From positions 2,714-62,686 of the IMG/VR virus record IMGVR_UViG_3300030109_000199: a stretch of 59,973 nt of DNA. One strand, given 5' to 3'. This document shows, in pieces, positions 1 to 59,973 of the stretch. The DNA is from a virus. Numbering within the stretch: position 1 is the first letter of the stretch; each line of letters begins with the position of its first letter. The notes under the pieces are model-generated. The model had not been told where the DNA came from. It did not search any database and was given only the letters and a program-made list of their open reading frames with translations. The position numbers and the translations under genes are program-made.

Positions 1-1579
1 CTATATAATCTAAACGATCTATTGCTGCTGAACCTGTTGTTAGAGTAGGAGCAGTACCTCCTATAAATTCCCATGAAGTTCCATAAGCTAGTGTTTTACT
101 TCCATCTTGTGAAATAAATATACTTCCTACCTGACCCGGAACACAATTAGTAGGATTATCTAATGTTCTATTACCTGCTAGAGTTAGATGAAAGTTTTGT
201 CCTGCATTAAAGTCTACAGAAATATTAGTACCATCTGTTAAACTTACAATATCTGCTACGGCTGCTGCTTCAATATGTAAGTCTTTACCTAGTAAAGTGT
301 TTACACCAATAGCAATAGCACTTACATAAATATCTGTACCTGATACTATCCCCGTAAGTGTTCCCCCTGCTAGAGGTAAATGATTACCAATACTAGTAGC
401 TAGAGCACTAGATACAGTTCCTATAACCGTGTTAATAGAAGTAATAGCAGAAGTTCTATTACCAATACTTGTGGCTAAAGCACTTGAAACATTAGCTACA
501 ACTGTATTAATAGATGTAATTGCACTAGCATTAGTTGTAATATTTGTGTTACTATTTCCAATACTAGTAGCCAATGCTGAAGATGTAGCAGCTAAGACTG
601 TATTGATAGAAGTAATAGCACTATTACTATTACCTATACTACTTGCTAATGCTGCTGATACAGTAGCTAATTCACTATCCGTTACAAACCCAGTACCATC
701 ACCAATTACTCCATTAATAGAAGTAATAGCATTTGTATTAGTAGTAATATTTGTATTACTATTTCCTATGCTAGTAGCTAAAGCTCCTGATACGGTCCCT
801 ATAACTGTATTAATAGAAGTAATGGCAGAAGTTCTATTGCCTATACTAGTAGCTAGAGCAGACGATGTAGCCGCAAGAACTGTATTAATAGATGTTATAG
901 CACTATTACTGTTACCTATACTCGTTGCTAGTGCAGAAGATGTAGCAGCTAATACAGTATTGATAGATGTAAGAGCAGCCCCATCAGGAACAGCCACCCC
1001 TCCTACATACATTTGTGTGGCAGCATAAACATTATCCGCTGAAACATCTCCTGAAAATACTGCTGATGTTCCAGATATAGGTACACCAAAAGTAGCTGCA
1101 CTACCAGAAGGAACTGATAAGCCAGCAGTTACAGCTATAGTTCCTACTGATACTGTTCCAAAAGTTTGATTAGCAGCTAGACCAATAACACCACTAACTG
1201 AAATAGTTGTAGCAGCAGAACCTCCTACAGTAAAGGCCATACCAGGACCACTTACTAGGGTCTTCATAGTTCCACCTTCGGCTGATGGAACATTAGTTAA
1301 TCCTGATCCATCCCCTACAAAGTATCCAGCACTTACTGTACCTGTATACACTGCACCAGCAGCATATATAGAAGCTCCTACGGAAACATTACCACTAAAC
1401 TCTGCTGCAACACCAGATACTTTAGTTGTGAAACTTCCTGTGCCAGCTACTAAACGAGTGCTATTAATACTAACAGAATGAACATTAGTTGCACTAACTG
1501 TGCCACTAAAAGCTCCTGTAGCTCCATCAATATTTCCTGTAACATTTCCTACAAGAGGACCATAAAAACCAGCAGCAGT
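1..1579. repeat. Long imperfect direct repeat, left copy
   Basis: This segment aligns end to end with 58293-59973 in the same orientation. The right copy is 102 bases longer. I can account for this as one additional 25-codon repeat plus in-frame insertions of 7 and 2 codons. Scattered substitutions occur throughout, so this is not an exact terminal repeat. It is either two strain variants of one locus at the ends of an assembled circular genome, or two paralogous fibre genes. Confidence 0.9.
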
Positions 1580-1990
1580 AACATTACCAGTAAAATGACC
1601 AGAAGACGTAGATACATGGATACCTGCTAAACTAACTGCAATAGTTGGATTAGAAGCTACACCATTTCCATTGCTAATCGTAATACCATCTCCAGCCGTT
1701 AATGTTCTACCTGTTGCTGATCCTCCATTCATAGCTACTATACCAGTAACTCCTGAAAGATCAGTTATAGCATTTAAAGCAGAAGCGTCAGCAGTTAAGT
1801 CTGTACCATTTAAAGCAAATGTTCCATTAATATTTACCCTACTTTGAGAAAGTTGTAAGGCACTATTAGTAGCATCTCCAGACTGAATAGTTTGAAGATC
1901 GGAAGTAATTCCAGTATTAGTAGATACATTAACTTTTAGTAATTGGTTATATGTATTTGATATTTGTTTACCTGTTAACTTTGTGCTCAT
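1..1990 (-). CDS. Repetitive tail fibre protein, 5' part (runs off window start)
   Basis: An open frame begins with ATG at 1990 and runs leftward off the window without a stop. Its stop-side neighbour overlaps it by an ATGA. The first ~250 codons encode glycine-, serine-, threonine- and valine-rich short repeats (GNVTG, FSGNVS, FTGNVT types), typical of beta-rich fibre shafts. They are followed by degenerate 25-residue repeats of the type AITSINTVLAATSSALATSI. The final coded part is a C-terminal module (NFHLTLAGN...GQVGSIF...) that is also found in the fibre at 51823-52944. Positions 1-1579 are a diverged version of 58293-59973. If the genome is circular, this is the N-terminal part of the gene whose end lies at 58243. 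It is most likely a receptor-binding or side fibre. The role is inferred from composition and location. Confidence 0.85.
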   Translation of the reverse strand, partial: MSTKLTGKQISNTYNQLLKVNVSTNTGITSDLQTIQSGDATNSALQLSQSRVNINGTFALNGTDLTADASALNAITDLSGVTGIVAMNGGSATGRTLTAGDGITISNGNGVASNPTIAVSLAGIHVSTSSGHFTGNVTAAGFYGPLVGNVTGNIDGATGAFSGTVSATNVHSVSINSTRLVAGTGSFTTKVSGVAAEFSGNVSVGASIYAAGAVYTGTVSAGYFVGDGSGLTNVPSAEGGTMKTLVSGPGMAFTVGGSAATTISVSGVIGLAANQTFGTVSVGTIAVTAGLSVPSGSAATFGVPISGTSAVFSGDVSADNVYAATQMYVGGVAVPDGAALTSINTVLAATSSALATSIGNSNSAITSINTVLAATSSALATSIGNRTSAITSINTVIGTVSGALATSIGNSNTNITTNTNAITSINGVIGDGTGFVTDSELATVSAALASSIGNSNSAITSINTVLAATSSALATSIGNSNTNITTNASAITSINTVVANVSSALATSIGNRTSAITSINTVIGTVSSALATSIGNHLPLAGGTLTGIVSGTDIYVSAIAIGVNTLLGKDLHIEAAAVADIVSLTDGTNISVDFNAGQNFHLTLAGNRTLDNPTNCVPGQVGSIFISQDGSKTLAYGTSWEFIGGTAPTLTTGSAAIDRLDYI

Positions 1991-2265
1991 ATCGAATCCC
2001 ACCGTCTAGTTTCAGCTTCCCATTGATTTGTATTTGTATTCCAAGAAGTATCGAAAACTAAGTTTACATCTGGTCTTGGATTACGAATGTTTTCATCATC
2101 TCGTACATCAGGAGATTTATTTTGAGGACTATTAACTAAGTTAAAAGCACCATCCCAATCTGTTGGACAAACTAACATTCCATAACTATTTAGTCGCATT
2201 ACTCTATGTGGGTATCTGAAACCACACGTATCACAGATAGCTACAGCATTTTTATTATTAGCCAT
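1987..2265 (-). CDS. Zinc-ribbon protein, 92 aa, hypothetical
   Basis: The small protein carries a near-N-terminal CxxC (CDTCGFRYP, residues 11-14) and a second cysteine followed by P-T-D-W about 20 residues later (LVCPTDWDG). This pattern resembles a degraded zinc ribbon. The C-terminal half is polar, with several Asn and Trp. It overlaps the gp4-like gene by one base at its start and the fibre gene by four at its end, so translation is probably coupled. The position between a connector and a fibre suggests a virion or assembly role, but the function is unknown. Confidence 0.75.
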   Translation of the reverse strand: MANNKNAVAICDTCGFRYPHRVMRLNSYGMLVCPTDWDGAFNLVNSPQNKSPDVRDDENIRNPRPDVNLVFDTSWNTNTNQWEAETRRWDSI

Positions 2266-2939
2266 TAAACATAACCTAACTTAGGTTTAAAATATAGGCT
2301 TGCTCTTTCTTTATCTTCTTCCATAGCATTTTTAAATTGTTCTCCATAAACAGCTTTTAACATTGCTATTCTATTAGCATCAACTCCTGGCCTTTTCATT
2401 GACATATAATAGGCTAATCCTGTAGTTAAACATGGGAGAAACCTACGAGGTATATCTGCATTTTGACTAGCAGATTTATTTATATCTTGAAGAAACCCTA
2501 TGCGTTCTACTTTAATAACATCTGTAGAATTTTCTGGTAGAGGCCAAACATACATAGTAGGATAACTCTGATTACGTTTAACAGTGTACTGTGATGGCCT
2601 ACCTGTCTGACCCTTAGTTGGTATCTTTAAATATTCTTCAAAGGATATACGTGTCATTTGAAGATCAGTATTATCTCTATTAAGTACGGCTTCCATAACA
2701 TCAATAGTAGCACTACTCAGATCATATGTAGTTGTACTTACTGCTACATTAATTGTACTAACATCTGTAGACCAAAGAAGTATCCCTTGATTCTGCCAGT
2801 CTGTTATTAATAGATTAAGTGACCTACGTGCTGATGCAGGTTCATGTCCAAGAATTTCCCCACCACCAATCATCTCAGTGGCCTCTTGAATAACAGCATC
2901 AATATCTAAGTCAAATGCATATGTACCTGAGAGTGCCAT
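2265..2939 (-). CDS. P22 gp4-like head-to-tail connector/tail accessory protein
   Basis: The 224-residue protein begins with a helical segment (IDAVIQEATEMIGGGEILGHEPASARRSL), then LLITDWQNQGILLW, and then a beta-rich centre with a TYDLSSATIDVMEAV segment and PTMYVWPLPE. It ends in helices with LTTGLAYYMSMKR. This order matches the phage adaptor family related to P22 gp4, which binds beneath the portal and stabilises packaged DNA. The length is typical for the family. It lies in the late operon together with a second protein of the same general type (6177-6836). The family assignment is by recalled pattern and is moderately strong. Confidence 0.7.
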   Translation of the reverse strand: MALSGTYAFDLDIDAVIQEATEMIGGGEILGHEPASARRSLNLLITDWQNQGILLWSTDVSTINVAVSTTTYDLSSATIDVMEAVLNRDNTDLQMTRISFEEYLKIPTKGQTGRPSQYTVKRNQSYPTMYVWPLPENSTDVIKVERIGFLQDINKSASQNADIPRRFLPCLTTGLAYYMSMKRPGVDANRIAMLKAVYGEQFKNAMEEDKERASLYFKPKLGYV

Positions 2940-2951
2940 AATATGTCCTTA

Positions 2952-3380
2952 TTAAATAGATGTACTAGGTGTCTTTTTATATTCTTTTTTACGTTTTTCA
3001 TATACTTTTATATCTTTAGCAAGTATTGTCCACAACTCTAAATCTTTTACTTTCCATACTTGACTTTCAACTCCCATAAAATCTACATATTCATCAATTA
3101 AAGTTTCTAGTAAAACAGGTATTCTAGGTTTATGTATTCCACACTGTCCTAATTCAACATACTTTCTTAATTTAGATTGTACAGCCTTTAATGATACTCT
3201 ATCACTTTCTGCTATATGTAGAACTGCATCTAATTCAAGACATGACATTGTCATTATACCTGTTCTATATTTTTCTTCATTCTCCTGAATCTTTTTTACG
3301 GGTTGTTTAGCTTCTACAGGGAGTGTAGTTTCACATCCTATTAGTATAAACGTACTTAATAGTATTCCTAATATTCTCAT
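2952..3380 (-). CDS. Putative lipoprotein, 142 aa
   Basis: The N-terminus MRILGILLSTFILIGC is a lipoprotein signal peptide with the lipobox ILIGC at residues 12-16, so Cys16 is the probable lipidated residue. The mature part is hydrophilic and mostly helical, with a Lys-rich C-terminal end. It is a secreted or outer-membrane-directed phage protein in the late operon. A role in lysis (outer spanin-like) or in superinfection exclusion is possible, but it is longer than typical o-spanins and not Pro-rich. I do not recognise a family. Confidence 0.7.
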   Translation of the reverse strand: MRILGILLSTFILIGCETTLPVEAKQPVKKIQENEEKYRTGIMTMSCLELDAVLHIAESDRVSLKAVQSKLRKYVELGQCGIHKPRIPVLLETLIDEYVDFMGVESQVWKVKDLELWTILAKDIKVYEKRKKEYKKTPSTSI

Positions 3381-3430
3381 AACTATTCCTTCATAATTTT
3401 TATTAAATAATAACTACAGCCCCCATAGTT

Positions 3431-3565
3431 TTACTTCTTCTTTTTAACAGTTTTCTTTTTTGTTACCTTTTTAATCTTAGTACCATACTTCTTTTTCCAC
3501 TTCCTGTAAATTTCAGGATTATTTATCTTTAAAAAGTCTTGTTGTTTTTTAGATTTAAAAGGCAT
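3431..3565 (-). CDS. Very small lysine-rich protein, 44 aa
   Basis: ATG at 3565 opens a 44-codon frame that begins MPFKSKKQQDFLK and ends in a tail with about 50 percent lysine (IKKVTKKKTVKKKK). The opening pattern MPFKSKxQQ, followed by a short N-P-E-I segment, recurs in small basic proteins of other tailed phages, as far as I recall. It sits between a lipoprotein and the first of four further basic proteins (3630-6177). Nucleic-acid binding in the virion is inferred only from charge. Too few residues are available for a domain call. Confidence 0.6.
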   Translation of the reverse strand: MPFKSKKQQDFLKINNPEIYRKWKKKYGTKIKKVTKKKTVKKKK

Positions 3566-3629
3566 CTAACAAATAAATCCTAGAGTTATAATATCTACAT
3601 ATCTTACAAGATAAGCATTAAAGATAATG

Positions 3630-4649
3630 TCAATCATAATGTCGAGCGACAAAATCATTACCATTAAGTTCTTTAACAATACGCTTCTTTTCTGAACGTA
3701 GATTACTTTTACCCTTTTTGGTATAGGCTTTTTCTGCGTCAACTCGACCAAGTTCTTCTAATCGATTCTCACGACTTGTATTATGTTTTACTTGACCACC
3801 GTGACCATACTTTTTAACCTTACCACCACTCTTCATGTTTTTAGCACGTTTCATTTCAGACATCGTACCTGAACGAGACTCTTCAGCAGGATACAAACCT
3901 ACATGACTCATCTTACCACCACCAGCTTTTTTCATAACTTTACCTCCTGCTTTAGCAGTTCTCATAACTACTTTCTTTTTATGTGGCTTATTCTTTTTAC
4001 GTTTCGTATGTCGTTTTACACCACTTGCATCACGAGTAGGATTACCTAGAATCTCATCAATTTCTTTTTGTGAAAGTCCTTGCATCCAATCAGCAGAAGC
4101 TACTTTTCCACCCTTAGCATATTTCTTTAATTGAGCAGCAGCTTCAGCTTTTTTCTTAGATACTTTTCTTTTAGGAGAAGCAGGACGCATCTCTTTATTA
4201 TAATTTTCCAAAGTATCTTTTTGGGCAGCAGTTAATTTTTTCCCTGCTTTTTTATCTTTTACAGCTTGATCATAAAATGCTTTAGAACCTCGTGCAGCTT
4301 TTCCTCTAGCTAATCTACCTGATTCCGCAGTTGACATAGCTTGATTAGAAGTAGTAGCTGAACTAGATCGCCTAGCTTTTTGACCTGCACGAAATTTTCC
4401 AGAACCTCCAGGTTCCGACATATCCCCTGCCCCTGCCGCTAGTCTACCAGCAGCAGTCTGTTTTTTTGTATCAGGCTTTCTTTTCTTACCTTTACGTTTT
4501 GGTTTACCATCTGGAGTCAGACCTGCTTTTTTACGTTCGGCAAGAATTTTTAAATTTTCTGAGTTATCCAGTGTACTTGGGTGAGGGGCTTTAGGCTTTT
4601 TCTTTCCCCGTATTTTTGTAGCTAATTTAGCTGCAACTTTTCCTAACAT
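3630..4649 (-). CDS. Large basic virion-region protein with GGKV motifs, 339 aa
   Basis: The protein is extremely rich in Lys, Arg, Ala and Gly and has low complexity. It has at least four short G-G-K/Q-V/M elements (KYAKGGKV, AGGKVMKK, AGGGKMSH, KSGGKVKKYGHGGQV), mainly in the second half. The C-terminus is FVARHYD, which resembles the end of the protein at 5821-6177 (FVASFYD). No enzyme motif is visible. The late-operon position and charge suggest a DNA-binding protein packaged with, or helping to condense, the genome. This is inference. A protein with the same GGKV style follows immediately upstream (4662-5426). Confidence 0.75.
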   Translation of the reverse strand: MLGKVAAKLATKIRGKKKPKAPHPSTLDNSENLKILAERKKAGLTPDGKPKRKGKKRKPDTKKQTAAGRLAAGAGDMSEPGGSGKFRAGQKARRSSSATTSNQAMSTAESGRLARGKAARGSKAFYDQAVKDKKAGKKLTAAQKDTLENYNKEMRPASPKRKVSKKKAEAAAQLKKYAKGGKVASADWMQGLSQKEIDEILGNPTRDASGVKRHTKRKKNKPHKKKVVMRTAKAGGKVMKKAGGGKMSHVGLYPAEESRSGTMSEMKRAKNMKSGGKVKKYGHGGQVKHNTSRENRLEELGRVDAEKAYTKKGKSNLRSEKKRIVKELNGNDFVARHYD

Positions 4650-4661
4650 TGTTTTTCTCCT

Positions 4662-5426
4662 TTACGAATTACTAACTTTACCCCAACCACGTAGAGCTTT
4701 ACCTGCTCCACGGGGGGAACCAACTTTACCACCACGGTTATATTTTTTAACTTTACCACCGTGTTTACGATCAAGGCTTATAGCCCCACTTTTAAGCATA
4801 TCCTCTATCTCATCCATTTGAGATTTACTCATTCCCTTACCCCGCATCATATCAAAAGTTTGAGCGGCTGTACCTGTAGGCATAGGGCGCATCTGTTCTT
4901 CACGTAACTCATGGGGTTCTAAATTTTTCATATCTTCATCACTAAACATTTTAGATTTAGATTTAAGTGCTCCCCGTGGGTCTTCTACAGCTATGCGTTT
5001 AGATCGTTTAAGAAGTTTGGCAGGTTTGCCAGGAGTACGTTGAGTAACTCGTCCAGGTCGCATTAAAGTTTCAATACGTGATCCACCAGAGGAAGAACCC
5101 CCACTAGCGGTTCCTCTTTCATCTGCTGCTTGTTGTTTTCTTAACTTACTAAATTCTTTACGTTCTTCTTTACTCATATTCTTTAAATCTTTTTTACTAA
5201 ACTTCTTTTTAGAAGGAGGTTTTTTCTTTTTATTCTTTTTCTTTTCTCCTCTTTTAGCTATAGCTTTCTCTGCTTTTTTTACTCGTTCTGCACCGAGATG
5301 TTTAACAGCATTTTTCTTACCAAACTCTCCCGCAAACTTAGCAGTATCATCAACCATAACAGATGGTTTCTTAAGAAGTTTAGCAGCAGCTTGGGCTGCT
5401 TTAGAAGCTAGGGTTTGAACAACCAT
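4662..5426 (-). CDS. Basic virion-region protein with GGKV motifs, 254 aa
   Basis: The protein is Lys/Arg-rich. It has an Ala-rich N-terminus (LASKAAQAAAKLLKKP), a long run of lysines near residues 60-80, a Ser/Gly linker (GGSSSGGS) and a C-terminal pair of GGKV elements (KHGGKVKKYNRGGKV). Its centre contains MSKSQMDEIEDML, similar in placement to QKEIDEILG in the adjacent 339-residue protein, so the two may be distant paralogues. No catalytic signature is present. It is probably structural or DNA-associated, inferred from composition and context. Confidence 0.75.
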   Translation of the reverse strand: MVVQTLASKAAQAAAKLLKKPSVMVDDTAKFAGEFGKKNAVKHLGAERVKKAEKAIAKRGEKKKNKKKKPPSKKKFSKKDLKNMSKEERKEFSKLRKQQAADERGTASGGSSSGGSRIETLMRPGRVTQRTPGKPAKLLKRSKRIAVEDPRGALKSKSKMFSDEDMKNLEPHELREEQMRPMPTGTAAQTFDMMRGKGMSKSQMDEIEDMLKSGAISLDRKHGGKVKKYNRGGKVGSPRGAGKALRGWGKVSNS

Positions 5427-5618
5427 TTAACTTCCCTCCCTCTTATAAGCCGTATGCTTATCAATAGGAAAACTTTCTCCTTGAGAATATTCATAATCGC
5501 AGACTGCATGAATAGGACCGTGAACTGCTGGACCTGTATGTGCTGCACCAAATCCCTGACCTGTTGGCTTTGCCACAGGAAGGTCTGAATCTTTATAGAG
5601 TGCTTCTTTAGTAGGCAT
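5427..5618 (-). CDS. Hypothetical protein, 63 aa
   Basis: The small protein begins MPTKEALYKDSDLPVAKPTG and has a Gly/Ala/His-rich centre (GFGAAHTGPAVHGPIHAV) with one Cys. Unlike its neighbours it is not basic. It is packed without gaps between two basic-protein genes, sharing one base with the upstream gene at 5618, so it is translated as part of the late operon. I do not recognise the family. Confidence 0.65.
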   Translation of the reverse strand: MPTKEALYKDSDLPVAKPTGQGFGAAHTGPAVHGPIHAVCDYEYSQGESFPIDKHTAYKREGS

Positions 5619-5809
5619 TATGATTTCCTCCGATTTAACTTTTTAAGTGTTTTAGCAAACCTTGCTCTTTGTCCCATTTTACCTTTTTGTTTAGCAGCAG
5701 CATTTAATTTAGAAGCAGGAATTTTTTTACCCTTCTTAACTCCTAATGCTGCACGTAAAGCTCCAGGTTTTTTAATTGCTTTTTTAATGTTAAGTTTCTT
5801 TTTAGACAT
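5618..5809 (-). CDS. Small lysine-rich protein, 63 aa
   Basis: About one third of the residues are Lys or Arg, arranged as short amphipathic stretches (KKLNIKKAIKKPGALRAAL, KGKKIPASKLNAAAKQKG, FAKTLKKLNRRKS). There are no acidic clusters. The pattern is histone-H1-tail-like and resembles DNA-condensing peptides, but no specific family is recognised. It belongs to the 3431-6177 basic cluster in the late operon. Confidence 0.7.
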   Translation of the reverse strand: MSKKKLNIKKAIKKPGALRAALGVKKGKKIPASKLNAAAKQKGKMGQRARFAKTLKKLNRRKS

Positions 5810-5820
5810 CTTTGTACCAT

Positions 5821-6177
5821 TTAGTCATAAAATGAAGCTACAAATTTAGAATCTAAAATCATTCCACCTGCTTTTTTCTTTTGAACTTTTTTCTTTTTCT
5901 TTAAATTTAAAAGTTTATTATGTAAACGCTCAGTATCGGTTACAGGTCTACGTACTTTTTCATCTCCATACGCCCTTTCGACATTTCCTAATAACCAATT
6001 CTGGGCTTCCATTGCTCCAGTTTTTCCAGGTTTATATTTACCTTTTTTAAAAACTTTTACAGGTAGGGATTTTTGAACATTATATCTATCTACTTGTTTA
6101 CCCTTTTTATATGCACTTACTTTTTTATTTTTTCCCATTTTAATCTCCTTACCAATACTAGACCTACTAATAGCCAT
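5821..6177 (-). CDS. Basic protein with conserved FVAxxYD C-terminus, 118 aa
   Basis: The protein begins MAISRSSIGKEIKMGKNKK and is rich in Lys and Arg through a central VFKKGKYKPGKTGAMEAQNWLLG segment. It ends in KKAGGMILDSKFVASFYD. The last seven residues resemble those of the 339-residue protein (FVARHYD), and the KAGGM element resembles the GGKV motif of the cluster. The N-terminal MAISRSSI is also close to the start of the capsid protein (MAISRASIAKE), which may hint at a shared N-terminal signal. Function is unknown. Confidence 0.7.
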   Translation of the reverse strand: MAISRSSIGKEIKMGKNKKVSAYKKGKQVDRYNVQKSLPVKVFKKGKYKPGKTGAMEAQNWLLGNVERAYGDEKVRRPVTDTERLHNKLLNLKKKKKVQKKKAGGMILDSKFVASFYD

Positions 6178-6836
6178 TACGTTGATCCCTTTATAAGAGT
6201 ATCAGGACCACCAGCAGGACTAGCATTAACAGCCATATCATCCTGTCTAGTCCTACGTGCCTGATTACGCAAAGCATTAATATGATACTGATATTGAGCC
6301 TCCCATAATTGAGTAGCTGTAGCATCTTTCATAAACAAACAAGTCTCTACCATACAGGCAGAGAACAAAGCATCATAACAAAAATCTGTAAAGTAATTTG
6401 AAGTTGTACCAGTAGAGGTAAGAGTAGTTGGTCTAACCACTGTCATAATCTCACCATTATGTGTAGATGCTGGAGTGGGAGCAATCCTTATCTCGGTATT
6501 ACCTCTATAAGCATAATAGATTGGAGCACTCGTACTAGCACTGACAGGCCAGAAGTCATTCACAAACTCCATTGTACGCAATAACATATTCTTCCTTGAC
6601 CCATCTTGAGTCATGGAGAAATTCCTAACGATACGAGTACCACTAGGAATTGTAACAATAGCCTTACCTGATGCGATTGCTATAGATGTATATACGGTCA
6701 ACCCATGATCGTCTAAGTCAGTAGTAAGTTTATTTTCTGCCTTATTAACAATCTTTGGTAATTGTTCTGCAAATTCCGTACCATCATTCTCTGCCGTATT
6801 TTTTACATCCGTAATCAAATAATCATAATCAGGCAT
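6177..6836 (-). CDS. Phage adaptor / head-tail connector protein, 219 aa
   Basis: The N-terminal helix MPDYDYLITDVKNTAENDG is followed by AEQLPKIVNKAENKLTTDLDDHGL, a beta-rich centre (VTIPSGTRIVRNFSM, PIYYAYRGNTEIRIAPTP) and C-terminal helices with the conserved-looking LWEAQYQYHINALRNQARR. This is the architecture of podovirus adaptor proteins related to P22 gp4 or T7 gp11 that dock on the portal ring. It lies just downstream of the capsid gene in transcription order. Two adaptor-like genes in one genome (this and 2265-2939) suggest a two-ring connector. Confidence 0.65.
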   Translation of the reverse strand: MPDYDYLITDVKNTAENDGTEFAEQLPKIVNKAENKLTTDLDDHGLTVYTSIAIASGKAIVTIPSGTRIVRNFSMTQDGSRKNMLLRTMEFVNDFWPVSASTSAPIYYAYRGNTEIRIAPTPASTHNGEIMTVVRPTTLTSTGTTSNYFTDFCYDALFSACMVETCLFMKDATATQLWEAQYQYHINALRNQARRTRQDDMAVNASPAGGPDTLIKGST

Positions 6837-6838
6837 AA

Positions 6839-7165
6839 TTAACCATAGAATACCATAACAACAGAAGCAGAAGATGGAGCCGATACCATAATCTTACCTT
6901 TAAACTTTACACCCTGTTCACCAAAGTATGTATCCCGATCACCAGCAAACTTAATACGAGTACGGGTCTTTTCGGTATTAACAGAAGTATAAGTATCCGT
7001 AATATTACACGTACCAGTAACAGCAGCCGTAATCCCAAGAATACGAGTACCTACAGCAATAGCCGTACCTAGTCCACCCGTAGCGGTAGTAGGAACAGTT
7101 GATGTCGAAAAGTCTACAAGTTGTCCACTTCCTGTAACCGTTGCAGTTTTAATATTTGTAGCCAT
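6839..7165 (-). CDS. Small beta-rich structural protein, 108 aa
   Basis: The sequence is rich in Thr, Val, Ala and Gly, with alternating hydrophobic residues and no charged clusters, which suggests a compact beta fold. It lies immediately after the capsid gene and its putative terminator and before the adaptor gene. A decoration, head-completion or tail-tube subunit would fit. No family is recognised. Confidence 0.65.
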   Translation of the reverse strand: MATNIKTATVTGSGQLVDFSTSTVPTTATGGLGTAIAVGTRILGITAAVTGTCNITDTYTSVNTEKTRTRIKFAGDRDTYFGEQGVKFKGKIMVSAPSSASVVMVFYG

Positions 7166-7190
7166 GTTGTTCCCTTCATTAAAATAGAGT

Positions 7191-7219
7191 GGAGAGGGTT
7201 ATTACACCCCCTCCTCTCC
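7191..7219 (-). terminator. Hairpin after capsid gene, possible weak terminator
   Basis: On the minus strand, just past the capsid stop, a seven-base-pair GC-rich stem (GGAGAGG with CCTCTCC) forms. It is followed by ACTCTATTTTAATG, a short and imperfect U-rich tract. This could lower transcription of genes beyond the capsid, a common arrangement, or protect the capsid mRNA 3' end. Confidence 0.45.
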
Positions 7220-7227
7220 TATAGGTC

Positions 7228-8166
7228 TTAGCTAGAACCAGCCGAACCCACGTAACTGCGCCAGTCAGAGAACCCGAAGCTATAACGCTCACGAGCCTTG
7301 AAGCGGAGATTACCTGTGTCGAAGTCAGGTTCCATCTTAGTTTGTAGCGGAACACGCACAAACATTTTAGCACCATTCGGTACGTCAGTCTTAATGAAGT
7401 ACGCATTGGTATCCGTAAACCTGCGATTCACCATGAACCCTTCTGGAATCATACCCATGTGACGAATAGCATTAATGTTATTCTGGGCATACGTTCCATC
7501 ACCAGTTCCACCAGCAATAGTCGTTCCTGGCGAGTGGAGAATCTGATCAGCAGTTGACCACAGATCAGGTGGGATATGCAATGATACAGCATTAGCACCA
7601 ATAAGAATGTTACGATCATCTTTGATCTTCTGAACATTCGTAATAATGGTTTCTAGTGCAGCTTCCGAAAGGTCGGCAGCGGCAGCTAGGTTAGACTGTA
7701 TACTAGCCGATACGGTTGGGTGCGAAGCACTGAAGAAAGCTACACCATCACCACCAATATAAGCAGGGGCCGTGCTGAAACCGTTATTGAAAACGTCAGC
7801 AGCTTTTACCTGTTTGGTGTTTGCCATTGCACGAGCAAGACCACGAGCACGAAGTTTGGAGAACGTATCATAAAGATTGTCTTCCATAGCTTCTTCTGTG
7901 ACTGCAAATGCAAGAGCCACCGTTTCATTGGTATAACGAGAAACGTAGGTTTCTTGTGCCGTATCGTAGCTGACTGCGGAACCTTCCCCTTTTACAGGTG
8001 CGGTTGCGAAGCCAGTGAACATTACTTCCTCTTCAAAAGCACGATCAGAATTTTCGACCTCAAAGAGTGCCTCATGTTCATTGTTGACTTCCCCGTACTC
8101 AAGACCGAATACGGCATTAAGACCAGGGAGAAGTTCTTTGGCAATACTAGCTCTTGAAATAGCCAT
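7228..8166 (-). CDS. Major capsid protein
   Basis: The 312-residue protein matches, as far as I can recall, a capsid family common in environmental phages. Recognisable segments are the N-terminal MAISRASIAKELLPGLNAVFG, YVSRYTNETVALAFAVTEEAMEDNLYDTF, LARAMANTKQVKAADVFNNGF, the ILIGANAVSLHIPPDLW region and the C-terminal RFKARERYSFGFSDWRSYVG. The size and position after the scaffold-like and decoration-like genes fit. The gene has a strong GGAGG ribosome site and noticeably higher GC than its neighbours, consistent with strong expression. The protein should adopt the HK97 fold. Confidence 0.85.
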   Translation of the reverse strand: MAISRASIAKELLPGLNAVFGLEYGEVNNEHEALFEVENSDRAFEEEVMFTGFATAPVKGEGSAVSYDTAQETYVSRYTNETVALAFAVTEEAMEDNLYDTFSKLRARGLARAMANTKQVKAADVFNNGFSTAPAYIGGDGVAFFSASHPTVSASIQSNLAAAADLSEAALETIITNVQKIKDDRNILIGANAVSLHIPPDLWSTADQILHSPGTTIAGGTGDGTYAQNNINAIRHMGMIPEGFMVNRRFTDTNAYFIKTDVPNGAKMFVRVPLQTKMEPDFDTGNLRFKARERYSFGFSDWRSYVGSAGSS

Positions 8167-8181
8167 TTTCTATCCTCCCTC

Positions 8182-8775
8182 TTAAATAGGACCAACAACA
8201 CTGGAAGCAACATCATACATAGCTACTTCATTACGCAGAATCTTAACTGTCATAATCGGGAACGCACGTTCCGTAGCCACATCAATGTCATTACCAGGGA
8301 TGTCTTCTACCCCTACAGCTTTAAGTGGAGCCGTAGCAGCAGTCCGTGTTGAAGCTTTCAACCCAAAGCCTGAAATACCTGTAGCGGTATTACCAGCACC
8401 CAGAGTCAGTGCAAAGTTTAGGTAGATATCTCCCGAACTACACGAGGCATCAGCCATAATGTTGTACGTCATATCAGGGTCAGCAATAACATTGGCTTGA
8501 ATATTCGTAGCCGATGTATTTGCGGGCCAGTACTGATTCCAAGTCGGTACACCATCACTCTCATAGTATACACCCTGGAATACACCTACTGCATAATCAG
8601 CAGCAGCACTAACTGGTTCGATATTACCAAGGCTCACTTTTACAAGATCACCCTTAAAAATGCTACGGGCATCACCCGAAGCAATTGGAAGTATCTTCAT
8701 ACCAGTACTGTTAGTCGTAGAACCGTAATTACGTGCAGGACGGAATCCACCTAAGACGGAAACTTTAGTATCCAT
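8182..8775 (-). CDS. Putative head decoration/stabilisation protein, 197 aa
   Basis: The gene lies directly upstream of the capsid gene on the same strand. The protein is rich in Ala, Gly, Ser, Thr and Val, with a sequence such as ILPIASGDARSIFKGDLVKVSLGNIEPVS, then YAVGVFQGVYYE and FGLKASTRTAATAPLKAVGVE. This beta-rich pattern resembles capsid decoration proteins. Like the capsid gene, it has relatively high GC, which suggests co-expression at high level. The role is inferred from pattern and position. Confidence 0.6.
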   Translation of the reverse strand: MDTKVSVLGGFRPARNYGSTTNSTGMKILPIASGDARSIFKGDLVKVSLGNIEPVSAAADYAVGVFQGVYYESDGVPTWNQYWPANTSATNIQANVIADPDMTYNIMADASCSSGDIYLNFALTLGAGNTATGISGFGLKASTRTAATAPLKAVGVEDIPGNDIDVATERAFPIMTVKILRNEVAMYDVASSVVGPI

Positions 8776-8809
8776 TTTAGTTCTCTCCTTCCATAATCAT
8801 CCTAGAGTA

Positions 8810-9298
8810 TTAGTCCTGAAACTTAGGACTCTTTCCCCTAGATACAGTTGACTTACTATTATTATAAATGGGCATACGAGAATCATTGTTACTCATTAAC
8901 TGGCTATTTACAGCATTCATTAATTCGTTAGCTTTATTCTCATAGTGCTCCCTTCTCGCTATTGCACGACCTTCAGGCATTTTTGCTAGGGCTACATCAC
9001 CCCGTACAACTGTACCTGCATAGCGACCTCCCTCCTTCACGATGGAGCTTGTTGACATTTCAGGGACTTCATCTGGTGTTACGAACACCCATCCATCTCG
9101 TTGACGCTTACCGACATTTTGATAGTCATCTGCACCCCGAAGTTGGACCCGTATCCAACGAAGAACCATACCCTGATTTAGAAACCTAGCTTTTACCTCT
9201 TCTGGTATTGCTAGTGCATCTTCCTCTTCAAAAGTATAGACTTCTTCTCTAGTTTGATTTTCCCTAACTTGTGAACTACGTGATTCTGTACGTGCCAT
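8810..9298 (-). CDS. Hypothetical head-region protein, 162 aa
   Basis: The N-terminus MARTESRSSQVRENQTREEVYTF is charged. A central domain reads LRWIRVQLRGADDYQNVGKRQRDGWVFVTPDEVPE, followed by GDVALAKMPEGRAIARREHYENKANELMNAV and a Ser/Lys tail. The centre resembles phage proteins found beside scaffolding genes in other marine podovirus-like genomes, but I cannot name a family. An 18-base region over the stop codon forms a small hairpin (GTCCT/AGGAC). Confidence 0.65.
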   Translation of the reverse strand: MARTESRSSQVRENQTREEVYTFEEEDALAIPEEVKARFLNQGMVLRWIRVQLRGADDYQNVGKRQRDGWVFVTPDEVPEMSTSSIVKEGGRYAGTVVRGDVALAKMPEGRAIARREHYENKANELMNAVNSQLMSNNDSRMPIYNNSKSTVSRGKSPKFQD

Positions 9299-9300
9299 GA

Positions 9301-10299
9301 TTATTGTCCTCCACGCTTATTGGTTGCAACATTAGTATATTCGCCTTCAGCTTTATCAACTTTGAGCTTCTCTGCTGCATATACTTCAAGTGGTATCTTC
9401 CATTTGTTAGCAAGTCGAATATCTTCTTGACTTAACTTAACCTTACGGTTACTAGAAGTGCTAGGTGAGCGTGACGTTCCAGCGACCACTTGAGCAGGTG
9501 ACGTTTCCTGCTGACGGGGTTGTGAATTTTGTTCCTCAGTATTTCCTAAAAACTTATTAGGAAATGTATCCTGAAGTCTTTTATTCACTTCTACATAGAA
9601 ATCATCTTCAGAAGGATCGTACCCTTCTTCTTTTAATTGCTTATCAATTTCTAAAGCTCCGTAAGTCATTATCTGATCTTGACCAAACCAATCATTCTCA
9701 GACGCCCACCTCATTGCTTTAGGTTCAGGTTGAAATTGTTCTTGTTGTTGTTGAACAGTTTGTTGGTTTTCTTGTGTAGTTTCATATTGATCAAAGGCAG
9801 TTCGTGCATCTTCAATCTTTTGTTTTTCAAATTGGGCTTGATTTAAAATTTCTTGAGCTGATAAAAGCTGTTCTTTATCTCCACCATCGAAAGCATTAAG
9901 ATATGCAGCCCTAGCTAATTCAATTTTATCTTCAACCTGTTTTGAACTTAGTTCAATATTCTGTTTAACATTTGAAGCAACTTCAGTTTCCTTTGTATTT
10001 AACTTAGACTGAAGTTGATTATTTTGTTCTATTAACTTATTAATTTCTTCATCACGTTCTTTACGTTGACGAATTAATTTACGTATTCTTTTTTCAGCAC
10101 CCTGAGTTTCAATTCCTTCTAACTCAGGTTCATCTGGTTTTAGTGGAGGAGGAGAAGGTTCAGGTTTAGGTTTAGCTTGAACTTCCTCACCCTTTTCTTC
10201 TTCAACTTCAACTTCCATGTCCGAACCAGATGGCACAGTAATTTTATTCCACCCACCATCATCTTGATCTGCAACTTCAATTTCTTTTTCTTCTGCCAT
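9301..10299 (-). CDS. Scaffolding-like protein, 332 aa
   Basis: The protein is strongly acidic and Glu/Gln-rich. It has an acidic N-terminus (EIEVADQDDGGW, VEVEEEKGEEV), a Pro-rich linker (KPKPEPSPPPLKPDEPE) and a long predicted coiled coil from about residue 70 to 180 (KRIRKLIRQRKERDEEINKL onwards), then QQ-rich segments and a basic C-terminus. These are hallmarks of phage scaffolds, which occupy the prohead interior and leave before packaging. The location between the portal/GroES genes and the capsid is the canonical scaffold position. A promoter lies just upstream (10349-10378). Confidence 0.7.
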   Translation of the reverse strand: MAEEKEIEVADQDDGGWNKITVPSGSDMEVEVEEEKGEEVQAKPKPEPSPPPLKPDEPELEGIETQGAEKRIRKLIRQRKERDEEINKLIEQNNQLQSKLNTKETEVASNVKQNIELSSKQVEDKIELARAAYLNAFDGGDKEQLLSAQEILNQAQFEKQKIEDARTAFDQYETTQENQQTVQQQQEQFQPEPKAMRWASENDWFGQDQIMTYGALEIDKQLKEEGYDPSEDDFYVEVNKRLQDTFPNKFLGNTEEQNSQPRQQETSPAQVVAGTSRSPSTSSNRKVKLSQEDIRLANKWKIPLEVYAAEKLKVDKAEGEYTNVATNKRGGQ

Positions 10300-10348
10300 A
10301 ATATTCTCCGTTGTTGACGAATCAAACGATTTACGTCTAATAGTTAAG

Positions 10349-10378
10349 ATTATACACTACTAAGTGTGCGGTATGCAA
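10349..10378 (-). promoter_or_regulatory. Sigma70-type promoter for head genes
   Basis: Read on the minus strand, TTGCAT is followed 18 bases later by TATAAT, with TG just before the -10 (extended -10). It sits about 50 bases upstream of the scaffold-like gene, between it and the GroES gene. The spacer contains CACACTTAGTAGTG, which resembles the stems of the early hairpins. Confidence 0.7.
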
Positions 10379-10385
10379 CTTTTTT

Positions 10386-10805
10386 TTAATGACTTAGATT
10401 AAAGGTAGGGTCTAAGTGTGTAGGAGATTCTACCTTCATTAAAATCTGATCATCAAATAATAGAATGAATCGTTGTCCTTGATAAAAAAGTTTCTGTCCT
10501 GTATGTTTACCATAGCAGACAAAATCACCTTCTTTACACCATGCTCCCTTTGGAAACTTAACTTGATCTAAATATGCTAAGTCTCCAACAACTACTACCT
10601 GTCCTACTGTTGTAAGATAGGCGATATCATCTTTAATAGAATCTGGAATAAATATACCACTCTTTGTTTTTTCCTTTACTGAAAAAGGACGCACTAAGAT
10701 GTGGAACCCTGGAATCTGAGGGAGTTCATCCAAAGTTACTGCTTCATCTATAACATCAATCCATTCGTCATTCTTAATAGCATTACTTAATGCTGGCTGT
10801 CTCAT
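10386..10805 (-). CDS. GroES-like co-chaperonin
   Basis: The core carries the GroES pattern: GFHILVRPFSVKEKTKSGIFIPDS (first strand and mobile-loop region), VGQVVVVGDLAYLD, FPKGAWCKEGDFVCYGKHTGQKLFYQGQRFILLFDDQILMKV. The length of 139 residues exceeds bacterial GroES (about 97) because of an N-terminal extension and a short tail. Phage GroES homologues such as T4 gp31 replace host GroES so that GroEL can fold the capsid protein. Its position between portal and scaffold genes supports that role here. Confidence 0.85.
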   Translation of the reverse strand: MRQPALSNAIKNDEWIDVIDEAVTLDELPQIPGFHILVRPFSVKEKTKSGIFIPDSIKDDIAYLTTVGQVVVVGDLAYLDQVKFPKGAWCKEGDFVCYGKHTGQKLFYQGQRFILLFDDQILMKVESPTHLDPTFNLSH

Positions 10806-11003
10806 TTAAAAATCCTCTTCATCTATATGTTGTCTACGTTTAATGATCTCAGTTAATTGTTGTCGTGACCATTCTATACCACTGATAGAACCTACAAGTT
10901 GTCTATAGTGTGCATAGTCTTCTATACTTCCAGATGCTAGAGAATTTTTTAATCCTTCTATTTCTTTATTGTACGATTGGATAACATCATCCCATATATC
11001 CAT
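10806..11003 (-). CDS. Hypothetical protein, 65 aa
   Basis: The short, mostly helical protein begins MDIWDDVIQSYNKEIEGLKNSLASG and has a SIEDYAHYRQLVGSISGIEWSRQQLTEIIKRR segment. It is packed directly against the GroES gene with no gap. The pattern recurs beside portal genes in other phages, I believe, as a small helical head protein. The function is unknown. Confidence 0.7.
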   Translation of the reverse strand: MDIWDDVIQSYNKEIEGLKNSLASGSIEDYAHYRQLVGSISGIEWSRQQLTEIIKRRQHIDEEDF

Positions 11004-11004
11004 A

Positions 11005-11145
11005 TTAGATAACTATTGCAATAATAGCAATGATAATAGCTATAGATGCAATCCATATCCCCCTACAAGATATTCCACATTGACAGGATATTTGTTTAAT
11101 TTTATTATTTATCCAATCTTTACAAGTATGATATTTTACAATCAT
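11005..11145 (-). CDS. Small Cys-rich single-TM protein, 46 aa
   Basis: ATG at 11145 is preceded by GGAG at suitable spacing, and the frame ends one base before the next start codon. The N-terminal half has a C-x2-C-like cluster (ISCQCGISCRG) and another Cys at residue 8. The C-terminal half is a single membrane helix (IWIASIAIIIAIIAIVI). It may bind a metal at the membrane. No family is recognised. The tight packing between real genes supports translation. Confidence 0.6.
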   Translation of the reverse strand: MIVKYHTCKDWINNKIKQISCQCGISCRGIWIASIAIIIAIIAIVI

Positions 11146-11154
11146 TTATATCTC

Positions 11155-11349
11155 CTACGATAAACTTGGACCTTTAGTTTCACGGGTGCTGCGTGTGGGG
11201 TTAGGGACTTCATAGGTATCGGGAGGAAACTCTTCCGTAATACCCTTCTTACCTCTTACAGTCCAGCTAGAATAATTAACATCATCCCAATCACCTACCG
11301 ATTGACTGGAGTCATTATTACCAATACATCCTTGATTCATATACTTCAT
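11155..11349 (-). CDS. Hypothetical protein, 64 aa
   Basis: The polar small protein begins MKYMNQGCIGNNDSSQSVGDWDD and has a Pro/Thr/Arg-rich C-terminus (PPDTYEVPNPTRSTRETKG). A good ribosome site (GGAGAGG) lies upstream. It follows the portal gene in the late operon with a gap of three bases. Nothing in it indicates a function. Confidence 0.6.
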   Translation of the reverse strand: MKYMNQGCIGNNDSSQSVGDWDDVNYSSWTVRGKKGITEEFPPDTYEVPNPTRSTRETKGPSLS

Positions 11350-11352
11350 AAC

Positions 11353-13890
11353 TTATTCCTCTCCTTCTAGTCTTTCATCTCTATGGGTTTGAATATTAGA
11401 TAGCTCCATATCACGAGCAGTCCGTTCTTCTTCTTTATATAGATCAGCTTTTATTTCAGCTAACTTCAAGTCTCGTTTAGTATCATCTGCCATTTCTTGT
11501 TCAACAGCTTTAGCTACGAGACTTGCTGCTTGCATACTTTCTTTAGCAGTCCGATCCTTCTCTTTCTCTTCTGCTTTCATAATAGCTGAAGCTCCATCTT
11601 TATAAGCCTGAACTTTAAGTTGGTCTTCTTTAAGATTTAACTCTCTATTCTTCAGAGCTAACTCCGCACTATCTTTCATTGTATCAGCCGTAAGTTTTTC
11701 TTTCTCCAGAGAAAGCTGACCCTGTTGCAGTTGGATAGTCTGTTGTTCGATAGACTGACCCATTCCCTGTGAAGCCATTTGATTAGCTTGCATAACTTGT
11801 TGAGCAGCCTGTGCCATAGCCTGTTCTATTACGGCAGGGTCTTGTGCTCCTTGTGCTAACTGTTGAGTCATACCACTCATCTGCTCTTGATACTTCATTA
11901 CAGAATGTTCCTGTATGTTAGCTTGTATAATAGGAGCGATACGTTGCATAATAGGATTGGCTCCATTCATTGGGTCTTGGAGATAAGCCATCTTTACTTG
12001 TATATGAGCATCATGGTCTTGGCCTGGAAAGGCAGCAATAGGTAATCCTTTAGTTGCAGCCATAATGTCTGATACAGGATCAAGTTTCTGTGCCTGTTGC
12101 TTTGGAGGAAGTATCTCTTCAATGTTAGGCATATTAGCTGAATTAAGAATTGTTCTATTAAGTGCTTCTAAGTTGAACATACCAGGAGGCGAGTTCTGGG
12201 CAAGTTGTAATGCCATCTGAGCCATCATCATCCTATGTGCATTTGAAGGAATGTTTGGATCACTGACAGGCAAGACATCTACACGACCATCAAAGTCTTT
12301 CCTAAAGATATGCTGATTAGCATTAGGAATCTCATACGGATACTTAGAAGGTAGATACTCATAATCAATCGTAGCTAACAATCTAAACTCATCTTTCTGA
12401 GATTTGTGAAGTCTCTTATGAACTGCACTAAAGAACTTGCTTGATGCTTCTAGTAGAGCCATTGTTGTTCCAACAGGACCATAAGAAGCATTATCGGAAA
12501 TAACCTGTTCCGAACTATCTGCAAACTTCTGTCCTGCTGCTGATACAAACGTAAGCATCTGGTAGAGAGTTGAGGAAGGCTCCTTGTATGGCAAGGGAAC
12601 AATAGCCTTTGAGAGATCAATACCAGTTGACTCAACTTCCTTAAATTCACCAGGAGCAATGGGATCGTTGTCACCAACCACCCGTACACCCTTTGCTTTA
12701 AAACCTCCTGGTAAGTTCGCAAATTGACCTGCATCTACTAAAGCTCTCATAGCTGCCGTAGCAGTCATCGTAAGATTACCTAAGAAATGCATTAGGCCAA
12801 ATCCATAGAAACCGAACCCTGGAACGAATCTGTAATGTGTAAAGTGTATTTTCTTTTCTCTATTCGGATCGTCTTGGTTGAAGTTTCTACGAATACTTAA
12901 AACTTGTTTAGACCTTTCTTCTATCGTTACAATATACGGAAGTGCTACACCATCAGGATCATTATATGGTGCAGGTAGATCAAGATAACAATGTTGTTCT
13001 AAAAGAGTGTATTGTGGATCATTATCACTGGAAGGAGAGAATCCTAGAATAGTATTCATCTTCTCTCCCATAGCACTTTGCTCTGGTTGACCTGCTTGTG
13101 GTAAATCTATCTCAGCATAGATTCCAGCAGAGATGTCCCTTTTAAGATCATTAGGACTACGGTAGATGACATGAGTATACCTATCAGCCCTACGAAGATC
13201 ACTAGCATAATAAGACACATAAAACTGATCAATAGGCACAAACTCTGATACAGGACGTTTAAGATTTGCGTCATAGTATATTTTTTTAAAAGCTGATCCT
13301 ATAAGGGGCAGATGGAACAACATCCGTTCAAACTCATCGAAGTATTCAGACATCTGCTCTGTTAATTGATAATTCATAAAGTCCTTGACACGATTAGCTT
13401 GCATCTCTTTATCAGGAGTTTGCTTACCTATAATCTGTGTCTTAACAGGTCCACCAGCAGGAAATAATTCTTGTGATGCCTTGGACTGAAATTTTACAGC
13501 GGATTCAATTAATAGGGGATGCACGGCTGTACACGCACCTTCAAATGGTTCTGTTGCATCTTGAAGTTTTAAACCAAGTAGATCAAAACCACGTTCAAAC
13601 ATATCTTCCCATTCACCACGGGAATCTTTGTCACTTTGATAATTATCATAAACTTGATTAGCGATATCGTCTAGTTCATCTTCATCTATCTCTTTAGATA
13701 GATCGTCATACCATTCACCTAGACCAATAACTTCTTCTTCTTCAAATATAGATTCCTCTGATCCAAAATCTACGATAACACCACCATCATCATCTACTTC
13801 AAATGAAGTAGAACTTTCCTCTGTTGCTTCTATATTCATAGGAACAACATTAGATTGATTTAGTTCATAAGGATTTTTTTCTATTGCCAT
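11353..13890 (-). CDS. Portal protein, 845 aa
   Basis: The long protein directly follows the terminase in transcription order. The N-terminal 90 residues are acidic. The core contains GACTAVHPLLIESAVKFQSKASQELFP, NYQLTEQMSEYFDEFERMLFHLPLIGSAFKKIYYD and VSYYASDLRRADRYTHV, typical of large P22/podovirus-type portals. The final 200 residues are Gln-rich and Lys/Glu-rich coiled coil, like the P22 portal barrel. Twelve copies should form the DNA entry ring that docks the terminase and the connector proteins. Confidence 0.85.
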   Translation of the reverse strand: MAIEKNPYELNQSNVVPMNIEATEESSTSFEVDDDGGVIVDFGSEESIFEEEEVIGLGEWYDDLSKEIDEDELDDIANQVYDNYQSDKDSRGEWEDMFERGFDLLGLKLQDATEPFEGACTAVHPLLIESAVKFQSKASQELFPAGGPVKTQIIGKQTPDKEMQANRVKDFMNYQLTEQMSEYFDEFERMLFHLPLIGSAFKKIYYDANLKRPVSEFVPIDQFYVSYYASDLRRADRYTHVIYRSPNDLKRDISAGIYAEIDLPQAGQPEQSAMGEKMNTILGFSPSSDNDPQYTLLEQHCYLDLPAPYNDPDGVALPYIVTIEERSKQVLSIRRNFNQDDPNREKKIHFTHYRFVPGFGFYGFGLMHFLGNLTMTATAAMRALVDAGQFANLPGGFKAKGVRVVGDNDPIAPGEFKEVESTGIDLSKAIVPLPYKEPSSTLYQMLTFVSAAGQKFADSSEQVISDNASYGPVGTTMALLEASSKFFSAVHKRLHKSQKDEFRLLATIDYEYLPSKYPYEIPNANQHIFRKDFDGRVDVLPVSDPNIPSNAHRMMMAQMALQLAQNSPPGMFNLEALNRTILNSANMPNIEEILPPKQQAQKLDPVSDIMAATKGLPIAAFPGQDHDAHIQVKMAYLQDPMNGANPIMQRIAPIIQANIQEHSVMKYQEQMSGMTQQLAQGAQDPAVIEQAMAQAAQQVMQANQMASQGMGQSIEQQTIQLQQGQLSLEKEKLTADTMKDSAELALKNRELNLKEDQLKVQAYKDGASAIMKAEEKEKDRTAKESMQAASLVAKAVEQEMADDTKRDLKLAEIKADLYKEEERTARDMELSNIQTHRDERLEGEE

Positions 13891-13916
13891 ATAAATTCCT
13901 CCACTCTACAGTATGT

Positions 13917-13945
13917 AGTATACACTTAAAAGTTCCAGTACGCAA
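13917..13945 (-). promoter_or_regulatory. Sigma70-type promoter upstream of portal gene
   Basis: On the minus strand TTGCGT is followed 17 bases later by TATACT, about 30 bases before the portal start. Its -35 lies in the last codons of the terminase gene. The element matches the style of the promoter at 10349-10378 (TTGCRT). Confidence 0.6.
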
Positions 13946-15482
13946 CTCTTTTTTTAGTGGAAGGAGCATCTTCCCATTCAGGATCATCAGGATGTAGAAG
14001 GTTCCATGATTCTTTCATGTAATGAATAGCCATTGTCATAGCATCTACTTGGTCATCATGTGCTCCATTAGGAAACGTAACTAACTCATCTACAAGTTCT
14101 TCTGCCCACTTTCTACCTTTAGGAAACCATACACGACCAGCTTCCATTGAGGGAGTAGCAGCGTATACTCTGGATACCTTATCCCTATCAGGCATATACT
14201 CTAATACAGGTAGGCCACTTCTTCTCATATCCTGTATTAATGACTGACCACTAGCTTTCTTTTCTACAATACAAACATCAGGTCTATGCTCATCATAAGA
14301 CATTTGAGCCATACGTCTAAGTTCAGGATATTCATATCTCCCACGTAGATTACCTAAGAGTATAAGCTGTGCCTCTGCACTCTCTCTACCATCATGGGTT
14401 TGTTCAGGCGCATAGAAGATACCCCAGGTTTGAATTACACTATAGTCAGCGGTAGTCTTGGTTGAGAAAGCTGTATCGTATGTTTGAATAATAAAGTCAC
14501 ACCCTGGAGGGTCATCATAAGGCCACCATTCAATCCATTTCTTTTTAATAAGACCACCTTCCTCTGGCGTGGGATTCTGCATATAAAGCGATTCCCAATA
14601 CTTTGTTCCATTGGTAGCCTTGATCTCTTCTTCATCTATTTTCAGTAGTTCATCTGGTTTCCATTCAGGAAAGTAGGATGATCCTACAGGTAAGTCTAAG
14701 AGTTCTGATGTATCCTCATCTACCCATGCGGGTATCTTGATTACCTCCCACGGTATTGTACCGTAGTCCTGCATCTCTTGTTCCTGCTTTAGTAACCAAC
14801 CACACAGGTCATCGTGATGATATCTGGTATTAATAATAACAATAGAACCGTTAGGCATGATACGAGTACGTAGACCAGACGGCCACCACTCCTTAACATA
14901 CCGTCTACCTGCTGCACTAAAGGAATCCTCTTCAGACATAACATCATCTAGAATAGCTATGTGAGCACCACGACCAGCAATCTGTGATCGTACACCAGCA
15001 GCGTAGTATGATCCCTTTTGGTTTGTTTGCCACTTACCAGCAGCCCGAACATCCTGTCTTAATTGTACCCCAGTAAAGATATTCTGAAAGTCTTCACTAT
15101 TAACTATATCCCTTACTGATCTACCAAAGTCAGAAGATAGCTGATCACTGTGGGAGACTGTCAGTATCTCATGGTTAGGGTTCTGTCCTATATACCATGC
15201 AGGGAATAACTTAGAACAGATAACAGACTTAGAACTACGGGGAGGTAGGAAGACCATTAATCTTTTTAGTGTCCCGTCCTGTATCTCCTGTAGCTTATCT
15301 GATATAACCTCAATATGTTTACCCATTTCCCAATCAGACACCAGGGTAGGAGCTATCATCTTAACAAAAGACAGGAAGTTAGTATGAGCCTTGGAATGTT
15401 TATAAGTATTTAAGGATTGCCTTAAAGACAATAAACCTTCTATCTGTTCATAGTCAATTGAAATGTTCTCGTTTAAACTCAT
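13926..15482 (-). CDS. terL: Terminase large subunit
   Basis: The 518-residue protein has an N-terminal ATPase with the Walker A variant LPPRSSKS (about residue 79-86), Walker B HIAILDDVMSEED (about 172) and a coupling motif INTRYHHDDL. The C-terminal RNase-H-like nuclease has YDTAFSTKTTADYSVI and ends with the DDQVDAMTMAI segment. All expected parts are present at usual length. The enzyme pumps DNA into the prohead through the portal and cuts concatemers. It overlaps the upstream 95-residue gene by 29 bases. Confidence 0.95.
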   Translation of the reverse strand: MSLNENISIDYEQIEGLLSLRQSLNTYKHSKAHTNFLSFVKMIAPTLVSDWEMGKHIEVISDKLQEIQDGTLKRLMVFLPPRSSKSVICSKLFPAWYIGQNPNHEILTVSHSDQLSSDFGRSVRDIVNSEDFQNIFTGVQLRQDVRAAGKWQTNQKGSYYAAGVRSQIAGRGAHIAILDDVMSEEDSFSAAGRRYVKEWWPSGLRTRIMPNGSIVIINTRYHHDDLCGWLLKQEQEMQDYGTIPWEVIKIPAWVDEDTSELLDLPVGSSYFPEWKPDELLKIDEEEIKATNGTKYWESLYMQNPTPEEGGLIKKKWIEWWPYDDPPGCDFIIQTYDTAFSTKTTADYSVIQTWGIFYAPEQTHDGRESAEAQLILLGNLRGRYEYPELRRMAQMSYDEHRPDVCIVEKKASGQSLIQDMRRSGLPVLEYMPDRDKVSRVYAATPSMEAGRVWFPKGRKWAEELVDELVTFPNGAHDDQVDAMTMAIHYMKESWNLLHPDDPEWEDAPSTKKRVAYWNF

Positions 15483-15741
15483 TATACTTATGATCCTCTA
15501 CAAATAATTCTCTCAGTTCACTAATAATATTAACCATAGTGGTTATGTAGTCTCTAATAGCTTCTCCTCGTCTGTCAGGCTGGAGGGCAGCTTGAGATAC
15601 TGCAACACCTGTAGTTATATCTTTCATAATATAAGATAATACCTTACAGCATGATAGGGAATCCAAATGTACAAAGTCTGCTAACTCTCCTTCTGGTAGA
15701 TCAAGTATCTCCTCCATCTCTCTTATCGAATCTTCACTCAT
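15454..15741 (-). CDS. Hypothetical protein upstream of terL, 95 aa
   Basis: The first gene of the leftward late unit begins MSEDSIREMEEILDLPEGELADF. It is helical, with two adjacent Cys (SLSCCKVL) and a C-terminal NIISELRELFVEDHKYNEFKREH. It overlaps terL, so translation is coupled. The position is where a small terminase subunit usually sits, but I see no helix-turn-helix, and a better small-subunit candidate lies at 37523-37933. It might be a packaging accessory factor. Confidence 0.65.
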   Translation of the reverse strand: MSEDSIREMEEILDLPEGELADFVHLDSLSCCKVLSYIMKDITTGVAVSQAALQPDRRGEAIRDYITTMVNIISELRELFVEDHKYNEFKREHFN

Positions 15742-15771
15742 ACTAGTCTCCTTATTATTTTTAACTTTATT

Positions 15772-15800
15772 ATAATAACATACTTCTTAGGGGTTGCCAA
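15772..15800 (-). promoter_or_regulatory. Leftward promoter for late unit
   Basis: On the minus strand TTGGCA (complement of 15795-15800) is separated by 17 bases from TATTAT (complement of 15772-15777). It precedes the 15454-15741 gene. Its -35 shares five bases with the -35 of the rightward promoter at 15794-15822. Confidence 0.6.
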
Positions 15801-15822
15801 GTAGAAAAATCTGTGCTATACT
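15794..15822 (+). promoter_or_regulatory. Rightward early promoter
   Basis: TTGCCA (15794-15799) and TATACT (15817-15822) are separated by exactly 17 bases. The expected start is near 15829, a few bases before the attenuator-like hairpin at 15836-15869. This is the first promoter of the rightward unit. Confidence 0.65.
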
Positions 15823-15835
15823 AACTATGTAGTCA

Positions 15836-15869
15836 GGGGGGTAATAGTATATCTATTATCTCCTTTTTT
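15836..15869 (+). terminator. Intrinsic terminator/attenuator just after early promoter
   Basis: A stem of about 11 pairs (GGGGGGTAATAG with CTATTATCTCC, allowing G-T pairs) has a five-base TATAT loop and is followed at once by TTTTTT. Transcripts from the 15794 promoter would end after only about 40 bases unless antitermination occurs. Confidence 0.65.
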
Positions 15870-16020
15870 ATATCTTGATATGACGGATTTAAAAGTTAAC
15901 ATGATGAACCCCTCATTATTTGCTCCATATGTGTCACCCCCCTTTTATATATATACATACGCACCCGTTTTTACGCCCCCCCGTGCTATGCATAGCGAGG
16001 CAAAGTCTATGATTTCTCTA
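15870..16020. promoter_or_regulatory. Non-coding control region with palindrome at 15985-15996
   Basis: No gene fits here. It holds a weak promoter-like pair (TTGATA at 15875, TAACAT at 15897, 16-base spacer), C-rich runs near 15947 and 15975, and the perfect palindrome GCTATGCATAGC at 15985-15996, a candidate operator or origin-associated site. Confidence 0.4.
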
Positions 16021-16082
16021 GTATCTCTTTAGAGTATCTTAGTAGTGAGTTCTTACGAACTACTTAGATACTCTAGAGATAC
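16021..16082 (+). ncRNA. Leader hairpin 1 (TTACG/CTTAG family)
   Basis: A long hairpin forms: GTATCTCT pairs with AGAGATAC outside, and AGAGTATCTTAGTAGT pairs with ACTACTTAGATACTCT inside with one mismatch. The apex contains GAGTTCTTACGAAC, the same apical sequence as hairpins at 16618, 17098 and 18393. There is no U tract, so it is not an intrinsic terminator. Confidence 0.7.
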
Positions 16083-16097
16083 AGAGAGATTCTCTGG

Positions 16098-16340
16098 AGC
16101 CAAGCTGATGAAGTCTGGTAAGCTCATAGAGCTTGGCTGTAGTGGCAACACTTTCAGCCAGTCACCAGACCTACTTAGTTCTACTAAGTAGTTGACATCT
16201 TTGACAAAAGTCATAGATCAAGACAGAGCCTCTCGGCCTTGGATTTGATGAGATGACAATGCATCAACAAGGTTGATGATGAGATGTCTTGATGAAACCT
16301 ATATATCTCTTACGGTCTTGAACGTAGTGAAAGACCTTAG
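16098..16340 (+). ncRNA. Structured leader RNA with possible pseudoknot
   Basis: About 240 bases before the first early gene hold nested and crossing complementary segments. AGCCAAGCT (16098) pairs with AGCTTGGCT (16130). GTCTGGT (16113) pairs with ACCAGAC (16164). Their order is interleaved, which is the geometry of a pseudoknot. Inside lies AGTG-GCAA-CACT with a GNRA tetraloop. CTACTTAG/CTAAGTAG (16171-16191) and CATCAAC/GTTGATG (16262-16278) are two further perfect hairpins. There is no open frame of note. It is probably a regulatory 5' leader or a separate small RNA. Confidence 0.6.
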
Positions 16341-16346
16341 AGATAT
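16303..16346 (+). ncRNA. Leader hairpin 2 (TTACG/CTTAG family)
   Basis: ATATCTCT pairs with AGAGATAT and GGTCTT pairs with AAGACC, separated by the family's internal loop (TAC opposite TT). The apex is GAACGTAGTGA. The ribosome site AAGGAG of the 16361 gene begins right after the stem. It is nearly the same as the hairpin at 20513-20560, with compensatory changes in the inner stem (GGTCTT/AAGACC versus GGTATT/AATACC). Confidence 0.75.
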
Positions 16347-16360
16347 TTAAGGAGATTGTT

Positions 16361-16603
16361 ATGGAATGCAGCCAAGGTTCTGGAATGACTCTTACCGCTA
16401 AAGCGGTTTCTGAAATCGACAAGTACGAGTCTTGTCACTGTGAAAACTACTTCCATCACTTGGAAGAGATCGAAGAGAATCTTCTTGAAGCTGTTAAGAT
16501 TGGTCGGTTTACCTACGGTAAGCAGGTTAATCGGAAGATGCTTCTAGAGGAGCTAGAGGCTTTGTTGGATAGTGCCATATTACAATATGGCAAAGAGATT
16601 TAA
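16361..16603 (+). CDS. Early hypothetical protein, 80 aa
   Basis: The first gene of the rightward unit has AAGGAG 12 bases upstream of its ATG. The sequence has a C-x-C pair (ESCHCENYFHHLEEIEENLLE), then mostly acidic helices (KMLLEELEALLDSAILQYGKEI). The Cys/His cluster (CHCENYFHH) could bind a metal. Early position and small size suggest a host-takeover role, but I do not recognise it. Confidence 0.75.
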   Translation: MECSQGSGMTLTAKAVSEIDKYESCHCENYFHHLEEIEENLLEAVKIGRFTYGKQVNRKMLLEELEALLDSAILQYGKEI

Positions 16604-16617
16604 GGCTTGACACTTAG

Positions 16618-16662
16618 GGTTACTTACGTGATGTGAGTTCTTACGAACATCACTTAGTAACC
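16618..16662 (+). ncRNA. Leader hairpin 3 (TTACG/CTTAG family)
   Basis: GGTTAC pairs with GTAACC and GTGATGT pairs with ACATCAC, with TTAC opposite TTA between the stems and an apical GAGTTCTTACGA. It lies between the stop of the 16361 gene and the GAGG ribosome site of the 16683 gene. Confidence 0.75.
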
Positions 16663-16682
16663 TTTACAGAGTAGAGGATGCC

Positions 16683-16847
16683 ATGCTGCAAACAATGCTT
16701 GACAAATTCAACCTTGTTGAATTACAGAACCATCCAGCTAATGTTCATGCGGATGTGTTATCTTTTTGTGAACTCTTCCAAACGGAAGAGCAGTTCAAAC
16801 TTCTTGCAGATAGACTGCAAGCTAGAATAGACAAAGGAGAAGTCTAG
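16683..16847 (+). CDS. Early hypothetical protein, 54 aa
   Basis: The frame begins MLQTMLDKFNLVELQNHPANVH, is preceded by AGAGG, and ends with TAG, whose last base is the first base of the next start codon (TAGTG). It is a helical acidic small protein (LSFCELFQTEEQFKLLADRLQARI). No family is recognised. Linked translation with the following gene supports its reality. Confidence 0.65.
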   Translation: MLQTMLDKFNLVELQNHPANVHADVLSFCELFQTEEQFKLLADRLQARIDKGEV

Positions 16848-17011
16848 TGGGTGAATTTGAACTTCAAATGGCATTTGATGCCAAGTTTGGTAATTGGACT
16901 TATCAAGTATCTGTTACCGATACATCAGTAGATGTATGGGGAGAGCAAGGTGAATGGCTTGAATCTTTCGATTCAGTCATCGAGACTGTTTATGCATACG
17001 ATCTTTACTGA
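16847..17011 (+). CDS. Early hypothetical protein, 54 aa (GTG start)
   Basis: A GTG start overlaps the stop of the previous gene by one base and has AAAGGAGA eight bases upstream. The product begins VGEFELQMAFDAKFGNWTYQV, has several aromatic residues, and resembles a small beta-sheet protein (VSVTDTSVDVWGEQGEWLESF). An internal ATG at residue 8 is an alternative start. The function is unknown. Confidence 0.6.
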   Translation: MGEFELQMAFDAKFGNWTYQVSVTDTSVDVWGEQGEWLESFDSVIETVYAYDLY

Positions 17012-17114
17012 TCTTTTGATCTTTGCAAAGTTCGTCATAGTCTGGCCTTTGTTGTTCTCGGCAACATGGGCTGGACTAGTCGTTTTGTTCCACTATCTAG
17101 ATACTCTTACGTGA
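16992..17114 (+). CDS. Small single-pass membrane peptide, 40 aa
   Basis: An ATG inside the end of the previous gene opens a 40-codon frame that is almost entirely hydrophobic (LLIFAKFVIVWPLLFSATWAGLVVLF). The last codons lie within the next leader hairpin. There is no clear ribosome site, so translation would rely on coupling. It fits the set of tiny membrane peptides in this genome (18309, 20440, 33269). Confidence 0.4.
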   Translation: MHTIFTDLLIFAKFVIVWPLLFSATWAGLVVLFHYLDTLT

Positions 17115-17147
17115 TGTGAGTTCTTACGAACATCACTTAGAGTTTCT
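17098..17147 (+). ncRNA. Leader hairpin 4 (TTACG/CTTAG family)
   Basis: AGATACTC pairs with GAGTTTCT (one mismatch), and GTGATGT pairs with ACATCAC, with the TTAC/TTA internal loop and GAGTTCTTACGA apex. Its inner stem and loop are identical to hairpin 3, while its outer stem has a different sequence. It is followed by AAAGGAGG of the 17167 gene. Confidence 0.75.
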
Positions 17148-17166
17148 TATAATAAAGGAGGCCATC

Positions 17167-17382
17167 ATGGCTGTTAAATTTCAATCTTTCGATGTTAAAA
17201 CTGGCAAGTGGACTGCTCACCAGAGCAAAGGTGATACAGCCAAGCGGGCAGGTGATGCTGGTCGGCCAGTTCGGGTTGTCCATGCCAACGGTAGTTGGAA
17301 GGTCATCAAGAATGCCGATGCTTTGCCTGCTACTTTGGCAACGTCTTTCGTTGCTGGTCGTGACGTAGTCACTACTGCCTAA
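17167..17382 (+). CDS. Early hypothetical protein, 71 aa
   Basis: ATG at 17167 is chosen because AAAGGAGG lies 5-8 bases upstream. Upstream in-frame starts fall inside the leader hairpin. The product begins MAVKFQSFDVKTGKWTAHQ, is Lys/Arg/Val-rich and has a VRVVHANGSWKVIKNAD core that looks like a small beta-barrel. GC is higher than in the surroundings. It heads the first copy of the RNA module, and the covarying hairpin starts four bases after its stop. Confidence 0.75.
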   Translation: MAVKFQSFDVKTGKWTAHQSKGDTAKRAGDAGRPVRVVHANGSWKVIKNADALPATLATSFVAGRDVVTTA

Positions 17383-17386
17383 GACT

Positions 17387-17438
17387 TATGTCTTTGTGGG
17401 GTAGACAGTTTAGGCTGTCTGCTTCACACAAGGACATA
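17387..17438 (+). ncRNA. Module hairpin A: stem-GG/TTCA-stem
   Basis: A 12-pair outer stem (TATGTCTTTGTG with CACAAGGACATA, one G-T pair) and an 8-pair inner stem (GTAGACAG with CTGTCTGC, one G-T pair) flank an asymmetric internal loop: GG on the left, TTCA on the right. The apex is TTTAGG. The same plan, with compensatory base changes, recurs at 18635-18682. Confidence 0.75.
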
Positions 17439-17443
17439 TAAAA

Positions 17444-17461
17444 GGTCTAATGCATTAGACC
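17444..17461. repeat. Perfect 18-base palindrome
   Basis: GGTCTAATGCATTAGACC is its own reverse complement. It could be a short RNA hairpin (seven pairs, four-base loop) between module hairpin A and the tRNA-like domain, or a protein-binding site. No U tract follows. Confidence 0.6.
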
Positions 17462-17537
17462 TTGAGGGTAAACGAAGTTTAAGAGTGATGGGGTATCAAA
17501 TCGTCATCGTCTATGCTGGACTATAGCTTTTAAACTT

Positions 17538-17620
17538 TGCAAGTTAGGCCAACCATGACTTGGTAGAGTTGGATCGTAGACGTATGATGTTTGTAGGTTC
17601 AAATCCTACCCTAATTTGCA
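17538..17620 (+). ncRNA. tRNA-like domain A, non-canonical
   Basis: The 3' half has a textbook T arm (GTAGG-TTCAAAT-CCTAC, 17593-17609). The D-like stem is CCAAC/GTTGG with a loop containing TTGGTAGA. The anticodon-like stem is ATCGT/ATGAT with only six loop bases (AGACGT). The closing stem TGCAAGTTAGG with CCTAATTTGCA has 11 pairs instead of 7. The 3' end reads CC after the stem. The six-base loop without U33, the long acceptor and the missing 8-9 linker argue against a decoding tRNA. Confidence 0.6.
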
Positions 17621-17636
17621 CCCTCTAATTTATTTA

Positions 17637-17756
17637 ACACCGTAAAAAGCGGCAAAGTATCTCTCCTGCTTTGTCTATGGTGAAGCATGACGGCAGAGTG
17701 CAAGGCAATAGAGACCGATGTTGCCCCATAGGAGCAAGGAGACCTGCAACTCCATA
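17637..17756 (+). ncRNA. Structured segment after tRNA-like domain A
   Basis: Paired elements in order: CACC/GGTG enclosing GCAAAG/CTTTGT (17638-17682), then GGCAA/TTGCC (17704-17725), then GGAG/CTCC (17731-17752). There is no open reading frame. It ends before the GGAG ribosome site of the 17790 gene. It could be the 3' domain of one long RNA with the preceding elements. Confidence 0.45.
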
Positions 17757-17789
17757 ATAATTAAAGGCGGCATTTGAGGAGTTAAGTCT

Positions 17790-18008
17790 ATGACAAGTAT
17801 ATTACGCCTTAAAGGCATCTCGAATCACGGTAAGAACCGTGTTAGAGAACATGGAGAACTGTGGAAAGTTACAGCACATAGTTCAAAGACCCATGTTATG
17901 AGGTTGAATGAGATATTCATTGAATCTTTGGAGACAGGGGATTTACGTTGGGTAAATCCTTGGAAAGATCGTAACTTTGAAGTGGAGGTAGTATCTAATG
18001 GAAAATAA
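17790..18008 (+). CDS. Early hypothetical protein, 72 aa
   Basis: ATG is preceded by GAGGAG. The protein begins MTSILRLKGISNHGKNRVREHG, with a KVTAHSSKTHVMRLNEIFIESLE centre and a DLRWVNPWKDRNFEVEVV end. It is basic with beta-strand tendency. It overlaps the next gene by 11 bases, which implies coupled translation. No family is recognised. Confidence 0.7.
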   Translation: MTSILRLKGISNHGKNRVREHGELWKVTAHSSKTHVMRLNEIFIESLETGDLRWVNPWKDRNFEVEVVSNGK

Positions 18009-18300
18009 AGAATTGGTGCCAGAGATTGATCTAAACAATGTCTCTGTTGAGTATCATGGATGGAAAATTTCCATTGCCGATCATAAAGAGCCTCGCAAAA
18101 GTAAAGGACATCCACGTTATGTGGTCAGAGAGGTTGCAATCTGGCATCTGGATGAGGAAAGCCCACATAGTAATATACTTATTGTTGGTAGCTTTGGACA
18201 GGATTTGTCTGGCTTAATTGGTGTATTGGACCGGGCTAAAAACTACATTGACCATGTAAATGGTTGGGAAAAAAGCTGGGAAGATGCACAAGAGGCATAG
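17998..18300 (+). CDS. Early hypothetical protein, 100 aa
   Basis: GGAGG precedes the ATG within the end of the previous gene. The product begins MENKELVPEIDLNNVSVEYHGWKISIADH and contains YVVREVAIWHLDEESPHSNILIVGSFGQDLSG, then a helical tail. The pattern is of a small alpha/beta protein. I do not recognise the family. The overlap with 17790-18008 makes the two a likely functional pair. Confidence 0.7.
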   Translation: MENKELVPEIDLNNVSVEYHGWKISIADHKEPRKSKGHPRYVVREVAIWHLDEESPHSNILIVGSFGQDLSGLIGVLDRAKNYIDHVNGWEKSWEDAQEA

Positions 18301-18308
18301 GAGAAACT

Positions 18309-18395
18309 ATGTATCAAGATAACGAGAAGTTCTACAGTGATCTCAAGATGATCCTGTTTATCGTAGGTTGTTTCACAATCCTGTTGTTAATCTAG
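18309..18395 (+). CDS. Tiny membrane peptide, 28 aa
   Basis: ATG with GGAGA five bases upstream opens a 28-codon frame: a polar N-terminus (MYQDNEKFYSDLK) followed by one membrane helix (MILFIVGCFTILLLI). The stop lies at the base of the next leader hairpin. It is real if the ribosome site is used. The function is unknown. Confidence 0.5.
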   Translation: MYQDNEKFYSDLKMILFIVGCFTILLLI

Positions 18396-18443
18396 ATACT
18401 CTTACGTAGTGTGAGTTCTTACGAACACTACTTAGAGTATCTT
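18393..18443 (+). ncRNA. Leader hairpin 5 (TTACG/CTTAG family)
   Basis: TAGATACTC pairs with GAGTATCTTA and GTAGTGT pairs with ACACTAC, with the TTAC/TTA internal loop and GAGTTCTTACGA apex. Compared with hairpin 4, the inner stem has compensatory changes (GTGATGT/ACATCAC to GTAGTGT/ACACTAC). AAGGAGG of the 18467 gene follows. Confidence 0.8.
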
Positions 18444-18466
18444 ATATAAGGAGGGCTGGAAAGCTC

Positions 18467-18634
18467 ATGGTTAAATATATTTATCGGAAGCGTTTAAAGA
18501 AAACCCGTTATGGTTTTGGTCGTGGTTCTAAATCTTTCCAAATTCATTTCGGGAAACGATCTTTGTACTTGTTCATGCCGTTCTACAGCATGAGCCGTCT
18601 ATCAGACAAGCAAGGGTTTGTTACCGTTGCCTAG
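18467..18634 (+). CDS. Early basic protein, 55 aa
   Basis: The frame begins MVKYIYRKRLKKTRYGFGRG and is followed by SFQIHFGKRSLYLFMPFYS. It is strongly basic and aromatic, so it may bind nucleic acid. AAGGAGG lies about 13 bases upstream. It heads the second copy of the RNA module: leader hairpin, small gene, GG/TTCA hairpin, tRNA-like domain, structured segment. No sequence similarity to the 17167 gene product is obvious. Confidence 0.7.
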   Translation: MVKYIYRKRLKKTRYGFGRGSKSFQIHFGKRSLYLFMPFYSMSRLSDKQGFVTVA

Positions 18635-18682
18635 TCTTTTTATGGGGCAGATATCTTAGGGTATCTGCTTCACATAAAAAGA
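18635..18682 (+). ncRNA. Module hairpin B: stem-GG/TTCA-stem
   Basis: A 10-pair outer stem (TCTTTTTATG with CATAAAAAGA) and a 7-pair inner stem (GCAGATA with TATCTGC) flank the same GG/TTCA internal loop as module hairpin A. The apex is TCTTAGGG. Outer stems differ from copy A by paired changes (GTG/CAC versus ATG/CAT), and inner stems differ likewise, which supports a conserved RNA fold. Confidence 0.75.
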
Positions 18683-18687
18683 TTTAC

Positions 18688-18779
18688 GAGAGGCATGGCT
18701 AGGTTAATACAGTGTCCCTAAAACACTGTAGGTCTATTAGGGTAGGCTAACGCAGGGTTCAATTCCCTGCCCTTTCACC
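18688..18779 (+). ncRNA. tRNA-like domain B, type II-like, non-canonical
   Basis: The T arm is GCAGGG-TTCAATT-CCCTGC (18752-18770). The acceptor-like stem is GAGAGG (18688) with CCTTTC (18771), then A and CC. A variable-arm-like stem GTCTA/TAGGC lies at 18732-18747. The anticodon-like arm is ACAGTGT-CCCTAAA-ACACTGT: seven pairs and a seven-base loop with CTA in anticodon position but C instead of U at position 33. No D stem can be formed. It is therefore not a normal tRNA. Confidence 0.55.
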
Positions 18780-18792
18780 TTTTTCTTGAACG

Positions 18793-18957
18793 TGCCCTGT
18801 AGCAAGGGCTAGTCAGCAGACCCACTGCGATGATGAGAAGTGAGATAGCACTCACAAACAAAGGACTCACACTGGATAGTGTCGGCTGTTGGGGTCGTTA
18901 GAGGGGGTGCGAGAGTACCCTAGCGAGAAAGGGATTTAGAAATCGTGTTCCCCTCAC
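18793..18957 (+). ncRNA. Structured segment after tRNA-like domain B
   Basis: There are many short perfect hairpins: GCCCT/AGGGC (18793-18809), GTGAG/CTCAC (18840-18855), ACACT-GGAT-AGTGT (18869-18882) and GGGTGC-GAGA-GTACCC with a GNRA loop (18905-18920). GACCC (18819) pairs with GGGTC (18892), and GAGG (18901) may pair with CCTC (18952). The 3' end reads CTCACCA. There is no open frame. Confidence 0.5.
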
Positions 18958-18986
18958 CAATTTAACTTTGTCAAAGGATAAAAGCT

Positions 18987-19187
18987 ATGATTATCACAAA
19001 GAAAAGTATGTTCACTGGACAGTGGAACTCTATGGATATCCCTGTTACTCAATTACAGATTGATGCATGGGAAAGTGGTACTCTTATTCAAGATGCCATG
19101 CCTAATGTTTCTGCTGATCATAGAGAGTTCTTAAAAACTGGTGTTACTCCTGATGAATGGATTAATACCTTTGGTTCGGAGAAATAA
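18987..19187 (+). CDS. Conserved small early phage protein, 66 aa
   Basis: The protein begins MIITKKSMFTGQWNSMDIPVTQLQIDAWESG, continues LIQDAMPNVSADHREFLKTG, and ends TPDEWINTFG. I recall closely similar small proteins in many marine and podovirus-like phages, where M-D-I-P-V-T and L-I-Q-x-A-M-P are conserved. The function is unknown. AAAGGA precedes the ATG. Confidence 0.8.
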   Translation: MIITKKSMFTGQWNSMDIPVTQLQIDAWESGTLIQDAMPNVSADHREFLKTGVTPDEWINTFGSEK

Positions 19188-19188
19188 A

Positions 19189-19800
19189 ATGGATGCTGTA
19201 CATATCTCAAAGATGAGTGGCAAGCTGGATGGTTTCAAAGCTATCAGCACTAACACTTTGACTAATCCTTTTTGCATCAAGATGAACAAAGCAAAGAAGG
19301 AAACAATTTGTAAGCATTGCTACAGCCATACTATGCTTAATGGGTACAGGAAGAACATGGCCGCTGCTTTGCAGCGTAACAGTGATCTTCTAGGTTCAAG
19401 AACTTTAAGCAAAGAAGAACTGCCAGTAATACTGGATGCTGTCTTTCGGTTCGATGCTCATGGTGAACTAATAAACATACAACACTTAGCTAACCTTGTA
19501 GCTATCGTTAATCATAATCCTAATTGCACCTTTGCTTTGTGGACAAAGCGTAAAGATTATATCAAAAGACTTTTCGATCACGTTGAGAAGCCTAAGAATT
19601 TGATTGTAATCTACAGCAACCCTACAATTAGTAGTATCATGGATACTCCACCACTATATTTTGATAAGACATTTAATAATGTCTTAGAGGATGAGTATGT
19701 GGACCAACAGAATTGTACTGGACAACAGTGCAAAAACTGTTTACTATGCTATAATCATAGCACCACGGATACTATTGTAGAAAAAGTCAAGAAGTATTAA
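19189..19800 (+). CDS. Gene product 88-like Cys-rich protein, 203 aa
   Basis: ATG at 19189 is chosen because GGAGA lies just upstream. Earlier in-frame starts overlap the previous gene. The protein has HISKMSGKLDGFKAIST, NPFCIKMN, CKHCYSHTML, an alpha/beta centre with FALWTKRKDYIKRLFD and IVIYSNPT, and a C-terminal cysteine cluster (CTGQQCKNCLLCYN). These match the phage family named after mycobacteriophage gp88, as far as I recall. The Cys clusters suggest an iron-sulfur or zinc site. The biochemical role is not known. Confidence 0.7.
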   Translation: MDAVHISKMSGKLDGFKAISTNTLTNPFCIKMNKAKKETICKHCYSHTMLNGYRKNMAAALQRNSDLLGSRTLSKEELPVILDAVFRFDAHGELINIQHLANLVAIVNHNPNCTFALWTKRKDYIKRLFDHVEKPKNLIVIYSNPTISSIMDTPPLYFDKTFNNVLEDEYVDQQNCTGQQCKNCLLCYNHSTTDTIVEKVKKY

Positions 19801-19810
19801 GGAGAATAGA

Positions 19811-20053
19811 ATGTTTGTAGAACGAAACAGTAATTTAGGTGACGTTACTTGTAAGAAAGTTTCCCTATCAGACTATGAGTTTGATGTAATGGTAGACCTT
19901 GAAGATAGTTGGATGAAACCTCCAGGGTCTTATCCTATCTGGTCATTAAATAGAAAAGGAAAGTATATTCTTATCTATGATGGAGACAGATATAAATCAG
20001 TAATGAAAAATTACTGGAAGGACAAAGAAAATGAAAGTAACACCAACAAGTAG
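19811..20053 (+). CDS. Early hypothetical protein, 80 aa
   Basis: AAGGAG precedes the ATG. The protein begins MFVERNSNLGDVTCKKVSLSDYEF and has EDSWMKPPGSYPIWSLNRKGKYILIYDGDRYKSV, a small alpha/beta pattern. Its end overlaps the next gene by 23 bases. No family is recognised. Confidence 0.7.
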   Translation: MFVERNSNLGDVTCKKVSLSDYEFDVMVDLEDSWMKPPGSYPIWSLNRKGKYILIYDGDRYKSVMKNYWKDKENESNTNK

Positions 20054-20192
20054 TACATCTAATAGAATGATGTACAAACGTAATCCTTTTGTAGTTCATG
20101 TAAAGCAAAGAAAAGCTGATGCAGAAAAACCTAAGAAGGGTAGAGGTTCTTATGTTAGGAAACCTAAACACAAGATAAACATAGAGGTGTGA
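20031..20192 (+). CDS. Early basic protein, 53 aa
   Basis: An ATG within the end of the previous gene, with AAGGA upstream, opens a 53-codon frame rich in Lys and Arg (MMYKRNPFVVHVKQRKADAEKPKKGRGSYV...). There are no hydrophobic segments. It is possibly a nucleic-acid-binding peptide. The next gene follows after one base. Confidence 0.55.
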   Translation: MKVTPTSSTSNRMMYKRNPFVVHVKQRKADAEKPKKGRGSYVRKPKHKINIEV

Positions 20193-20193
20193 C

Positions 20194-20424
20194 ATGAAAA
20201 GAATTATCCATGTAAATCAGCACGTTATCAAAGCTAATCGCAAGCATAACGCTAGTGATCCCGTCTTAACTTGTAAGACTTACAAAGAAAATAGATACGG
20301 TAATACCGTAGAGTTTTCAGGTAAGTCACGGGTAGTCTATAGACCTGACAAGCCTTTGTCTTGTGGTGCTCACGTATGGATTGAAACAGACAGTCCCATC
20401 CTAGTAGATGGGGAGATGTTATAA
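20194..20424 (+). CDS. Early hypothetical protein, 76 aa
   Basis: GAGG lies upstream of the ATG. The basic protein begins MKRIIHVNQHVIKANRKHNASD and contains VLTCKTYKENRYGNTVEFSGKSRVVYRPDKPLSCGAHVWIET. I believe this N-H-V-I-K-x-N pattern is seen in other phage small proteins, but there is no functional assignment. It has two Cys. Confidence 0.7.
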   Translation: MKRIIHVNQHVIKANRKHNASDPVLTCKTYKENRYGNTVEFSGKSRVVYRPDKPLSCGAHVWIETDSPILVDGEML

Positions 20425-20439
20425 AAAAAAGGGTTAGTA

Positions 20440-20508
20440 ATGTACAATAATATATTATTGTTTAGTTTACTCTTTACATTATTACTATGTGGGAGTATTG
20501 TTTGGTAA
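20440..20508 (+). CDS. Possible 22-aa membrane peptide
   Basis: The short frame MYNNILLFSLLFTLLLCGSIVW is a single hydrophobic helix with an L-L-L-C-G-S end that resembles a lipobox. The ribosome site is weak, so translation is uncertain. It ends just before leader hairpin 6. Confidence 0.3.
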   Translation: MYNNILLFSLLFTLLLCGSIVW

Positions 20509-20512
20509 ACCT

Positions 20513-20560
20513 ATATATCTCTTACGGTATTGAACGTAGTGAAATACCTTAGAGATATAT
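20513..20560 (+). ncRNA. Leader hairpin 6 (TTACG/CTTAG family)
   Basis: ATATATCTCT pairs with AGAGATATAT and GGTATT pairs with AATACC around the TAC/TT internal loop, with apex GAACGTAGTGA. It is almost identical to hairpin 2, except for a compensatory C-to-A/G-to-T pair in the inner stem. AGAAGGAG of the 20578 gene follows. Confidence 0.8.
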
Positions 20561-20577
20561 AAGAGAAGGAGAATGAT

Positions 20578-20805
20578 ATGTCGTTACCGTCACCAAGTCA
20601 ATCCCAATTGGAAGACTTGTATAATGATGCCGTAGATACGATCTACACTTATGTTGATGATAATATAGAAGATTTTATTGACGAAGCTGTTGCTCATGCT
20701 ATGTTTACACATCAAACCTATGATGGAGATTTGTTACGAGAAGATGAGCTAGAAATAGATGTGCGTTGTGCAATAACTGACTATCTTAACAGAAGGAAAA
20801 ACTAA
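20578..20805 (+). CDS. Acidic early protein, 75 aa
   Basis: The strongly acidic, helical protein begins MSLPSPSQSQLEDLYNDAVDTIYTYVDDNIEDFIDE and ends CAITDYLNRRKN. Good ribosome site (AAGGAG). Acidic early proteins in phages often mimic DNA or inhibit host enzymes, but this is speculation. No family is recognised. Confidence 0.7.
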   Translation: MSLPSPSQSQLEDLYNDAVDTIYTYVDDNIEDFIDEAVAHAMFTHQTYDGDLLREDELEIDVRCAITDYLNRRKN

Positions 20806-20807
20806 TT

Positions 20808-21011
20808 ATGGCTGGTCGTACAAATACAAATTACCATGAAGTCGATAAAGTAAATATAAAAGTAAAACAAATGTCACAGGTCGGGTCTGGAACTAATGAA
20901 AGCTATGATGTGTTAAGCCTTACGGTAACTTGTAGTGATGGAACTGAACAAAGTATTAACCTGTTTAGTGCCTTTAATAGTAATATACACATTAACGGGG
21001 TTTCTATATGA
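20808..21011 (+). CDS. Early hypothetical protein, 67 aa
   Basis: The protein begins MAGRTNTNYHEVDKVNIKVKQM and reads as alternating beta strands (SYDVLSLTVTCSDGTEQSINLF). Its stop overlaps the next start in an ATGA. No family is recognised. Confidence 0.65.
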   Translation: MAGRTNTNYHEVDKVNIKVKQMSQVGSGTNESYDVLSLTVTCSDGTEQSINLFSAFNSNIHINGVSI

Positions 21012-21172
21012 AAGACCGTTTCAATTACCGAAATACAAAAGACTTGCCACTAAATGTCTATGACTATATACTGGCAGTTAGTGGTGCTGATGACGTTCAC
21101 GATCTAGATGTCAAAGACATCAATGATTTTTTAAATGACCAAGAGGAATGGTATAATGAACACGATGTTTAA
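21008..21172 (+). CDS. Acidic early protein, 54 aa
   Basis: An ATGA overlap with the previous gene opens a 54-codon frame with many Asp (LAVSGADDVHDLDVKDINDFLNDQEEWYNEHDV). It overlaps the start of the DUF932 gene by 17 bases. Coupling on both sides supports it. The function is unknown. Confidence 0.6.
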   Translation: MKDRFNYRNTKDLPLNVYDYILAVSGADDVHDLDVKDINDFLNDQEEWYNEHDV

Positions 21173-22115
21173 CCACGATGTAATAGACTTTGAAGTAGAG
21201 AAAGTTCCACTGTATCAGTATGAATCAAGTAAAGGAGGAGGTTATTTTCCACAAGTGGGATCAGATGTAGGTTCATTACTGCGAAGGAAGGACAACAAGA
21301 AACCTTTTGCTGTAGTCAAAGACAGGTACGAAGTGATGCAGTATAAGACTACGGTACAAGACATAGAGATTGCTATCGCAAATTCTGGTATGGATTTAAC
21401 TGGTGCTAAATTTGAAACTAAAGTATATAAAGGTGGAGCACAATTAGAATTAATTGCAGACTTCCCTGCCTATTCTATAGATATAGATGGAACAGGCCAT
21501 GTAAATCCAAAGTTTATATTTCGTACTAGTCAGGATGGAACGTGGGCTAACAATGGAATGATGGGGCTATGGAGAAGCGCATGTTGGAATACACTAGTCT
21601 CTGGTAACAAGCTGGCTTATGTCTATGGTAGGCATACTAAAGGCTTTAGTCTTCCTGCTTTTACTTCTAAGATAAAGAATGCAGGAGAGTACATTCGGGG
21701 AGATGCCATGAAAGAAATGAAAGACTGGTTTAACACCCCTCTTAAACGTGAAGCAGCTATAGAGTTATTCAAAGGTACATTAGCAAAGCGTACTGATAAT
21801 GTGAGCCGTAAGAATAAACATAACAAGGTTATCCTCTCTCACCTGATGAACATCTTTGATGAGGAAAACCGTCACTGTCACGGTAGAGCTTTGTATGAAC
21901 AAAAGAATAGTCGAGATGTAGGTAGCCTATGGACTGCTTACCAAGCAGCAACGCACTGGTCTACGCATATGACTAAAGGTAAAGCTAAAGCACGATCAGA
22001 GAACTTACAGAATGTAAGAGTGCTACGTGAGGAAAGGGTACGTAAGATGCTCCGCTCTAAAGAGTGGGCAAAGCCCTTGGCAATTGACTACTATGAAGAA
22101 ACTGGAGAGGTGTAA
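21156..22115 (+). CDS. DUF932-family protein
   Basis: ATG at 21156 is preferred because AGAGGA lies about ten bases upstream. The 319-residue protein has VGSLLRRKDNKKPFAVVKDRYEVMQYKTTVQDIE, ETKVYKGGAQLELIADFP, PKFIFRTSQDGTWANNGMMGLWRSACWNTL and a C-terminal helical region. This is the phage/plasmid DUF932 family (TIGR03299 type), found next to early and replication genes. Its molecular function has not been established to my knowledge, and a role in DNA metabolism is inferred from context. Confidence 0.85.
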   Translation: MNTMFNHDVIDFEVEKVPLYQYESSKGGGYFPQVGSDVGSLLRRKDNKKPFAVVKDRYEVMQYKTTVQDIEIAIANSGMDLTGAKFETKVYKGGAQLELIADFPAYSIDIDGTGHVNPKFIFRTSQDGTWANNGMMGLWRSACWNTLVSGNKLAYVYGRHTKGFSLPAFTSKIKNAGEYIRGDAMKEMKDWFNTPLKREAAIELFKGTLAKRTDNVSRKNKHNKVILSHLMNIFDEENRHCHGRALYEQKNSRDVGSLWTAYQAATHWSTHMTKGKAKARSENLQNVRVLREERVRKMLRSKEWAKPLAIDYYEETGEV

Positions 22116-22360
22116 TGCCTAAATATCAAGTGACTGCTACTATGTATAATGCTACTATGTATAATGATTTACATATAGATGTAGAAGCGAGTAACCCAAC
22201 TCAAGCCATAGAAAAAGCCGAAGCAATGGATGAGGGTGACTGGATTGAAGATGGTGACTATTCAATAGAAGACACAGGCGATCTTAAAATAGATGCTGTC
22301 TTTGAGTATAATAAAGATGGTGACTTGAATGATGTATCAAATGACGTAGAGGAGTGGTGA
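22115..22360 (+). CDS. Acidic hypothetical protein, 81 aa
   Basis: The start overlaps the DUF932 stop by one base. The product opens MPKYQVTATMYNATMYNDLHIDVEA, where ATMYN is repeated in tandem at DNA and protein level. The rest is acidic (KAEAMDEGDWIEDGDYSIEDTGD). The pattern resembles small proteins with one beta-sheet domain often found in pairs with DUF932, but I cannot name it. Confidence 0.65.
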   Translation: MPKYQVTATMYNATMYNDLHIDVEASNPTQAIEKAEAMDEGDWIEDGDYSIEDTGDLKIDAVFEYNKDGDLNDVSNDVEEW

Positions 22361-22361
22361 T

Positions 22362-22739
22362 ATGACTGAACAAATACCAATGTGGAAAGCTGCTGAAATT
22401 CCGTTCTTGAATGGAGTAAAGAAAATCTTTCTAGAGAAGATGGCTAAAGGTAAAGCATCCCCTCTTAAAGGATGGTCGGCACGTACTATGTTTAATGAAG
22501 TCGTGAAAGAACAACACCTTACTCTCGCTGAACAAGACATAGCATGGGGTATCTTGATGGTAGATATCCTTGGTTATACCGATAAAAAAGTAAAGGGTTT
22601 AGAAGATGCGTGGCAAAAAGAAAGGGAAGAGCGTATCGCTCAAGGGGATTCACCCATCGCTAATAAAAATACCAAAGGATCATCCCATCCACTACTTGAA
22701 AGTGATGGAGTGGATAGCCCACAATCAATTATTAGCTAA
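22362..22739 (+). CDS. Hypothetical protein, 125 aa
   Basis: The protein begins MTEQIPMWKAAEIPFLNGVKKIFLEKMAKGKASPLKGW and has a helical centre (EQHLTLAEQDIAWGILMVDILGYTDKK). The last 45 codons overlap the next gene in another frame by 134 bases. No family is recognised. Confidence 0.65.
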   Translation: MTEQIPMWKAAEIPFLNGVKKIFLEKMAKGKASPLKGWSARTMFNEVVKEQHLTLAEQDIAWGILMVDILGYTDKKVKGLEDAWQKEREERIAQGDSPIANKNTKGSSHPLLESDGVDSPQSIIS

Positions 22740-22908
22740 TGAATATCGTAAACAAGAAAGACAAAATGTAAAAAGTTCTACAGCTAATCGTGTCTTATGT
22801 GAAGGATATATAAAACATATGAGACATTATCTCAAACATGGAGATTGGATAGATAATTTCTATGGTAAAGATCAGGAAGGAAAAGTTGTATGGATAAGTC
22901 GTACATAA
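22606..22908 (+). CDS. Hypothetical basic protein, 100 aa
   Basis: The sequence contains IKIPKDHPIHYLKVMEWIAHNQLLANEYRKQ, CEGYIKHMRHYLKHGDWIDNFYGKDQEG, rich in His, Tyr and Lys. The start is uncertain: ATG at 22606 gives a long overlap with the previous gene, while ATG at 22705 would avoid most of it. The segment before 22705 looks coding, which supports the long form. The function is unknown. Confidence 0.6.
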   Translation: MRGKKKGKSVSLKGIHPSLIKIPKDHPIHYLKVMEWIAHNQLLANEYRKQERQNVKSSTANRVLCEGYIKHMRHYLKHGDWIDNFYGKDQEGKVVWISRT

Positions 22909-23414
22909 AATATAATACTTCTTTTAAAGTATTATTTATTAGTGTCATTACTACTGCAATTATTTTTGCTACATTAGCACTAGTAAATAAAGCTGAAGCT
23001 AAACAAACTGAAGAACAATGTTTAACTGAAGCTATATACTTTGAAGCAAGAGGTGAAAGTTTTGTTGGACAATTAGCAGTAGCTAATGTAATCTTACAAA
23101 GAGTTAGAGACAGTAGATTTCCACCAACTGTATGTGAAGTTGTTCATGCTGGTAGGTATTGGGAAGGACATCCTATAAGGAATAAGTGTGCCTTCTCATA
23201 CTGGTGTGATGGTAAACCAGAAATTATGAAGGATAAACAAGCCCTTAGAACTGCACAAGATGTAGCTCGTATGGCTATTGATGGTGTTATCTATGAAGAA
23301 ATACAAGGGGCTACCTTTTATCATGCTTCTTATGTTAGTCCTTATTGGACAAAAGACCTAGAGTTTATAACAAAAATAGGTAAACATTTATTTTATTATT
23401 ATGATGGAAAATAA
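22890..23414 (+). CDS. Membrane-anchored cell-wall hydrolase (SleB-like)
   Basis: The 174-residue protein has one N-terminal hydrophobic segment (residues 13-36, ending A-E-A, which could be a signal peptide or a releasable anchor). A SleB/CwlJ-type domain follows: QCLTEAIYFEARGESFVGQLAVANVILQRV with the catalytic-candidate Glu residues 47 and 52, CAFSYWCDG, and FYHASYVSPYW. This enzyme cuts peptidoglycan glycan strands and reaches the periplasm by its signal. It lies in the early/middle unit, far from the M15 endolysin at 38988-39368. Confidence 0.85.
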   Translation: MDKSYIKYNTSFKVLFISVITTAIIFATLALVNKAEAKQTEEQCLTEAIYFEARGESFVGQLAVANVILQRVRDSRFPPTVCEVVHAGRYWEGHPIRNKCAFSYWCDGKPEIMKDKQALRTAQDVARMAIDGVIYEEIQGATFYHASYVSPYWTKDLEFITKIGKHLFYYYDGK

Positions 23415-23646
23415 GATGAAGTATATGATACTAATCGTAATGTTTTTAGCAGACCCATCAGAAAAGATGGACTCTGTTAAGGTGAAAACTTTATATAATA
23501 AACCTTTAGTGTTTGAAAGTTACAAGAAATGTTCTGAGCATGTTCAAGAAAACCTCGAAGCATTAAAAGGATTCGGTAGAAAAGTTTTTGAAGATAAAGC
23601 TATAGTAAAACAAATCTTATGCGTAGAGGAAAAGGTTAATGCCTAG
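23401..23646 (+). CDS. Hypothetical protein with hydrophobic N-terminus, 81 aa
   Basis: Several ATG codons (23401, 23404, 23416) could start the frame. The hydrophobic MKYMILIVMFLADP segment follows the last and may be a signal peptide. The remainder is Lys/Val-rich with two Cys (KKCSEHVQENL, ILCVEEKV), possibly disulfide-bonded outside the cytoplasm. It overlaps the hydrolase gene by 14 bases, which suggests a lysis-linked partner. No family is recognised. Confidence 0.6.
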   Translation: MMENKMKYMILIVMFLADPSEKMDSVKVKTLYNKPLVFESYKKCSEHVQENLEALKGFGRKVFEDKAIVKQILCVEEKVNA

Positions 23647-23794
23647 TAATGATTGGATTAAAAGAATGGAAGAGATAGAGAAACTAAACAGGAAAGTTGA
23701 AATATTAGAAGAAAACATTTTAGAGTTACAAAAACAATTAGTAGAAGCATATAAAAGAATTAAAGAGTTATCAGACAAAGGAACAATACAATGA
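23639..23794 (+). CDS. Leucine-zipper-like peptide, 51 aa
   Basis: After MPSNDWIKRM, nearly the whole protein is a regular heptad coiled coil (EEIEKLNRKVEILEENILEL...), about five heptads. It overlaps genes at both ends (8 and 4 bases), so translation is coupled. A dimerising adaptor or part of a lysis complex is possible. The function is unknown. Confidence 0.6.
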   Translation: MPSNDWIKRMEEIEKLNRKVEILEENILELQKQLVEAYKRIKELSDKGTIQ

Positions 23795-23970
23795 GTAAGA
23801 ACTTGTGGGATAAAGAAAGGGATTCTTTATTTCGAGACTTAACTTTATCATATCAAGAAGAAGGTTTTTCTTTGAAAGAATCTAGACGTTTAGCTAAACA
23901 AGAGACAGAAGAAATTCTATCTAACAGTTTGGATTTTGTGGAAGACGTTATTACAAAGTCTTATAAATAA
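23791..23970 (+). CDS. Hypothetical protein, 59 aa
   Basis: An ATGA overlap with the zipper-like gene opens a 59-codon frame (MSKNLWDKERDSLFRDLTLSYQEEGFSLKES...). It is helical and charged. The SLKESRRLAKQETEE segment resembles a short amphipathic helix. It ends before leader hairpin 7 and the primase promoter. No family is recognised. Confidence 0.6.
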   Translation: MSKNLWDKERDSLFRDLTLSYQEEGFSLKESRRLAKQETEEILSNSLDFVEDVITKSYK

Positions 23971-23979
23971 ACTGTAACT

Positions 23980-24022
23980 GTTACTAGTGTTAGTAGTACT
24001 TACGTACTAACACGTAGTAACT
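23980..24022 (+). ncRNA. Leader hairpin 7 (related, upstream of primase promoter)
   Basis: GTTACTA and GTGTTAGTA pair with TACTAACAC and TAGTAAC, with one extra G on the right side. The apex is GTACTTACG, which retains TTACG. It lies between the 23791 gene and the promoter at 24031, so here it is probably the 3' end of the upstream message rather than a leader. Confidence 0.6.
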
Positions 24023-24030
24023 GTTAGTGC

Positions 24031-24059
24031 TTGACATCCCAATTCGATTGATGTATCCT
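24031..24059 (+). promoter_or_regulatory. Sigma70-type promoter for replication block
   Basis: TTGACA (24031-24036) and TATCCT (24054-24059) are separated by exactly 17 bases. The expected start is about ten bases before the GAGGAG ribosome site of the primase-helicase. Confidence 0.75.
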
Positions 24060-24081
24060 ACAGCTAGGTTGAGGAGCCACT

Positions 24082-25737
24082 ATGGATAGTAATAAAATTG
24101 TACGTGATCGTCTTCCCCATGAAGAATGTGGAGCAGAGAAGGCACGAGTCCTCTATGAGGATGGTCATTGGTATTGTTATAAATGTGATCAATATGGCAG
24201 AGAAGAAGAGGAATATTCTATGAGCCAACAAACCACCGCACCTATTAAAGGTGTGATAAATACTGTCTTGTCTAAAGGAGATTCCGTTGCTTTACAAAGT
24301 CGTAATATATCTTTAGACACAGTAAAAAAGTATGGCGTTACAGCCAAGGTTAACAAACATATCTATCCTTATTATGATAAGGATGAATGTCATGTCGCTA
24401 ACAAAGTACGCCAAACTAATCCTAAGAATTTCTTTGTCGAAGGTGATCTAAGTTCTAGTCAGCTATTCGGACAGAATTTATTTCCTCCTTCAAGTGCTAA
24501 ATATATTACTGTATGTGAAGGAGAGATAGATGCTATGTCTGTCTTTGAGTTATCTGGTTCAAGGTATCCTTGTGTCTCTATTAAATCTGGTGCAGCTAGT
24601 GCTCTCAGAGATTGCAAAGCCAACCTTGAGTACCTTAACTCTTTTGATAACGTCATCCTATGTTTTGATAACGATGATGCAGGACGTAAGGCTAGTGCCT
24701 TAGTTGCAGAATTGTTTGAACCTAACAAAGCTAAGGTTGTGAAGTTAGATTTCAAAGATGCTAACGAGTACCTAAAGGTAGGTAAACGAGAAGAGTTTAC
24801 TAGAGCATGGTGGGCAGCAGCACCCCATACTCCTGCTGGTATCATAAATCTCAGAGACTTAGGCACAAAGTTATATGAAGAAGACTTTTGTGATACGTGC
24901 TTGTATCCCTGGGAAGGTATGAATGAAAAGCTGTACGGCATGAGGACAGGAGAGCTAGTTTGTTTCACCTCTGGTTCTGGTATGGGTAAGTCTAGTATTA
25001 TCAGAGAACTGATGCATCACATACTGAAAAGTACAGACGATAACATAGGTATCCTGGCATTAGAAGAGAACGTAAGGAATACAGCCTTTAATATTATGTC
25101 GGTGGAAGCTAACGCTAGATTGTATATCAAAGAGGTACGAGAACAATTCAATCGTGAACAGTTAAACGAGTGGGAGAAAGCTACGCTTGGTACTGGTAGG
25201 TTGTTTGCCTTTGACCACTTTGGTTCTATTTCTAATGACGAAATTCTTGGACGGGTACGGTACATGGCACGAGCCTTGGATTGTAAGTGGATTATGTTGG
25301 ATCACCTATCTATCCTAGTCTCTGGTCAAGATGACATGGGCGATGAAAGAAAGTCTATTGATATCTTGATGACAAAGCTACGCTCTCTCGTAGAGGAGAC
25401 AGGGATCGGACTATTGTTGGTGTCTCACCTTCGTAGACGGGGTGGTGATAAAGGCTTTGAAGAAGGCAAAGAAGTTACGTTGTCCCATCTAAGAGGGTCA
25501 GCTAGTATCGGACATCTAAGTGATGCCGTAGTAGCACTAGAACGAAACCAACAAAGTGAGGATGAGACTGAAGCTAACACTACTGTGATTCGTATCTTAA
25601 AGAATAGATATACAGGTGACACTGGTGTAGCTGCTCACCTTTACTATGACAAGGATACAGGCCGTATGACTTCTATTGATAACCCCTTTGATGTGGAACG
25701 TGAGGAAGGATATGACGGCAATGACATCCCCTTTTAA
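24082..25737 (+). CDS. DNA primase-helicase, T7 gp4-like
   Basis: The 551-residue bifunctional enzyme has an N-terminal zinc motif of HxxC...CxxC type (His13, Cys16, Cys32, Cys35). A TOPRIM primase core follows, with CEGEIDAMSVFEL near 143 and LCFDNDDAGRKAS near 194. The C-terminal RecA-like helicase has Walker A TSGSGMGKSS near 295 and Walker B WIMLDHLSILVSG near 403, with SHLRRRGGDK and RGSASIGHLSD after it. It unwinds DNA as a ring and lays primers for PolA. The first zinc ligand is His where T7 gp4 has Cys. Confidence 0.92.
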   Translation: MDSNKIVRDRLPHEECGAEKARVLYEDGHWYCYKCDQYGREEEEYSMSQQTTAPIKGVINTVLSKGDSVALQSRNISLDTVKKYGVTAKVNKHIYPYYDKDECHVANKVRQTNPKNFFVEGDLSSSQLFGQNLFPPSSAKYITVCEGEIDAMSVFELSGSRYPCVSIKSGAASALRDCKANLEYLNSFDNVILCFDNDDAGRKASALVAELFEPNKAKVVKLDFKDANEYLKVGKREEFTRAWWAAAPHTPAGIINLRDLGTKLYEEDFCDTCLYPWEGMNEKLYGMRTGELVCFTSGSGMGKSSIIRELMHHILKSTDDNIGILALEENVRNTAFNIMSVEANARLYIKEVREQFNREQLNEWEKATLGTGRLFAFDHFGSISNDEILGRVRYMARALDCKWIMLDHLSILVSGQDDMGDERKSIDILMTKLRSLVEETGIGLLLVSHLRRRGGDKGFEEGKEVTLSHLRGSASIGHLSDAVVALERNQQSEDETEANTTVIRILKNRYTGDTGVAAHLYYDKDTGRMTSIDNPFDVEREEGYDGNDIPF

Positions 25738-26221
25738 ATCTAAGCGTAAAAGATTTGATCCTAAGTCTTATCAAAGATCAGATCGTAAAGCAAAAGATTG
25801 TATTACTAAATACTTAAAGTCATTAGGTCACACCGTCCTAGCAACTAAAGAAGACTATAGTGTAGACTTAACGTCTACTCTAGATGGCGTAACATATAAA
25901 CATGAAGTAGAAATGAAACACGTATGGGATGGTGAGTGGCCTAGTGCTTGGAAGGATGTGAACATTCCTTTCAGGAAAAAAAGATTACTGACACAAGTGT
26001 ATGGTAGTGAGGATAGTAAAGATATAAAATTTTATTTTTATATTATTAGAGGTGATTGTAAAAAGGCATGGAAGATGGACGCTCTCATCGTACAGAACTC
26101 TCCTGTCGTTGAGGTTCCTAATCGGGCCGTAAGAAAAGGTGAATACTTTTTTAAAGTTCCTGTAGCTAAAGCTGAACTTATAGACTTAGGAGTTAAGGAT
26201 GGAAGTAAAACTGATTGCTAA
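25721..26221 (+). CDS. Putative PD-(D/E)xK-like endonuclease
   Basis: ATG at 25721 has GGAAGGA about 11 bases upstream; ATG at 25712 is an alternative. The core reads DRKAKDCITKYLKSLGHTVLATKEDYSVDLTST...YKHEVEMKHVW, where D-L, E and E-x-K are spaced as in PD-(D/E)xK nucleases. FYFYIIRGDCKKAW and NRAVRKGEYFFKVPV follow. The gene lies between primase and thyX and may act in recombination or DNA degradation, as T7 gp3 does. The fold assignment is by motif only. Confidence 0.6.
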   Translation: MTSPFKSKRKRFDPKSYQRSDRKAKDCITKYLKSLGHTVLATKEDYSVDLTSTLDGVTYKHEVEMKHVWDGEWPSAWKDVNIPFRKKRLLTQVYGSEDSKDIKFYFYIIRGDCKKAWKMDALIVQNSPVVEVPNRAVRKGEYFFKVPVAKAELIDLGVKDGSKTDC

Positions 26222-26891
26222 TATGGGTAGTGATTTAACTGTAGTTAATGCTGCCCGTGTATCCTTTGATAAAGTTTCCGACTGGGAAGTTATCCCTGAA
26301 GCAGGACCATTAAAGGATTACTTAAAGTTTGAAGATGAAAAACTTATAAGGTATCTAGCTAAACATAATCACTGGACTCCCTTTGGTCACTGTTCTTTAC
26401 AGTTCCATATCAAGGCTCCTATATTTGTTGCTAGACAATTAGGTAAACATCAGGTAGGATTGGTATGGAATGAGGTATCACGTAGGTATGTAGATAGTAA
26501 ACCAGAGTTCTTTGATCCTCTACTATTTAGAAGTAGGGCAGATGATAAGAAGCAGGGCAGTATGCCCGATGCAGTTATTGAATATAATATGAAACCTTTA
26601 ATTGAATATGTTACCCAATGCTATGAGAATATGTTGAACAAAGGTATCTGTCCTGAACAAGCACGTATGGTACTACCACAATCTATGTATACTGAATGGT
26701 ATTGGAGCGGTAGTCTTGCTGCTTTTGCTAGGGTGTGTAACTTACGTCTTAAACCAGATACCCAATATGAGACTAGGTGGATTGCCAAAGAGATATCATG
26801 GCTTGCAGAGGAACACTTCCCTACCTCGTGGGAATGTTTAATGACAGGAGATTTAGATGAGCAAAGGAATAGTACTGGACATAGAGACTGA
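26199..26891 (+). CDS. thyX: Flavin-dependent thymidylate synthase
   Basis: The 230-residue protein has VVNAARVSFDK at the N-terminus, HNHWTPFGHCSLQFHIKAPIFVARQLGKHQVGLVWNEVSRRYV in the centre and LPQSMYTEWYWSGSLAAFARVCNLRL towards the end. This is ThyX, which makes dTMP from dUMP with FAD and NADPH. The usual RHRxxSxNExSxRY motif is changed: K-H-Q replaces R-H-R and there is one extra residue before N-E, a variant I believe recurs in marine phages. It overlaps the pol gene by 35 bases. Confidence 0.9.
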   Translation: MEVKLIANMGSDLTVVNAARVSFDKVSDWEVIPEAGPLKDYLKFEDEKLIRYLAKHNHWTPFGHCSLQFHIKAPIFVARQLGKHQVGLVWNEVSRRYVDSKPEFFDPLLFRSRADDKKQGSMPDAVIEYNMKPLIEYVTQCYENMLNKGICPEQARMVLPQSMYTEWYWSGSLAAFARVCNLRLKPDTQYETRWIAKEISWLAEEHFPTSWECLMTGDLDEQRNSTGHRD

Positions 26892-28515
26892 TGCTCTTGA
26901 TGCAAGTAAGATACATTGTATCGTAACAAGAGATGTAAACACTAATGAAGTAAAGGAGTTTGTACAGGATGAGTGTTACACCATCTTTCCCCAGTGGTCT
27001 AAGGGGATAGATAAATTCTATATGCATAATGGTTTATCGTTTGATGCTAGAGTAATCAACAGATTAACCGATGCAAATATACCTATGTCTAATGTAGTAG
27101 ATACTCTTATCTTATCACAGTTGTTCAACCCTGTTCGAGAGAAGGGACATTCCCTTGCAGCATGGGGTGATAGGCTAGGGTTCCCTAAAGATACTCCACC
27201 TGATAGTTTTCTAGAGTATACACCAGAGATGTTACAATATTGTAATAGAGATGTAGATGTAACCTTTAAGTTACTGAAACGTCTAGTTGGTGAAGGCTCT
27301 GAATTTTCTCCTAGTTCTATTAAGTTAGAACATAAGATTAGAGAACTGATTAACCAACAAGAGGAGAATGGTTTCTATCTTAATGAACAACAAGCTATGA
27401 CACTAATGAATAGGTTTGAAGATGAGTCTGTAGTTTTAGATGCTCAACTAGAGGAAGTCTTCCCTACCGTGATCACTAAAAGGTTTCATAAGAAAACAGG
27501 TAAGCCTTTGTTAGATCATGTAGATAAATTTAATCCTGCATCCAGGCAACAGATAGCAGATAAACTTATGGAGAAAGGATGGGTTCCTACATTAAGGACA
27601 GACAAAGGGAACATAATAGTTAGTGACGAGATACTAGAAACTTTAGATATTCCTGAAGCAAAAATCATAGCAAGGTATCTTCTCTTGCAAAAGAGAGTAT
27701 CACAAATTAAACAATGGATTGCAGCCGTAGATAACTACGGTAGGGTACATGGTAAAGTTATGACATTAAAAACTATAACAGGACGCATGGCCCACAATAC
27801 TCCCAACATGGCACAAGTACCAGCAGTCTACTCACCATATGGTAAAGAGTGCCGTGACTGCTGGACTGTCTCTGATCCAGAGAACTATAAACTGGTAGGG
27901 ACAGACGCATCAGGGTTAGAGATACGAGCACTAGCTCATTACATGGGAGACAAAGCCTATATTAAAGAGGTCATAGAGGGTGACGTACACACAGCCAATC
28001 AAAAGGCTGCTAACCTAGAGACTAGGGATCAGGCCAAGACGTTCCTTTATGCCTTAATTTATGGGGCTGGTGCTGCTAAGATAGGTAAGGTAGCTGGTGT
28101 TAATTCATCTGAAGGACAGAAACTTATTGATAACTTCCTACGTAATGTACCCTCACTCAAAAGTCTACAGTCACGGGTATCCATTGCTGCTAAGAATAAA
28201 ATAATTCCTGGTATAGATGGAAGGAAACTCCACATAAGGAATTTTCATAGCTCTTTGAATACTCTTATCCAAGGAGCAGGTGCGGTGATCTGTAAGCAAT
28301 GGTTGGTACAGATGATGGATCATGCTAAAAATCTTGATGTTAAATTAGTAGCTTCCATCCACGATGAGTATCAGTTTGAGGTACATAACAAAGATATCAA
28401 AGAGTTCTGTGATATAACAAAAATATCTATGAAAGAAACAGAAGAGATACTAAATTTAAAATGCCCACTCGACAACGAGTATAAGGTCGGCACTACATGG
28501 GCTGAAACACACTAA
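26857..28515 (+). CDS. DNA polymerase A family, with 3'-5' exonuclease
   Basis: The 552-residue enzyme has an N-terminal exonuclease (Exo I VLDIETDAL with Asp8 and Glu10, then HNGLSFDARVI, and YCNRDVDVT). The polymerase domain has motif A GTDASGLEIRALAHYM near 347, motif B RDQAKTFLYALIYGAG near 390 and motif C SIHDEYQFEV near 500. The residue equivalent to E. coli Phe762 is Tyr398, as in T7. At 552 residues it is shorter than T7 gp5 (704). AGGAG precedes its ATG inside thyX. Confidence 0.92.
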   Translation: MSKGIVLDIETDALDASKIHCIVTRDVNTNEVKEFVQDECYTIFPQWSKGIDKFYMHNGLSFDARVINRLTDANIPMSNVVDTLILSQLFNPVREKGHSLAAWGDRLGFPKDTPPDSFLEYTPEMLQYCNRDVDVTFKLLKRLVGEGSEFSPSSIKLEHKIRELINQQEENGFYLNEQQAMTLMNRFEDESVVLDAQLEEVFPTVITKRFHKKTGKPLLDHVDKFNPASRQQIADKLMEKGWVPTLRTDKGNIIVSDEILETLDIPEAKIIARYLLLQKRVSQIKQWIAAVDNYGRVHGKVMTLKTITGRMAHNTPNMAQVPAVYSPYGKECRDCWTVSDPENYKLVGTDASGLEIRALAHYMGDKAYIKEVIEGDVHTANQKAANLETRDQAKTFLYALIYGAGAAKIGKVAGVNSSEGQKLIDNFLRNVPSLKSLQSRVSIAAKNKIIPGIDGRKLHIRNFHSSLNTLIQGAGAVICKQWLVQMMDHAKNLDVKLVASIHDEYQFEVHNKDIKEFCDITKISMKETEEILNLKCPLDNEYKVGTTWAETH

Positions 28516-28564
28516 CATATATCTCTTAGTAGTGTAACGTAGTGTAACTACTTAGAGATATATG
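28516..28564 (+). ncRNA. Hairpin 8 (related to TTACG/CTTAG family)
   Basis: CATATATCTCTTAGTAGT pairs with ACTACTTAGAGATATATG (one mismatch) and the loop contains TAACGTAG. It begins one base after the polymerase stop codon and ends before the ssDNA-binding promoter. It is therefore a candidate 3' end or insulator. Confidence 0.75.
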
Positions 28565-28590
28565 AATTATGGAAGGAGAAAAAATAACGC

Positions 28591-28619
28591 TTGACAACCA
28601 CAACACAATTTGTTATTCT
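28591..28619 (+). promoter_or_regulatory. Sigma70-type promoter for ssDNA-binding protein gene
   Basis: TTGACA (28591-28596) and TATTCT (28614-28619) are separated by exactly 17 bases. Together with the terminator at 29145-29186 it makes the ssDNA-binding gene a separate, probably strongly expressed, transcription unit. Confidence 0.8.
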
Positions 28620-28656
28620 GTTATCATCAAATAACCTCATATGAAGGAGAAACATA

Positions 28657-29130
28657 GTGAGTAAAGTAATTTCAGGTACGTCTTATTGGGCTTCCGTTAT
28701 CACCCCTAACACCAAGTTCGATGCCGATGGTGTCTGGACTATTGATGTTGGGAACTTGGATGATCTCAATAAGAAGAAGGCTCAGAAAGATGGGCTAACT
28801 ATTAAGAATAAAGGTGATGAGAAGGAAGACTTTGTTACGTTCAAACGTAAGGTACGTAATGCTAAAGGCTCCCTTAATCGTCAACCTAATGTGGTTGATG
28901 CTAATAAGCGTCTGATCACTGAAACTATGATTGGTAATGGTTCTAAAGTTAATGTACTTTATGAGCCGTTTGAATGGAATTTCGGTGGAAAGACTGGTGT
29001 CTCTGCCGATCTACGTGCGGTGCAAGTGACCGAATTAGTGCCGTACTCAACCGAAGAGGACGATGCTTTCGATGTAGTCCCTGACGGTTTTACTTCCGAT
29101 GAAGCTGAAGACATCCCCTTTTCAGCTTAA
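28657..29130 (+). CDS. Single-stranded DNA-binding protein, T7 gp2.5/DUF2815-like
   Basis: A GTG start is preceded by GAAGGAG. The 157-residue protein begins MSKVISGTSYWASVITPNTKFDADGVWTID (OB-fold start), has NRQPNVVDANKRLITETMIGNGSKVNVLYEPFEW and VSADLRAVQVTELVPY. It ends with an acidic tail finishing EDIPFSA, like the interaction tails of phage and bacterial SSBs. It coats exposed strands and contacts polymerase and helicase. GC is higher than in its neighbours, consistent with high expression from its own promoter. Confidence 0.85.
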   Translation: MSKVISGTSYWASVITPNTKFDADGVWTIDVGNLDDLNKKKAQKDGLTIKNKGDEKEDFVTFKRKVRNAKGSLNRQPNVVDANKRLITETMIGNGSKVNVLYEPFEWNFGGKTGVSADLRAVQVTELVPYSTEEDDAFDVVPDGFTSDEAEDIPFSA

Positions 29131-29144
29131 CCTTTAACTTGGAG

Positions 29145-29186
29145 GGGGAGAGTGTATAAAGTATATATGCTCTCCCCATTTTTATT
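29145..29186 (+). terminator. Intrinsic terminator after ssDNA-binding gene
   Basis: GGGGAGAG pairs with CTCTCCCC, and the inner A/T-rich bases can extend the stem. ATTTTTATT follows at once. This is the clearest intrinsic terminator in the window. The next start codon follows the T tract directly. Confidence 0.88.
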
Positions 29187-30044
29187 ATGAAAAAAATTAA
29201 TTCCTTGATTAAAGATATCTATAATTTATTCAAAGATAACAAAGGATGTAAACTAAAAATAAAAGATCGTGATGCTATCATAGATGTATGCGTTGAAAAT
29301 ATTCGAGAACAACTCACAACATCTATAATGGGGAATGATAGAGATGCTAGTAGATTAAGGATGTCTAATGTTGGGTATCCTGATAGAAAGATATGGTATC
29401 AATGTAATAATACACAACAAGAGGAGCTACAAGATAACGATCCAATAAAGTTTTTATATGGGCATATCATTGAAGAGCTAGTCTTTTGTTTCGCTAAGTT
29501 AGCAGGACATAAAGTAACAGACCAACAGAAAGAAACTACTCTTGAAGGTATCAAGGGTCATATAGATGGGCGTATAGATGGAGTGCTAGTCGATGTTAAG
29601 TCTGCTTCACCTATCAGCTATAGAAAGTTTAAAGATAGAACTTTATATAGTGATGACCCATTTGGATATATCGACCAACTATCTTCTTATGCTACGGCAT
29701 TAAAAGATAAAGAAGCTGGATTCTTGGTAATGAATAAAATATCAGGTGAACTATGTTGGATGGGGTTAGATGAATTAGAAATTTCCGATACGTCTAATCG
29801 TATTAAATTCCTAAAAGGAATGGTGACATCTACTACACCACCACCAAAATGCTACCCTGATGTTCCAGAAGGTAAGTCAGGTAATTATAAACTAAGTATA
29901 AATTGTTTTTACTGTTCATATAAAAAAGAGTGTTGGGCAGATGCTAACAATGGTCATGGTTTACGGACCTTCATGTATAAGAAAGGGCCAGTACATCTAA
30001 CTCGTGTTAGTCGAGTGCCTGATGTTCCTGAAGTAGGAATTTAA
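29187..30044 (+). CDS. Cas4/RecB-like Fe-S exonuclease
   Basis: The 285-residue protein contains GHIIEELVFCFAKLAGHKV, then IKGHIDGRIDGVLVDVKSASP, which supplies the D and D-x-K catalytic residues of a PD-(D/E)xK nuclease, and YIDQLSSYATAL, the QxxxY element. A cysteine upstream (IWYQCNN) and the C-terminal CFYCSYKKEC could hold a 4Fe-4S cluster as in Cas4 and AddB. It probably processes DNA ends during replication or recombination. There is no Shine-Dalgarno sequence, because the terminator T tract abuts the ATG. Confidence 0.85.
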   Translation: MKKINSLIKDIYNLFKDNKGCKLKIKDRDAIIDVCVENIREQLTTSIMGNDRDASRLRMSNVGYPDRKIWYQCNNTQQEELQDNDPIKFLYGHIIEELVFCFAKLAGHKVTDQQKETTLEGIKGHIDGRIDGVLVDVKSASPISYRKFKDRTLYSDDPFGYIDQLSSYATALKDKEAGFLVMNKISGELCWMGLDELEISDTSNRIKFLKGMVTSTTPPPKCYPDVPEGKSGNYKLSINCFYCSYKKECWADANNGHGLRTFMYKKGPVHLTRVSRVPDVPEVGI

Positions 30045-30046
30045 TT

Positions 30047-30406
30047 ATGAAAACATCTTCAGCCAAAGCTAAAGGACGTAAGCTACAAGACTGGGTTAGA
30101 AATAAACTTATAGAATATTTGGATGAAGATCATACCCATGATCTAGATAAAGAAATTACTACGGCAATCATGGGAGAGAACGGGGCAGATGTTAAACTTA
30201 GTAGTGCGTGTGAGCATCTGTTTCCCTTCTCTATTGAATGTAAGAATCAAGAAAAGTTTACAGGTTTATATAATATCTTAGATCAAGCTAAAGGTCATAG
30301 TGACTTACCACCACTAGTCTTTATTAAAATGAATAGGAGAAAGCCATTGGTTATTTTAGATGCAGAACAATTCTTTGAAGATTATTTCTATGAAGAAACC
30401 TACTGA
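30047..30406 (+). CDS. Small PD-(D/E)xK nuclease, resolvase-like
   Basis: The 119-residue protein begins MKTSSAKAKGRKLQDWVRNKLIEYL and has GENGADVKLSSACEHLFPFSIECKNQEKFTGLYNILDQAKGH, with the D and E-x-K of a PD-(D/E)xK core, and then PLVFIKMNRRKPLVIL. Small proteins of this type in phages are usually annotated as endodeoxyribonucleases or Holliday junction resolvases. It follows the Fe-S nuclease by two bases. Its 3' end overlaps the next gene. Confidence 0.75.
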   Translation: MKTSSAKAKGRKLQDWVRNKLIEYLDEDHTHDLDKEITTAIMGENGADVKLSSACEHLFPFSIECKNQEKFTGLYNILDQAKGHSDLPPLVFIKMNRRKPLVILDAEQFFEDYFYEETY

Positions 30407-30764
30407 CAATACGCATCCCCAATTAAATCTTCTATTTAATTTAGAAAAAAAATTACAGAAGGAGAAACCTGAACAATGTCTCTTCATTGCTGTAATTTTA
30501 CAGGCTTTGCTGGATGCAAGCAAGCCTACTTTTGAGACTGAAACAGAAACCATTACTGAGAATAGAGAGAGGGCAAAGGCATGGTTCTTTGCTAGTGTAG
30601 GTGTAACATGCAAAGATTATATAGAAGTATGCGATCACGCTGGAATAAACTATTCAGATACAAGACTATTTGCTCACCAACTGATACAATCAAAACACAA
30701 GACAAGAATAAGAAAGAGGATCAACCTCTTACTACGGAAGGAACTTCCCATCAAGATTATGTAA
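30390..30764 (+). CDS. Hypothetical protein, possible helix-turn-helix, 124 aa
   Basis: ATG at 30390 overlaps the nuclease end. The protein begins MKKPTDNTHPQLNLLFNLEKKLQKE and is helical. It has a NRERAKAWFFASVGVTCKDYIEVCDHAGINYSDTRLFAHQL segment, which may be a DNA-binding helix-turn-helix, and a basic C-terminus (HKTRIRKRINLLLRKE). I recall similar unnamed proteins near nucleases in phages. It overlaps the next gene by 157 bases. Confidence 0.6.
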   Translation: MKKPTDNTHPQLNLLFNLEKKLQKEKPEQCLFIAVILQALLDASKPTFETETETITENRERAKAWFFASVGVTCKDYIEVCDHAGINYSDTRLFAHQLIQSKHKTRIRKRINLLLRKELPIKIM

Positions 30765-30964
30765 ATAGTCCTTTACATTATAATCAAGCTGGTATAGAAT
30801 GTATTGACGCTATTGAAGCGGCATTAGGTGAAGGGTTTGAGTATTACCTTCAAGGTAATGTTATGAAATACTTATGGAGGTATAGATATAAAAATGGTGC
30901 GGAAGATTTAAAGAAAGCAGAATGGTATAACAAAAAACTTATAGAGTTAAAGGAGAAAAAATAA
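30608..30964 (+). CDS. DUF3310-family (SaV-like nucleotide metabolism) protein
   Basis: The conserved part is the C-terminal 70 residues: DYVNSPLHYNQAGIECIDAIEAALGEGFEYYLQGNVMKYLWRYRYKNGAEDLKKAEWYNKKLIEL. This matches the small phage DUF3310 proteins, often labelled nucleotide kinase, which are mainly helical. The N-terminal 45 residues overlap the previous gene in another frame, and I see no better downstream ATG. It directly precedes the RNR gene, which supports a nucleotide-pool role. Confidence 0.75.
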   Translation: MQRLYRSMRSRWNKLFRYKTICSPTDTIKTQDKNKKEDQPLTTEGTSHQDYVNSPLHYNQAGIECIDAIEAALGEGFEYYLQGNVMKYLWRYRYKNGAEDLKKAEWYNKKLIELKEKK

Positions 30965-32652
30965 TGGGGTACGGTCCACAAGTTCAAGCCTGTGAAGAGT
31001 TACACGCAACAAAGTATAGATTACCTAATGAAAGTTTTGAAGAGTCAGCAAGTCGTAATGCTGCCGCTATGTCAGACGATGACGATCATAGGAGTAAAAT
31101 AAAAGAAATCTTTTTAAATCAAAGGTTTATGCCAGCAGGTAGAGTTCAATCAGCAATGGGTAGCCCACGAGATGTTACTGCATATAACTGTTTTGTGTCG
31201 GGAGTTATCGAAGATAGTATGGAGTCCATTATGGAACGGGCTACTGAAGCTGCTGAAACTATGCGTAGGGGTGGTGGTATTGGCTATGACTTCTCTCGTA
31301 TACGCCCTGATGGTGATAGGATTGTTAGTCTTGATAGTTCTGCTAGTGGCCCCGTTTCTTTTATGCATATCTTTGATGCGGTTTGTAGAACGATAGTCTC
31401 TGCTGGTCATAGACGAGGAGCTATGATGGGGGTCTTACGTGTGGATCATCCAGACATAGAACAATTCATCAGAGCTAAACAGAACCAAGATAAACTTACT
31501 AACTTCAATATCTCAGTCGGTGTTACCGATGAGTTTATGCAAGCTGTAATAAAGAACACCCCATTCCAACTTAGATTTAATGACACAGTCTACAAAGAAA
31601 TAAATGCTGTTGCTTTGTGGGATGAGATTATGAGAGCTAATTGGGAGTGGGCTGAACCTGGGGTTCTATTTATAGATAGGATAAACAATGACAATCCTCT
31701 CTGGTATTGTGAACAGATCGAAGCCACTAACCCATGTGGTGAACAACCCCTTCCACCATTCGGTGCTTGTTTACTAGGTAGTTTTAACTTAGTTAAATAT
31801 GTAGATAATAAGGTGTTTAACTTTGATTTATTTAAAGAAGATATTTTCTCAGTGGTACGAGCGATGGACAATGTCATTGACCGTACTCGTTATCCACTAC
31901 CAGATCAAGAGACTGAAGCGAAAAATAAAAGGAGAATGGGATTAGGCATCACTGGTCTAGCTAACTGTCTTACAATGGTAGGGCTACGGTATGGATCAGA
32001 CGAAGCTGTACGCTTTACAAGAAAGATAGGTAGAGCCTTATCTTATACATCTGTAGAGGCTAGTTGTGATCTAGCTAAAGAGAAAGGATCGTTTCCTTTT
32101 TACCAACCTAAGTATTTACTAAGTGGGTATGTGAAAAGACTACCATCAGACCTACAAGATAAGATAGCTAAGTCTGGTATCCGCAATAGCCATCTCACAA
32201 GTATTGCTCCTACTGGTACAATTAGTTTCACGGCTGATAATATCAGTAGTGGAGTTGAGCCTGTCTTTATGCATGAGGTAGATCGTACTGTAATCCAAGA
32301 AGATGGTGCTCAGATTATTAAGCTACAGGATTATGTCTATGCTAACTATGGTATTAAAGCAGAGACAACTGAAGACCTAACTGTAGAAGACCACCTTAAA
32401 ATGCAGGTAGCTATCCAACCTTACATTGATAGTGCAGTATCAAAGACTATAAATGTAGGAGATAATGTAACTTTTGAAGAATTTAAAGATGTTTATATCC
32501 AAGGATGGAAAGGAAAATTAAAAGGAGTAACAACCTTTAGACTTGCTGGTAAGAGGTATGGTATTCTTAATAAGAGTGAACCTTCTGTAAAAGAAGAAGA
32601 GGGTGTTGCTTGTTTCATTGATCCTACGACAGGGCAGAAGGAGTGTGGGTAA
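30964..32652 (+). CDS. nrdJ: Ribonucleotide reductase, class II (B12-dependent)
   Basis: The 562-residue protein has AYNCFVSGVIEDSMESIMERATEAAETMRRGGGIGYDFSRIRP, HRRGAMMGVLRVDHPDIEQFI, the active-site loop ATNPCGEQPLPPFGACLLGSFNL, and APTGTISFTADNISSGVEPVF. These are signatures of adenosylcobalamin-dependent reductases. There is no N-terminal ATP-cone, as is usual for phage forms. A C-terminal Cys pair (VACFIDPTTGQKECG) could act as the redox shuttle. It converts ribonucleotides to deoxyribonucleotides and makes the phage depend on host cobalamin. Confidence 0.92.
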   Translation: MGYGPQVQACEELHATKYRLPNESFEESASRNAAAMSDDDDHRSKIKEIFLNQRFMPAGRVQSAMGSPRDVTAYNCFVSGVIEDSMESIMERATEAAETMRRGGGIGYDFSRIRPDGDRIVSLDSSASGPVSFMHIFDAVCRTIVSAGHRRGAMMGVLRVDHPDIEQFIRAKQNQDKLTNFNISVGVTDEFMQAVIKNTPFQLRFNDTVYKEINAVALWDEIMRANWEWAEPGVLFIDRINNDNPLWYCEQIEATNPCGEQPLPPFGACLLGSFNLVKYVDNKVFNFDLFKEDIFSVVRAMDNVIDRTRYPLPDQETEAKNKRRMGLGITGLANCLTMVGLRYGSDEAVRFTRKIGRALSYTSVEASCDLAKEKGSFPFYQPKYLLSGYVKRLPSDLQDKIAKSGIRNSHLTSIAPTGTISFTADNISSGVEPVFMHEVDRTVIQEDGAQIIKLQDYVYANYGIKAETTEDLTVEDHLKMQVAIQPYIDSAVSKTINVGDNVTFEEFKDVYIQGWKGKLKGVTTFRLAGKRYGILNKSEPSVKEEEGVACFIDPTTGQKECG

Positions 32653-32825
32653 TGGTATACCATACTATGGAAGATAGGATTGAAGTTCTAGAGATGGAAA
32701 TTAAATTCTTAGAAGAGAAATATGAAAAGATGGATAGCGATGGAGGTAGATTTCAAACAGCCATTGAAGTCCTTAAAGAAATAGTAGATGAGTTAAAGTT
32801 TAAATGCTCATGGAGAAGACATTAA
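32652..32825 (+). CDS. Coiled-coil protein, 57 aa
   Basis: ATG at 32652 overlaps the RNR stop by one base and has AAGGAG upstream. GTG at 32643 is possible but less likely. The acidic heptad pattern (MEDRIEVLEMEIKFLEEKYEKM) is followed by a basic end (KCSWRRH). It overlaps the next gene by one base. No family is recognised. Confidence 0.6.
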   Translation: MVYHTMEDRIEVLEMEIKFLEEKYEKMDSDGGRFQTAIEVLKEIVDELKFKCSWRRH

Positions 32826-33268
32826 TGATTAAATATTGGGATATGCCTATAGTACAGATAGGTATAGGGTTAGTTGTATTTTACTTTGGCTTAAAGATGT
32901 TTGCTGGAGGTATGAAGTCTCTAGGAAATGTAGAGCATCTAGAGTGGTTTGTTCATAATCCATACTGGATGTTCTTAGGGGGGATTGTATGTACGTTAGC
33001 ATGGCAGTCAAGTTCTCTTAGCACTACAGCTATTATAGCCTTAGTAGCTAGTGGGTTCTTACCCTTACCTAGTGCTATAGCTGCTGTACTAGGAGCTAAT
33101 ATAGGAACAACAGGAACTATCTGGTTAGCAGGGTTACTTGTATCTGATGGGTTTCCTAAAGGAGATACACTACGAATAGCTATGGCTCATACAGGAGCTA
33201 ATCTTTTAATGGCAGTATCACTACTACCGTGGGTCAATCATATCGCAAGATTTATAGGGAGGTTTTAA
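32825..33268 (+). CDS. Half-size Na/Pi cotransporter-like membrane protein
   Basis: ATG at 32825 (TAATG overlap, GGAGAAG upstream) gives 147 residues. Four hydrophobic segments are visible. The conserved sequence WQSSSLSTTAIIALVASGFLPLPSAIAAVLGANIGTTGTIWLAG has the QSSS and GANIGTT motifs of the type II Na/phosphate cotransporter (PF02690) repeat. Cellular members have two inverted repeats, while this protein has one, so it would need to dimerise. It could affect phosphate uptake during infection. It may be the phage-specific short form. Confidence 0.75.
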   Translation: MIKYWDMPIVQIGIGLVVFYFGLKMFAGGMKSLGNVEHLEWFVHNPYWMFLGGIVCTLAWQSSSLSTTAIIALVASGFLPLPSAIAAVLGANIGTTGTIWLAGLLVSDGFPKGDTLRIAMAHTGANLLMAVSLLPWVNHIARFIGRF

Positions 33269-33346
33269 ATGTTAACAGGTTTTGTTATAGCAATGTGTGT
33301 TATACATATAGCTCCACTAGCAATACATCTTATAAAGACAATGTAA
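33269..33346 (+). CDS. Tiny membrane peptide, 25 aa
   Basis: ATG follows the previous stop directly and has a strong GGGAGG ribosome site. The product MLTGFVIAMCVIHIAPLAIHLIKTM is one membrane helix. Its position suggests an accessory subunit of the half-size transporter, but that is inference. Confidence 0.5.
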   Translation: MLTGFVIAMCVIHIAPLAIHLIKTM

Positions 33347-33354
33347 AATAATAC

Positions 33355-33383
33355 TTGACAAAGGTAATATTTTTTGATATCAT
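33355..33383 (+). promoter_or_regulatory. Sigma70-type promoter
   Basis: TTGACA (33355-33360) and TATCAT (33378-33383) are separated by exactly 17 bases. It drives the 33459 gene and probably the glycosyltransferase genes beyond it. Confidence 0.8.
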
Positions 33384-33396
33384 ATATAGTATCATA

Positions 33397-33430
33397 GGTA
33401 AACTATTGCTATATATGTAGGGTAGTTACC
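33397..33430 (+). ncRNA. Leader hairpin of the 33459 gene
   Basis: GGTAAACTA pairs with TAGTTACC with one bulged A. The loop is A/T-rich. It sits in the transcript leader between the promoter and the AAAGGAG ribosome site, in the same place as the TTACG/CTTAG hairpins but without their internal loop. Confidence 0.5.
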
Positions 33431-33458
33431 TTACTTGCTTTTATAAAGGAGAAAAAAT

Positions 33459-33686
33459 ATGTACCCCAATAATTATTACGGTGACTTCGTTCATGCCATG
33501 CTTAATAATACCTTTGGTATTCGGAACCAGCCAACAGTTTATGTTGTATCTGAAGAGCGTATAAAGGATATGGAAAAAAGAAAACAACAAAAAACTCTTG
33601 CATCTATTGATAAAAGAATAGAGGAACTCCAGGCTTATCGAAAGTCTGTAGAGGATTCCATTCCTAAATTAGAGTCTAAAGAATAA
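33459..33686 (+). CDS. Hypothetical protein with C-terminal coiled coil, 75 aa
   Basis: The product begins MYPNNYYGDFVHAMLNNTFGIRNQPTVYVVSEERIKDME and ends in a Lys/Glu-rich helix (IDKRIEELQAYRKSVEDSIPKLE). It has its own promoter and an AAAGGAG ribosome site, so it may be well expressed. The function is unknown. Confidence 0.7.
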   Translation: MYPNNYYGDFVHAMLNNTFGIRNQPTVYVVSEERIKDMEKRKQQKTLASIDKRIEELQAYRKSVEDSIPKLESKE

Positions 33687-33703
33687 CAGGAGTAAAAAGG
33701 TTT

Positions 33704-34498
33704 ATGTATCAAAGACAACCAACGATTTATATTGGCTACGATGCTAAAGAACATTTAGCTTTTGAAACATTAGTTAAGTCTATTGAACTTACATCTTCAG
33801 TAAAAAACTTAAACATTGTAAAGCTAGATCAGGATGCACTTAGGTCTGCTGGATTGTATCGTAGAGCATGGACTACCAGCCCTGACAATAGAAATCAAAA
33901 GATTGATCTTAATGATGGTAAACCTTTTTCTACTGACTTTAGCTTTACAAGGTTTTTAATCCCTCATCTCAATCAGTATGAAGGTAAAGCAATCTTTATG
34001 GATTGTGATATGTTAGTGCGGTCAGATATTATGGAAGTCTTTAACCGATACACTAACGATGTCCATGCAGTTTCCTGTGTGTGGCATAAGTACCAACCTA
34101 ACAATACAACTAAAATGGATAACCAAGCACAGGAAACATACTCTATGAAGAACTGGTCTAGCTTTATGTTGTGGAATTGTGGACATAAAGCTAACCTTAA
34201 TCTTACAGTAGATGATGTTAATACTAAGTCAGGGTATTGGCTCCATAACTTTAAGTGGTTAGATGGTTGGGCGCATGGGAGAATGACACAATTTCCTATT
34301 GGAGAAATTAATGAAGAGTGGAATTGGTTAGACCATCACTCATCTGAAACCATTGAACCCAAGAATGTACACTTTACTACAGGTGGACCTTGGTTTGATA
34401 ACTGGTCAGCATCTCGTGATGTAGATATCAAATACGCTACAGAGTGGAGTGCAATGAAAGATAAGATTACAATGGAAGAAGGACTATCTAATGTATAA
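33704..34498 (+). CDS. Glycosyltransferase, GT8-like
   Basis: The 264-residue protein has IYIGYDAKEHLAFETLVKSIELTS, SFTRFLIPHLNQYEGKAIFMDCDMLVRSDI (D-x-D motif for metal and sugar nucleotide), SFMLWNCGHKANL and a C-terminal WNWLDHHSSETIEPKNVHFTTGGPWFDNW. These fit the nucleotide-sugar glycosyltransferase fold of GT8 type. It probably adds sugar to a phage or host surface molecule or to modified DNA. It overlaps the large multidomain gene by eight bases, so the two likely work together. Confidence 0.8.
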   Translation: MYQRQPTIYIGYDAKEHLAFETLVKSIELTSSVKNLNIVKLDQDALRSAGLYRRAWTTSPDNRNQKIDLNDGKPFSTDFSFTRFLIPHLNQYEGKAIFMDCDMLVRSDIMEVFNRYTNDVHAVSCVWHKYQPNNTTKMDNQAQETYSMKNWSSFMLWNCGHKANLNLTVDDVNTKSGYWLHNFKWLDGWAHGRMTQFPIGEINEEWNWLDHHSSETIEPKNVHFTTGGPWFDNWSASRDVDIKYATEWSAMKDKITMEEGLSNV

Positions 34499-36773
34499 CT
34501 TCGTAACCTCTATGAATGAGGATGGTTTAAAACTTTATGGCATGAAGATGCTTGAGACTGCTGCCCGATATTGGAAAGAACCTCTTAAACTTACGGTGTA
34601 TTATCATGACTTTGATTTGGACAAGCATGACGTACCCCATCCTCCTCACATAGAATACCGTAATCTTAATCTACTCACAGAGATGACTGCCTTTAGAGAA
34701 ACCTTTAAAGAACATGATGGTACTGAAGATGGTAAGATAGATTATAATTTTAGACTAGATGCTATAAAGTTTTGTCATAAAGTCTTTGCTTTAACAGAGT
34801 TTGCTTTTGAATTAGCTGAAGATAGTCGTGATCCTGGTTGGTGTATCTGGTTGGATGCAGATACCTTTACTAAGAAAGAATTTAATGCAACAGATTTAGA
34901 TAAATTTCTTAACCCTAAAGCAGAGTTAGCTTTCTTAGGTAGGAAACATTTTGATTATAGTGAAACATCCTTTATGGGTTTCAATCTTAAGTATCGTGGA
35001 GCATTAGACTTACTAGGTGATCTCCGTGGGGCTTATAACTCTGGTGAAGTTTTGAACTACCGTGAATGGCACGATGGCTTTATCTTTGAAAGACTGTTAA
35101 CTATCTACCGTGCTCATGGTATGAGGGTACAAGATTTCACAGGACATTTGGACATCAAAGATTTAGTAAAGGGTAAGCAAGCTTTTGAATCTTTTCCGCT
35201 TAGTGATTTTATGGAGCATCTTAAGGGTGATCGTAAATCAAAAGTAAAAGGTAAACCTATTCCTCCAGCCCAACGCTATAAACAACTAGCAGATATTATT
35301 CGTCAGTACCAGCCAGCTAAGGTAGTAGAGACTGGTACATGGATAGGGCAACGTGCTATCGAAATGGCCTTAGCTTCCTTTGAGAATAGAGATGACTTCC
35401 ACTATATAGGGCATGACCTTTTTGAAGAGGGTAATGAAGAGTTAAGTATCAAAGAACTTAATGCTAAACGGATTGTATCGGTAGAAGATATTACTAAACA
35501 TCTTAATGAGTTCAAAGATAAGATGAAAGAGAAAGATAAAATCTTTACCTTTGAACTAATAAAAGGAGATACAAATCAAACACTACAAGATAATATAGAT
35601 GCAGACCTAGCTTATATTGATGGTGGACATAGTACAGTAACAGTTCAAAATGATTATAATAAACTTAAGCATATTCCTGTAGTGGTCTTTGATGATTTCT
35701 TTACGGCTGATAAAGATGGTAACTGTGTAGAACCTGAGTTTCAAGAAGTAAATAGAATCATGGAACAGACAACTCACCGTAAGTATGTGCTGCCATCTAG
35801 TGATGGGGTACGTGAGGGAGGGTTTACTCACCTAGCAGTTATGCTAACTGATCCTGATATCCCAGACTTAACCAATAAGGTAATGCAAGTTCCTATTCAT
35901 GTTACTCCTAAAGACTGTGTACCTGATCAGAACCTAGTAAGTAATATTAAAAAGAATATTAAATTGATGGATAACTGGTTGGAAAAAGGAAGAGCACATT
36001 CTGATAGAGTTATTATTGTATCAGGAGGAAGTAGTACAGACTGGGATCATGTAAAAAAATTAAGCCGACAAGATAATACTCGTGTAGTCTGTGTTAAACA
36101 TTCATACCCTCATCTCCTTAAACACGGCATTCAACCGTGGGGATGTGTTATACTAGACCCTAGACCCCTAAGTGGTAAGTCTACTCATGGGGTTATTCGT
36201 AAAACTTTATTCAATAAGGTAGATAAAAATACTATATTCTTCTTAGCATCCATGACTAATCCTTCAGTGACAAGGCTTCTTAAGAAACAAGGAGCTAATC
36301 TATGGGGATGGCACGCATTCTCTGATACTCTACGGTCAGAAGGAGACAAAAATAAACCAGTGTTAGATAATACAATTAATGTTTCAAATGAATTTAATAT
36401 ACCATCTGATACTACATTTATTACGGGTGGAACCTGTGCAGCTATGAGAGCTATAGGTATGATGCACGTACTAGGCTTTAGAACCTTTGATCTTTTTGGT
36501 TATGACTGTATTGTACCAGAGCCTAGTGCTAAAGATAAAACTAAAAAGGAGAGAGATGGTAGACCTAAGTGGATGAATGTTACGGTGGATGACCATAAGT
36601 TCTGGACTACAGGAGAACTACTAGCTATGGCACAAGACTGTGAAAAACTCTTTGAGCGTGATGATGTAGATATGGATATCACTGTACATGGAGAGAATAC
36701 TTTAGTGAGTACACTATGGGAGAAGTCCCGTATGAGTAAAGTTAAAAGTTATAAGGAGTTTTTACCATGTTAG
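34491..36773 (+). CDS. Three-domain protein: glycosyltransferase, methyltransferase, DUF115
   Basis: The 760 residues fall into three parts. Residues 1-240 resemble a nucleotide-sugar transferase (YNFVTSMNEDGLKLYG, CIWLDADTF with D-x-D near 121). Residues 260-430 form a class I methyltransferase (AKVVETGTWIGQRAIEMAL as SAM loop, YIDGGHSTVTVQNDYNKL near 374). Residues 490-720 match DUF115/MptE-like Rossmann proteins (RVIIVSGGSSTDWDHV near 505, TFITGGTCAAMRAIGMMHVLGFRTFDLFGYDC near 642). Bacterial DUF115 proteins can glycosylate flagellin with nonulosonic acids. The fusion could build a methylated glycan on virion or host. Confidence 0.75.
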   Translation: MYNFVTSMNEDGLKLYGMKMLETAARYWKEPLKLTVYYHDFDLDKHDVPHPPHIEYRNLNLLTEMTAFRETFKEHDGTEDGKIDYNFRLDAIKFCHKVFALTEFAFELAEDSRDPGWCIWLDADTFTKKEFNATDLDKFLNPKAELAFLGRKHFDYSETSFMGFNLKYRGALDLLGDLRGAYNSGEVLNYREWHDGFIFERLLTIYRAHGMRVQDFTGHLDIKDLVKGKQAFESFPLSDFMEHLKGDRKSKVKGKPIPPAQRYKQLADIIRQYQPAKVVETGTWIGQRAIEMALASFENRDDFHYIGHDLFEEGNEELSIKELNAKRIVSVEDITKHLNEFKDKMKEKDKIFTFELIKGDTNQTLQDNIDADLAYIDGGHSTVTVQNDYNKLKHIPVVVFDDFFTADKDGNCVEPEFQEVNRIMEQTTHRKYVLPSSDGVREGGFTHLAVMLTDPDIPDLTNKVMQVPIHVTPKDCVPDQNLVSNIKKNIKLMDNWLEKGRAHSDRVIIVSGGSSTDWDHVKKLSRQDNTRVVCVKHSYPHLLKHGIQPWGCVILDPRPLSGKSTHGVIRKTLFNKVDKNTIFFLASMTNPSVTRLLKKQGANLWGWHAFSDTLRSEGDKNKPVLDNTINVSNEFNIPSDTTFITGGTCAAMRAIGMMHVLGFRTFDLFGYDCIVPEPSAKDKTKKERDGRPKWMNVTVDDHKFWTTGELLAMAQDCEKLFERDDVDMDITVHGENTLVSTLWEKSRMSKVKSYKEFLPC

Positions 36774-37177
36774 GATTAGCAGATAGTATTGTAGGAGTAG
36801 CAGGAAAAGTCTTAGATAAGTTCGTAGAGGATAAAGACTTAAAGACTAAGCTCAATGCTGAACTTAAACAACAGATGATTAGTCTTGATCTTGCTCAAGC
36901 ACAAGCTAATATAGAGCAAGCTAAACATCCTTCTATCTTTGTAAGCGGTAGCCGACCAGCCATCATGTGGATATGTGCATTTGGTTTAGGCTGGCAGTTT
37001 GTATTCCAACCTGTATTTGTATGGGTTATAGCTGTATCAGGTGCAGACATAGCTATTCCTATTATACCTACTGAGGGGTTAATGACCCTTACCCTATCAT
37101 TATTAGGACTAGGTGCTGCTAGGTCAGCAGAAAAGTTCAAGGGTGTAGCTAGGGAAAACATGAGAAAGAGTAGATGA
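36767..37177 (+). CDS. Holin, 3-TM gene-transfer-agent type
   Basis: The 136-residue protein has an amphipathic N-terminus (DSIVGVAGKVLDKFVEDKDLKTKLNAELKQQM), then HPSIFVSGSRPAIMWICAFGLGWQFVFQPVFVWVIA and a further hydrophobic stretch (GLMTLTLSLLGLGAARSAEKFKG). This is the GTA_holin_3TM pattern (PF11351). It would form inner-membrane lesions that let endolysin out. It overlaps the 760-residue gene and the IscA-like gene, which makes it part of a tightly coupled string. Confidence 0.85.
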   Translation: MLGLADSIVGVAGKVLDKFVEDKDLKTKLNAELKQQMISLDLAQAQANIEQAKHPSIFVSGSRPAIMWICAFGLGWQFVFQPVFVWVIAVSGADIAIPIIPTEGLMTLTLSLLGLGAARSAEKFKGVARENMRKSR

Positions 37178-37533
37178 TAACAATAACAGAAGCGGCAAAC
37201 CTACATCTCTCTTCTATTATTGCTGAGAATAATCTTGAGGGTATTCTCTTAGGAGTAAGAGGAGGGGGCTGCTCAGGTTTTAACTACGATTGGCAACCGC
37301 TTAAAGAATTAGAAATTAGAGATACAAAAATAACAGACTTTGAATTAGATTTAGATGTAGGCACACTGGTACTAGATGGTGCATCCATTATGTATTTAGC
37401 TGGTATGGAAGTAGATTATAGAAAAGATATCTTTGGACAAAAGCTCATGGTTGAAAATCCTAATGTCCAGTCTATGTGCGGATGTGGAGAAAGCTTCTCT
37501 CCTAAAATGGATTTAACTAACAATGCTGAATGA
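37174..37533 (+). CDS. A-type Fe-S carrier (IscA/HesB-like)
   Basis: The 119-residue protein keeps the three canonical cysteines: GGGCSGFNY (Cys33) and CGCGESF near the C-terminus (Cys102, Cys104). It begins MITITEAANLHLSSIIAENN, as normal for the family. It would carry Fe-S clusters to target proteins. Candidates in this genome are the nuclease at 29187-30044 and possibly the gp88-like protein. It overlaps the holin gene by four bases. Confidence 0.9.
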   Translation: MITITEAANLHLSSIIAENNLEGILLGVRGGGCSGFNYDWQPLKELEIRDTKITDFELDLDVGTLVLDGASIMYLAGMEVDYRKDIFGQKLMVENPNVQSMCGCGESFSPKMDLTNNAE

Positions 37534-37933
37534 AAAACAAGAATCTTTTATACAACATTATATCTTAACTCGTAATGCTACGGAAGCTGCTAAAGCTGCT
37601 GGCTATAGCTCCAAGTCAGCTTACAATCAAGGTTATAGACTGCTACAAGATGAAGAGATACAACAACGCATCTATGATGCCGAACAAGAAATGACTACAG
37701 ATGTTAATGTTATCTCTGAACTAGAGAATCAATACAGCTATGCTAAGGGACATGGGCATACCAATAGTGCCATTAAAGCATTAGAGATACTGTCACGAGT
37801 ACGAGGTAATAAAACTAATGATGAAGATATTCTAAATACAGATAGGATTATCTATGACATTCAAACTGCTATGAAAATTATAGGAAAGGAAGAGATGCAA
37901 AAACTAATGAAGACTTGTGAATGGGATACATGA
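37523..37933 (+). CDS. terS: Terminase small subunit
   Basis: The N-terminus reads MLNEKQESFIQHYILTRNATEAAKAAGYSSKSAYNQGYRLLQDEEIQQRI, the characteristic Terminase_2 (PF03592) helix-turn-helix that recognises phage DNA. A helical oligomerisation segment follows. The length of 136 is typical. It is on the opposite strand from terL and about 22 kb away (13926-15482), an uncommon separation. Confidence 0.8.
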   Translation: MLNEKQESFIQHYILTRNATEAAKAAGYSSKSAYNQGYRLLQDEEIQQRIYDAEQEMTTDVNVISELENQYSYAKGHGHTNSAIKALEILSRVRGNKTNDEDILNTDRIIYDIQTAMKIIGKEEMQKLMKTCEWDT

Positions 37934-38193
37934 CAGACAAGACTACACTTACTAAACATACCCCTCTCCATACCAAAGATTGGTATATTAAATGGGTAGC
38001 TTCTATTATCCTATTAGCTGGCATCATACTAACAGCTAATAATATCTACCCACTTAATCTTTATATAAATATAATAGGATTATCAGGCTGGATTATTGTA
38101 TCCATTATATGGAATGATAGAGCATTAATCATACTTAACACAGTAGGGTTATCTATCTACATTAACGGAGTAATATCTTACCTACTAACTTAA
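37930..38193 (+). CDS. Membrane protein with three TM segments, 87 aa
   Basis: ATG at 37930 forms an ATGA overlap with terS; ATG at 37921 is an alternative. After a polar start (MTDKTTLTKHTPLHTKDW), three hydrophobic segments follow (WVASIILLAGIILTA, LYINIIGLSGWIIVSIIW, LIILNTVGLSIYINGVISYL). It could be a second holin or antiholin. I recall similar unnamed small membrane proteins in marine phages. It is the last rightward gene. Confidence 0.65.
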   Translation: MTDKTTLTKHTPLHTKDWYIKWVASIILLAGIILTANNIYPLNLYINIIGLSGWIIVSIIWNDRALIILNTVGLSIYINGVISYLLT

Positions 38194-38200
38194 CTAATGC

Positions 38201-38326
38201 TTACTTCTTTTTCTTTGTTTTCTTTTTATTTTTCTTTATAAAGTTTTTAATAATATTAGATTGCTGCTTATGCAACTTAGAAGCTTTAGCTAATCCCTTA
38301 GAAACTTTTTTTAATCTATTAACCAT
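38201..38326 (-). CDS. Very small lysine-rich protein, 41 aa
   Basis: ATG at 38326 follows the stop of the upstream gene directly. The product MVNRLKKVSKGLAKASKLHKQQ... ends IKKNKKKTKKKK, with more than 40 percent Lys. It is the last gene of the leftward unit, and only seven bases separate it from the converging rightward gene. On the plus strand its lysine codons read as a T-rich tract that may help end rightward transcription. Confidence 0.6.
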   Translation of the reverse strand: MVNRLKKVSKGLAKASKLHKQQSNIIKNFIKKNKKKTKKKK

Positions 38327-38614
38327 TTAACATTTCCACCTTTTTCTAGCTTGTCTTAATCTACTGTTAGGATTACGTGCAGCTTTAGGAAACTTCTTCA
38401 TCTGACCTGCACTTCTAGCACAATAACTCTTACGTCTGGCTGCACGTTTCCCCGTGGGTTTCTTTTCTGTGACGGCAGTCTTTAGTTTACTCCCAGGATT
38501 ATCCCTTCTATATTTAGCCACTCCTTTAGGAGTCATCCCTGCTCCCTTCTTAGTAGGACGCTTATGTCCTCCTCCTATAGTGTGGCCTTTCATAGTTCCT
38601 TTACGTTTTGTCAT
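38327..38614 (-). CDS. Basic protein, DUF6321-like, 95 aa
   Basis: The sequence GAGMTPKGVAKYRRDNPGSKLKTAVTEKKPTGKRAARRKSYCARSAGQMKKFP is a conserved block I associate with a basic viral protein family (DUF6321) present in phages and large algal viruses. The C-terminus is Arg-rich (RQARKRWKC). It may bind DNA in the virion. It overlaps the next basic gene in an ATGA. Confidence 0.75.
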   Translation of the reverse strand: MTKRKGTMKGHTIGGGHKRPTKKGAGMTPKGVAKYRRDNPGSKLKTAVTEKKPTGKRAARRKSYCARSAGQMKKFPKAARNPNSRLRQARKRWKC

Positions 38615-38991
38615 GTTCTAAACCTCTTAGTTTTCTTAGCTATACGTTTAGGTTGTTTAACAAACTGTTTACCTTTTGCTGTACCCTTACGTTTAGCTGC
38701 CGTAGTAGCAGCATACTCTTTAGAAGATAAAGATTTAATAGCTTTCTCAGGGAGGTATCTTTCACCCGTCTTACTAGACGGTTTACCTGATTTAGTTTTC
38801 CACTTCTGCTTACTCCACTTAGATAGTTTATTACTTTTCTTTTTCGCACCTGAGTAAGTACCACCTGAATCTTTATAATATTTAACAGCTAACTGCATAG
38901 CTCTTGCACTATGCTTCCCTCCCATCTTAGCCTTCGCTCTAGATTTTGCAGCGGCCCACTTCTTAGGGTCACGTTTAGTTGCTGTACTCAT
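38611..38991 (-). CDS. Basic protein, DUF5872-like, 126 aa
   Basis: The N-terminal block DPKKWAAAKSRAKAKMGGKHSARAMQLAVKYYKDSGGTYSGAKKKSNKLSKWSKQKWKT matches, from memory, the DUF5872 family of small basic viral proteins. The remainder is again Lys/Arg-rich. It overlaps both neighbours by four bases. With 38201-38614 it makes a second basic-protein cluster at the far end of the late unit. Confidence 0.75.
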   Translation of the reverse strand: MSTATKRDPKKWAAAKSRAKAKMGGKHSARAMQLAVKYYKDSGGTYSGAKKKSNKLSKWSKQKWKTKSGKPSSKTGERYLPEKAIKSLSSKEYAATTAAKRKGTAKGKQFVKQPKRIAKKTKRFRT

Positions 38992-39368
38992 TTATAACTC
39001 CATATCCAAGGTCTAGGATGGTTGTCAGAGTCAGGCATATCATCAAGATGTATAAACCTAGCATCGTATGTGCCTCTCTGCTTTACGCCTATCCCTGTCA
39101 TACCATGATGAAGTGCTACGTGTATAAGTTCTAGAGCATCTCCACCCGCTATCTTTACATCTACGGCTCTACCAAAAAGATGTGGTGAGTTCCTTGCTCC
39201 TCCAATATTAGAGTTATGAGCTTGATGTCTGTAACCAGAAGTAATAACCATAGGTTTATCTAACTCTTCACGGATAGTTATTAACTTATCCATAAACTCT
39301 GGCTCCATCTCACATTCACCTGTACCCTTACAGGCCATCTCTTCTTCAGTAAAGTACTGCCAGTCCAT
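38988..39368 (-). CDS. Endolysin, M15 peptidase type
   Basis: The 126-residue protein is a minimal peptidase M15_3 domain: MVITSGYRHQAHNSNIGGARNSPHLFGRAVDVKI has the zinc ligands His63 and Asp70 in an H-x6-D motif, and RFIHLDD supplies His107. There is no signal peptide, so it needs a holin (36767-37177) for release. It cuts the peptide stem of peptidoglycan and complements the glycan-cutting SleB-like enzyme. GGAG precedes the ATG. Confidence 0.88.
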   Translation of the reverse strand: MDWQYFTEEEMACKGTGECEMEPEFMDKLITIREELDKPMVITSGYRHQAHNSNIGGARNSPHLFGRAVDVKIAGGDALELIHVALHHGMTGIGVKQRGTYDARFIHLDDMPDSDNHPRPWIWSYK

Positions 39369-39398
39369 TTTATTCTCCTTTGTTATATTGTAATTAAA

Positions 39399-40892
39399 TT
39401 ACATATCTTCTCCACCCATCTCCTCTGCACCTGCTGCATCTGCATCAGCATCTCCACTTCCTCCTCCATAACCACCAAAAGCATCTGTATCATATCCAGC
39501 ATCACTAAAGGTATCTACTTGTGTTGCTACATCTATGGCCTGTGCATCAGTTAAGCCAGGAACAGCACCAGGGTCGTTTCCATAAATATCACCTCTAGTT
39601 ATTTGTCCAGGTTGAGGAACATTTCCAAACGGGCTACGAGGCGTATCTGGATCATGGGCAGCAATCGCTTTTTCTATAGCGGGAGAAACGGGACGGTTAT
39701 ATGGGTCTACATATGGATTGACTACCCCAAAATTATAAGGGAATCTATGTTTTGTTGGGTCATATTCTAAACTCTTTTGGTAGTTCTTTTGCAGCAAACC
39801 TAAGACTATACCACCAATACCAATTGGAGGTATTTCAACATAGTCTTTAAAACCTGCTTTGGGATCATAATCTATTTCACTTAAAAACCCTTTCTGTACA
39901 CCTGTAACTGGGTCGATATCTGGCTCATGTCCAGGCGTTTCACCATCACTATCAGGTTCTCTTTCTATCCTTCTCTTTTTACGCACAGGAGCAAGGTCTT
40001 CTGTAATCTGTTCTACAATATCTTTTCTACCCCAATTAACTACAGGTTGAGAAGGGTCTTTCATATGAGCTTCAGAAGAAAAGAACCTAGCTTTTCTACC
40101 ATCATCATATATCTCGCCTCGTAGAATATCTAGAGGATCATCACCTGTGGGACCATAGTCAAATATATAATCTCCAAATTTAATTTCTCCACCATTTGCA
40201 TACTTACGTAACTCTGCTTGTCCTATAGGGGTAGCCATTAAAGCATTGACAAGACCACCACCAGCAAACTGTTTAGGTTGACCTAGTATTTCCATCTGTT
40301 GTTGTTCCTCTATTACTTCTGGTTGCATTGGTGTAGCCCCTTGTTGTTGGGGAAAGTTAGGTAATTGTGTAGGAGTAGCCATTATTTGTTCTGGATTAAT
40401 CCCTTTTTCCATACCTCCAAATAACCCTGCTAGCCCTGCTACTTGTGGAGTAGCTCCTAAAGTTTGATACCTAGGTCTAGGTACTCTAGGATCATTACGA
40501 CCTCCTCCTTTACCAAGAGGACCATCTCCTCTAGGAGGGAATCTCTTACGAGGTCTAGTATTCCGCATAATACGATCTAGCATCTGCATTGTATTCATTT
40601 GATTTCTATCAGCCATTTGAAAGCCATGTTGCATCATAGGACTAACTTCCTCAAAAGTTTCTTCTGCTACTTTCTCTGGAAGTCTTTCAGATAACTTATC
40701 AATACGTTCTATTACAGGTCTATACAAAGGTGAAGATGGTTCCATAACCTCTGTCTCTGTTGCTTCAGTTACCTGTACATCTTCTTGAGGTTCTGGAGTA
40801 TTAAGAAGATCACTTGAACTTTTAAATTGACCATCCTCAATACCTCCATCTACTCTCAACGTAACTGGAATATCCTGTCCACCTGCACACAT
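39399..40892 (-). CDS. Virion-region protein of unknown function, 497 aa
   Basis: The protein is low in complexity and acidic at the N-terminus (DLLNTPEPQEDVQVTEATETEV). It has a Pro/Arg region, a motif FAGGGLVNALMATPIGQAELRKYANGGEIKFGDYIFDYG, and a C-terminus rich in Gly and Asp (GGYGGGSGDADADAAG). The GGGLV and NGGEI elements are of the same kind as the GGKV motifs in other late proteins here. It overlaps the internal virion gene by one base. It is probably a minor virion component, inferred from context. Confidence 0.7.
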   Translation of the reverse strand: MCAGGQDIPVTLRVDGGIEDGQFKSSSDLLNTPEPQEDVQVTEATETEVMEPSSPLYRPVIERIDKLSERLPEKVAEETFEEVSPMMQHGFQMADRNQMNTMQMLDRIMRNTRPRKRFPPRGDGPLGKGGGRNDPRVPRPRYQTLGATPQVAGLAGLFGGMEKGINPEQIMATPTQLPNFPQQQGATPMQPEVIEEQQQMEILGQPKQFAGGGLVNALMATPIGQAELRKYANGGEIKFGDYIFDYGPTGDDPLDILRGEIYDDGRKARFFSSEAHMKDPSQPVVNWGRKDIVEQITEDLAPVRKKRRIEREPDSDGETPGHEPDIDPVTGVQKGFLSEIDYDPKAGFKDYVEIPPIGIGGIVLGLLQKNYQKSLEYDPTKHRFPYNFGVVNPYVDPYNRPVSPAIEKAIAAHDPDTPRSPFGNVPQPGQITRGDIYGNDPGAVPGLTDAQAIDVATQVDTFSDAGYDTDAFGGYGGGSGDADADAAGAEEMGGEDM

Positions 40893-43800
40893 TATCTTTC
40901 TCCCGTAATTTCAGCAGCATATGTACTATATACTTCTTGTAATTTATTTAATGATTCTCTAATTGGAGGTTTTTGACCTGTCTCTTTTTCAATTATTATA
41001 CCATACTTAAAAGCATCAGACCTTACAGGAGGTTCAGGAATATACACACCACGTTTTACCATGTTAGTAATAATCTTTCTATCCGCACCTTTAGGAAATA
41101 ATCCTCCTCTAGTTATAGCTTTTATTATGTCGCTATTCTTCATACCTGTACTCTTTGCAGCCGTAATAAGATCAAACATTTTAGTAGCTTGGACATATTG
41201 TTTTTCTAATGCTTCTTTATATGCTCCAACAACATCTTCTTCTGTTTGTGGTTGCATCTGTTGTAAAGTATTAGAAAATATTTTACCAGCATCAGCCATA
41301 TTTTTTTTAATATCATTAGCTTGAAAACGTAAAGATTTATTAATATCATAGTACTTAGGTTTGATACCTGAAAGACCAGCTAATTCATCGTTAATATATA
41401 AACGAGTGCCTGTTTTACCCTTTCTTACCCCATAGTCTTTACCCTCTAAATTCATAGATGTAGCTATATCTTTAGCAGTCTTTACAATTCCAGGCTCAAA
41501 TGCTTCCCATACAGTCTCTAATCCCCTACCAACTTTTTGTAATCCTGTATCTGTCTCACCAAAAATAGGTCTACCATACTGATCCACATTTTGAGTAATG
41601 TTCATTATACCTTCTGCTAACATAGAAGGACCAAAAGTTTCTGCTATAGGTCGTAATATAGCTGAATTAAAAGCATCATCTACCCTTCCTTCTACATACT
41701 CTCCTTTATTAAGAGCATCCATAGCAGCACGTATGGGTAACTGTGTCTTTGCCCAAGGGTTAATATAATCTATATTAATCTTTTTACCTTTACCATTCTC
41801 AGGCTTACCAAGATAGATATAACTAGCTCCTTGATCAAAGTCAGGATCAAACTTAGCCATAGCCTGTCGCACAGTATACGGCATCCCCTCTTCTTTTTGG
41901 TCTATACCTGTGACTAATGCAGAAGTAGTAGCTAATGCAGGAGCAGCAGACTGTGCAGCTATGATAGCACCTAGTCTACGCTCACCAGCTTTAGCTTGAG
42001 CCTGTCCTTTTAATTGCCCTAGGTCGTTAAGCTCTCCTCTAGCCATCATAGCTCTGCCTTCTCTCATATCTCTGAAGGCACTTTTAATAATATTCTTTTG
42101 AGTACGGATAATCTCTGTAGTAAATGCAAGAAAGTCAGCAGCAGGAGCTAAACGTGCAGCCCTTACAAACTGTGGTACACCACCGTAGTTTTGCATATGG
42201 TTGTTTACCTGTTGTGCTGCATACTCATCTAATGCAGTAATCTCTACTTCCTTACCACTACCACCCATAAATCTACGCACTACTCTATTAGGGTCTTCAC
42301 CCATATCTCGTAGCACTTGATCATAGTTCATACGTTCGTTTATAAAAGCAAACTGTTTCCACATATCATCCATTGACTGATAAAACTTTACAGCCTTAGT
42401 ATTCAGTCTTTTAGCTTTATCTACAATAGCATTCTTATTTTTATACAAGGGAGAATTAAATTCCCAAAAGGCTTCATCCCCTGCATCCCGTAAAGCTCCT
42501 TTAAATGCTCCTAAATCTGTACCACTTTGTATGTATCCAAGAGATATTCCTTTTTCAATCTGATCTTGAAGTTCTCCATCAGACATACTTGCTAATCCTC
42601 TAGCTACTTCAGTCATACCTTTAATAGCTCCAGGTCTAAAGTAACCTGCACCCATAGACATCCAGCCAGCACCTAAGAAGTTACGAGCAATAGCTGTTGG
42701 ACTCCATACAGTCTTAGCTGCACGAGTATGACCTTGTAACAATAGGTATTGTTGTAATGGTTTAAACTGTACAGGAGCTATTTCATTACCTTGTTTAATA
42801 GCAGAGGCTACCTCAGATGTAGCAAACAAATCCTCTAAGGGTTGTTTAAATGGAGAGTCTGCTTTGATAGGATCAAGTGGTCCTTGCACTCCTCTTACAT
42901 CAGGTATACGGCTTTGTAAAGCTACGTTACGATCTCCTGCTACTTTTCTTCCTGCCCCTACAAACTCTCCTTCATCTATTAACTTAGCTAATTCTTTTTC
43001 ATAGTTGTATGTTTCTAAAGTTTGAAACAATTTCATTGCACTGTTAGCATAGTTAGTAAATGGATTTTTATATTCTCCCATTAATAACTTTATTTCATCA
43101 GGGATATCCTGTCGTTGAGTTAAAATCTTAGTAGGATTTCTACCACCTATCTTACCCCATTGACTAAAGACACTAGTTAAATCGTCCTCATCATTTAAAG
43201 TTAATATCCTATTAATTCTATTAGCAATCTCTCCTGTTTCAGGGTCTTCAAAATCTCGCAGTAGTTGACGTTGAGCAATATTTAAAGACTCCCTGCCTGT
43301 CTTAGCAATCTGCTGATGCACTTCGTCATAGTCATCATATCTTTGCCGTAATTGATTTTTAAAGTATTGCCCTACTTGTTCTTTAATAGTTAATGCATCA
43401 GGTCTAGCATTAAACTCTTTACTATAATTAGGATTATCAAATACCTCAAATTGTCTGGTTACATATAGATCAGGTCCACCTGTATCATCCATAGACTTTT
43501 GTATTTTTAAAAATAAATCTGATTCTTTTTCAATAGCACCACTATCTAATAACTGTTTTTGAATATACTGGATTTGATTTCTCATTCCTTGTAGTGCTTC
43601 AACAGTTTCTTCACCAGCTTCAGATCGAACTGCATTTATTGCATTAGCATCTCCTCTAAATGCATCGTCCATTACTTTATAAAAATCTGTACTTACTTCT
43701 GATACTCCTCCTGTATACTCTTTATCTAAAGCACTTTGTAATCTATTAAATTGTTGCATAACATTACGTTCCATAACAGCAGGAGCCGTATCTAATCTAC

Positions 43801-45280
43801 TACGTAATTGTTTAAATTTATCCCCTAAACCAGCATCATCAAAGAATCCCCTCTTAACTTTAGCTAAAAGTTTTTGACCAAAGGTTCTACCTTCTAATGT
43901 TTCTGCTACATCAAATGTACTATCAATAACTTTAGTTCCCTGAAAACTAGAGGGACCAGTTCTTTTTAATTCAATATCTGATGTCCTAAAGTTTTCTATA
44001 AGTTCTTCATCTGATAAATTGTTTCTTTTTTCTTCTGCTATTTTTATACGTTGATTTACTGCATTTCGTTTAGCAGGAGACATTTCAGCCAATTGTTTTG
44101 CAGTAGGTTTTTTAGGAATTTTTACTGCTTCTCGTTCTGCTTTAGTAGCTACTCGTGAACCAGCAGCATCTATATCTATAGTTCCTCCTACTTCTAATTC
44201 TCTTTGAGCTTTAGCAGCTAGGCTAGGAGCTTTACTTTGAGGAGCCATTGTTTCTAAAACAGCAGAAGTTTCTCTAACTTGTACAGGCATAGCAGCTTGA
44301 GCTTGATCAAAAGCTTCTTGTTTCATTAAAGCTCTTTTACGCCCTAGTTTTTCTGTTAGTTTAGGAATATATCTACCACCTGCAAAACCTAATGCTCCCC
44401 CTAAACCAGAAGAAAGTACAAATTCAGTAGCATCTATTTCCTCTTCTTCACTCCTACCTAAATTAATATCTGCTTTCTGCCTAGATAAGTTATCAACCCC
44501 ACTATAAGCACCTGTTGCTATAGCACCAGTAGCTCCTTGTACCTTTCCTAATTCTTTAGCAGCTTCTTTACGAGCACCTGCTAAAGTTTCTTTTGCTAGT
44601 CCTTTTGTTGCTCCTTTTTCTGCTACCTCTTTAGCTGCTTTTTCAGTTAAACCTCTTTTTACTAAGGCTTTCTTTAACTGTTCTTTCATTTGAAATTTAG
44701 CAGCTATACCGGCAGCTTTACCACCAAACATTTTTCCAACAGTACCAATACCCGCTGTACCTATAAGACTAGCCCAAGTAGTAGGGTCTTGCCCTAAGTT
44801 TTTTAAAGCTCTAAAGAAAGACATAGTATCGGCATCAGTATTATCATACTTATCCATACTACGTACCCATGCTGCTTTTGTATCGTCATCAAACTCGTCA
44901 GATCGTAAAGCTAAAGAACCTATACTTGTAACATCCCACCCAATTTCAGAGTGTCTATTCTTTAACCACTCTGCTAATGCTACCTTAGAACCTTTCCATG
45001 TTTCTCCTTCTTCATTCTCATAGATAGTAGCAGCATCTTGTATCCACTCCTTATCTGTATCAAGATCATCCATAGTAAATGATGTTTGTTCAGGTGTTAT
45101 TGTCTCAGAAGTTTCAGAATCTAAAGTAAACCCTGAAGGTAAAGTAGAAGAGGGAGAAGAAGTTATAGGAGTAACCTTAGTCTTTTCCTCTTCCTCTTTA
45201 TCCAATATAAATCCTTCAGGCAAAGATGTTACATCTTCCTGCACTTTATCTAAAACAAATCCTTCAGGTAACTGTTGCAA
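40892..45280 (-). CDS. Very large internal virion/ejection protein, 1462 aa
   Basis: The N-terminus has three copies of a nine-residue motif (LPEGFVLDK at 4-12, LPEGFILDK at 20-28, LPSGFTLDS at 47-55) in an acidic linker. A possible membrane-active Gly/Ala segment follows near 170-200 (ASLIGTAGIGTVGKMFGGKAAGIAAKF). Most of the rest is helical, with no polymerase or lysozyme motifs that I can see. Size, order and helical content match internal core proteins of podoviruses (T7 gp15/gp16 position), which form the ejection channel. The homology is not demonstrated. Confidence 0.7.
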   Translation of the reverse strand: MQQLPEGFVLDKVQEDVTSLPEGFILDKEEEEKTKVTPITSSPSSTLPSGFTLDSETSETITPEQTSFTMDDLDTDKEWIQDAATIYENEEGETWKGSKVALAEWLKNRHSEIGWDVTSIGSLALRSDEFDDDTKAAWVRSMDKYDNTDADTMSFFRALKNLGQDPTTWASLIGTAGIGTVGKMFGGKAAGIAAKFQMKEQLKKALVKRGLTEKAAKEVAEKGATKGLAKETLAGARKEAAKELGKVQGATGAIATGAYSGVDNLSRQKADINLGRSEEEEIDATEFVLSSGLGGALGFAGGRYIPKLTEKLGRKRALMKQEAFDQAQAAMPVQVRETSAVLETMAPQSKAPSLAAKAQRELEVGGTIDIDAAGSRVATKAEREAVKIPKKPTAKQLAEMSPAKRNAVNQRIKIAEEKRNNLSDEELIENFRTSDIELKRTGPSSFQGTKVIDSTFDVAETLEGRTFGQKLLAKVKRGFFDDAGLGDKFKQLRSRLDTAPAVMERNVMQQFNRLQSALDKEYTGGVSEVSTDFYKVMDDAFRGDANAINAVRSEAGEETVEALQGMRNQIQYIQKQLLDSGAIEKESDLFLKIQKSMDDTGGPDLYVTRQFEVFDNPNYSKEFNARPDALTIKEQVGQYFKNQLRQRYDDYDEVHQQIAKTGRESLNIAQRQLLRDFEDPETGEIANRINRILTLNDEDDLTSVFSQWGKIGGRNPTKILTQRQDIPDEIKLLMGEYKNPFTNYANSAMKLFQTLETYNYEKELAKLIDEGEFVGAGRKVAGDRNVALQSRIPDVRGVQGPLDPIKADSPFKQPLEDLFATSEVASAIKQGNEIAPVQFKPLQQYLLLQGHTRAAKTVWSPTAIARNFLGAGWMSMGAGYFRPGAIKGMTEVARGLASMSDGELQDQIEKGISLGYIQSGTDLGAFKGALRDAGDEAFWEFNSPLYKNKNAIVDKAKRLNTKAVKFYQSMDDMWKQFAFINERMNYDQVLRDMGEDPNRVVRRFMGGSGKEVEITALDEYAAQQVNNHMQNYGGVPQFVRAARLAPAADFLAFTTEIIRTQKNIIKSAFRDMREGRAMMARGELNDLGQLKGQAQAKAGERRLGAIIAAQSAAPALATTSALVTGIDQKEEGMPYTVRQAMAKFDPDFDQGASYIYLGKPENGKGKKINIDYINPWAKTQLPIRAAMDALNKGEYVEGRVDDAFNSAILRPIAETFGPSMLAEGIMNITQNVDQYGRPIFGETDTGLQKVGRGLETVWEAFEPGIVKTAKDIATSMNLEGKDYGVRKGKTGTRLYINDELAGLSGIKPKYYDINKSLRFQANDIKKNMADAGKIFSNTLQQMQPQTEEDVVGAYKEALEKQYVQATKMFDLITAAKSTGMKNSDIIKAITRGGLFPKGADRKIITNMVKRGVYIPEPPVRSDAFKYGIIIEKETGQKPPIRESLNKLQEVYSTYAAEITGER

Positions 45281-45295
45281 AATATTAACCTTTAT

Positions 45296-47995
45296 TTAAA
45301 TAGGAACCCATTTACTTCCATCCCACCGTACTTTATCCCCATTAGCATTTGTTGCAGTAGCTCCAACTTGAGGACTGCCTGTTGTTGAGGAACCTGAACC
45401 CCTTGTGTTCAGTGTATCTAACACGGCTCTGGCCTGACCCCCGTAAGTTAAACCATATTTAAGGAAGTTTTGAAGTAAGTCTCTCTTTCTTCTTTCCCAC
45501 TTTGCTGTCCACTTTCTCCTATCTTCTTCAGTTAAGGGAGTATCTTTATTTAACATAATAGTTTCATTGCCTTCATCATCAACCCCAATCATAAATCCCA
45601 TCTCAGCTACCAAATCTTTTCTTTCAGATTCAATCTTATCATTAAAGTTTTTCTGAGATTTAGCACCATCGGTAGTATTAGGATCAAACATATCTAAGTC
45701 TAAGATTTTAGCATATGCATCAATATTTTCCCTTTTCATATCATTGACATCTGTATATGCTTCTTTCTTTAATTTCAAAGCTTGACCAGCAGCTTCCGCA
45801 CCTTTAAGCATATAGTCTGTTTCTTTAAACTTTTCTTTAAGTTGTGCTGCTCTTTTACTCATGCCATTAGTACGTATTTCTTTATCATAATCTGCTTTCA
45901 ATTTAAAGGCTTCTGATTCTAACTCACCTCTACGTTTAACAAAGACATCTTCTAATGCAAAGGTATCATCAATTTTTTTATCTTCAATAGAAGTCTTTTC
46001 TCTGGCTCTCTTCTCTTCACCAGTGGCAAAATCATCTTTAAGTTTGCTATACCTATCAACAAACTTTTCCATATTATCCTTACCACCCTGTAAAGCTCCT
46101 GCTAAAAATCCTCTAGGGTCTTGTCCACCCTGAAGAGACATAGGTAACAACATATTAAGGAAAAGGTTTTGCATTGCTCCTTGCTCTCCTCTTTCTTTAG
46201 CTTTCTCACCTCGTGCAGCTAACTCAGCTAATTTAGAAGTAGCTCTTTTATTAACGTCAGCTTCCCGCTTAGTCATATGTTCTTCAGCTAACTTTAATTG
46301 TCTGTCCCTAAAAGCATCTGCGGAAGTTTTAGCAGTCTCTAATTCTTTTGTTAAAGGTTCATAAACTTCTCCAATTTCTTTAGCTCGTTTTGCTGCTAAT
46401 TCTTTAGGGTTAGAAAAGAAATCATAGATATCATCATACTTTTTAATTTGTGTGTTTCTACGATCCTCTAATCTAAGTTTTTCAGGGTCTTCTAACGGAA
46501 GCAAACCCATTAATCCTTCCCTAGCTCGTGCTTGTAGCTGTAAGTTTGTAACTGGAGTTCTTTCTTTAGTAGGTTCCTTAAGATAGTCTTCTCGTGCTTT
46601 TTGTATTCTAATACTTTCAGTAATATCATCTGAAACAAGCTGTGATTCTTTAGGTAAATCTTTCCCGCCAAATGGTTCTAGAGCAGCTTTTGCATCTGCT
46701 TCTTTTTTAACTCTTACCTGTTTCATATGCTGATCAATTAAATCAGGAGCGGCTTTATTAGGAAGTTGAGATTCACTATGTGCTTGTAACGTAATTCGTT
46801 CTTGTGTTGTTAATGGTGTATTAGAAGCAACTTTTGCTTTAATTTTAATTACTTCTTCTTCAGCCGCTTGCTGCCTAGCTTGCTGCTGTTGTTGTTCTAT
46901 AACATCAGTATTCATGCCAAGTTTATTGAGCGCACCTACACTAAAATAATTTTCCATATTATTCTGATGAGCTTCAAATCCACCACCTTTTATCTGACCA
47001 CCACTGGCTAGACTAGCAAGACCTCCGACCTGCCCACCTTCAGCAAACATACTACCAAATCCACCTTTACTAAATCCACCCATTCCACCATAGATAGATG
47101 CAGCAGTACCAGCTAGACCCATAAGATTTTGACCTAAACTAGCTTTAGGTTGAGTATTAGTTGTAGTAATATATTTAGATGGTTGGTAAGAAAAGCCACG
47201 CACATGACCAAGATGTTCATCATATATTCTAGACGGGAACATTTTCTCTTCCATAAATTGGTTATATAGAAAATCTTTTTTAGCCTGTTCGTCTGCCCTT
47301 CGTTGTCCACCAACCCCTTCGATAGCTGCCATTTCAGACAAGCCTTGCCTATATGCTAATGGAGCTTGAGCAAACATACGTTGAGCACCAGCAGCTTCTC
47401 TAGCTTTCTGTGCTTCAAAGGCAGATCGCCCTTGTTCAAATGCTGACTGCATACCCCGTGTTTGAATATCACCAAGTTGTTGTTGAAGATTACGATTAGC
47501 TTCTGCTTCTGCAATAGCCTGTCTACTTCCACCAAAAGCTCCAGTAGATTCTGCACGATCTCCAATGTTTCTAAAGGTAGGTTGAGCCTGTCTTACTGCT
47601 TCACGTTTAGCTATATCAACCACAGCTTGTTGATAGGGATTCATATACTGCTGTGCTTGTTGTGGGCCAAACTGATCCATCGAAGAACTTAAGGCAGAAA
47701 GTCCTGCTTCATAATAGGGACGAGCAGAAGCCATACCAGTACCAGCTATACCTGATAATCCTTGTTGTAGGATACCCTCTCTAGCTGCTAACTCTTCTAC
47801 TGATGGACCTTCAAAACGTCCTTCATATCCACCAGGAAAAGCTTCAAACCCTGTTTCTAATTGATCCTCAAAACGTGCTCTAGATGATTCTAAAGCATTT
47901 TTGATATACGGCTCCATTGTCTCCCAACTTTTATCAGTTACCTGTTGAGTTCCTTGCGAGACAACTTGAGGTTTGCTACCACCACCAAAACACAT
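45296..47995 (-). CDS. Internal virion protein, MCFGGG type, 899 aa
   Basis: The start MCFGGGSKP is one I recall from podovirus internal virion proteins (T7 gp14-like position). Residues 30-270 are helical, with NPYQQAVVDIAKREAVRQAQPTF and GAFGGSRQAIAEAEANRNLQQQLGDIQTRGMQSAFEQGR. A Gly-rich block with GG-x-V/I motifs follows (FAEGGQVGGLASLASGGQIKGGG), then long coiled coil. Cys2 could be lipidated or buried. It is likely part of the ejection apparatus. Confidence 0.7.
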   Translation of the reverse strand: MCFGGGSKPQVVSQGTQQVTDKSWETMEPYIKNALESSRARFEDQLETGFEAFPGGYEGRFEGPSVEELAAREGILQQGLSGIAGTGMASARPYYEAGLSALSSSMDQFGPQQAQQYMNPYQQAVVDIAKREAVRQAQPTFRNIGDRAESTGAFGGSRQAIAEAEANRNLQQQLGDIQTRGMQSAFEQGRSAFEAQKAREAAGAQRMFAQAPLAYRQGLSEMAAIEGVGGQRRADEQAKKDFLYNQFMEEKMFPSRIYDEHLGHVRGFSYQPSKYITTTNTQPKASLGQNLMGLAGTAASIYGGMGGFSKGGFGSMFAEGGQVGGLASLASGGQIKGGGFEAHQNNMENYFSVGALNKLGMNTDVIEQQQQQARQQAAEEEVIKIKAKVASNTPLTTQERITLQAHSESQLPNKAAPDLIDQHMKQVRVKKEADAKAALEPFGGKDLPKESQLVSDDITESIRIQKAREDYLKEPTKERTPVTNLQLQARAREGLMGLLPLEDPEKLRLEDRRNTQIKKYDDIYDFFSNPKELAAKRAKEIGEVYEPLTKELETAKTSADAFRDRQLKLAEEHMTKREADVNKRATSKLAELAARGEKAKERGEQGAMQNLFLNMLLPMSLQGGQDPRGFLAGALQGGKDNMEKFVDRYSKLKDDFATGEEKRAREKTSIEDKKIDDTFALEDVFVKRRGELESEAFKLKADYDKEIRTNGMSKRAAQLKEKFKETDYMLKGAEAAGQALKLKKEAYTDVNDMKRENIDAYAKILDLDMFDPNTTDGAKSQKNFNDKIESERKDLVAEMGFMIGVDDEGNETIMLNKDTPLTEEDRRKWTAKWERRKRDLLQNFLKYGLTYGGQARAVLDTLNTRGSGSSTTGSPQVGATATNANGDKVRWDGSKWVPI

Positions 47996-48475
47996 TTATT
48001 TTCTCCCTATCACCTTTAAGTCTCCTCCTAAATAAATATATCCAAAGTGTTGATATATTTTAGAAAAGAGTTTGTTTTTTCTTTCATGTTCTACATCGTT
48101 AAATATACCAGTCACTAAAGGTATATTTAATTTCTTTGCATAGTCATCTAACTTCTTCATCAAGTTTAAAGCTAATCGACCTTTTCTAAATTTCTTTCTA
48201 ACAAATGTAAAATCTTCAGATAAAAATTGTTGATCAGACCACCACCATTCACTTATATGTCCACCTGTCATTCCTGCTAGTTCTCTTCCACCACCATCTT
48301 TTTTAACAATGTTAGTTTGAGCTACGTATAAAGCTCCTTCATTAAATAAAAAGGTAATATAATCTAATACCTTTGATCTAGATGGTTCTCCTACTCCTAC
48401 TTCTGTATACATCTCCTCAATCAGAATATTTGTAATCTCAAATATATCTGCTAATTCTGCTTCTCTTATATTCAT
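47996..48475 (-). CDS. GNAT-family acetyltransferase
   Basis: The 159-residue protein has MNIREAELADIFEITNILIEEMY (first GNAT strand and helix), ELAGMTGGHISEWWW, and RKFRKGRLALNLMKKLDDYAKKLNIPLVTGIF, where R-K-G-R is the degenerate acetyl-CoA loop (Q/RxxGxG/A). The C-terminus KIYQHFGYIYLGGDL is typical. It lies among virion genes, as such proteins do in many phages. The substrate is unknown. Confidence 0.8.
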   Translation of the reverse strand: MNIREAELADIFEITNILIEEMYTEVGVGEPSRSKVLDYITFLFNEGALYVAQTNIVKKDGGGRELAGMTGGHISEWWWSDQQFLSEDFTFVRKKFRKGRLALNLMKKLDDYAKKLNIPLVTGIFNDVEHERKNKLFSKIYQHFGYIYLGGDLKVIGRK

Positions 48476-49185
48476 TAAGCAAGTTTCTCTAATGTTTTTC
48501 TTCCATCCATCTCAGGGGGCTGCTTATCTCTTCCATATTTTTCTTTACGAAAATCAGAAATAAAATCATCCATTTTTTCAGCACCATCATCAGGATTACC
48601 ATTACCTAACCCAGACATTACATCAGCAGGAACTACATACTCTTTAGGAGACAATGCAGCTAAACCTCCACCATTTATTTTAAACATTTGATTATCTTGC
48701 ATACCATGCCCTTCACCCCCAACATATCCACCACCAGCCATTCCCCGTGACATTGGTGGTTGAGGCATTGACATTGGAGGTTGTGGAGGTGTAGGCATAG
48801 GAGGTTTTACCGGCATTGGCATTGGAGGACGTTGAGGCATTGGCGGCATTGGAGGTTCTGCTGGCATAGGCATACTAGAGGGTACTGTACCCGCAAGTCC
48901 TGTGGGTTGAGGATCAACAAATGTTTCATGTATCTTCTCTACTAAATCTACAAAGTATTGTTTACCTTTACTAGTTTCTTTTTCTTGAACAGCTTCTTCA
49001 ATAACTTCACTAAAGCTAAAAGCCTCTGGTAAACCAGTGACAGGATTATAAGTAAGTCTTCCTAAAGCAGCTAATCCTTGAACTTCCTGTGGATTCATGT
49101 GGACAAGAGTGTTATCCCCCATACGTCCCATCCTACCCATAGTTTGTCCTAGCTTTCCTAATGGGGGAATTTTCATCATTTCCAT
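48475..49185 (-). CDS. Proline/methionine-rich virion-region protein, 236 aa
   Basis: Three parts are visible: an N-terminal helical domain, a Pro/Met-rich linker at about 100-150 (PMPMPV, PPMPMP repeats), and a C-terminal segment AGGGYVGGEGHGMQDNQMFKINGGGLAALSPKEYVVPADVMSGLGNG. The last reads like the EYVVPADV-GLGNG motif seen near C-termini of many phage structural proteins. It overlaps its neighbours by one and ten bases. It is likely a minor tail or fibre component. Confidence 0.7.
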   Translation of the reverse strand: MEMMKIPPLGKLGQTMGRMGRMGDNTLVHMNPQEVQGLAALGRLTYNPVTGLPEAFSFSEVIEEAVQEKETSKGKQYFVDLVEKIHETFVDPQPTGLAGTVPSSMPMPAEPPMPPMPQRPPMPMPVKPPMPTPPQPPMSMPQPPMSRGMAGGGYVGGEGHGMQDNQMFKINGGGLAALSPKEYVVPADVMSGLGNGNPDDGAEKMDDFISDFRKEKYGRDKQPPEMDGRKTLEKLA

Positions 49186-49412
49186 TCTCCATCTTTTAGC
49201 TTTTGAGGATTCATATAATTAGACTGTGCTTTTGTACCCTCAGTATAAACATTTGTTTTAACTTGTCCACCAGATTTCATTGGTTGAAATGACTGTTGAC
49301 CTTGAAACATTTCAGGGACTAGAGTCTGCCCACTATTTATGTTTCCAATATACGTACTCTCGTTTAAAAACTTATAAAATTCATTCATGTCCATTAGTGT
49401 AAATCCTGCCAA
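49176..49412 (-). CDS. Small tail-region protein with GGQV motif, 78 aa
   Basis: The protein begins MAGFTLMDMNEFYKFLNESTYIGN and contains SFQPMKSGGQVKTNVYTEG, another member of the GG-x-V motif set. It overlaps both neighbours (ten and 19 bases), so it is translationally coupled. The function is unknown. Confidence 0.65.
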   Translation of the reverse strand: MAGFTLMDMNEFYKFLNESTYIGNINSGQTLVPEMFQGQQSFQPMKSGGQVKTNVYTEGTKAQSNYMNPQKLKDGEWK

Positions 49413-49669
49413 TTAGTTCCATCATATCCTTTAAATTTACTTTCTCCAGTAGAAAAGGCTATATTACCAGCAATTGGAGCACCGATATCTGTAACAGTTG
49501 TCACAGTTAAAACTGTCGTAGATGGTGTCGAATCAACTTCTGTATCACGAGTGTCTAGTTCATTAATTAATGCCCCACTCCACAACTGCATTTCATTGTA
49601 AATAGTACGACTCTCTTCATTAGACAGATCAACCATAATAAATGTTGAAACTTCTGGATACCTTGCCAT
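49394..49669 (-). CDS. Small tail/fibre protein, 91 aa
   Basis: After a helical part (FIMVDLSNEESRTIYNEMQLWSGALINELDTRD), the end reads IGAPIAGNIAFSTGESKFKGYDGTNWQDLH, similar to the x-G-x-x-W-x-D-L endings of fibre-attached modules. It starts one base inside the stop of the gp10-like gene. It is probably a tail accessory protein. Confidence 0.65.
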   Translation of the reverse strand: MARYPEVSTFIMVDLSNEESRTIYNEMQLWSGALINELDTRDTEVDSTPSTTVLTVTTVTDIGAPIAGNIAFSTGESKFKGYDGTNWQDLH

Positions 49670-51819
49670 TACCGCATCCCATCAGGCTGAACTGCTAATC
49701 GAAGAGAACCGTACCTCCAAGAAGTACCAGCCGTATCACATGATACTCTTACGGCAGCTTCCCTTCCTCTCGCTCTCAAATCTACTTTCTTTGTTGTTGG
49801 GGTAATTTCAAATGGTCCTTTTGTAATTGAAGTATTGGTTGGATATTGTTTAGTAGTAATACTAAACTGTAGTGAACCACTATTATCCATAGTAAAGTCA
49901 GGAATCATACGATCCATAAACATAATTCTAGAACCATCATCTATTTCAAATGTAGCAGATTCTAGATAAGAAGTCAAGGCAGTATTGTTTGTTCCTGTAT
50001 AAATACTTACTGGCTCATTATCGTAAATGTAAGAACTACCAGAGCTTGATGTACCAGTAGTAATGGTATTATTATAGACATTTTTATCTGAGTAAGTAGT
50101 CCAGAAACCTGTGCCATATACCCAGTAGTTTTCGACTGGATTAAATACAACATAACTATCACACTCATCTTGACCAGTTGAAGGATAGAGCCATACAATT
50201 TCCTTAAACTCTGAGTTAATACCAGCATAAATTTTATCCTTATTAGTCTTATTAATTCGATCAAAAATATATCGTTTAACAGTACAATCTAAATTTCTAA
50301 CTTGTCCATCAAATGCATAGAAGTTATCTTCTCCCATCCAAAAAGTTCTACCATCAAAGTCTACTGCTGCATGAGTAGCAATCAATCCACAATTAGTACC
50401 CATCTGTTTAAAACCAAAGACATCATTACCACCAATAAATGTCATTAGCCATAGTGAATTATCTGTCCATACATTGATAGCATTACGTGATCTAACTGCA
50501 CCTATAATTTCTGTACCATCTGTAAGAATATTATCTCCTGATGTATTAGTTGCTGATGGTGTCCATTGATTAAAGTTTTCTGTATCAGCCCAACGCACAG
50601 CCATTGGACTATAATCTCCACCATAAACACTACACCCAAAACATATCAACTGTCTTTTTGGTCCTAGTAAGATAGTTCTAACATTAGTTGGTGCATCATT
50701 AGCTGATACTACCGTTGCTCTTTGTGGTGTAGAACTTGCATCTACATTATAATAGTATATACCATCACCCCTACGGTTAGCAAGTATATCTTCACCCCAG
50801 TTATCTAAACTCCACTGTGATATCTCAAATGTTATACCACTCTGATCTGCCTCTTCATCCCAGGCTCTATATCCTGCTGTTGTTGTAATAGATACAGGTA
50901 AGAAAAATCCTGTAGCTGTACCTGTAGCTGCACTCGTAGCATTAGCTACAGAAGATAAAGTAAAACTAAAAGCATTAGTTTGAACACTGGTTATCTGGAA
51001 TATAGGTCCACCTTGAGCCGTAGAAGATAAGACAACATTACCACCAATTGTTGTAGCATTATAAAATTCTACAAAATTTCCTACTACATGACTATGCCCT
51101 GTCTCTGCTACACTTACATTTGTATTAGAACCTACTACACTAAATGCATTAGAGAAAGCTACACTAGTATAACCTGGAGTTCCAGCCGATGCTGCATTAT
51201 ATACACCAGCCCCATATCCTAATCCTTGAATAGCAGAAGATGTGCCAGTCGATAAAAGATAGTTAAGTGTACCAATCCCTGTGTCTGTTCCTGTAGCTGT
51301 TGTTGATGCAGCAATAGTAAACTTATTTACATTAACTAGTGATACAGGATAGTTATTATTATTTAAACTTAAACCACCAATATCTCCACCACTACCGTCA
51401 GAAACAGATGTAAATAATACATAGTCTCCTTCACCTAAATTATGTGCAGCTTGAGATACAGAAACAATAACTGAGCCTGATGTTGAACCAATTTTTCCCG
51501 AACCTACAACTACTGTGCTTACAATAGGAGTTATATCATAGATCGTATCATCAGTATAATAGGTATATAATTTTTTATCTGTACCAAAAACCATATGCCT
51601 AAGAGTATCGTTATCTGACCAAGTAAGTAAATCTCTAGCATTACCTAAGAAAGGTGTAGTAGTCTTTTGAGCATACCCTCTTAAGTTCTCTGGTCTACCT
51701 GCTCTAAAACGAACACGATCTCCATCATACCATGAACCCTCTTCGGCATACTGAGTGGTTTCCCGATGAAACCCTGGCCTAAAGTTTAACTTTACATATT
51801 TAGAGTTCATAGATGACAT
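49669..51819 (-). CDS. P22 gp10-like tail hub/stabilisation protein, 716 aa
   Basis: The start SKYVKLNFRPGFHRETTQYAEEGSWYDGDRVRFRAGRPENLRGY is highly characteristic of podovirus tail hub proteins related to P22 gp10. The centre is beta-rich with repeats, and GDYSPMAVRWADTENFNQWTPSATNTSGDNILTDGTEIIGAVRSRNAINVWTDNSLW resembles propeller blades. It forms a ring below the connector and plugs the DNA exit. Confidence 0.85.
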   Translation of the reverse strand: MSSMNSKYVKLNFRPGFHRETTQYAEEGSWYDGDRVRFRAGRPENLRGYAQKTTTPFLGNARDLLTWSDNDTLRHMVFGTDKKLYTYYTDDTIYDITPIVSTVVVGSGKIGSTSGSVIVSVSQAAHNLGEGDYVLFTSVSDGSGGDIGGLSLNNNNYPVSLVNVNKFTIAASTTATGTDTGIGTLNYLLSTGTSSAIQGLGYGAGVYNAASAGTPGYTSVAFSNAFSVVGSNTNVSVAETGHSHVVGNFVEFYNATTIGGNVVLSSTAQGGPIFQITSVQTNAFSFTLSSVANATSAATGTATGFFLPVSITTTAGYRAWDEEADQSGITFEISQWSLDNWGEDILANRRGDGIYYYNVDASSTPQRATVVSANDAPTNVRTILLGPKRQLICFGCSVYGGDYSPMAVRWADTENFNQWTPSATNTSGDNILTDGTEIIGAVRSRNAINVWTDNSLWLMTFIGGNDVFGFKQMGTNCGLIATHAAVDFDGRTFWMGEDNFYAFDGQVRNLDCTVKRYIFDRINKTNKDKIYAGINSEFKEIVWLYPSTGQDECDSYVVFNPVENYWVYGTGFWTTYSDKNVYNNTITTGTSSSGSSYIYDNEPVSIYTGTNNTALTSYLESATFEIDDGSRIMFMDRMIPDFTMDNSGSLQFSITTKQYPTNTSITKGPFEITPTTKKVDLRARGREAAVRVSCDTAGTSWRYGSLRLAVQPDGMR

Positions 51820-51822
51820 ATG

Positions 51823-52944
51823 TTATCTTCCAAAGGACTTTAACATTACAGCATCAATAGTAGTAGCTGATCGTACATTATAAACTACAAGATCAACTGC
51901 ACTTACAGATGTACTATTAGATGGAGCACTAGCTTCTGGAAATCTCCATGCATTCCCAAATGCAACAGTATGTGCTCCTGAAACATTCTGAATAAAATAT
52001 ATTGATCCTGACTGACCAGCCGTAGCATTAGACGGTGTATTAACACTACAGTTATTAGCTGATAGACTTACAATAAAAGTATTACCTGTAGCAAAGTCTA
52101 GAGTTAATGACCCAGGATAAGAAACGGCTACCGCAGGAGTAGCTACAGGACCATTAAAGGTAGCTATACTAGTATATATCTTAGCTCCCCTAATAGTATT
52201 AGCCGTAGATACTCGTACATATCGTGCGTCAGTAAGAGACACATCAGGTAATTGAGTAGCACTTACTGGCTTTTTAAATGTTAAATCTGTATCATCTGCT
52301 AATGTTTGAGCAACATTAACTGTAATAGCTGAAGCACTTTCTCTACTTACCACATGAGTACTAGCTTTAACCGAAGTACCATGCATTGTATATCCTGCTA
52401 TAATACTTGTAGTTACACCATCTACACTAACAACAGTACTATTATCTACACCTCCAGCCGAATCTACTTTCGCAGAACACATAATAGATGTATCAGTTAC
52501 ATTAAAAGAAGCTGCCGTACCAAGTCCTAATCCAGCCGCATTAAGAGTATGAATATTCGTACCATCGCAGAAATAAACACCACGAGAACTTACAGTAGGA
52601 CTTACACCTGCATTACCAGCCGTTTGTAGCACATAGGAGGCATCATTTGCTCTTGTAGTTTTATCTCGTATTAAATAAAATTTAGACTGACTAGGAATAA
52701 TAACATTGATAGAAGTAGATACTACTCCAGTAAATTCTAGTATAGCACTTCTAGCTTCATCTGTTGCACCATTATTATTTGTAAGAGTATAACTTGCACT
52801 ACCGATTGAGATAGTTGTGTAAGCTGCAACGGCATCATCTACTAGTTGGATAACATTATTATTTAGACGTTGACCCCAAGTGTTAGCATTCTCGCCATCA
52901 GCTTGTAGCTCTAGTTTTATGCGTGATGTATAAGTTGATGACAT
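51823..52944 (-). CDS. Tail fibre protein, 373 aa
   Basis: The N-terminus TYTSRIKLELQADGENANTWGQRLNNNVIQLVDDAVAAYTT is a conserved phage fibre-attachment start. The middle is beta-rich. The C-terminal ~100 residues (TLDFATGNTFIVSLSAN, GQSGSIYFIQNVSGAHTVAF, WRFPEASAP) are similar to the end of the repetitive fibre at 58243-59973. The shared end could be a trimerisation or receptor module. It lies next to the gp10-like hub. Confidence 0.8.
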   Translation of the reverse strand: MSSTYTSRIKLELQADGENANTWGQRLNNNVIQLVDDAVAAYTTISIGSASYTLTNNNGATDEARSAILEFTGVVSTSINVIIPSQSKFYLIRDKTTRANDASYVLQTAGNAGVSPTVSSRGVYFCDGTNIHTLNAAGLGLGTAASFNVTDTSIMCSAKVDSAGGVDNSTVVSVDGVTTSIIAGYTMHGTSVKASTHVVSRESASAITVNVAQTLADDTDLTFKKPVSATQLPDVSLTDARYVRVSTANTIRGAKIYTSIATFNGPVATPAVAVSYPGSLTLDFATGNTFIVSLSANNCSVNTPSNATAGQSGSIYFIQNVSGAHTVAFGNAWRFPEASAPSNSTSVSAVDLVVYNVRSATTIDAVMLKSFGR

Positions 52945-52954
52945 TACCTATCTC

Positions 52955-53506
52955 CTATAAATTATAATCTTCTGGATTAGGCCAAACACCTAATGATCCA
53001 CCAGTATTCTTTCCATCTCCATCCCATACAGGATACAATGCTTGGAAACCTGCTTTATCACTTACAGCCGTAATATCCGATATCATCTTATCACCTGCTA
53101 CCCTTATTGCATCTCTATAGTTTTGTACATCTGTAGGAATAGCCGTACCCTTATCAGTTTTTCTAATGTAGTACCAGTCAGTAGAACTTAGTGAACCATT
53201 TTGGCTATTTTTTACTATAGAAATTTCAAGAGTTTTTACATCATCAATAGGTATATCTTTTTTAGCTTGAAGTTTAGAAACAGATTTTTCATTAATAGTA
53301 TATTCATAAGTACCAGTTTCTCTTTCTGTTTTAGAATCTAAATTACTACTGGTATTAATAATTGGATAAATATTAATAGCAATTAATTCATCAGTAGACC
53401 AAACAGAAAAGATACTAGCAGGATACTGTGTTCCAGCTTCATCTGTATAGGGTGCTCCTCCCCTTAATTCTTTAATAACTTGTCCAGCTTTTACTAACGC
53501 AAACAT
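52955..53506 (-). CDS. Fibre-associated/assembly-chaperone-like protein, 183 aa
   Basis: The protein begins MFALVKAGQVIKELRGGAPYTDEAGTQYPASIFSVWSTDELIAINIYPI, a start I recognise from phage tail-fibre assembly-type proteins. The C-terminal half has TDWYYIRKTDKGTAIPTDVQNYRDAIRVAGDKMISDITA and an end NPEDYNL. It may be a chaperone or a distal tip component. It is located between two fibre-type genes. Confidence 0.65.
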   Translation of the reverse strand: MFALVKAGQVIKELRGGAPYTDEAGTQYPASIFSVWSTDELIAINIYPIINTSSNLDSKTERETGTYEYTINEKSVSKLQAKKDIPIDDVKTLEISIVKNSQNGSLSSTDWYYIRKTDKGTAIPTDVQNYRDAIRVAGDKMISDITAVSDKAGFQALYPVWDGDGKNTGGSLGVWPNPEDYNL

Positions 53507-53517
53507 TCTTCTCTCCT

Positions 53518-53856
53518 TTAATCAATACTGGGATGTTTCCCATTATGCATATTATGTAATTTATCTACATTTTTATGAACAATTTTCATTTCTGTTTGTA
53601 GTTCTGCAATTTTTATATTTAACTTTTCTAAATTTCCTGGTGATAAAATACCACCAAATATTTTATTCTGATGTTTAATTACTGCACGATCTGCATCTGC
53701 TTGATCTATACGAGTATTTATAATATACAATTCTTTTTGCATAGCTGCTATATCTTGTATAACTCTAGATAACTGAGATTTAACAACAGCAAAAGCTCCA
53801 GCTAAAGAAGCTAGTAAAGTACCAAATTGCACAAGTTCTCTAATACCAAATTCCAT
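53518..53856 (-). CDS. Membrane-anchored coiled-coil protein, 112 aa
   Basis: A hydrophobic N-terminal segment (VQFGTLLASLAGAFAVV) is followed by a long helical coiled coil (IQDIAAMQKELYIINTRIDQADADRAVI, LNIKIAELQTEMKIVHKNVDKL). This N-in topology with a periplasmic or cytoplasmic coil resembles inner-membrane spanins or class III-like holins, but no family match is certain. A lysis role is inferred. Confidence 0.55.
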   Translation of the reverse strand: MEFGIRELVQFGTLLASLAGAFAVVKSQLSRVIQDIAAMQKELYIINTRIDQADADRAVIKHQNKIFGGILSPGNLEKLNIKIAELQTEMKIVHKNVDKLHNMHNGKHPSID

Positions 53857-53857
53857 A

Positions 53858-54394
53858 TTACCTCACTGCTGGCCCACTAGTTGCTGCCCACCAAAGAAAC
53901 CATCCAATTCCACTTGCAATAATTATAACCGCAACCCCCTTGGCAATTTCAATTAAGACTTCTTTTCTATGTTCAGCACGTTCCTCTGCTTCTATCTTTT
54001 CTTGCTTCTCACGTTTTTTTTTGTCAGCAATTCTTTTTTCACGTTCTTCTAATATTAAGTCCCAAGTAGATTTTTCCCCTGCCTTTGTAGGCCATTTACG
54101 ATTTATCTCATCTTTAAGGTCACTAAGTTGTTGATCTAATTGTTTTTTTTCAATTACTGCTGCTGCCGCAGATGACATCGAAGTTTCTGATCCATCATCT
54201 CTAGCTCGTTTTTGTAGTATACTTTTGTTTTTTCTACCAATTGAGTTACCCGCTTTATGATCCTTATTATTCTCATGTTGTTCTTTTGCTTGAAACAATC
54301 CATCTAACCCATGAGCAATTTCCTGAACACCTTTAGCAGATTTTACTAAAGTTTTAGTGGCAGCTATTGCAGCAGCTATAGTAATTGGGTCCAT
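53858..54394 (-). CDS. C-tail-anchored membrane protein, 178 aa
   Basis: The N-terminal part is Ala-rich (ITIAAAIAATKTLVKSAKGVQEIAHGLDGLFQAKEQHENN). It is followed by a charged helix (EEREKRIADKKKREKQEKIEAEERAEHRKE) and one C-terminal membrane helix (VAVIIIASGIGWFLWWAAT). I recall this combination from unnamed proteins of marine phages near lysis or fibre genes. It pairs with 53518-53856 as a possible lysis or membrane-contact unit. Confidence 0.6.
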   Translation of the reverse strand: MDPITIAAAIAATKTLVKSAKGVQEIAHGLDGLFQAKEQHENNKDHKAGNSIGRKNKSILQKRARDDGSETSMSSAAAAVIEKKQLDQQLSDLKDEINRKWPTKAGEKSTWDLILEEREKRIADKKKREKQEKIEAEERAEHRKEVLIEIAKGVAVIIIASGIGWFLWWAATSGPAVR

Positions 54395-54403
54395 GTATTT
54401 TTT

Positions 54404-57400
54404 TTATCTCGCTTTAGCTTGCCCAACTCCAGACCCACCAAAGGGATTGGACGCAAATGCTAGATATATGTAGGACGCACCTGAACCATTATAACCACCA
54501 CCCGACCGTCTGAGCTTAAAACCATTCCCAGTAAAATCATAAGCTGTTGTAGCACTATCTCCCCCAGTATCATTAGCATTAATACCTAATGCTGTTGGGT
54601 TATATATTGATCTAGCTTCATCTTGAATATGCCACGCATAGCCAGCTTCTTGTCTTTTAATCATTACCCATGATGGTTTAAATCCAAGATAAACATAAGC
54701 ACCATCGTCATCTCCATTTCCTGTATAAGTTCCAAATTTAGAGTATCCTTCTACTTCTGCAAAACAGTAGTTTATATAATCAGTTGCACTATCTCTATCA
54801 GTTCCAATTGAAAATACAAATGGTGCTGTTGTTGTAGGTGCTGTATTATTCCAGTAAGTACTACTTGTAGCAGGTCCACCAGTTGTATTTAAAAACATGG
54901 CTTTTGTCGGACCCATTCCAACATGATAAATCTGCCAGTTCGGATCGGTAGAACCAGACCCTAAAGTTTTATTAAAAATAACAGATGGAGAAGAAGAAAG
55001 TCCATGTCCTACGGTTGCTGCTGAACCTGTTCCTGTGTATTTTACAATACTAAAACCAGCATCGGTATTAGCAGATACATAAGAATCTATACTACCTAAT
55101 TCATTTAATGTTCCTGTACCATTCGCTGCCCATTGCCAAAGAACGTATGATTCAGCAGCAGTATTAACAGCATTCATGTTTCCTATTTGAACACCCTGTT
55201 GTAAAAATTTTTGAACAGAGTTGGCGTCTGTAGCTTGAAGGTCACTAACATTACTTGAAATATAGTTATAAATACCCATTACACGATCTTGTAATATATG
55301 ATTATCAGTAGCATCCCGATTCTTAATCCAAGAAAATCCTGTAATACCATCAGTACTTTCTGCTAAGTTATCCTGATTAAGAACTTTAAATCCAGTAGGA
55401 ATGTTTGAAGCATTTACAAGTGTTGTTTGACCGAAGTTCATTGTAATTGCATCACCATTATATGCCGAAGCACAAATATGTATAGTACCACCTAGACCTA
55501 GTACTCCTGGGTTAGCTCCGGTAGCAGGGTTTCCTACACTACCATTAGTAAACCATGTATTTGTATCAGCATTACCTGCCCACCATTTACCGTTATCCAT
55601 GTCTAAGCACCACATATAAGTAGTACCATTACTTAAAGCACCACCAGCATAACTAGACACGGCAATACTTCCGTTATTTGTTAAATTACCATTACTAGCA
55701 TTTATGCCCCAACTATCAACAGATTCCCCTAGATAAGTGCCTGATCCTGATTTAATAACAGTACTATCATTATTAGCAAAACCGAATCCAAACCCAAATG
55801 CTGAACCACTAGTGTATTTTGCCTCACCATAAAACTTTCCAGAAGATACCCCAATTGTTGATCCAGCTACAGAGTTACTTGTAGTTCCAACAGTAAAATG
55901 AAGATTACCATTACTTACTACACCATTACCATTTGTTAAAGATGGACTTAGTGTAGCGAAATTCTTTGTGGGAGTATCAATTGTTTGGTTAGCAGCAACT
56001 ATATTATTTACTGTAAAATCATTTGTATTTCCAGATGTATCATCTCCTAAGTTTGATGATGTTTCAAATTCTAAATAAAAACCATTAGTCCCAAAAGTTA
56101 AACCTGAAACATCTTTAGGTATCCAACGGTTTGTTGCGGTGTCTGTCTGACCAAATGAAGATGCATCGTAACAAGTACCATCAATAAATACCATTTCAGA
56201 AATATATCCATTCCATAAATTATTATCTGATAATGCATATCGCCCTACTTCATGATCAAAAGCACCGCCTAACGCAAAATCAAAATTTTGAGTCGGATAG
56301 GTTTCAGTAGAAAAACCAGAAGATGGTATTTGAGAACCATTAATGTAAAGTTTAATTGACGAAATACTAGGCGTACTAGGTGTACTATCTGCTTCAAGAA
56401 CTAAATTATACCAAGTTGATACATCAAGAAACAGTCGATGTGTAATTAAATTTAATTTATTAGAACCACCAACATAATTGGAAATACGAATATTACCCCC
56501 TGATTCAACCCAGAACATAAACTCATTATCGCTACTAGTATCATCACAGCTTAATAAAGTTTCAGTAACACCTAATGTGCCTAGTTTAAACCAACACGAA
56601 AAAGTAAATTTCTTACGATTAGTTCCTGATGTACTAAAGGTCTTATTCATATAATCTGATGATCCATCAAACAAACAAGAATTATCAACAGCATGACTAT
56701 CGGTAAATGGTATAAAGTTTCCTACACGTTGTCCTCCACCATTACCTTCATAGACCATAGGAAGAAAATATTTTTCTCCATCTTTTACTGTAGGCTCTGG
56801 AAGATTACCAGTGTTTAAAGTTTTATAGTCACCAGCAGGAACAGAGTTTACAAAATCACTTTCAGTAGTAACTAATTTAAGATCAACAGAACCTCCTTGA
56901 TAAATAACGCAATAGGGTGTATAAGGTTTTGTAATACCACTAATAGATTGAGCCGTTCCATGTGTAGTATTACTAGTCCTAATTGCTAGAGTTTCTGCAT
57001 CGGCATCAAGAAGATACATGAGAGCATTACCACTAGGTTGAGAAACACCTGTGGCAAAGTTATCTGTAAATGTCCCATCAAAAAATTTACGAATTTTAGT
57101 ACCAGAAAGAAGGTAATCAAATCCTGCTGTACCAGCGATGGTATCCCCCCGACCTGTTATCTGCGAAAAACTTAATGAATCACCAGCAATCCCATCTTGT
57201 GACCATCCTGCAAATGGAGAAGTCCCAGAATGATGTACTTCCCAAACCCATTTTCCGCTAGTAACACCTATTGTTGCAAGTGACGCTTTGTATGCGGCTG
57301 TATTATCTTGTTCCGCTACTTGAGCACCTAAAGATAAAGTTACATTACTATCTGTGTTTGCTAATGACCAAGTTGCATAATTTCCTATATTATTACTAAC

Positions 57401-58243
57401 ATCATCCGCTGGTCGATCTTTTGCATAATTAGCTGACGTTATATTATAAAGGGTAAAGTCATTATTGTTACCGCTAACATCGTTACCTAAATCTGATGAA
57501 TCAGCAAAGTCTAGGTGAAAACCATTATTACCTTTATTAGAACTAACAACAGATGAAGGATCAATAGGACGCCATTCTCCATTACTATCAACTTCACCAA
57601 AGTCAGTAGGATTACCGACATATCCATCTAACAAAATTAGTTCTGACATATAACCATTATAGTAATAACCTGCTAGTGGAGTATACCCTGCATAACCCAT
57701 CCGACCAATTTCGTGATACCCTAAGTTGTTTGTAATTCCTTTACCAATTTCATTTAGAGAAGGGTATGTAGCAGTACCATAAGTTTCTTCTATTCGTTTA
57801 CCATTAAGAAAAACTCTCCACCGATCATAATCTACAGCTTGGGTAGTATCACATACTATACAATAATTAAACCAAGAAGTAGGATCACGCATCATTGGTA
57901 ATCCTACCCATGAAGAACTAGTACCTCCTTTTACATCCCATACTATCCCCATTTCTTTAGTTATAAACTTAATTGAATCAGTCCAATCTACATCTTTAGT
58001 TTGAGTACGATGCCCAATAAGAATGCCTTGATCTTGTCCACTAGTAAATTCTCCTGTTCTTTTTAACCAAACAGAAAAAGTCCACTTCCTACCTGCTCCT
58101 GTAGGAGAAGCAGTAAAAAGTTTGCTCATATAACTAAGATTAGCTTTATCAAACCACATTGCTCCTGCTGGCACATAACCTGGACTATCACCACTTGTTG
58201 CGGCTGCTGCTGCACCCATTAACAGATTATTACTAAATACCAT
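54404..58243 (-). CDS. Multidomain tail fibre with LamG-like and SPRY-like repeats, 1279 aa
   Basis: Two lectin-like (LamG/concanavalin) domains are visible: WFDKANLSYMSKLFTASP...RKWTFSVWLKR (about 27-240) and CLFDGSSDYMNKTFSTSG...KFTFSCWFKLG (about 540-740). Each is followed by an SPRY-like segment (GKWVWEVHHSGTSPFAGWS; GKFYGEAKYTSG). The last 250 residues are a phage fibre domain, with FAEVEGYSKFGTYTGNGDDDGAYVYLGFKPSWVMIKR and an end YLAFASNPFGGSG. The modules are duplicated within the gene. It is probably the main carbohydrate-binding receptor fibre. Confidence 0.8.
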   Translation of the reverse strand: MVFSNNLLMGAAAAATSGDSPGYVPAGAMWFDKANLSYMSKLFTASPTGAGRKWTFSVWLKRTGEFTSGQDQGILIGHRTQTKDVDWTDSIKFITKEMGIVWDVKGGTSSSWVGLPMMRDPTSWFNYCIVCDTTQAVDYDRWRVFLNGKRIEETYGTATYPSLNEIGKGITNNLGYHEIGRMGYAGYTPLAGYYYNGYMSELILLDGYVGNPTDFGEVDSNGEWRPIDPSSVVSSNKGNNGFHLDFADSSDLGNDVSGNNNDFTLYNITSANYAKDRPADDVSNNIGNYATWSLANTDSNVTLSLGAQVAEQDNTAAYKASLATIGVTSGKWVWEVHHSGTSPFAGWSQDGIAGDSLSFSQITGRGDTIAGTAGFDYLLSGTKIRKFFDGTFTDNFATGVSQPSGNALMYLLDADAETLAIRTSNTTHGTAQSISGITKPYTPYCVIYQGGSVDLKLVTTESDFVNSVPAGDYKTLNTGNLPEPTVKDGEKYFLPMVYEGNGGGQRVGNFIPFTDSHAVDNSCLFDGSSDYMNKTFSTSGTNRKKFTFSCWFKLGTLGVTETLLSCDDTSSDNEFMFWVESGGNIRISNYVGGSNKLNLITHRLFLDVSTWYNLVLEADSTPSTPSISSIKLYINGSQIPSSGFSTETYPTQNFDFALGGAFDHEVGRYALSDNNLWNGYISEMVFIDGTCYDASSFGQTDTATNRWIPKDVSGLTFGTNGFYLEFETSSNLGDDTSGNTNDFTVNNIVAANQTIDTPTKNFATLSPSLTNGNGVVSNGNLHFTVGTTSNSVAGSTIGVSSGKFYGEAKYTSGSAFGFGFGFANNDSTVIKSGSGTYLGESVDSWGINASNGNLTNNGSIAVSSYAGGALSNGTTYMWCLDMDNGKWWAGNADTNTWFTNGSVGNPATGANPGVLGLGGTIHICASAYNGDAITMNFGQTTLVNASNIPTGFKVLNQDNLAESTDGITGFSWIKNRDATDNHILQDRVMGIYNYISSNVSDLQATDANSVQKFLQQGVQIGNMNAVNTAAESYVLWQWAANGTGTLNELGSIDSYVSANTDAGFSIVKYTGTGSAATVGHGLSSSPSVIFNKTLGSGSTDPNWQIYHVGMGPTKAMFLNTTGGPATSSTYWNNTAPTTTAPFVFSIGTDRDSATDYINYCFAEVEGYSKFGTYTGNGDDDGAYVYLGFKPSWVMIKRQEAGYAWHIQDEARSIYNPTALGINANDTGGDSATTAYDFTGNGFKLRRSGGGYNGSGASYIYLAFASNPFGGSGVGQAKAR

Positions 58244-59973
58244 TAACTATATCCTTGTGATAAAATAGATTGAACTGCTGTTGAGGTACGAACTATATAA
58301 TCTAAACGATCTACTGCTGCTGCATCTGTTGTTAGAGTAGGAGCAGTACCTCCTATAAATTCCCATGAAGTTCCATAAGCTAGTGTTCTACTTCCTGTTC
58401 CATCTTGTACAATAAATATACTTCCTACCTGACCTGGAACACAGTTAGTAGGATTATCTAATGTTCTATTACCTGCTAAAGTTAAATGAAAGTTTTGTCC
58501 TGCATTAAAGTCTACAGAAATATTAGCACCATCAGTTAAACTTACAATATCTGCTACCGCTGCTGCTTCAATATGTAAGTCCTTACCTAGTAAACTATTT
58601 ACACCAATAGCAATTGCACTTACATAAATATCTGTACCTGATACTATCCCCGTAAGTGTTCCCCCCGTTAAAGGTAAGTGATTACCAATACTAGTAGCTA
58701 ACGCACTAGAAACAGTTCCTATGACAGTATTAATAGAGGTAATAGCAGACGTTCTATTAGCAATACTGGTTGCAAGAGCACTAGAAACAGTTCCTATAAC
58801 TGTGTTAATAGAAGTAATAGCAGACGTTCTATTAGCAATACTAGTAGCTAATGCTGATGATGTAGCAGCTAACACAGTATTTATAGATGTTATTGCAGAA
58901 GTTCTATTAGCAATACTGGTTGCAAGAGCGGATGATACATCAGCTACTACAGTATTAATAGAAGTTATAGCTGATGTGTTATTTGTAATATTTGTATTAC
59001 TATTTCCTATACTAGCAGCTAAAGCGGCTGAGACTGTAGCTAATTCTGAATCTGTTACAAACCCACTACCATCACCTATAACACTATTTATAGAAGTAAT
59101 AGCATTTGTATTAGTAGTAATATTTGTATTACTATTTCCTATACTAGCAGCTAATGCTCCTGATACTGTACCTATAACTGTATTAATAGAAGTAATGGCA
59201 GAAGTTCTATTGCCTATACTAGTAGCTAGAGCAGACGATGTAGCAGCAAGAACTGTATTAATAGAAGTGATAGCACTATTACTGTTACCTATACTCGTTG
59301 CTAGTGCAGAAGATGTAGCAGCTAACACAGTATTTATAGAAGTTGTAACATTATTAATAGATGTTATAGCAGCACCAGTAGGAATAGCTACACCTCCTAC
59401 ATACATTTGTGTAGCAGCATAAACATTATCGGCTGAGACATCTCCTGAAAATACCGCTGATGTCCCAGATATAGGTACACCAAAAGTAGCTGCACTACCA
59501 GAAGGAACTGATAATCCAGTAGTAACAGCTACCGTTCCCAGGGATACAGTGCCAAAGGTCTGATTAGCAGCTAGACCAATAACACCACTAACTGCAATAG
59601 TTGTAGCAGGAGAACCTCCTACAGTAAAGGCTATACCAGGACCACTTACTAGGGTCTTCATGGTTCCACCTTCTGCTGATGGAACATTGACTAATCCTGA
59701 TCCATCTCCTACAAAATATGCTGCACTAACTGTACCTGTGTAAACTCCACCAGCAGCATAAATAGAAGCTCCTACAGAAACATTACCACTAAACTCTGCT
59801 GCAACACCAGATACTTTAGTTGTGAAACTTCCTGTACCAGCTACTAAACGAGTGCTATTAATACTAACAGAATGAACATTAGTTGCACTAACTGTACCAC
59901 TAAAAGCTCCTGTAGCTCCATCAATATTTCCTGTAACATTTCCTACAAGAGGACCATAAAAACCAGCAGCAGT
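58243..59973 (-). CDS. Repetitive tail fibre protein, 3' part (start lies beyond window end)
   Basis: The frame is open across the window end, so the ATG at 59661 is internal (it lies within GGTMKTLVSGPG, which is also internal in the left copy). At least six 25-residue repeats are present (AITSINTVxxxxSSALATSIxNRTS). The C-terminal module ends LSQGYS and the stop overlaps the next start (TAATG). If joined in frame with the 411 bases of 1580-1990, the gene is 714 codons including stop. It is diverged from the left copy and has one more repeat. It is a fibre protein by composition and context. Confidence 0.85.
   Translation of the reverse strand, partial: TAAGFYGPLVGNVTGNIDGATGAFSGTVSATNVHSVSINSTRLVAGTGSFTTKVSGVAAEFSGNVSVGASIYAAGGVYTGTVSAAYFVGDGSGLVNVPSAEGGTMKTLVSGPGIAFTVGGSPATTIAVSGVIGLAANQTFGTVSLGTVAVTTGLSVPSGSAATFGVPISGTSAVFSGDVSADNVYAATQMYVGGVAIPTGAAITSINNVTTSINTVLAATSSALATSIGNSNSAITSINTVLAATSSALATSIGNRTSAITSINTVIGTVSGALAASIGNSNTNITTNTNAITSINSVIGDGSGFVTDSELATVSAALAASIGNSNTNITNNTSAITSINTVVADVSSALATSIANRTSAITSINTVLAATSSALATSIANRTSAITSINTVIGTVSSALATSIANRTSAITSINTVIGTVSSALATSIGNHLPLTGGTLTGIVSGTDIYVSAIAIGVNSLLGKDLHIEAAAVADIVSLTDGANISVDFNAGQNFHLTLAGNRTLDNPTNCVPGQVGSIFIVQDGTGSRTLAYGTSWEFIGGTAPTLTTDAAAVDRLDYIVRTSTAVQSILSQGYS
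58293..59973. repeat. Long imperfect direct repeat, right copy
   Basis: This copy aligns with 1-1579 in the same orientation and carries a net 102 additional bases. Differences include substitutions in every 60-base line that I compared by eye. Confidence 0.9.
58680..59360 (-). repeat. Tandem 75-base repeats encoding 25-residue fibre units
   Basis: The array encodes repeated units of AITSINTV + 4 variable residues + SSALATSI + GN/AN + SNS or RTS. Unit number and order differ from the left copy (360-960). On the opposite strand the same repeats leave long open frames, which are artefacts. Confidence 0.8.

Follow-up and report, generated by a model that had tools for sequence, protein, structure and literature searches.

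A tRNA-like RNA element with kissing loops recurs between genes of marine phages and may serve as a punctuation signal

The phage DNA analysed here, a stretch of 59,973 nucleotides (the window) that is most of a 62.7-kb virus record, carries a widespread new RNA, and this RNA is a tRNA-like element with kissing loops, not the GG/UUCA hairpin that the first-pass annotation had put forward. The element is present in about a dozen contigs of marine phages and is very probably a genuine RNA family, most suitably classed as a new kind of tRNA-like structure; literature searches, incomplete in their coverage, found no such kissing tRNA-like element. The annotation had described a duplicated module of leader hairpin, short gene, post-stop hairpin, tRNA-like domain and further structured segment, and both blocks do lie in that order and at the positions given. 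Judging from sequence, we think it quite possible, if somewhat short of probable, that RNA punctuation units lie here between early phage genes, each with an RNase P cut and a hairpin protecting the 3' end of the upstream mRNA.

The virus and the region

The terminase, portal, primase/helicase, DNA polymerase and ribonucleotide reductase match phage families, the nearest matches of the DNA polymerase being those of Pelagibacter phages HTVC103P, HTVC104P and HTVC115P (44% identity). Genes run leftward up to 15.7 kb, and from near 16 kb there is a rightward early region with many small genes. No relative of the stretch at the DNA level was found among 50,697 phage records, and relatives (contigs numbered L004, L006 and so on below) were gathered from IMG/VR by terminase and small-protein searches. 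One early protein of 760 aa (window 34491-36773) has no significant PHROG match. A noncoding, structured-looking segment of about 250 nt with repeated TGATGA motifs (window 16090-16345) precedes the gene at 16361; its conservation is 75-94% in several of the close relatives and 68% in L020 and L110.

Structure of the element

18688..18779, + strand: kissing-loop tRNA-like element of block 2, called tRNA-Pyl(CUA) by ARAGORN
18716..18721, + strand: kissing strand A, CCCUAA, in the loop of hairpin 1
18737..18742, + strand: kissing strand B, UUAGGG, the loop of hairpin 2
18752..18770, + strand: T-arm GCAGGG-UUCAAUU-CCCUGC, followed by the acceptor 3' strand and ACC (18771-18779)

The plan of the element is an acceptor stem, GG in the linker at the place of the D-arm, hairpin 1 (sometimes with an inserted domain), hairpin 2 and a T-arm. 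The T-arm has 6 bp and a UUCRAUU loop, and together with an acceptor of 6 bp it gives a stack of 12 bp, the length found in tRNA, divided 6+6 and not 7+5; the exception is L202, with a 4-bp acceptor. The first base is G in all elements and the preceding base is mostly a pyrimidine. The 3' ACC is present in all but L081 and L195, and most elements end in ACC-U and not ACCA. Inserts in hairpin 1 are highly variable from one element to another.

Among the canonical features of tRNA, the T-arm and acceptor are kept in all elements and ACC in most, but in the window element the D-stem is absent, and the loop CCCUAAA has no U33 and is paired with UUAGGG. The features of an RNase P substrate (12-bp acceptor/T stack, T-loop, 3' RCC and unpaired 5' leader) are present except for the stack in L202 and the ACC in L081 and L195. 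Rfam searches, in both gathering and E-value modes, gave nothing relevant for the element or related loci, in agreement with the earlier suggestion of an undescribed system; with the tmRNA model (RF00023) only the 17-nt T-arm aligned, at 11.1 bits against a cutoff of 47.

Pairing of the loops and spread of the element

The loop at the anticodon position is the complement of that in the following hairpin, with CCCUAA/UUAGGG in the window, UCUCAC/GUGAGA in L081 and UUACAG/CUGUAA in L004. For a test independent of the loops, these were left out of the query and IMG/VR was searched by T-arm sequence alone. The first T-arm pattern found ten stretches, all with the kissing architecture, and a looser one found twelve, including one new member (L202) and two true tRNA-Glu genes that are useful negatives. 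In 11 of 11 elements tested an exact 6-nt partner of the second loop lies inside the same element, while foreign loops, taken from other elements, were matched in 1 of 102 cases (chance expectation 0.17 matches). There are eight distinct kissing pairings, with changes on both sides at every kissing pair; L193/L196 and L075/L197 are possible near-duplicates, and L006 has the same pair as the window. Because automatic alignment of all elements misplaced the inserts, pairs were counted by hand alignment, a count that is partly circular for the stems, and the loop-partner test is the cleaner of the two. The first pattern had no match in 85,000 prokaryote genomes, and in searches with the elements as queries only the T-arm stretch matched, mostly in annotated tRNAs.

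The ARAGORN call of tRNA-Pyl with CUA, and the TAG that ends the P55 gene just upstream, could be taken to mean that 18688-18779 is a UAG suppressor tRNA for readthrough of that stop. We reject this on the covariation of the kissing loops and regard it as extremely improbable: the 'anticodon' is not conserved (CUA in the window and L006, CAC in L081, which is called tRNA-Val, none called in others) and is in every case the complement of the next loop, the D-arm is missing, and a 1-nt apex insertion in L006 and L011 shifts the frame behind the stop.

Position of the element

In nearly all cases the element lies between a stop and the next gene. It follows a separate stable structure in the window (the GG/UUCA hairpin, 3 nt before the start at 18688), in L192 (a leader-type hairpin, 4 nt before), in L081 (an H-type pseudoknot, 6 nt before) and in L191, while in L193, L194 and L197 it lies 7-17 nt behind the stop with no strong hairpin between them. 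L004 has about 120 nt of other RNA between hairpin and element. The next ATG is 18-28 nt downstream in L191, L192, L194 and L199; the nearest called upstream frame is 500 nt away in L195 and 100 nt away in L202. The L081 element is a clean 92-nt insertion behind the pseudoknot, and L077 has the pseudoknot without the element.

Post-stop hairpins and their genes

17167..17382, + strand: gene P71, 71 aa, 'NGSWKVIKNADALP' family, TAA stop included
17387..17438, + strand: post-stop GG/UUCA hairpin, copy 1, from fold, pair counts and homologues
18467..18634, + strand: gene P55, 55 aa, basic, 'HFGKRSLYL' family, TAG stop included
18633..18684, + strand: post-stop GG/UUCA hairpin, copy 2, overlapping the P55 stop codon

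Both hairpins lie exactly where the annotation had placed them and consist of 12 bp, the GG/UUCA internal loop, 9 bp and a tetraloop, with folding z-scores against shuffles of -8.3 (copy 1) and -7.0 (copy 2). Over five distinct homologues 103 of 103 cells are paired. Both sides have changed in 6 of the 21 pairs, which 13 of 500 shuffles equalled, and the covariation score was equalled by none of the 500, so that the selection for RNA structure earlier proposed from compensatory changes is borne out.

The first-pass annotation had made its case depend on homologous hairpins in related phages, and these were found by a descriptor scan, a DNA pattern scan of viral contigs and a covariance model run on 90 loci and 34 whole records. 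Ten copies were counted in seven contigs, of which the window is one, and no genome has more than two; all lie immediately 3' of a stop, which is always that of a P71-type or P55/P62 gene. They are confined to one narrow clade of close relatives. In L019, which is a little more distant, the two-helix design is kept, nearly every upper pair is replaced and the internal loop is GU/GCUA; this and the pair statistics indicate that the architecture is under selection and that GG/UUCA is only a feature of the clade. The invariance claimed for GG/TTCA thus applies within the close clade and not to L019.

An intrinsic terminator was ruled out, as none was called at either hairpin, and no U-run lies directly behind the stem. 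The stop-adjacent hairpin also brought to mind an integron attC-like site, but no attC consensus was seen by eye. A coupling between the apex CUUAGGG of the hairpin and the element loop CCCUAA was rejected, since the apex is changed and the loop kept in L006, and the apex is kept and the loop changed in L004.

Pfam and PHROG gave no significant family for P71 or P55, and the fold predicted for P71, at modest confidence, had no credible match in a PDB comparison. The two proteins were rightly said not to be obviously alike, and one hairpin is shared by two unrelated proteins. The RNA hairpin is nevertheless not the conserved part: both protein families extend well beyond the hairpin-bearing relatives, the hairpin is found only in close relatives, and the sequence behind it is swapped. 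In L008 (3683-4000) and L009 (6001-6390) P71 and P55-like genes stand side by side in one operon that has no GG/UUCA hairpin, which suggests that the two blocks arose after the P71 and P55 genes became separated.

Segments behind the hairpins

17439..17537, + strand: variable structured RNA from the hairpin to the tRNA-like domain, replaced in relatives
17538..17622, + strand: block 1 tRNA-like domain, from sequence and folding (z -3.2)
17625..17775, + strand: structured segment common to the window and block 1 of L006, from sequence comparison
18682..18686, + strand: left ATTTA, at one boundary of a 278-nt segment that L011 lacks
18780..18959, + strand: distal structured segment of block 2, with homologues in L006 and L123 and the 3' end CCCCUC-ACCA
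18960..18964, + strand: right ATTTA at the boundary of the same segment

Each block has a tRNA-like domain and a further structured segment, as first described, but neither tRNA-like domain is a copy of the other and the two distal segments have no mutual similarity by blastn. The block 1 domain has a 10-bp acceptor, a D-like arm with GG, a short hairpin at the anticodon position, a T-arm and a 3' ACC, and its stack is 15 bp. Although it folds well it is the weaker case, because it has no kissing partner and no relatives of it were found.

What lies behind the block 1 hairpin varies. It is RNA in the window and also in L006, where the RNA differs in part; L004 has an open frame of 93 aa at this place and L007 a gene homologous to that at 16361. 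In block 2 of L011 the hairpin is followed directly by the next gene, where the window has an extra 278-nt segment that comprises the tRNA-like element and the distal structured RNA and is flanked by ATTTA repeats. The homologue of the distal RNA in L123 occurs without the GG/UUCA hairpin and without the tRNA-like element. Block 1 of L006 has at 6275-6460 a 10-bp hairpin with loop UCUUGAC, closely followed by the exact complement GUCAAGA; here a kissing or pseudoknot RNA of another kind takes the place of the window's block 1 domain.

Leader hairpins

16014..16087, + strand: leader-type hairpin, first copy of the GTGAGTTCTTACGAAC element, inverted repeat I1
16612..16668, + strand: leader hairpin preceding gene 16683, repeat family D1
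17095..17151, + strand: leader hairpin of block 1, folding z -3.9
18390..18446, + strand: leader hairpin of block 2, folding z -5.0

The leader hairpin is a separate element, commonly found at the 5' side of early genes across many marine phages. Its assignment to a two-copy module has to be given up, as GTGAGTTCTTACGAAC is present four times within 16-18.4 kb and leader-type hairpins occur in 40 loci. Related leader segments are at about 16295-16351 and at 20507-20563, the latter a 95% copy of the former. The architecture is an outer stem, a bulge (GUGA, GUAGA, GUAA or GUGAA) and then an apex hairpin, GUUC-UUAC-GAAC or similar. A scan gave 76 sites with 55 distinct cores in the 40 loci and none in the shuffled set, a count that is biased because some of the loci had been gathered using the inner core, although pairing of the outer stem is unaffected by this. 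The sites lie a median of 29 nt upstream of an SD-preceded ATG.

Function of the element

What has to be explained is a set of conserved RNA structures that covary, keep their position and are gained or lost as units. The determinants for bacterial RNase P are a 12-bp acceptor/T stack, a T-loop, a G start and a 3' ACC end. In the punctuation that we propose, a stable RNA structure at or just behind the stop (here the GG/UUCA hairpin) is followed by the tRNA-like element, and host RNase P would cut 5' of the acceptor G. The upstream mRNA would then end just behind its own hairpin and be protected from 3' exonucleases, and the downstream RNA would start with a base-paired 5' monophosphate and be protected from 5'-end-dependent decay, so that both products would be stabilised. 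The kiss may keep the anticodon position out of reach and hold the RNA in the shape of a tRNA, and the element could thus be processed like a tRNA while unable to decode. Leader hairpins would do a similar job at 5' ends. A more specific proposal, held more tentatively, is that marine phages have a new class of kiss-locked, tRNA-shaped RNAs that act in cis as RNase P signals between genes, coupled to a 3'-protecting structure.

Punctuation of this kind is supported by the 12-bp stack, G start, 3' ACC, location from stop to gene and nearby 5' structures, by the loop-partner test, own against foreign, by the eight covarying pairings and by the clean insertion in L081. RNase P cuts tRNA-like structures, pre-tmRNA, phage C4 and M3 RNA and some mRNAs (PMC11143913), and an RCCA end drives its cleavage of a pseudoknot substrate (PMC12710915). 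Against punctuation, L193, L194 and L197 have no strong hairpin from stop to element, and neither the spacer RNA of about 120 nt in L004 nor the 180-nt structured RNA behind the window element is needed for plain punctuation. The prevailing ACC-U ends, the 6+6 split and the 15-bp stack of the block 1 domain also go against it. The kissing loops are not required for RNase P, and the element may therefore have another function.

Such a function could be in trans, with a tRNA mimic released during infection binding a host factor (RNase P, EF-Tu, or a tRNA-modifying or tRNA-cutting defence enzyme) and the hairpin only marking the mRNA end. That the tRNA elbow and acceptor are kept with the decoding loop hidden by the kiss, that the element is gained or lost as a unit and that extra structured RNA is attached to it in the window would all fit, but it is embedded in operons with the next ATG close behind in several phages, it has no promoter of its own above shuffles and its hairpin 1 inserts are very variable; we think this rather unlikely. 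We also think it unlikely that the structures are static mRNA stabilisers or exonuclease road-blocks, like T7 RNase III sites or exonuclease-resistant RNAs, with the kissing fold blocking degradation and RNase P not involved. Compactness of the kissing folds, leader hairpins before early genes in many phages and several kinds of post-stop structure at the same place are in its favour, but it leaves the retention of a tRNA acceptor, T-loop, G1 and 3' ACC unexplained.

The differing cargo behind the hairpin, and the ATTTA repeats at the boundaries of the 278-nt segment that L011 lacks, would also be accounted for if the hairpin were a recombination or insertion junction around which genes and RNA cargo are swapped, the 278-nt RNA being a small mobile element. 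This is improbable: no recombinase or transposase is known for the unit, a repeat of 5 nt counts for little, a deletion between the repeats would account for L011 just as well, and the compensatory changes indicate a function as RNA. Should the RNase P punctuation reading hold, ARAGORN will in some cases have mistaken tRNA mimics of marine phages for tRNAs (such as 'tRNA-Pyl'), phage operons would have messages cut by the host's tRNA maturation enzyme, and the kissing-loop element, a compact RNA fold with strong covariation, would be a simple way to set both message ends.

Relation to known systems

The arrangement resembles the tRNA punctuation of mitochondria (RNase P/RNase Z) in having tRNA-shaped elements between genes of an operon, but here they are phage tRNA mimics with the decoding loop hidden, and their cleavage is putative. 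Plant virus tRNA-like structures (TYMV, BMV) likewise combine an acceptor/T-arm mimic with long-range pairing foreign to tRNA, and RNase P cleaves that of TYMV; these are 3' genome ends with a pseudoknotted acceptor, whereas ours are internal in DNA phages, with an ordinary acceptor and kissing loops. In T7, RNase III sites that are internal-loop hairpins between early genes separate and stabilise the mRNAs. Internal-loop hairpins between early genes are found here too, a likeness in layout, and unlike the T7 sites the leaders have in common a conserved bulge of the GUGA type and a UUAC apex.

C4 antisense RNA of phages P1 and P7 is an RNase P substrate (PMC5320573, PMC11143913) and, like the kissing element, a small phage RNA of similar size with two loop-bearing stems, its acceptor-like stem being cut by RNase P. 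The C4 loops pair with a target mRNA and those of the element with each other, and the Rfam C4 covariance model had no match in the window or related loci. Theta (HDV-like) ribozymes adjoin phage tRNAs (PMC10879173) and are similar in being phage RNAs tied to tRNA processing beside a tRNA-like sequence; in contrast the kissing element itself mimics tRNA, and Rfam reported no HDV-like ribozyme in the loci scanned.

Other post-stop RNAs

H-type pseudoknot: L081 rc 5484, L112 rc 6057, L077 rc 6278, L153 3703, L155 399, L165 (after P62)
RNA of about 100 nt with a GCCUUCACUAGAAAU loop: L103 13287, L118 2675, L180 2651, L183-L185 2651, L137, L112, L038

The short H-type pseudoknot, for example AAAUC-CU-AGGCA-U-GAUUU-AAAAC-UGCCU, is another post-stop RNA, found 3' of P62, P55 or P71 homologues in marine phages. 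Its stem 1 covaries (AAAUC/GAUUU, AUAUC/GAUAU, CAUC/GAUG) and its third loop is A-rich. The RNA of about 100 nt, unmatched in Rfam when L103, L112 and L118 were scanned, has a pseudoknot (for example GGGCG..CGCCC with CCAG/CUGG), a AAAAUUAAGAC linker and a 3' hairpin with a covarying stem and the loop GCCUUCACUAGAAAU, and is often right behind P71 homologues.
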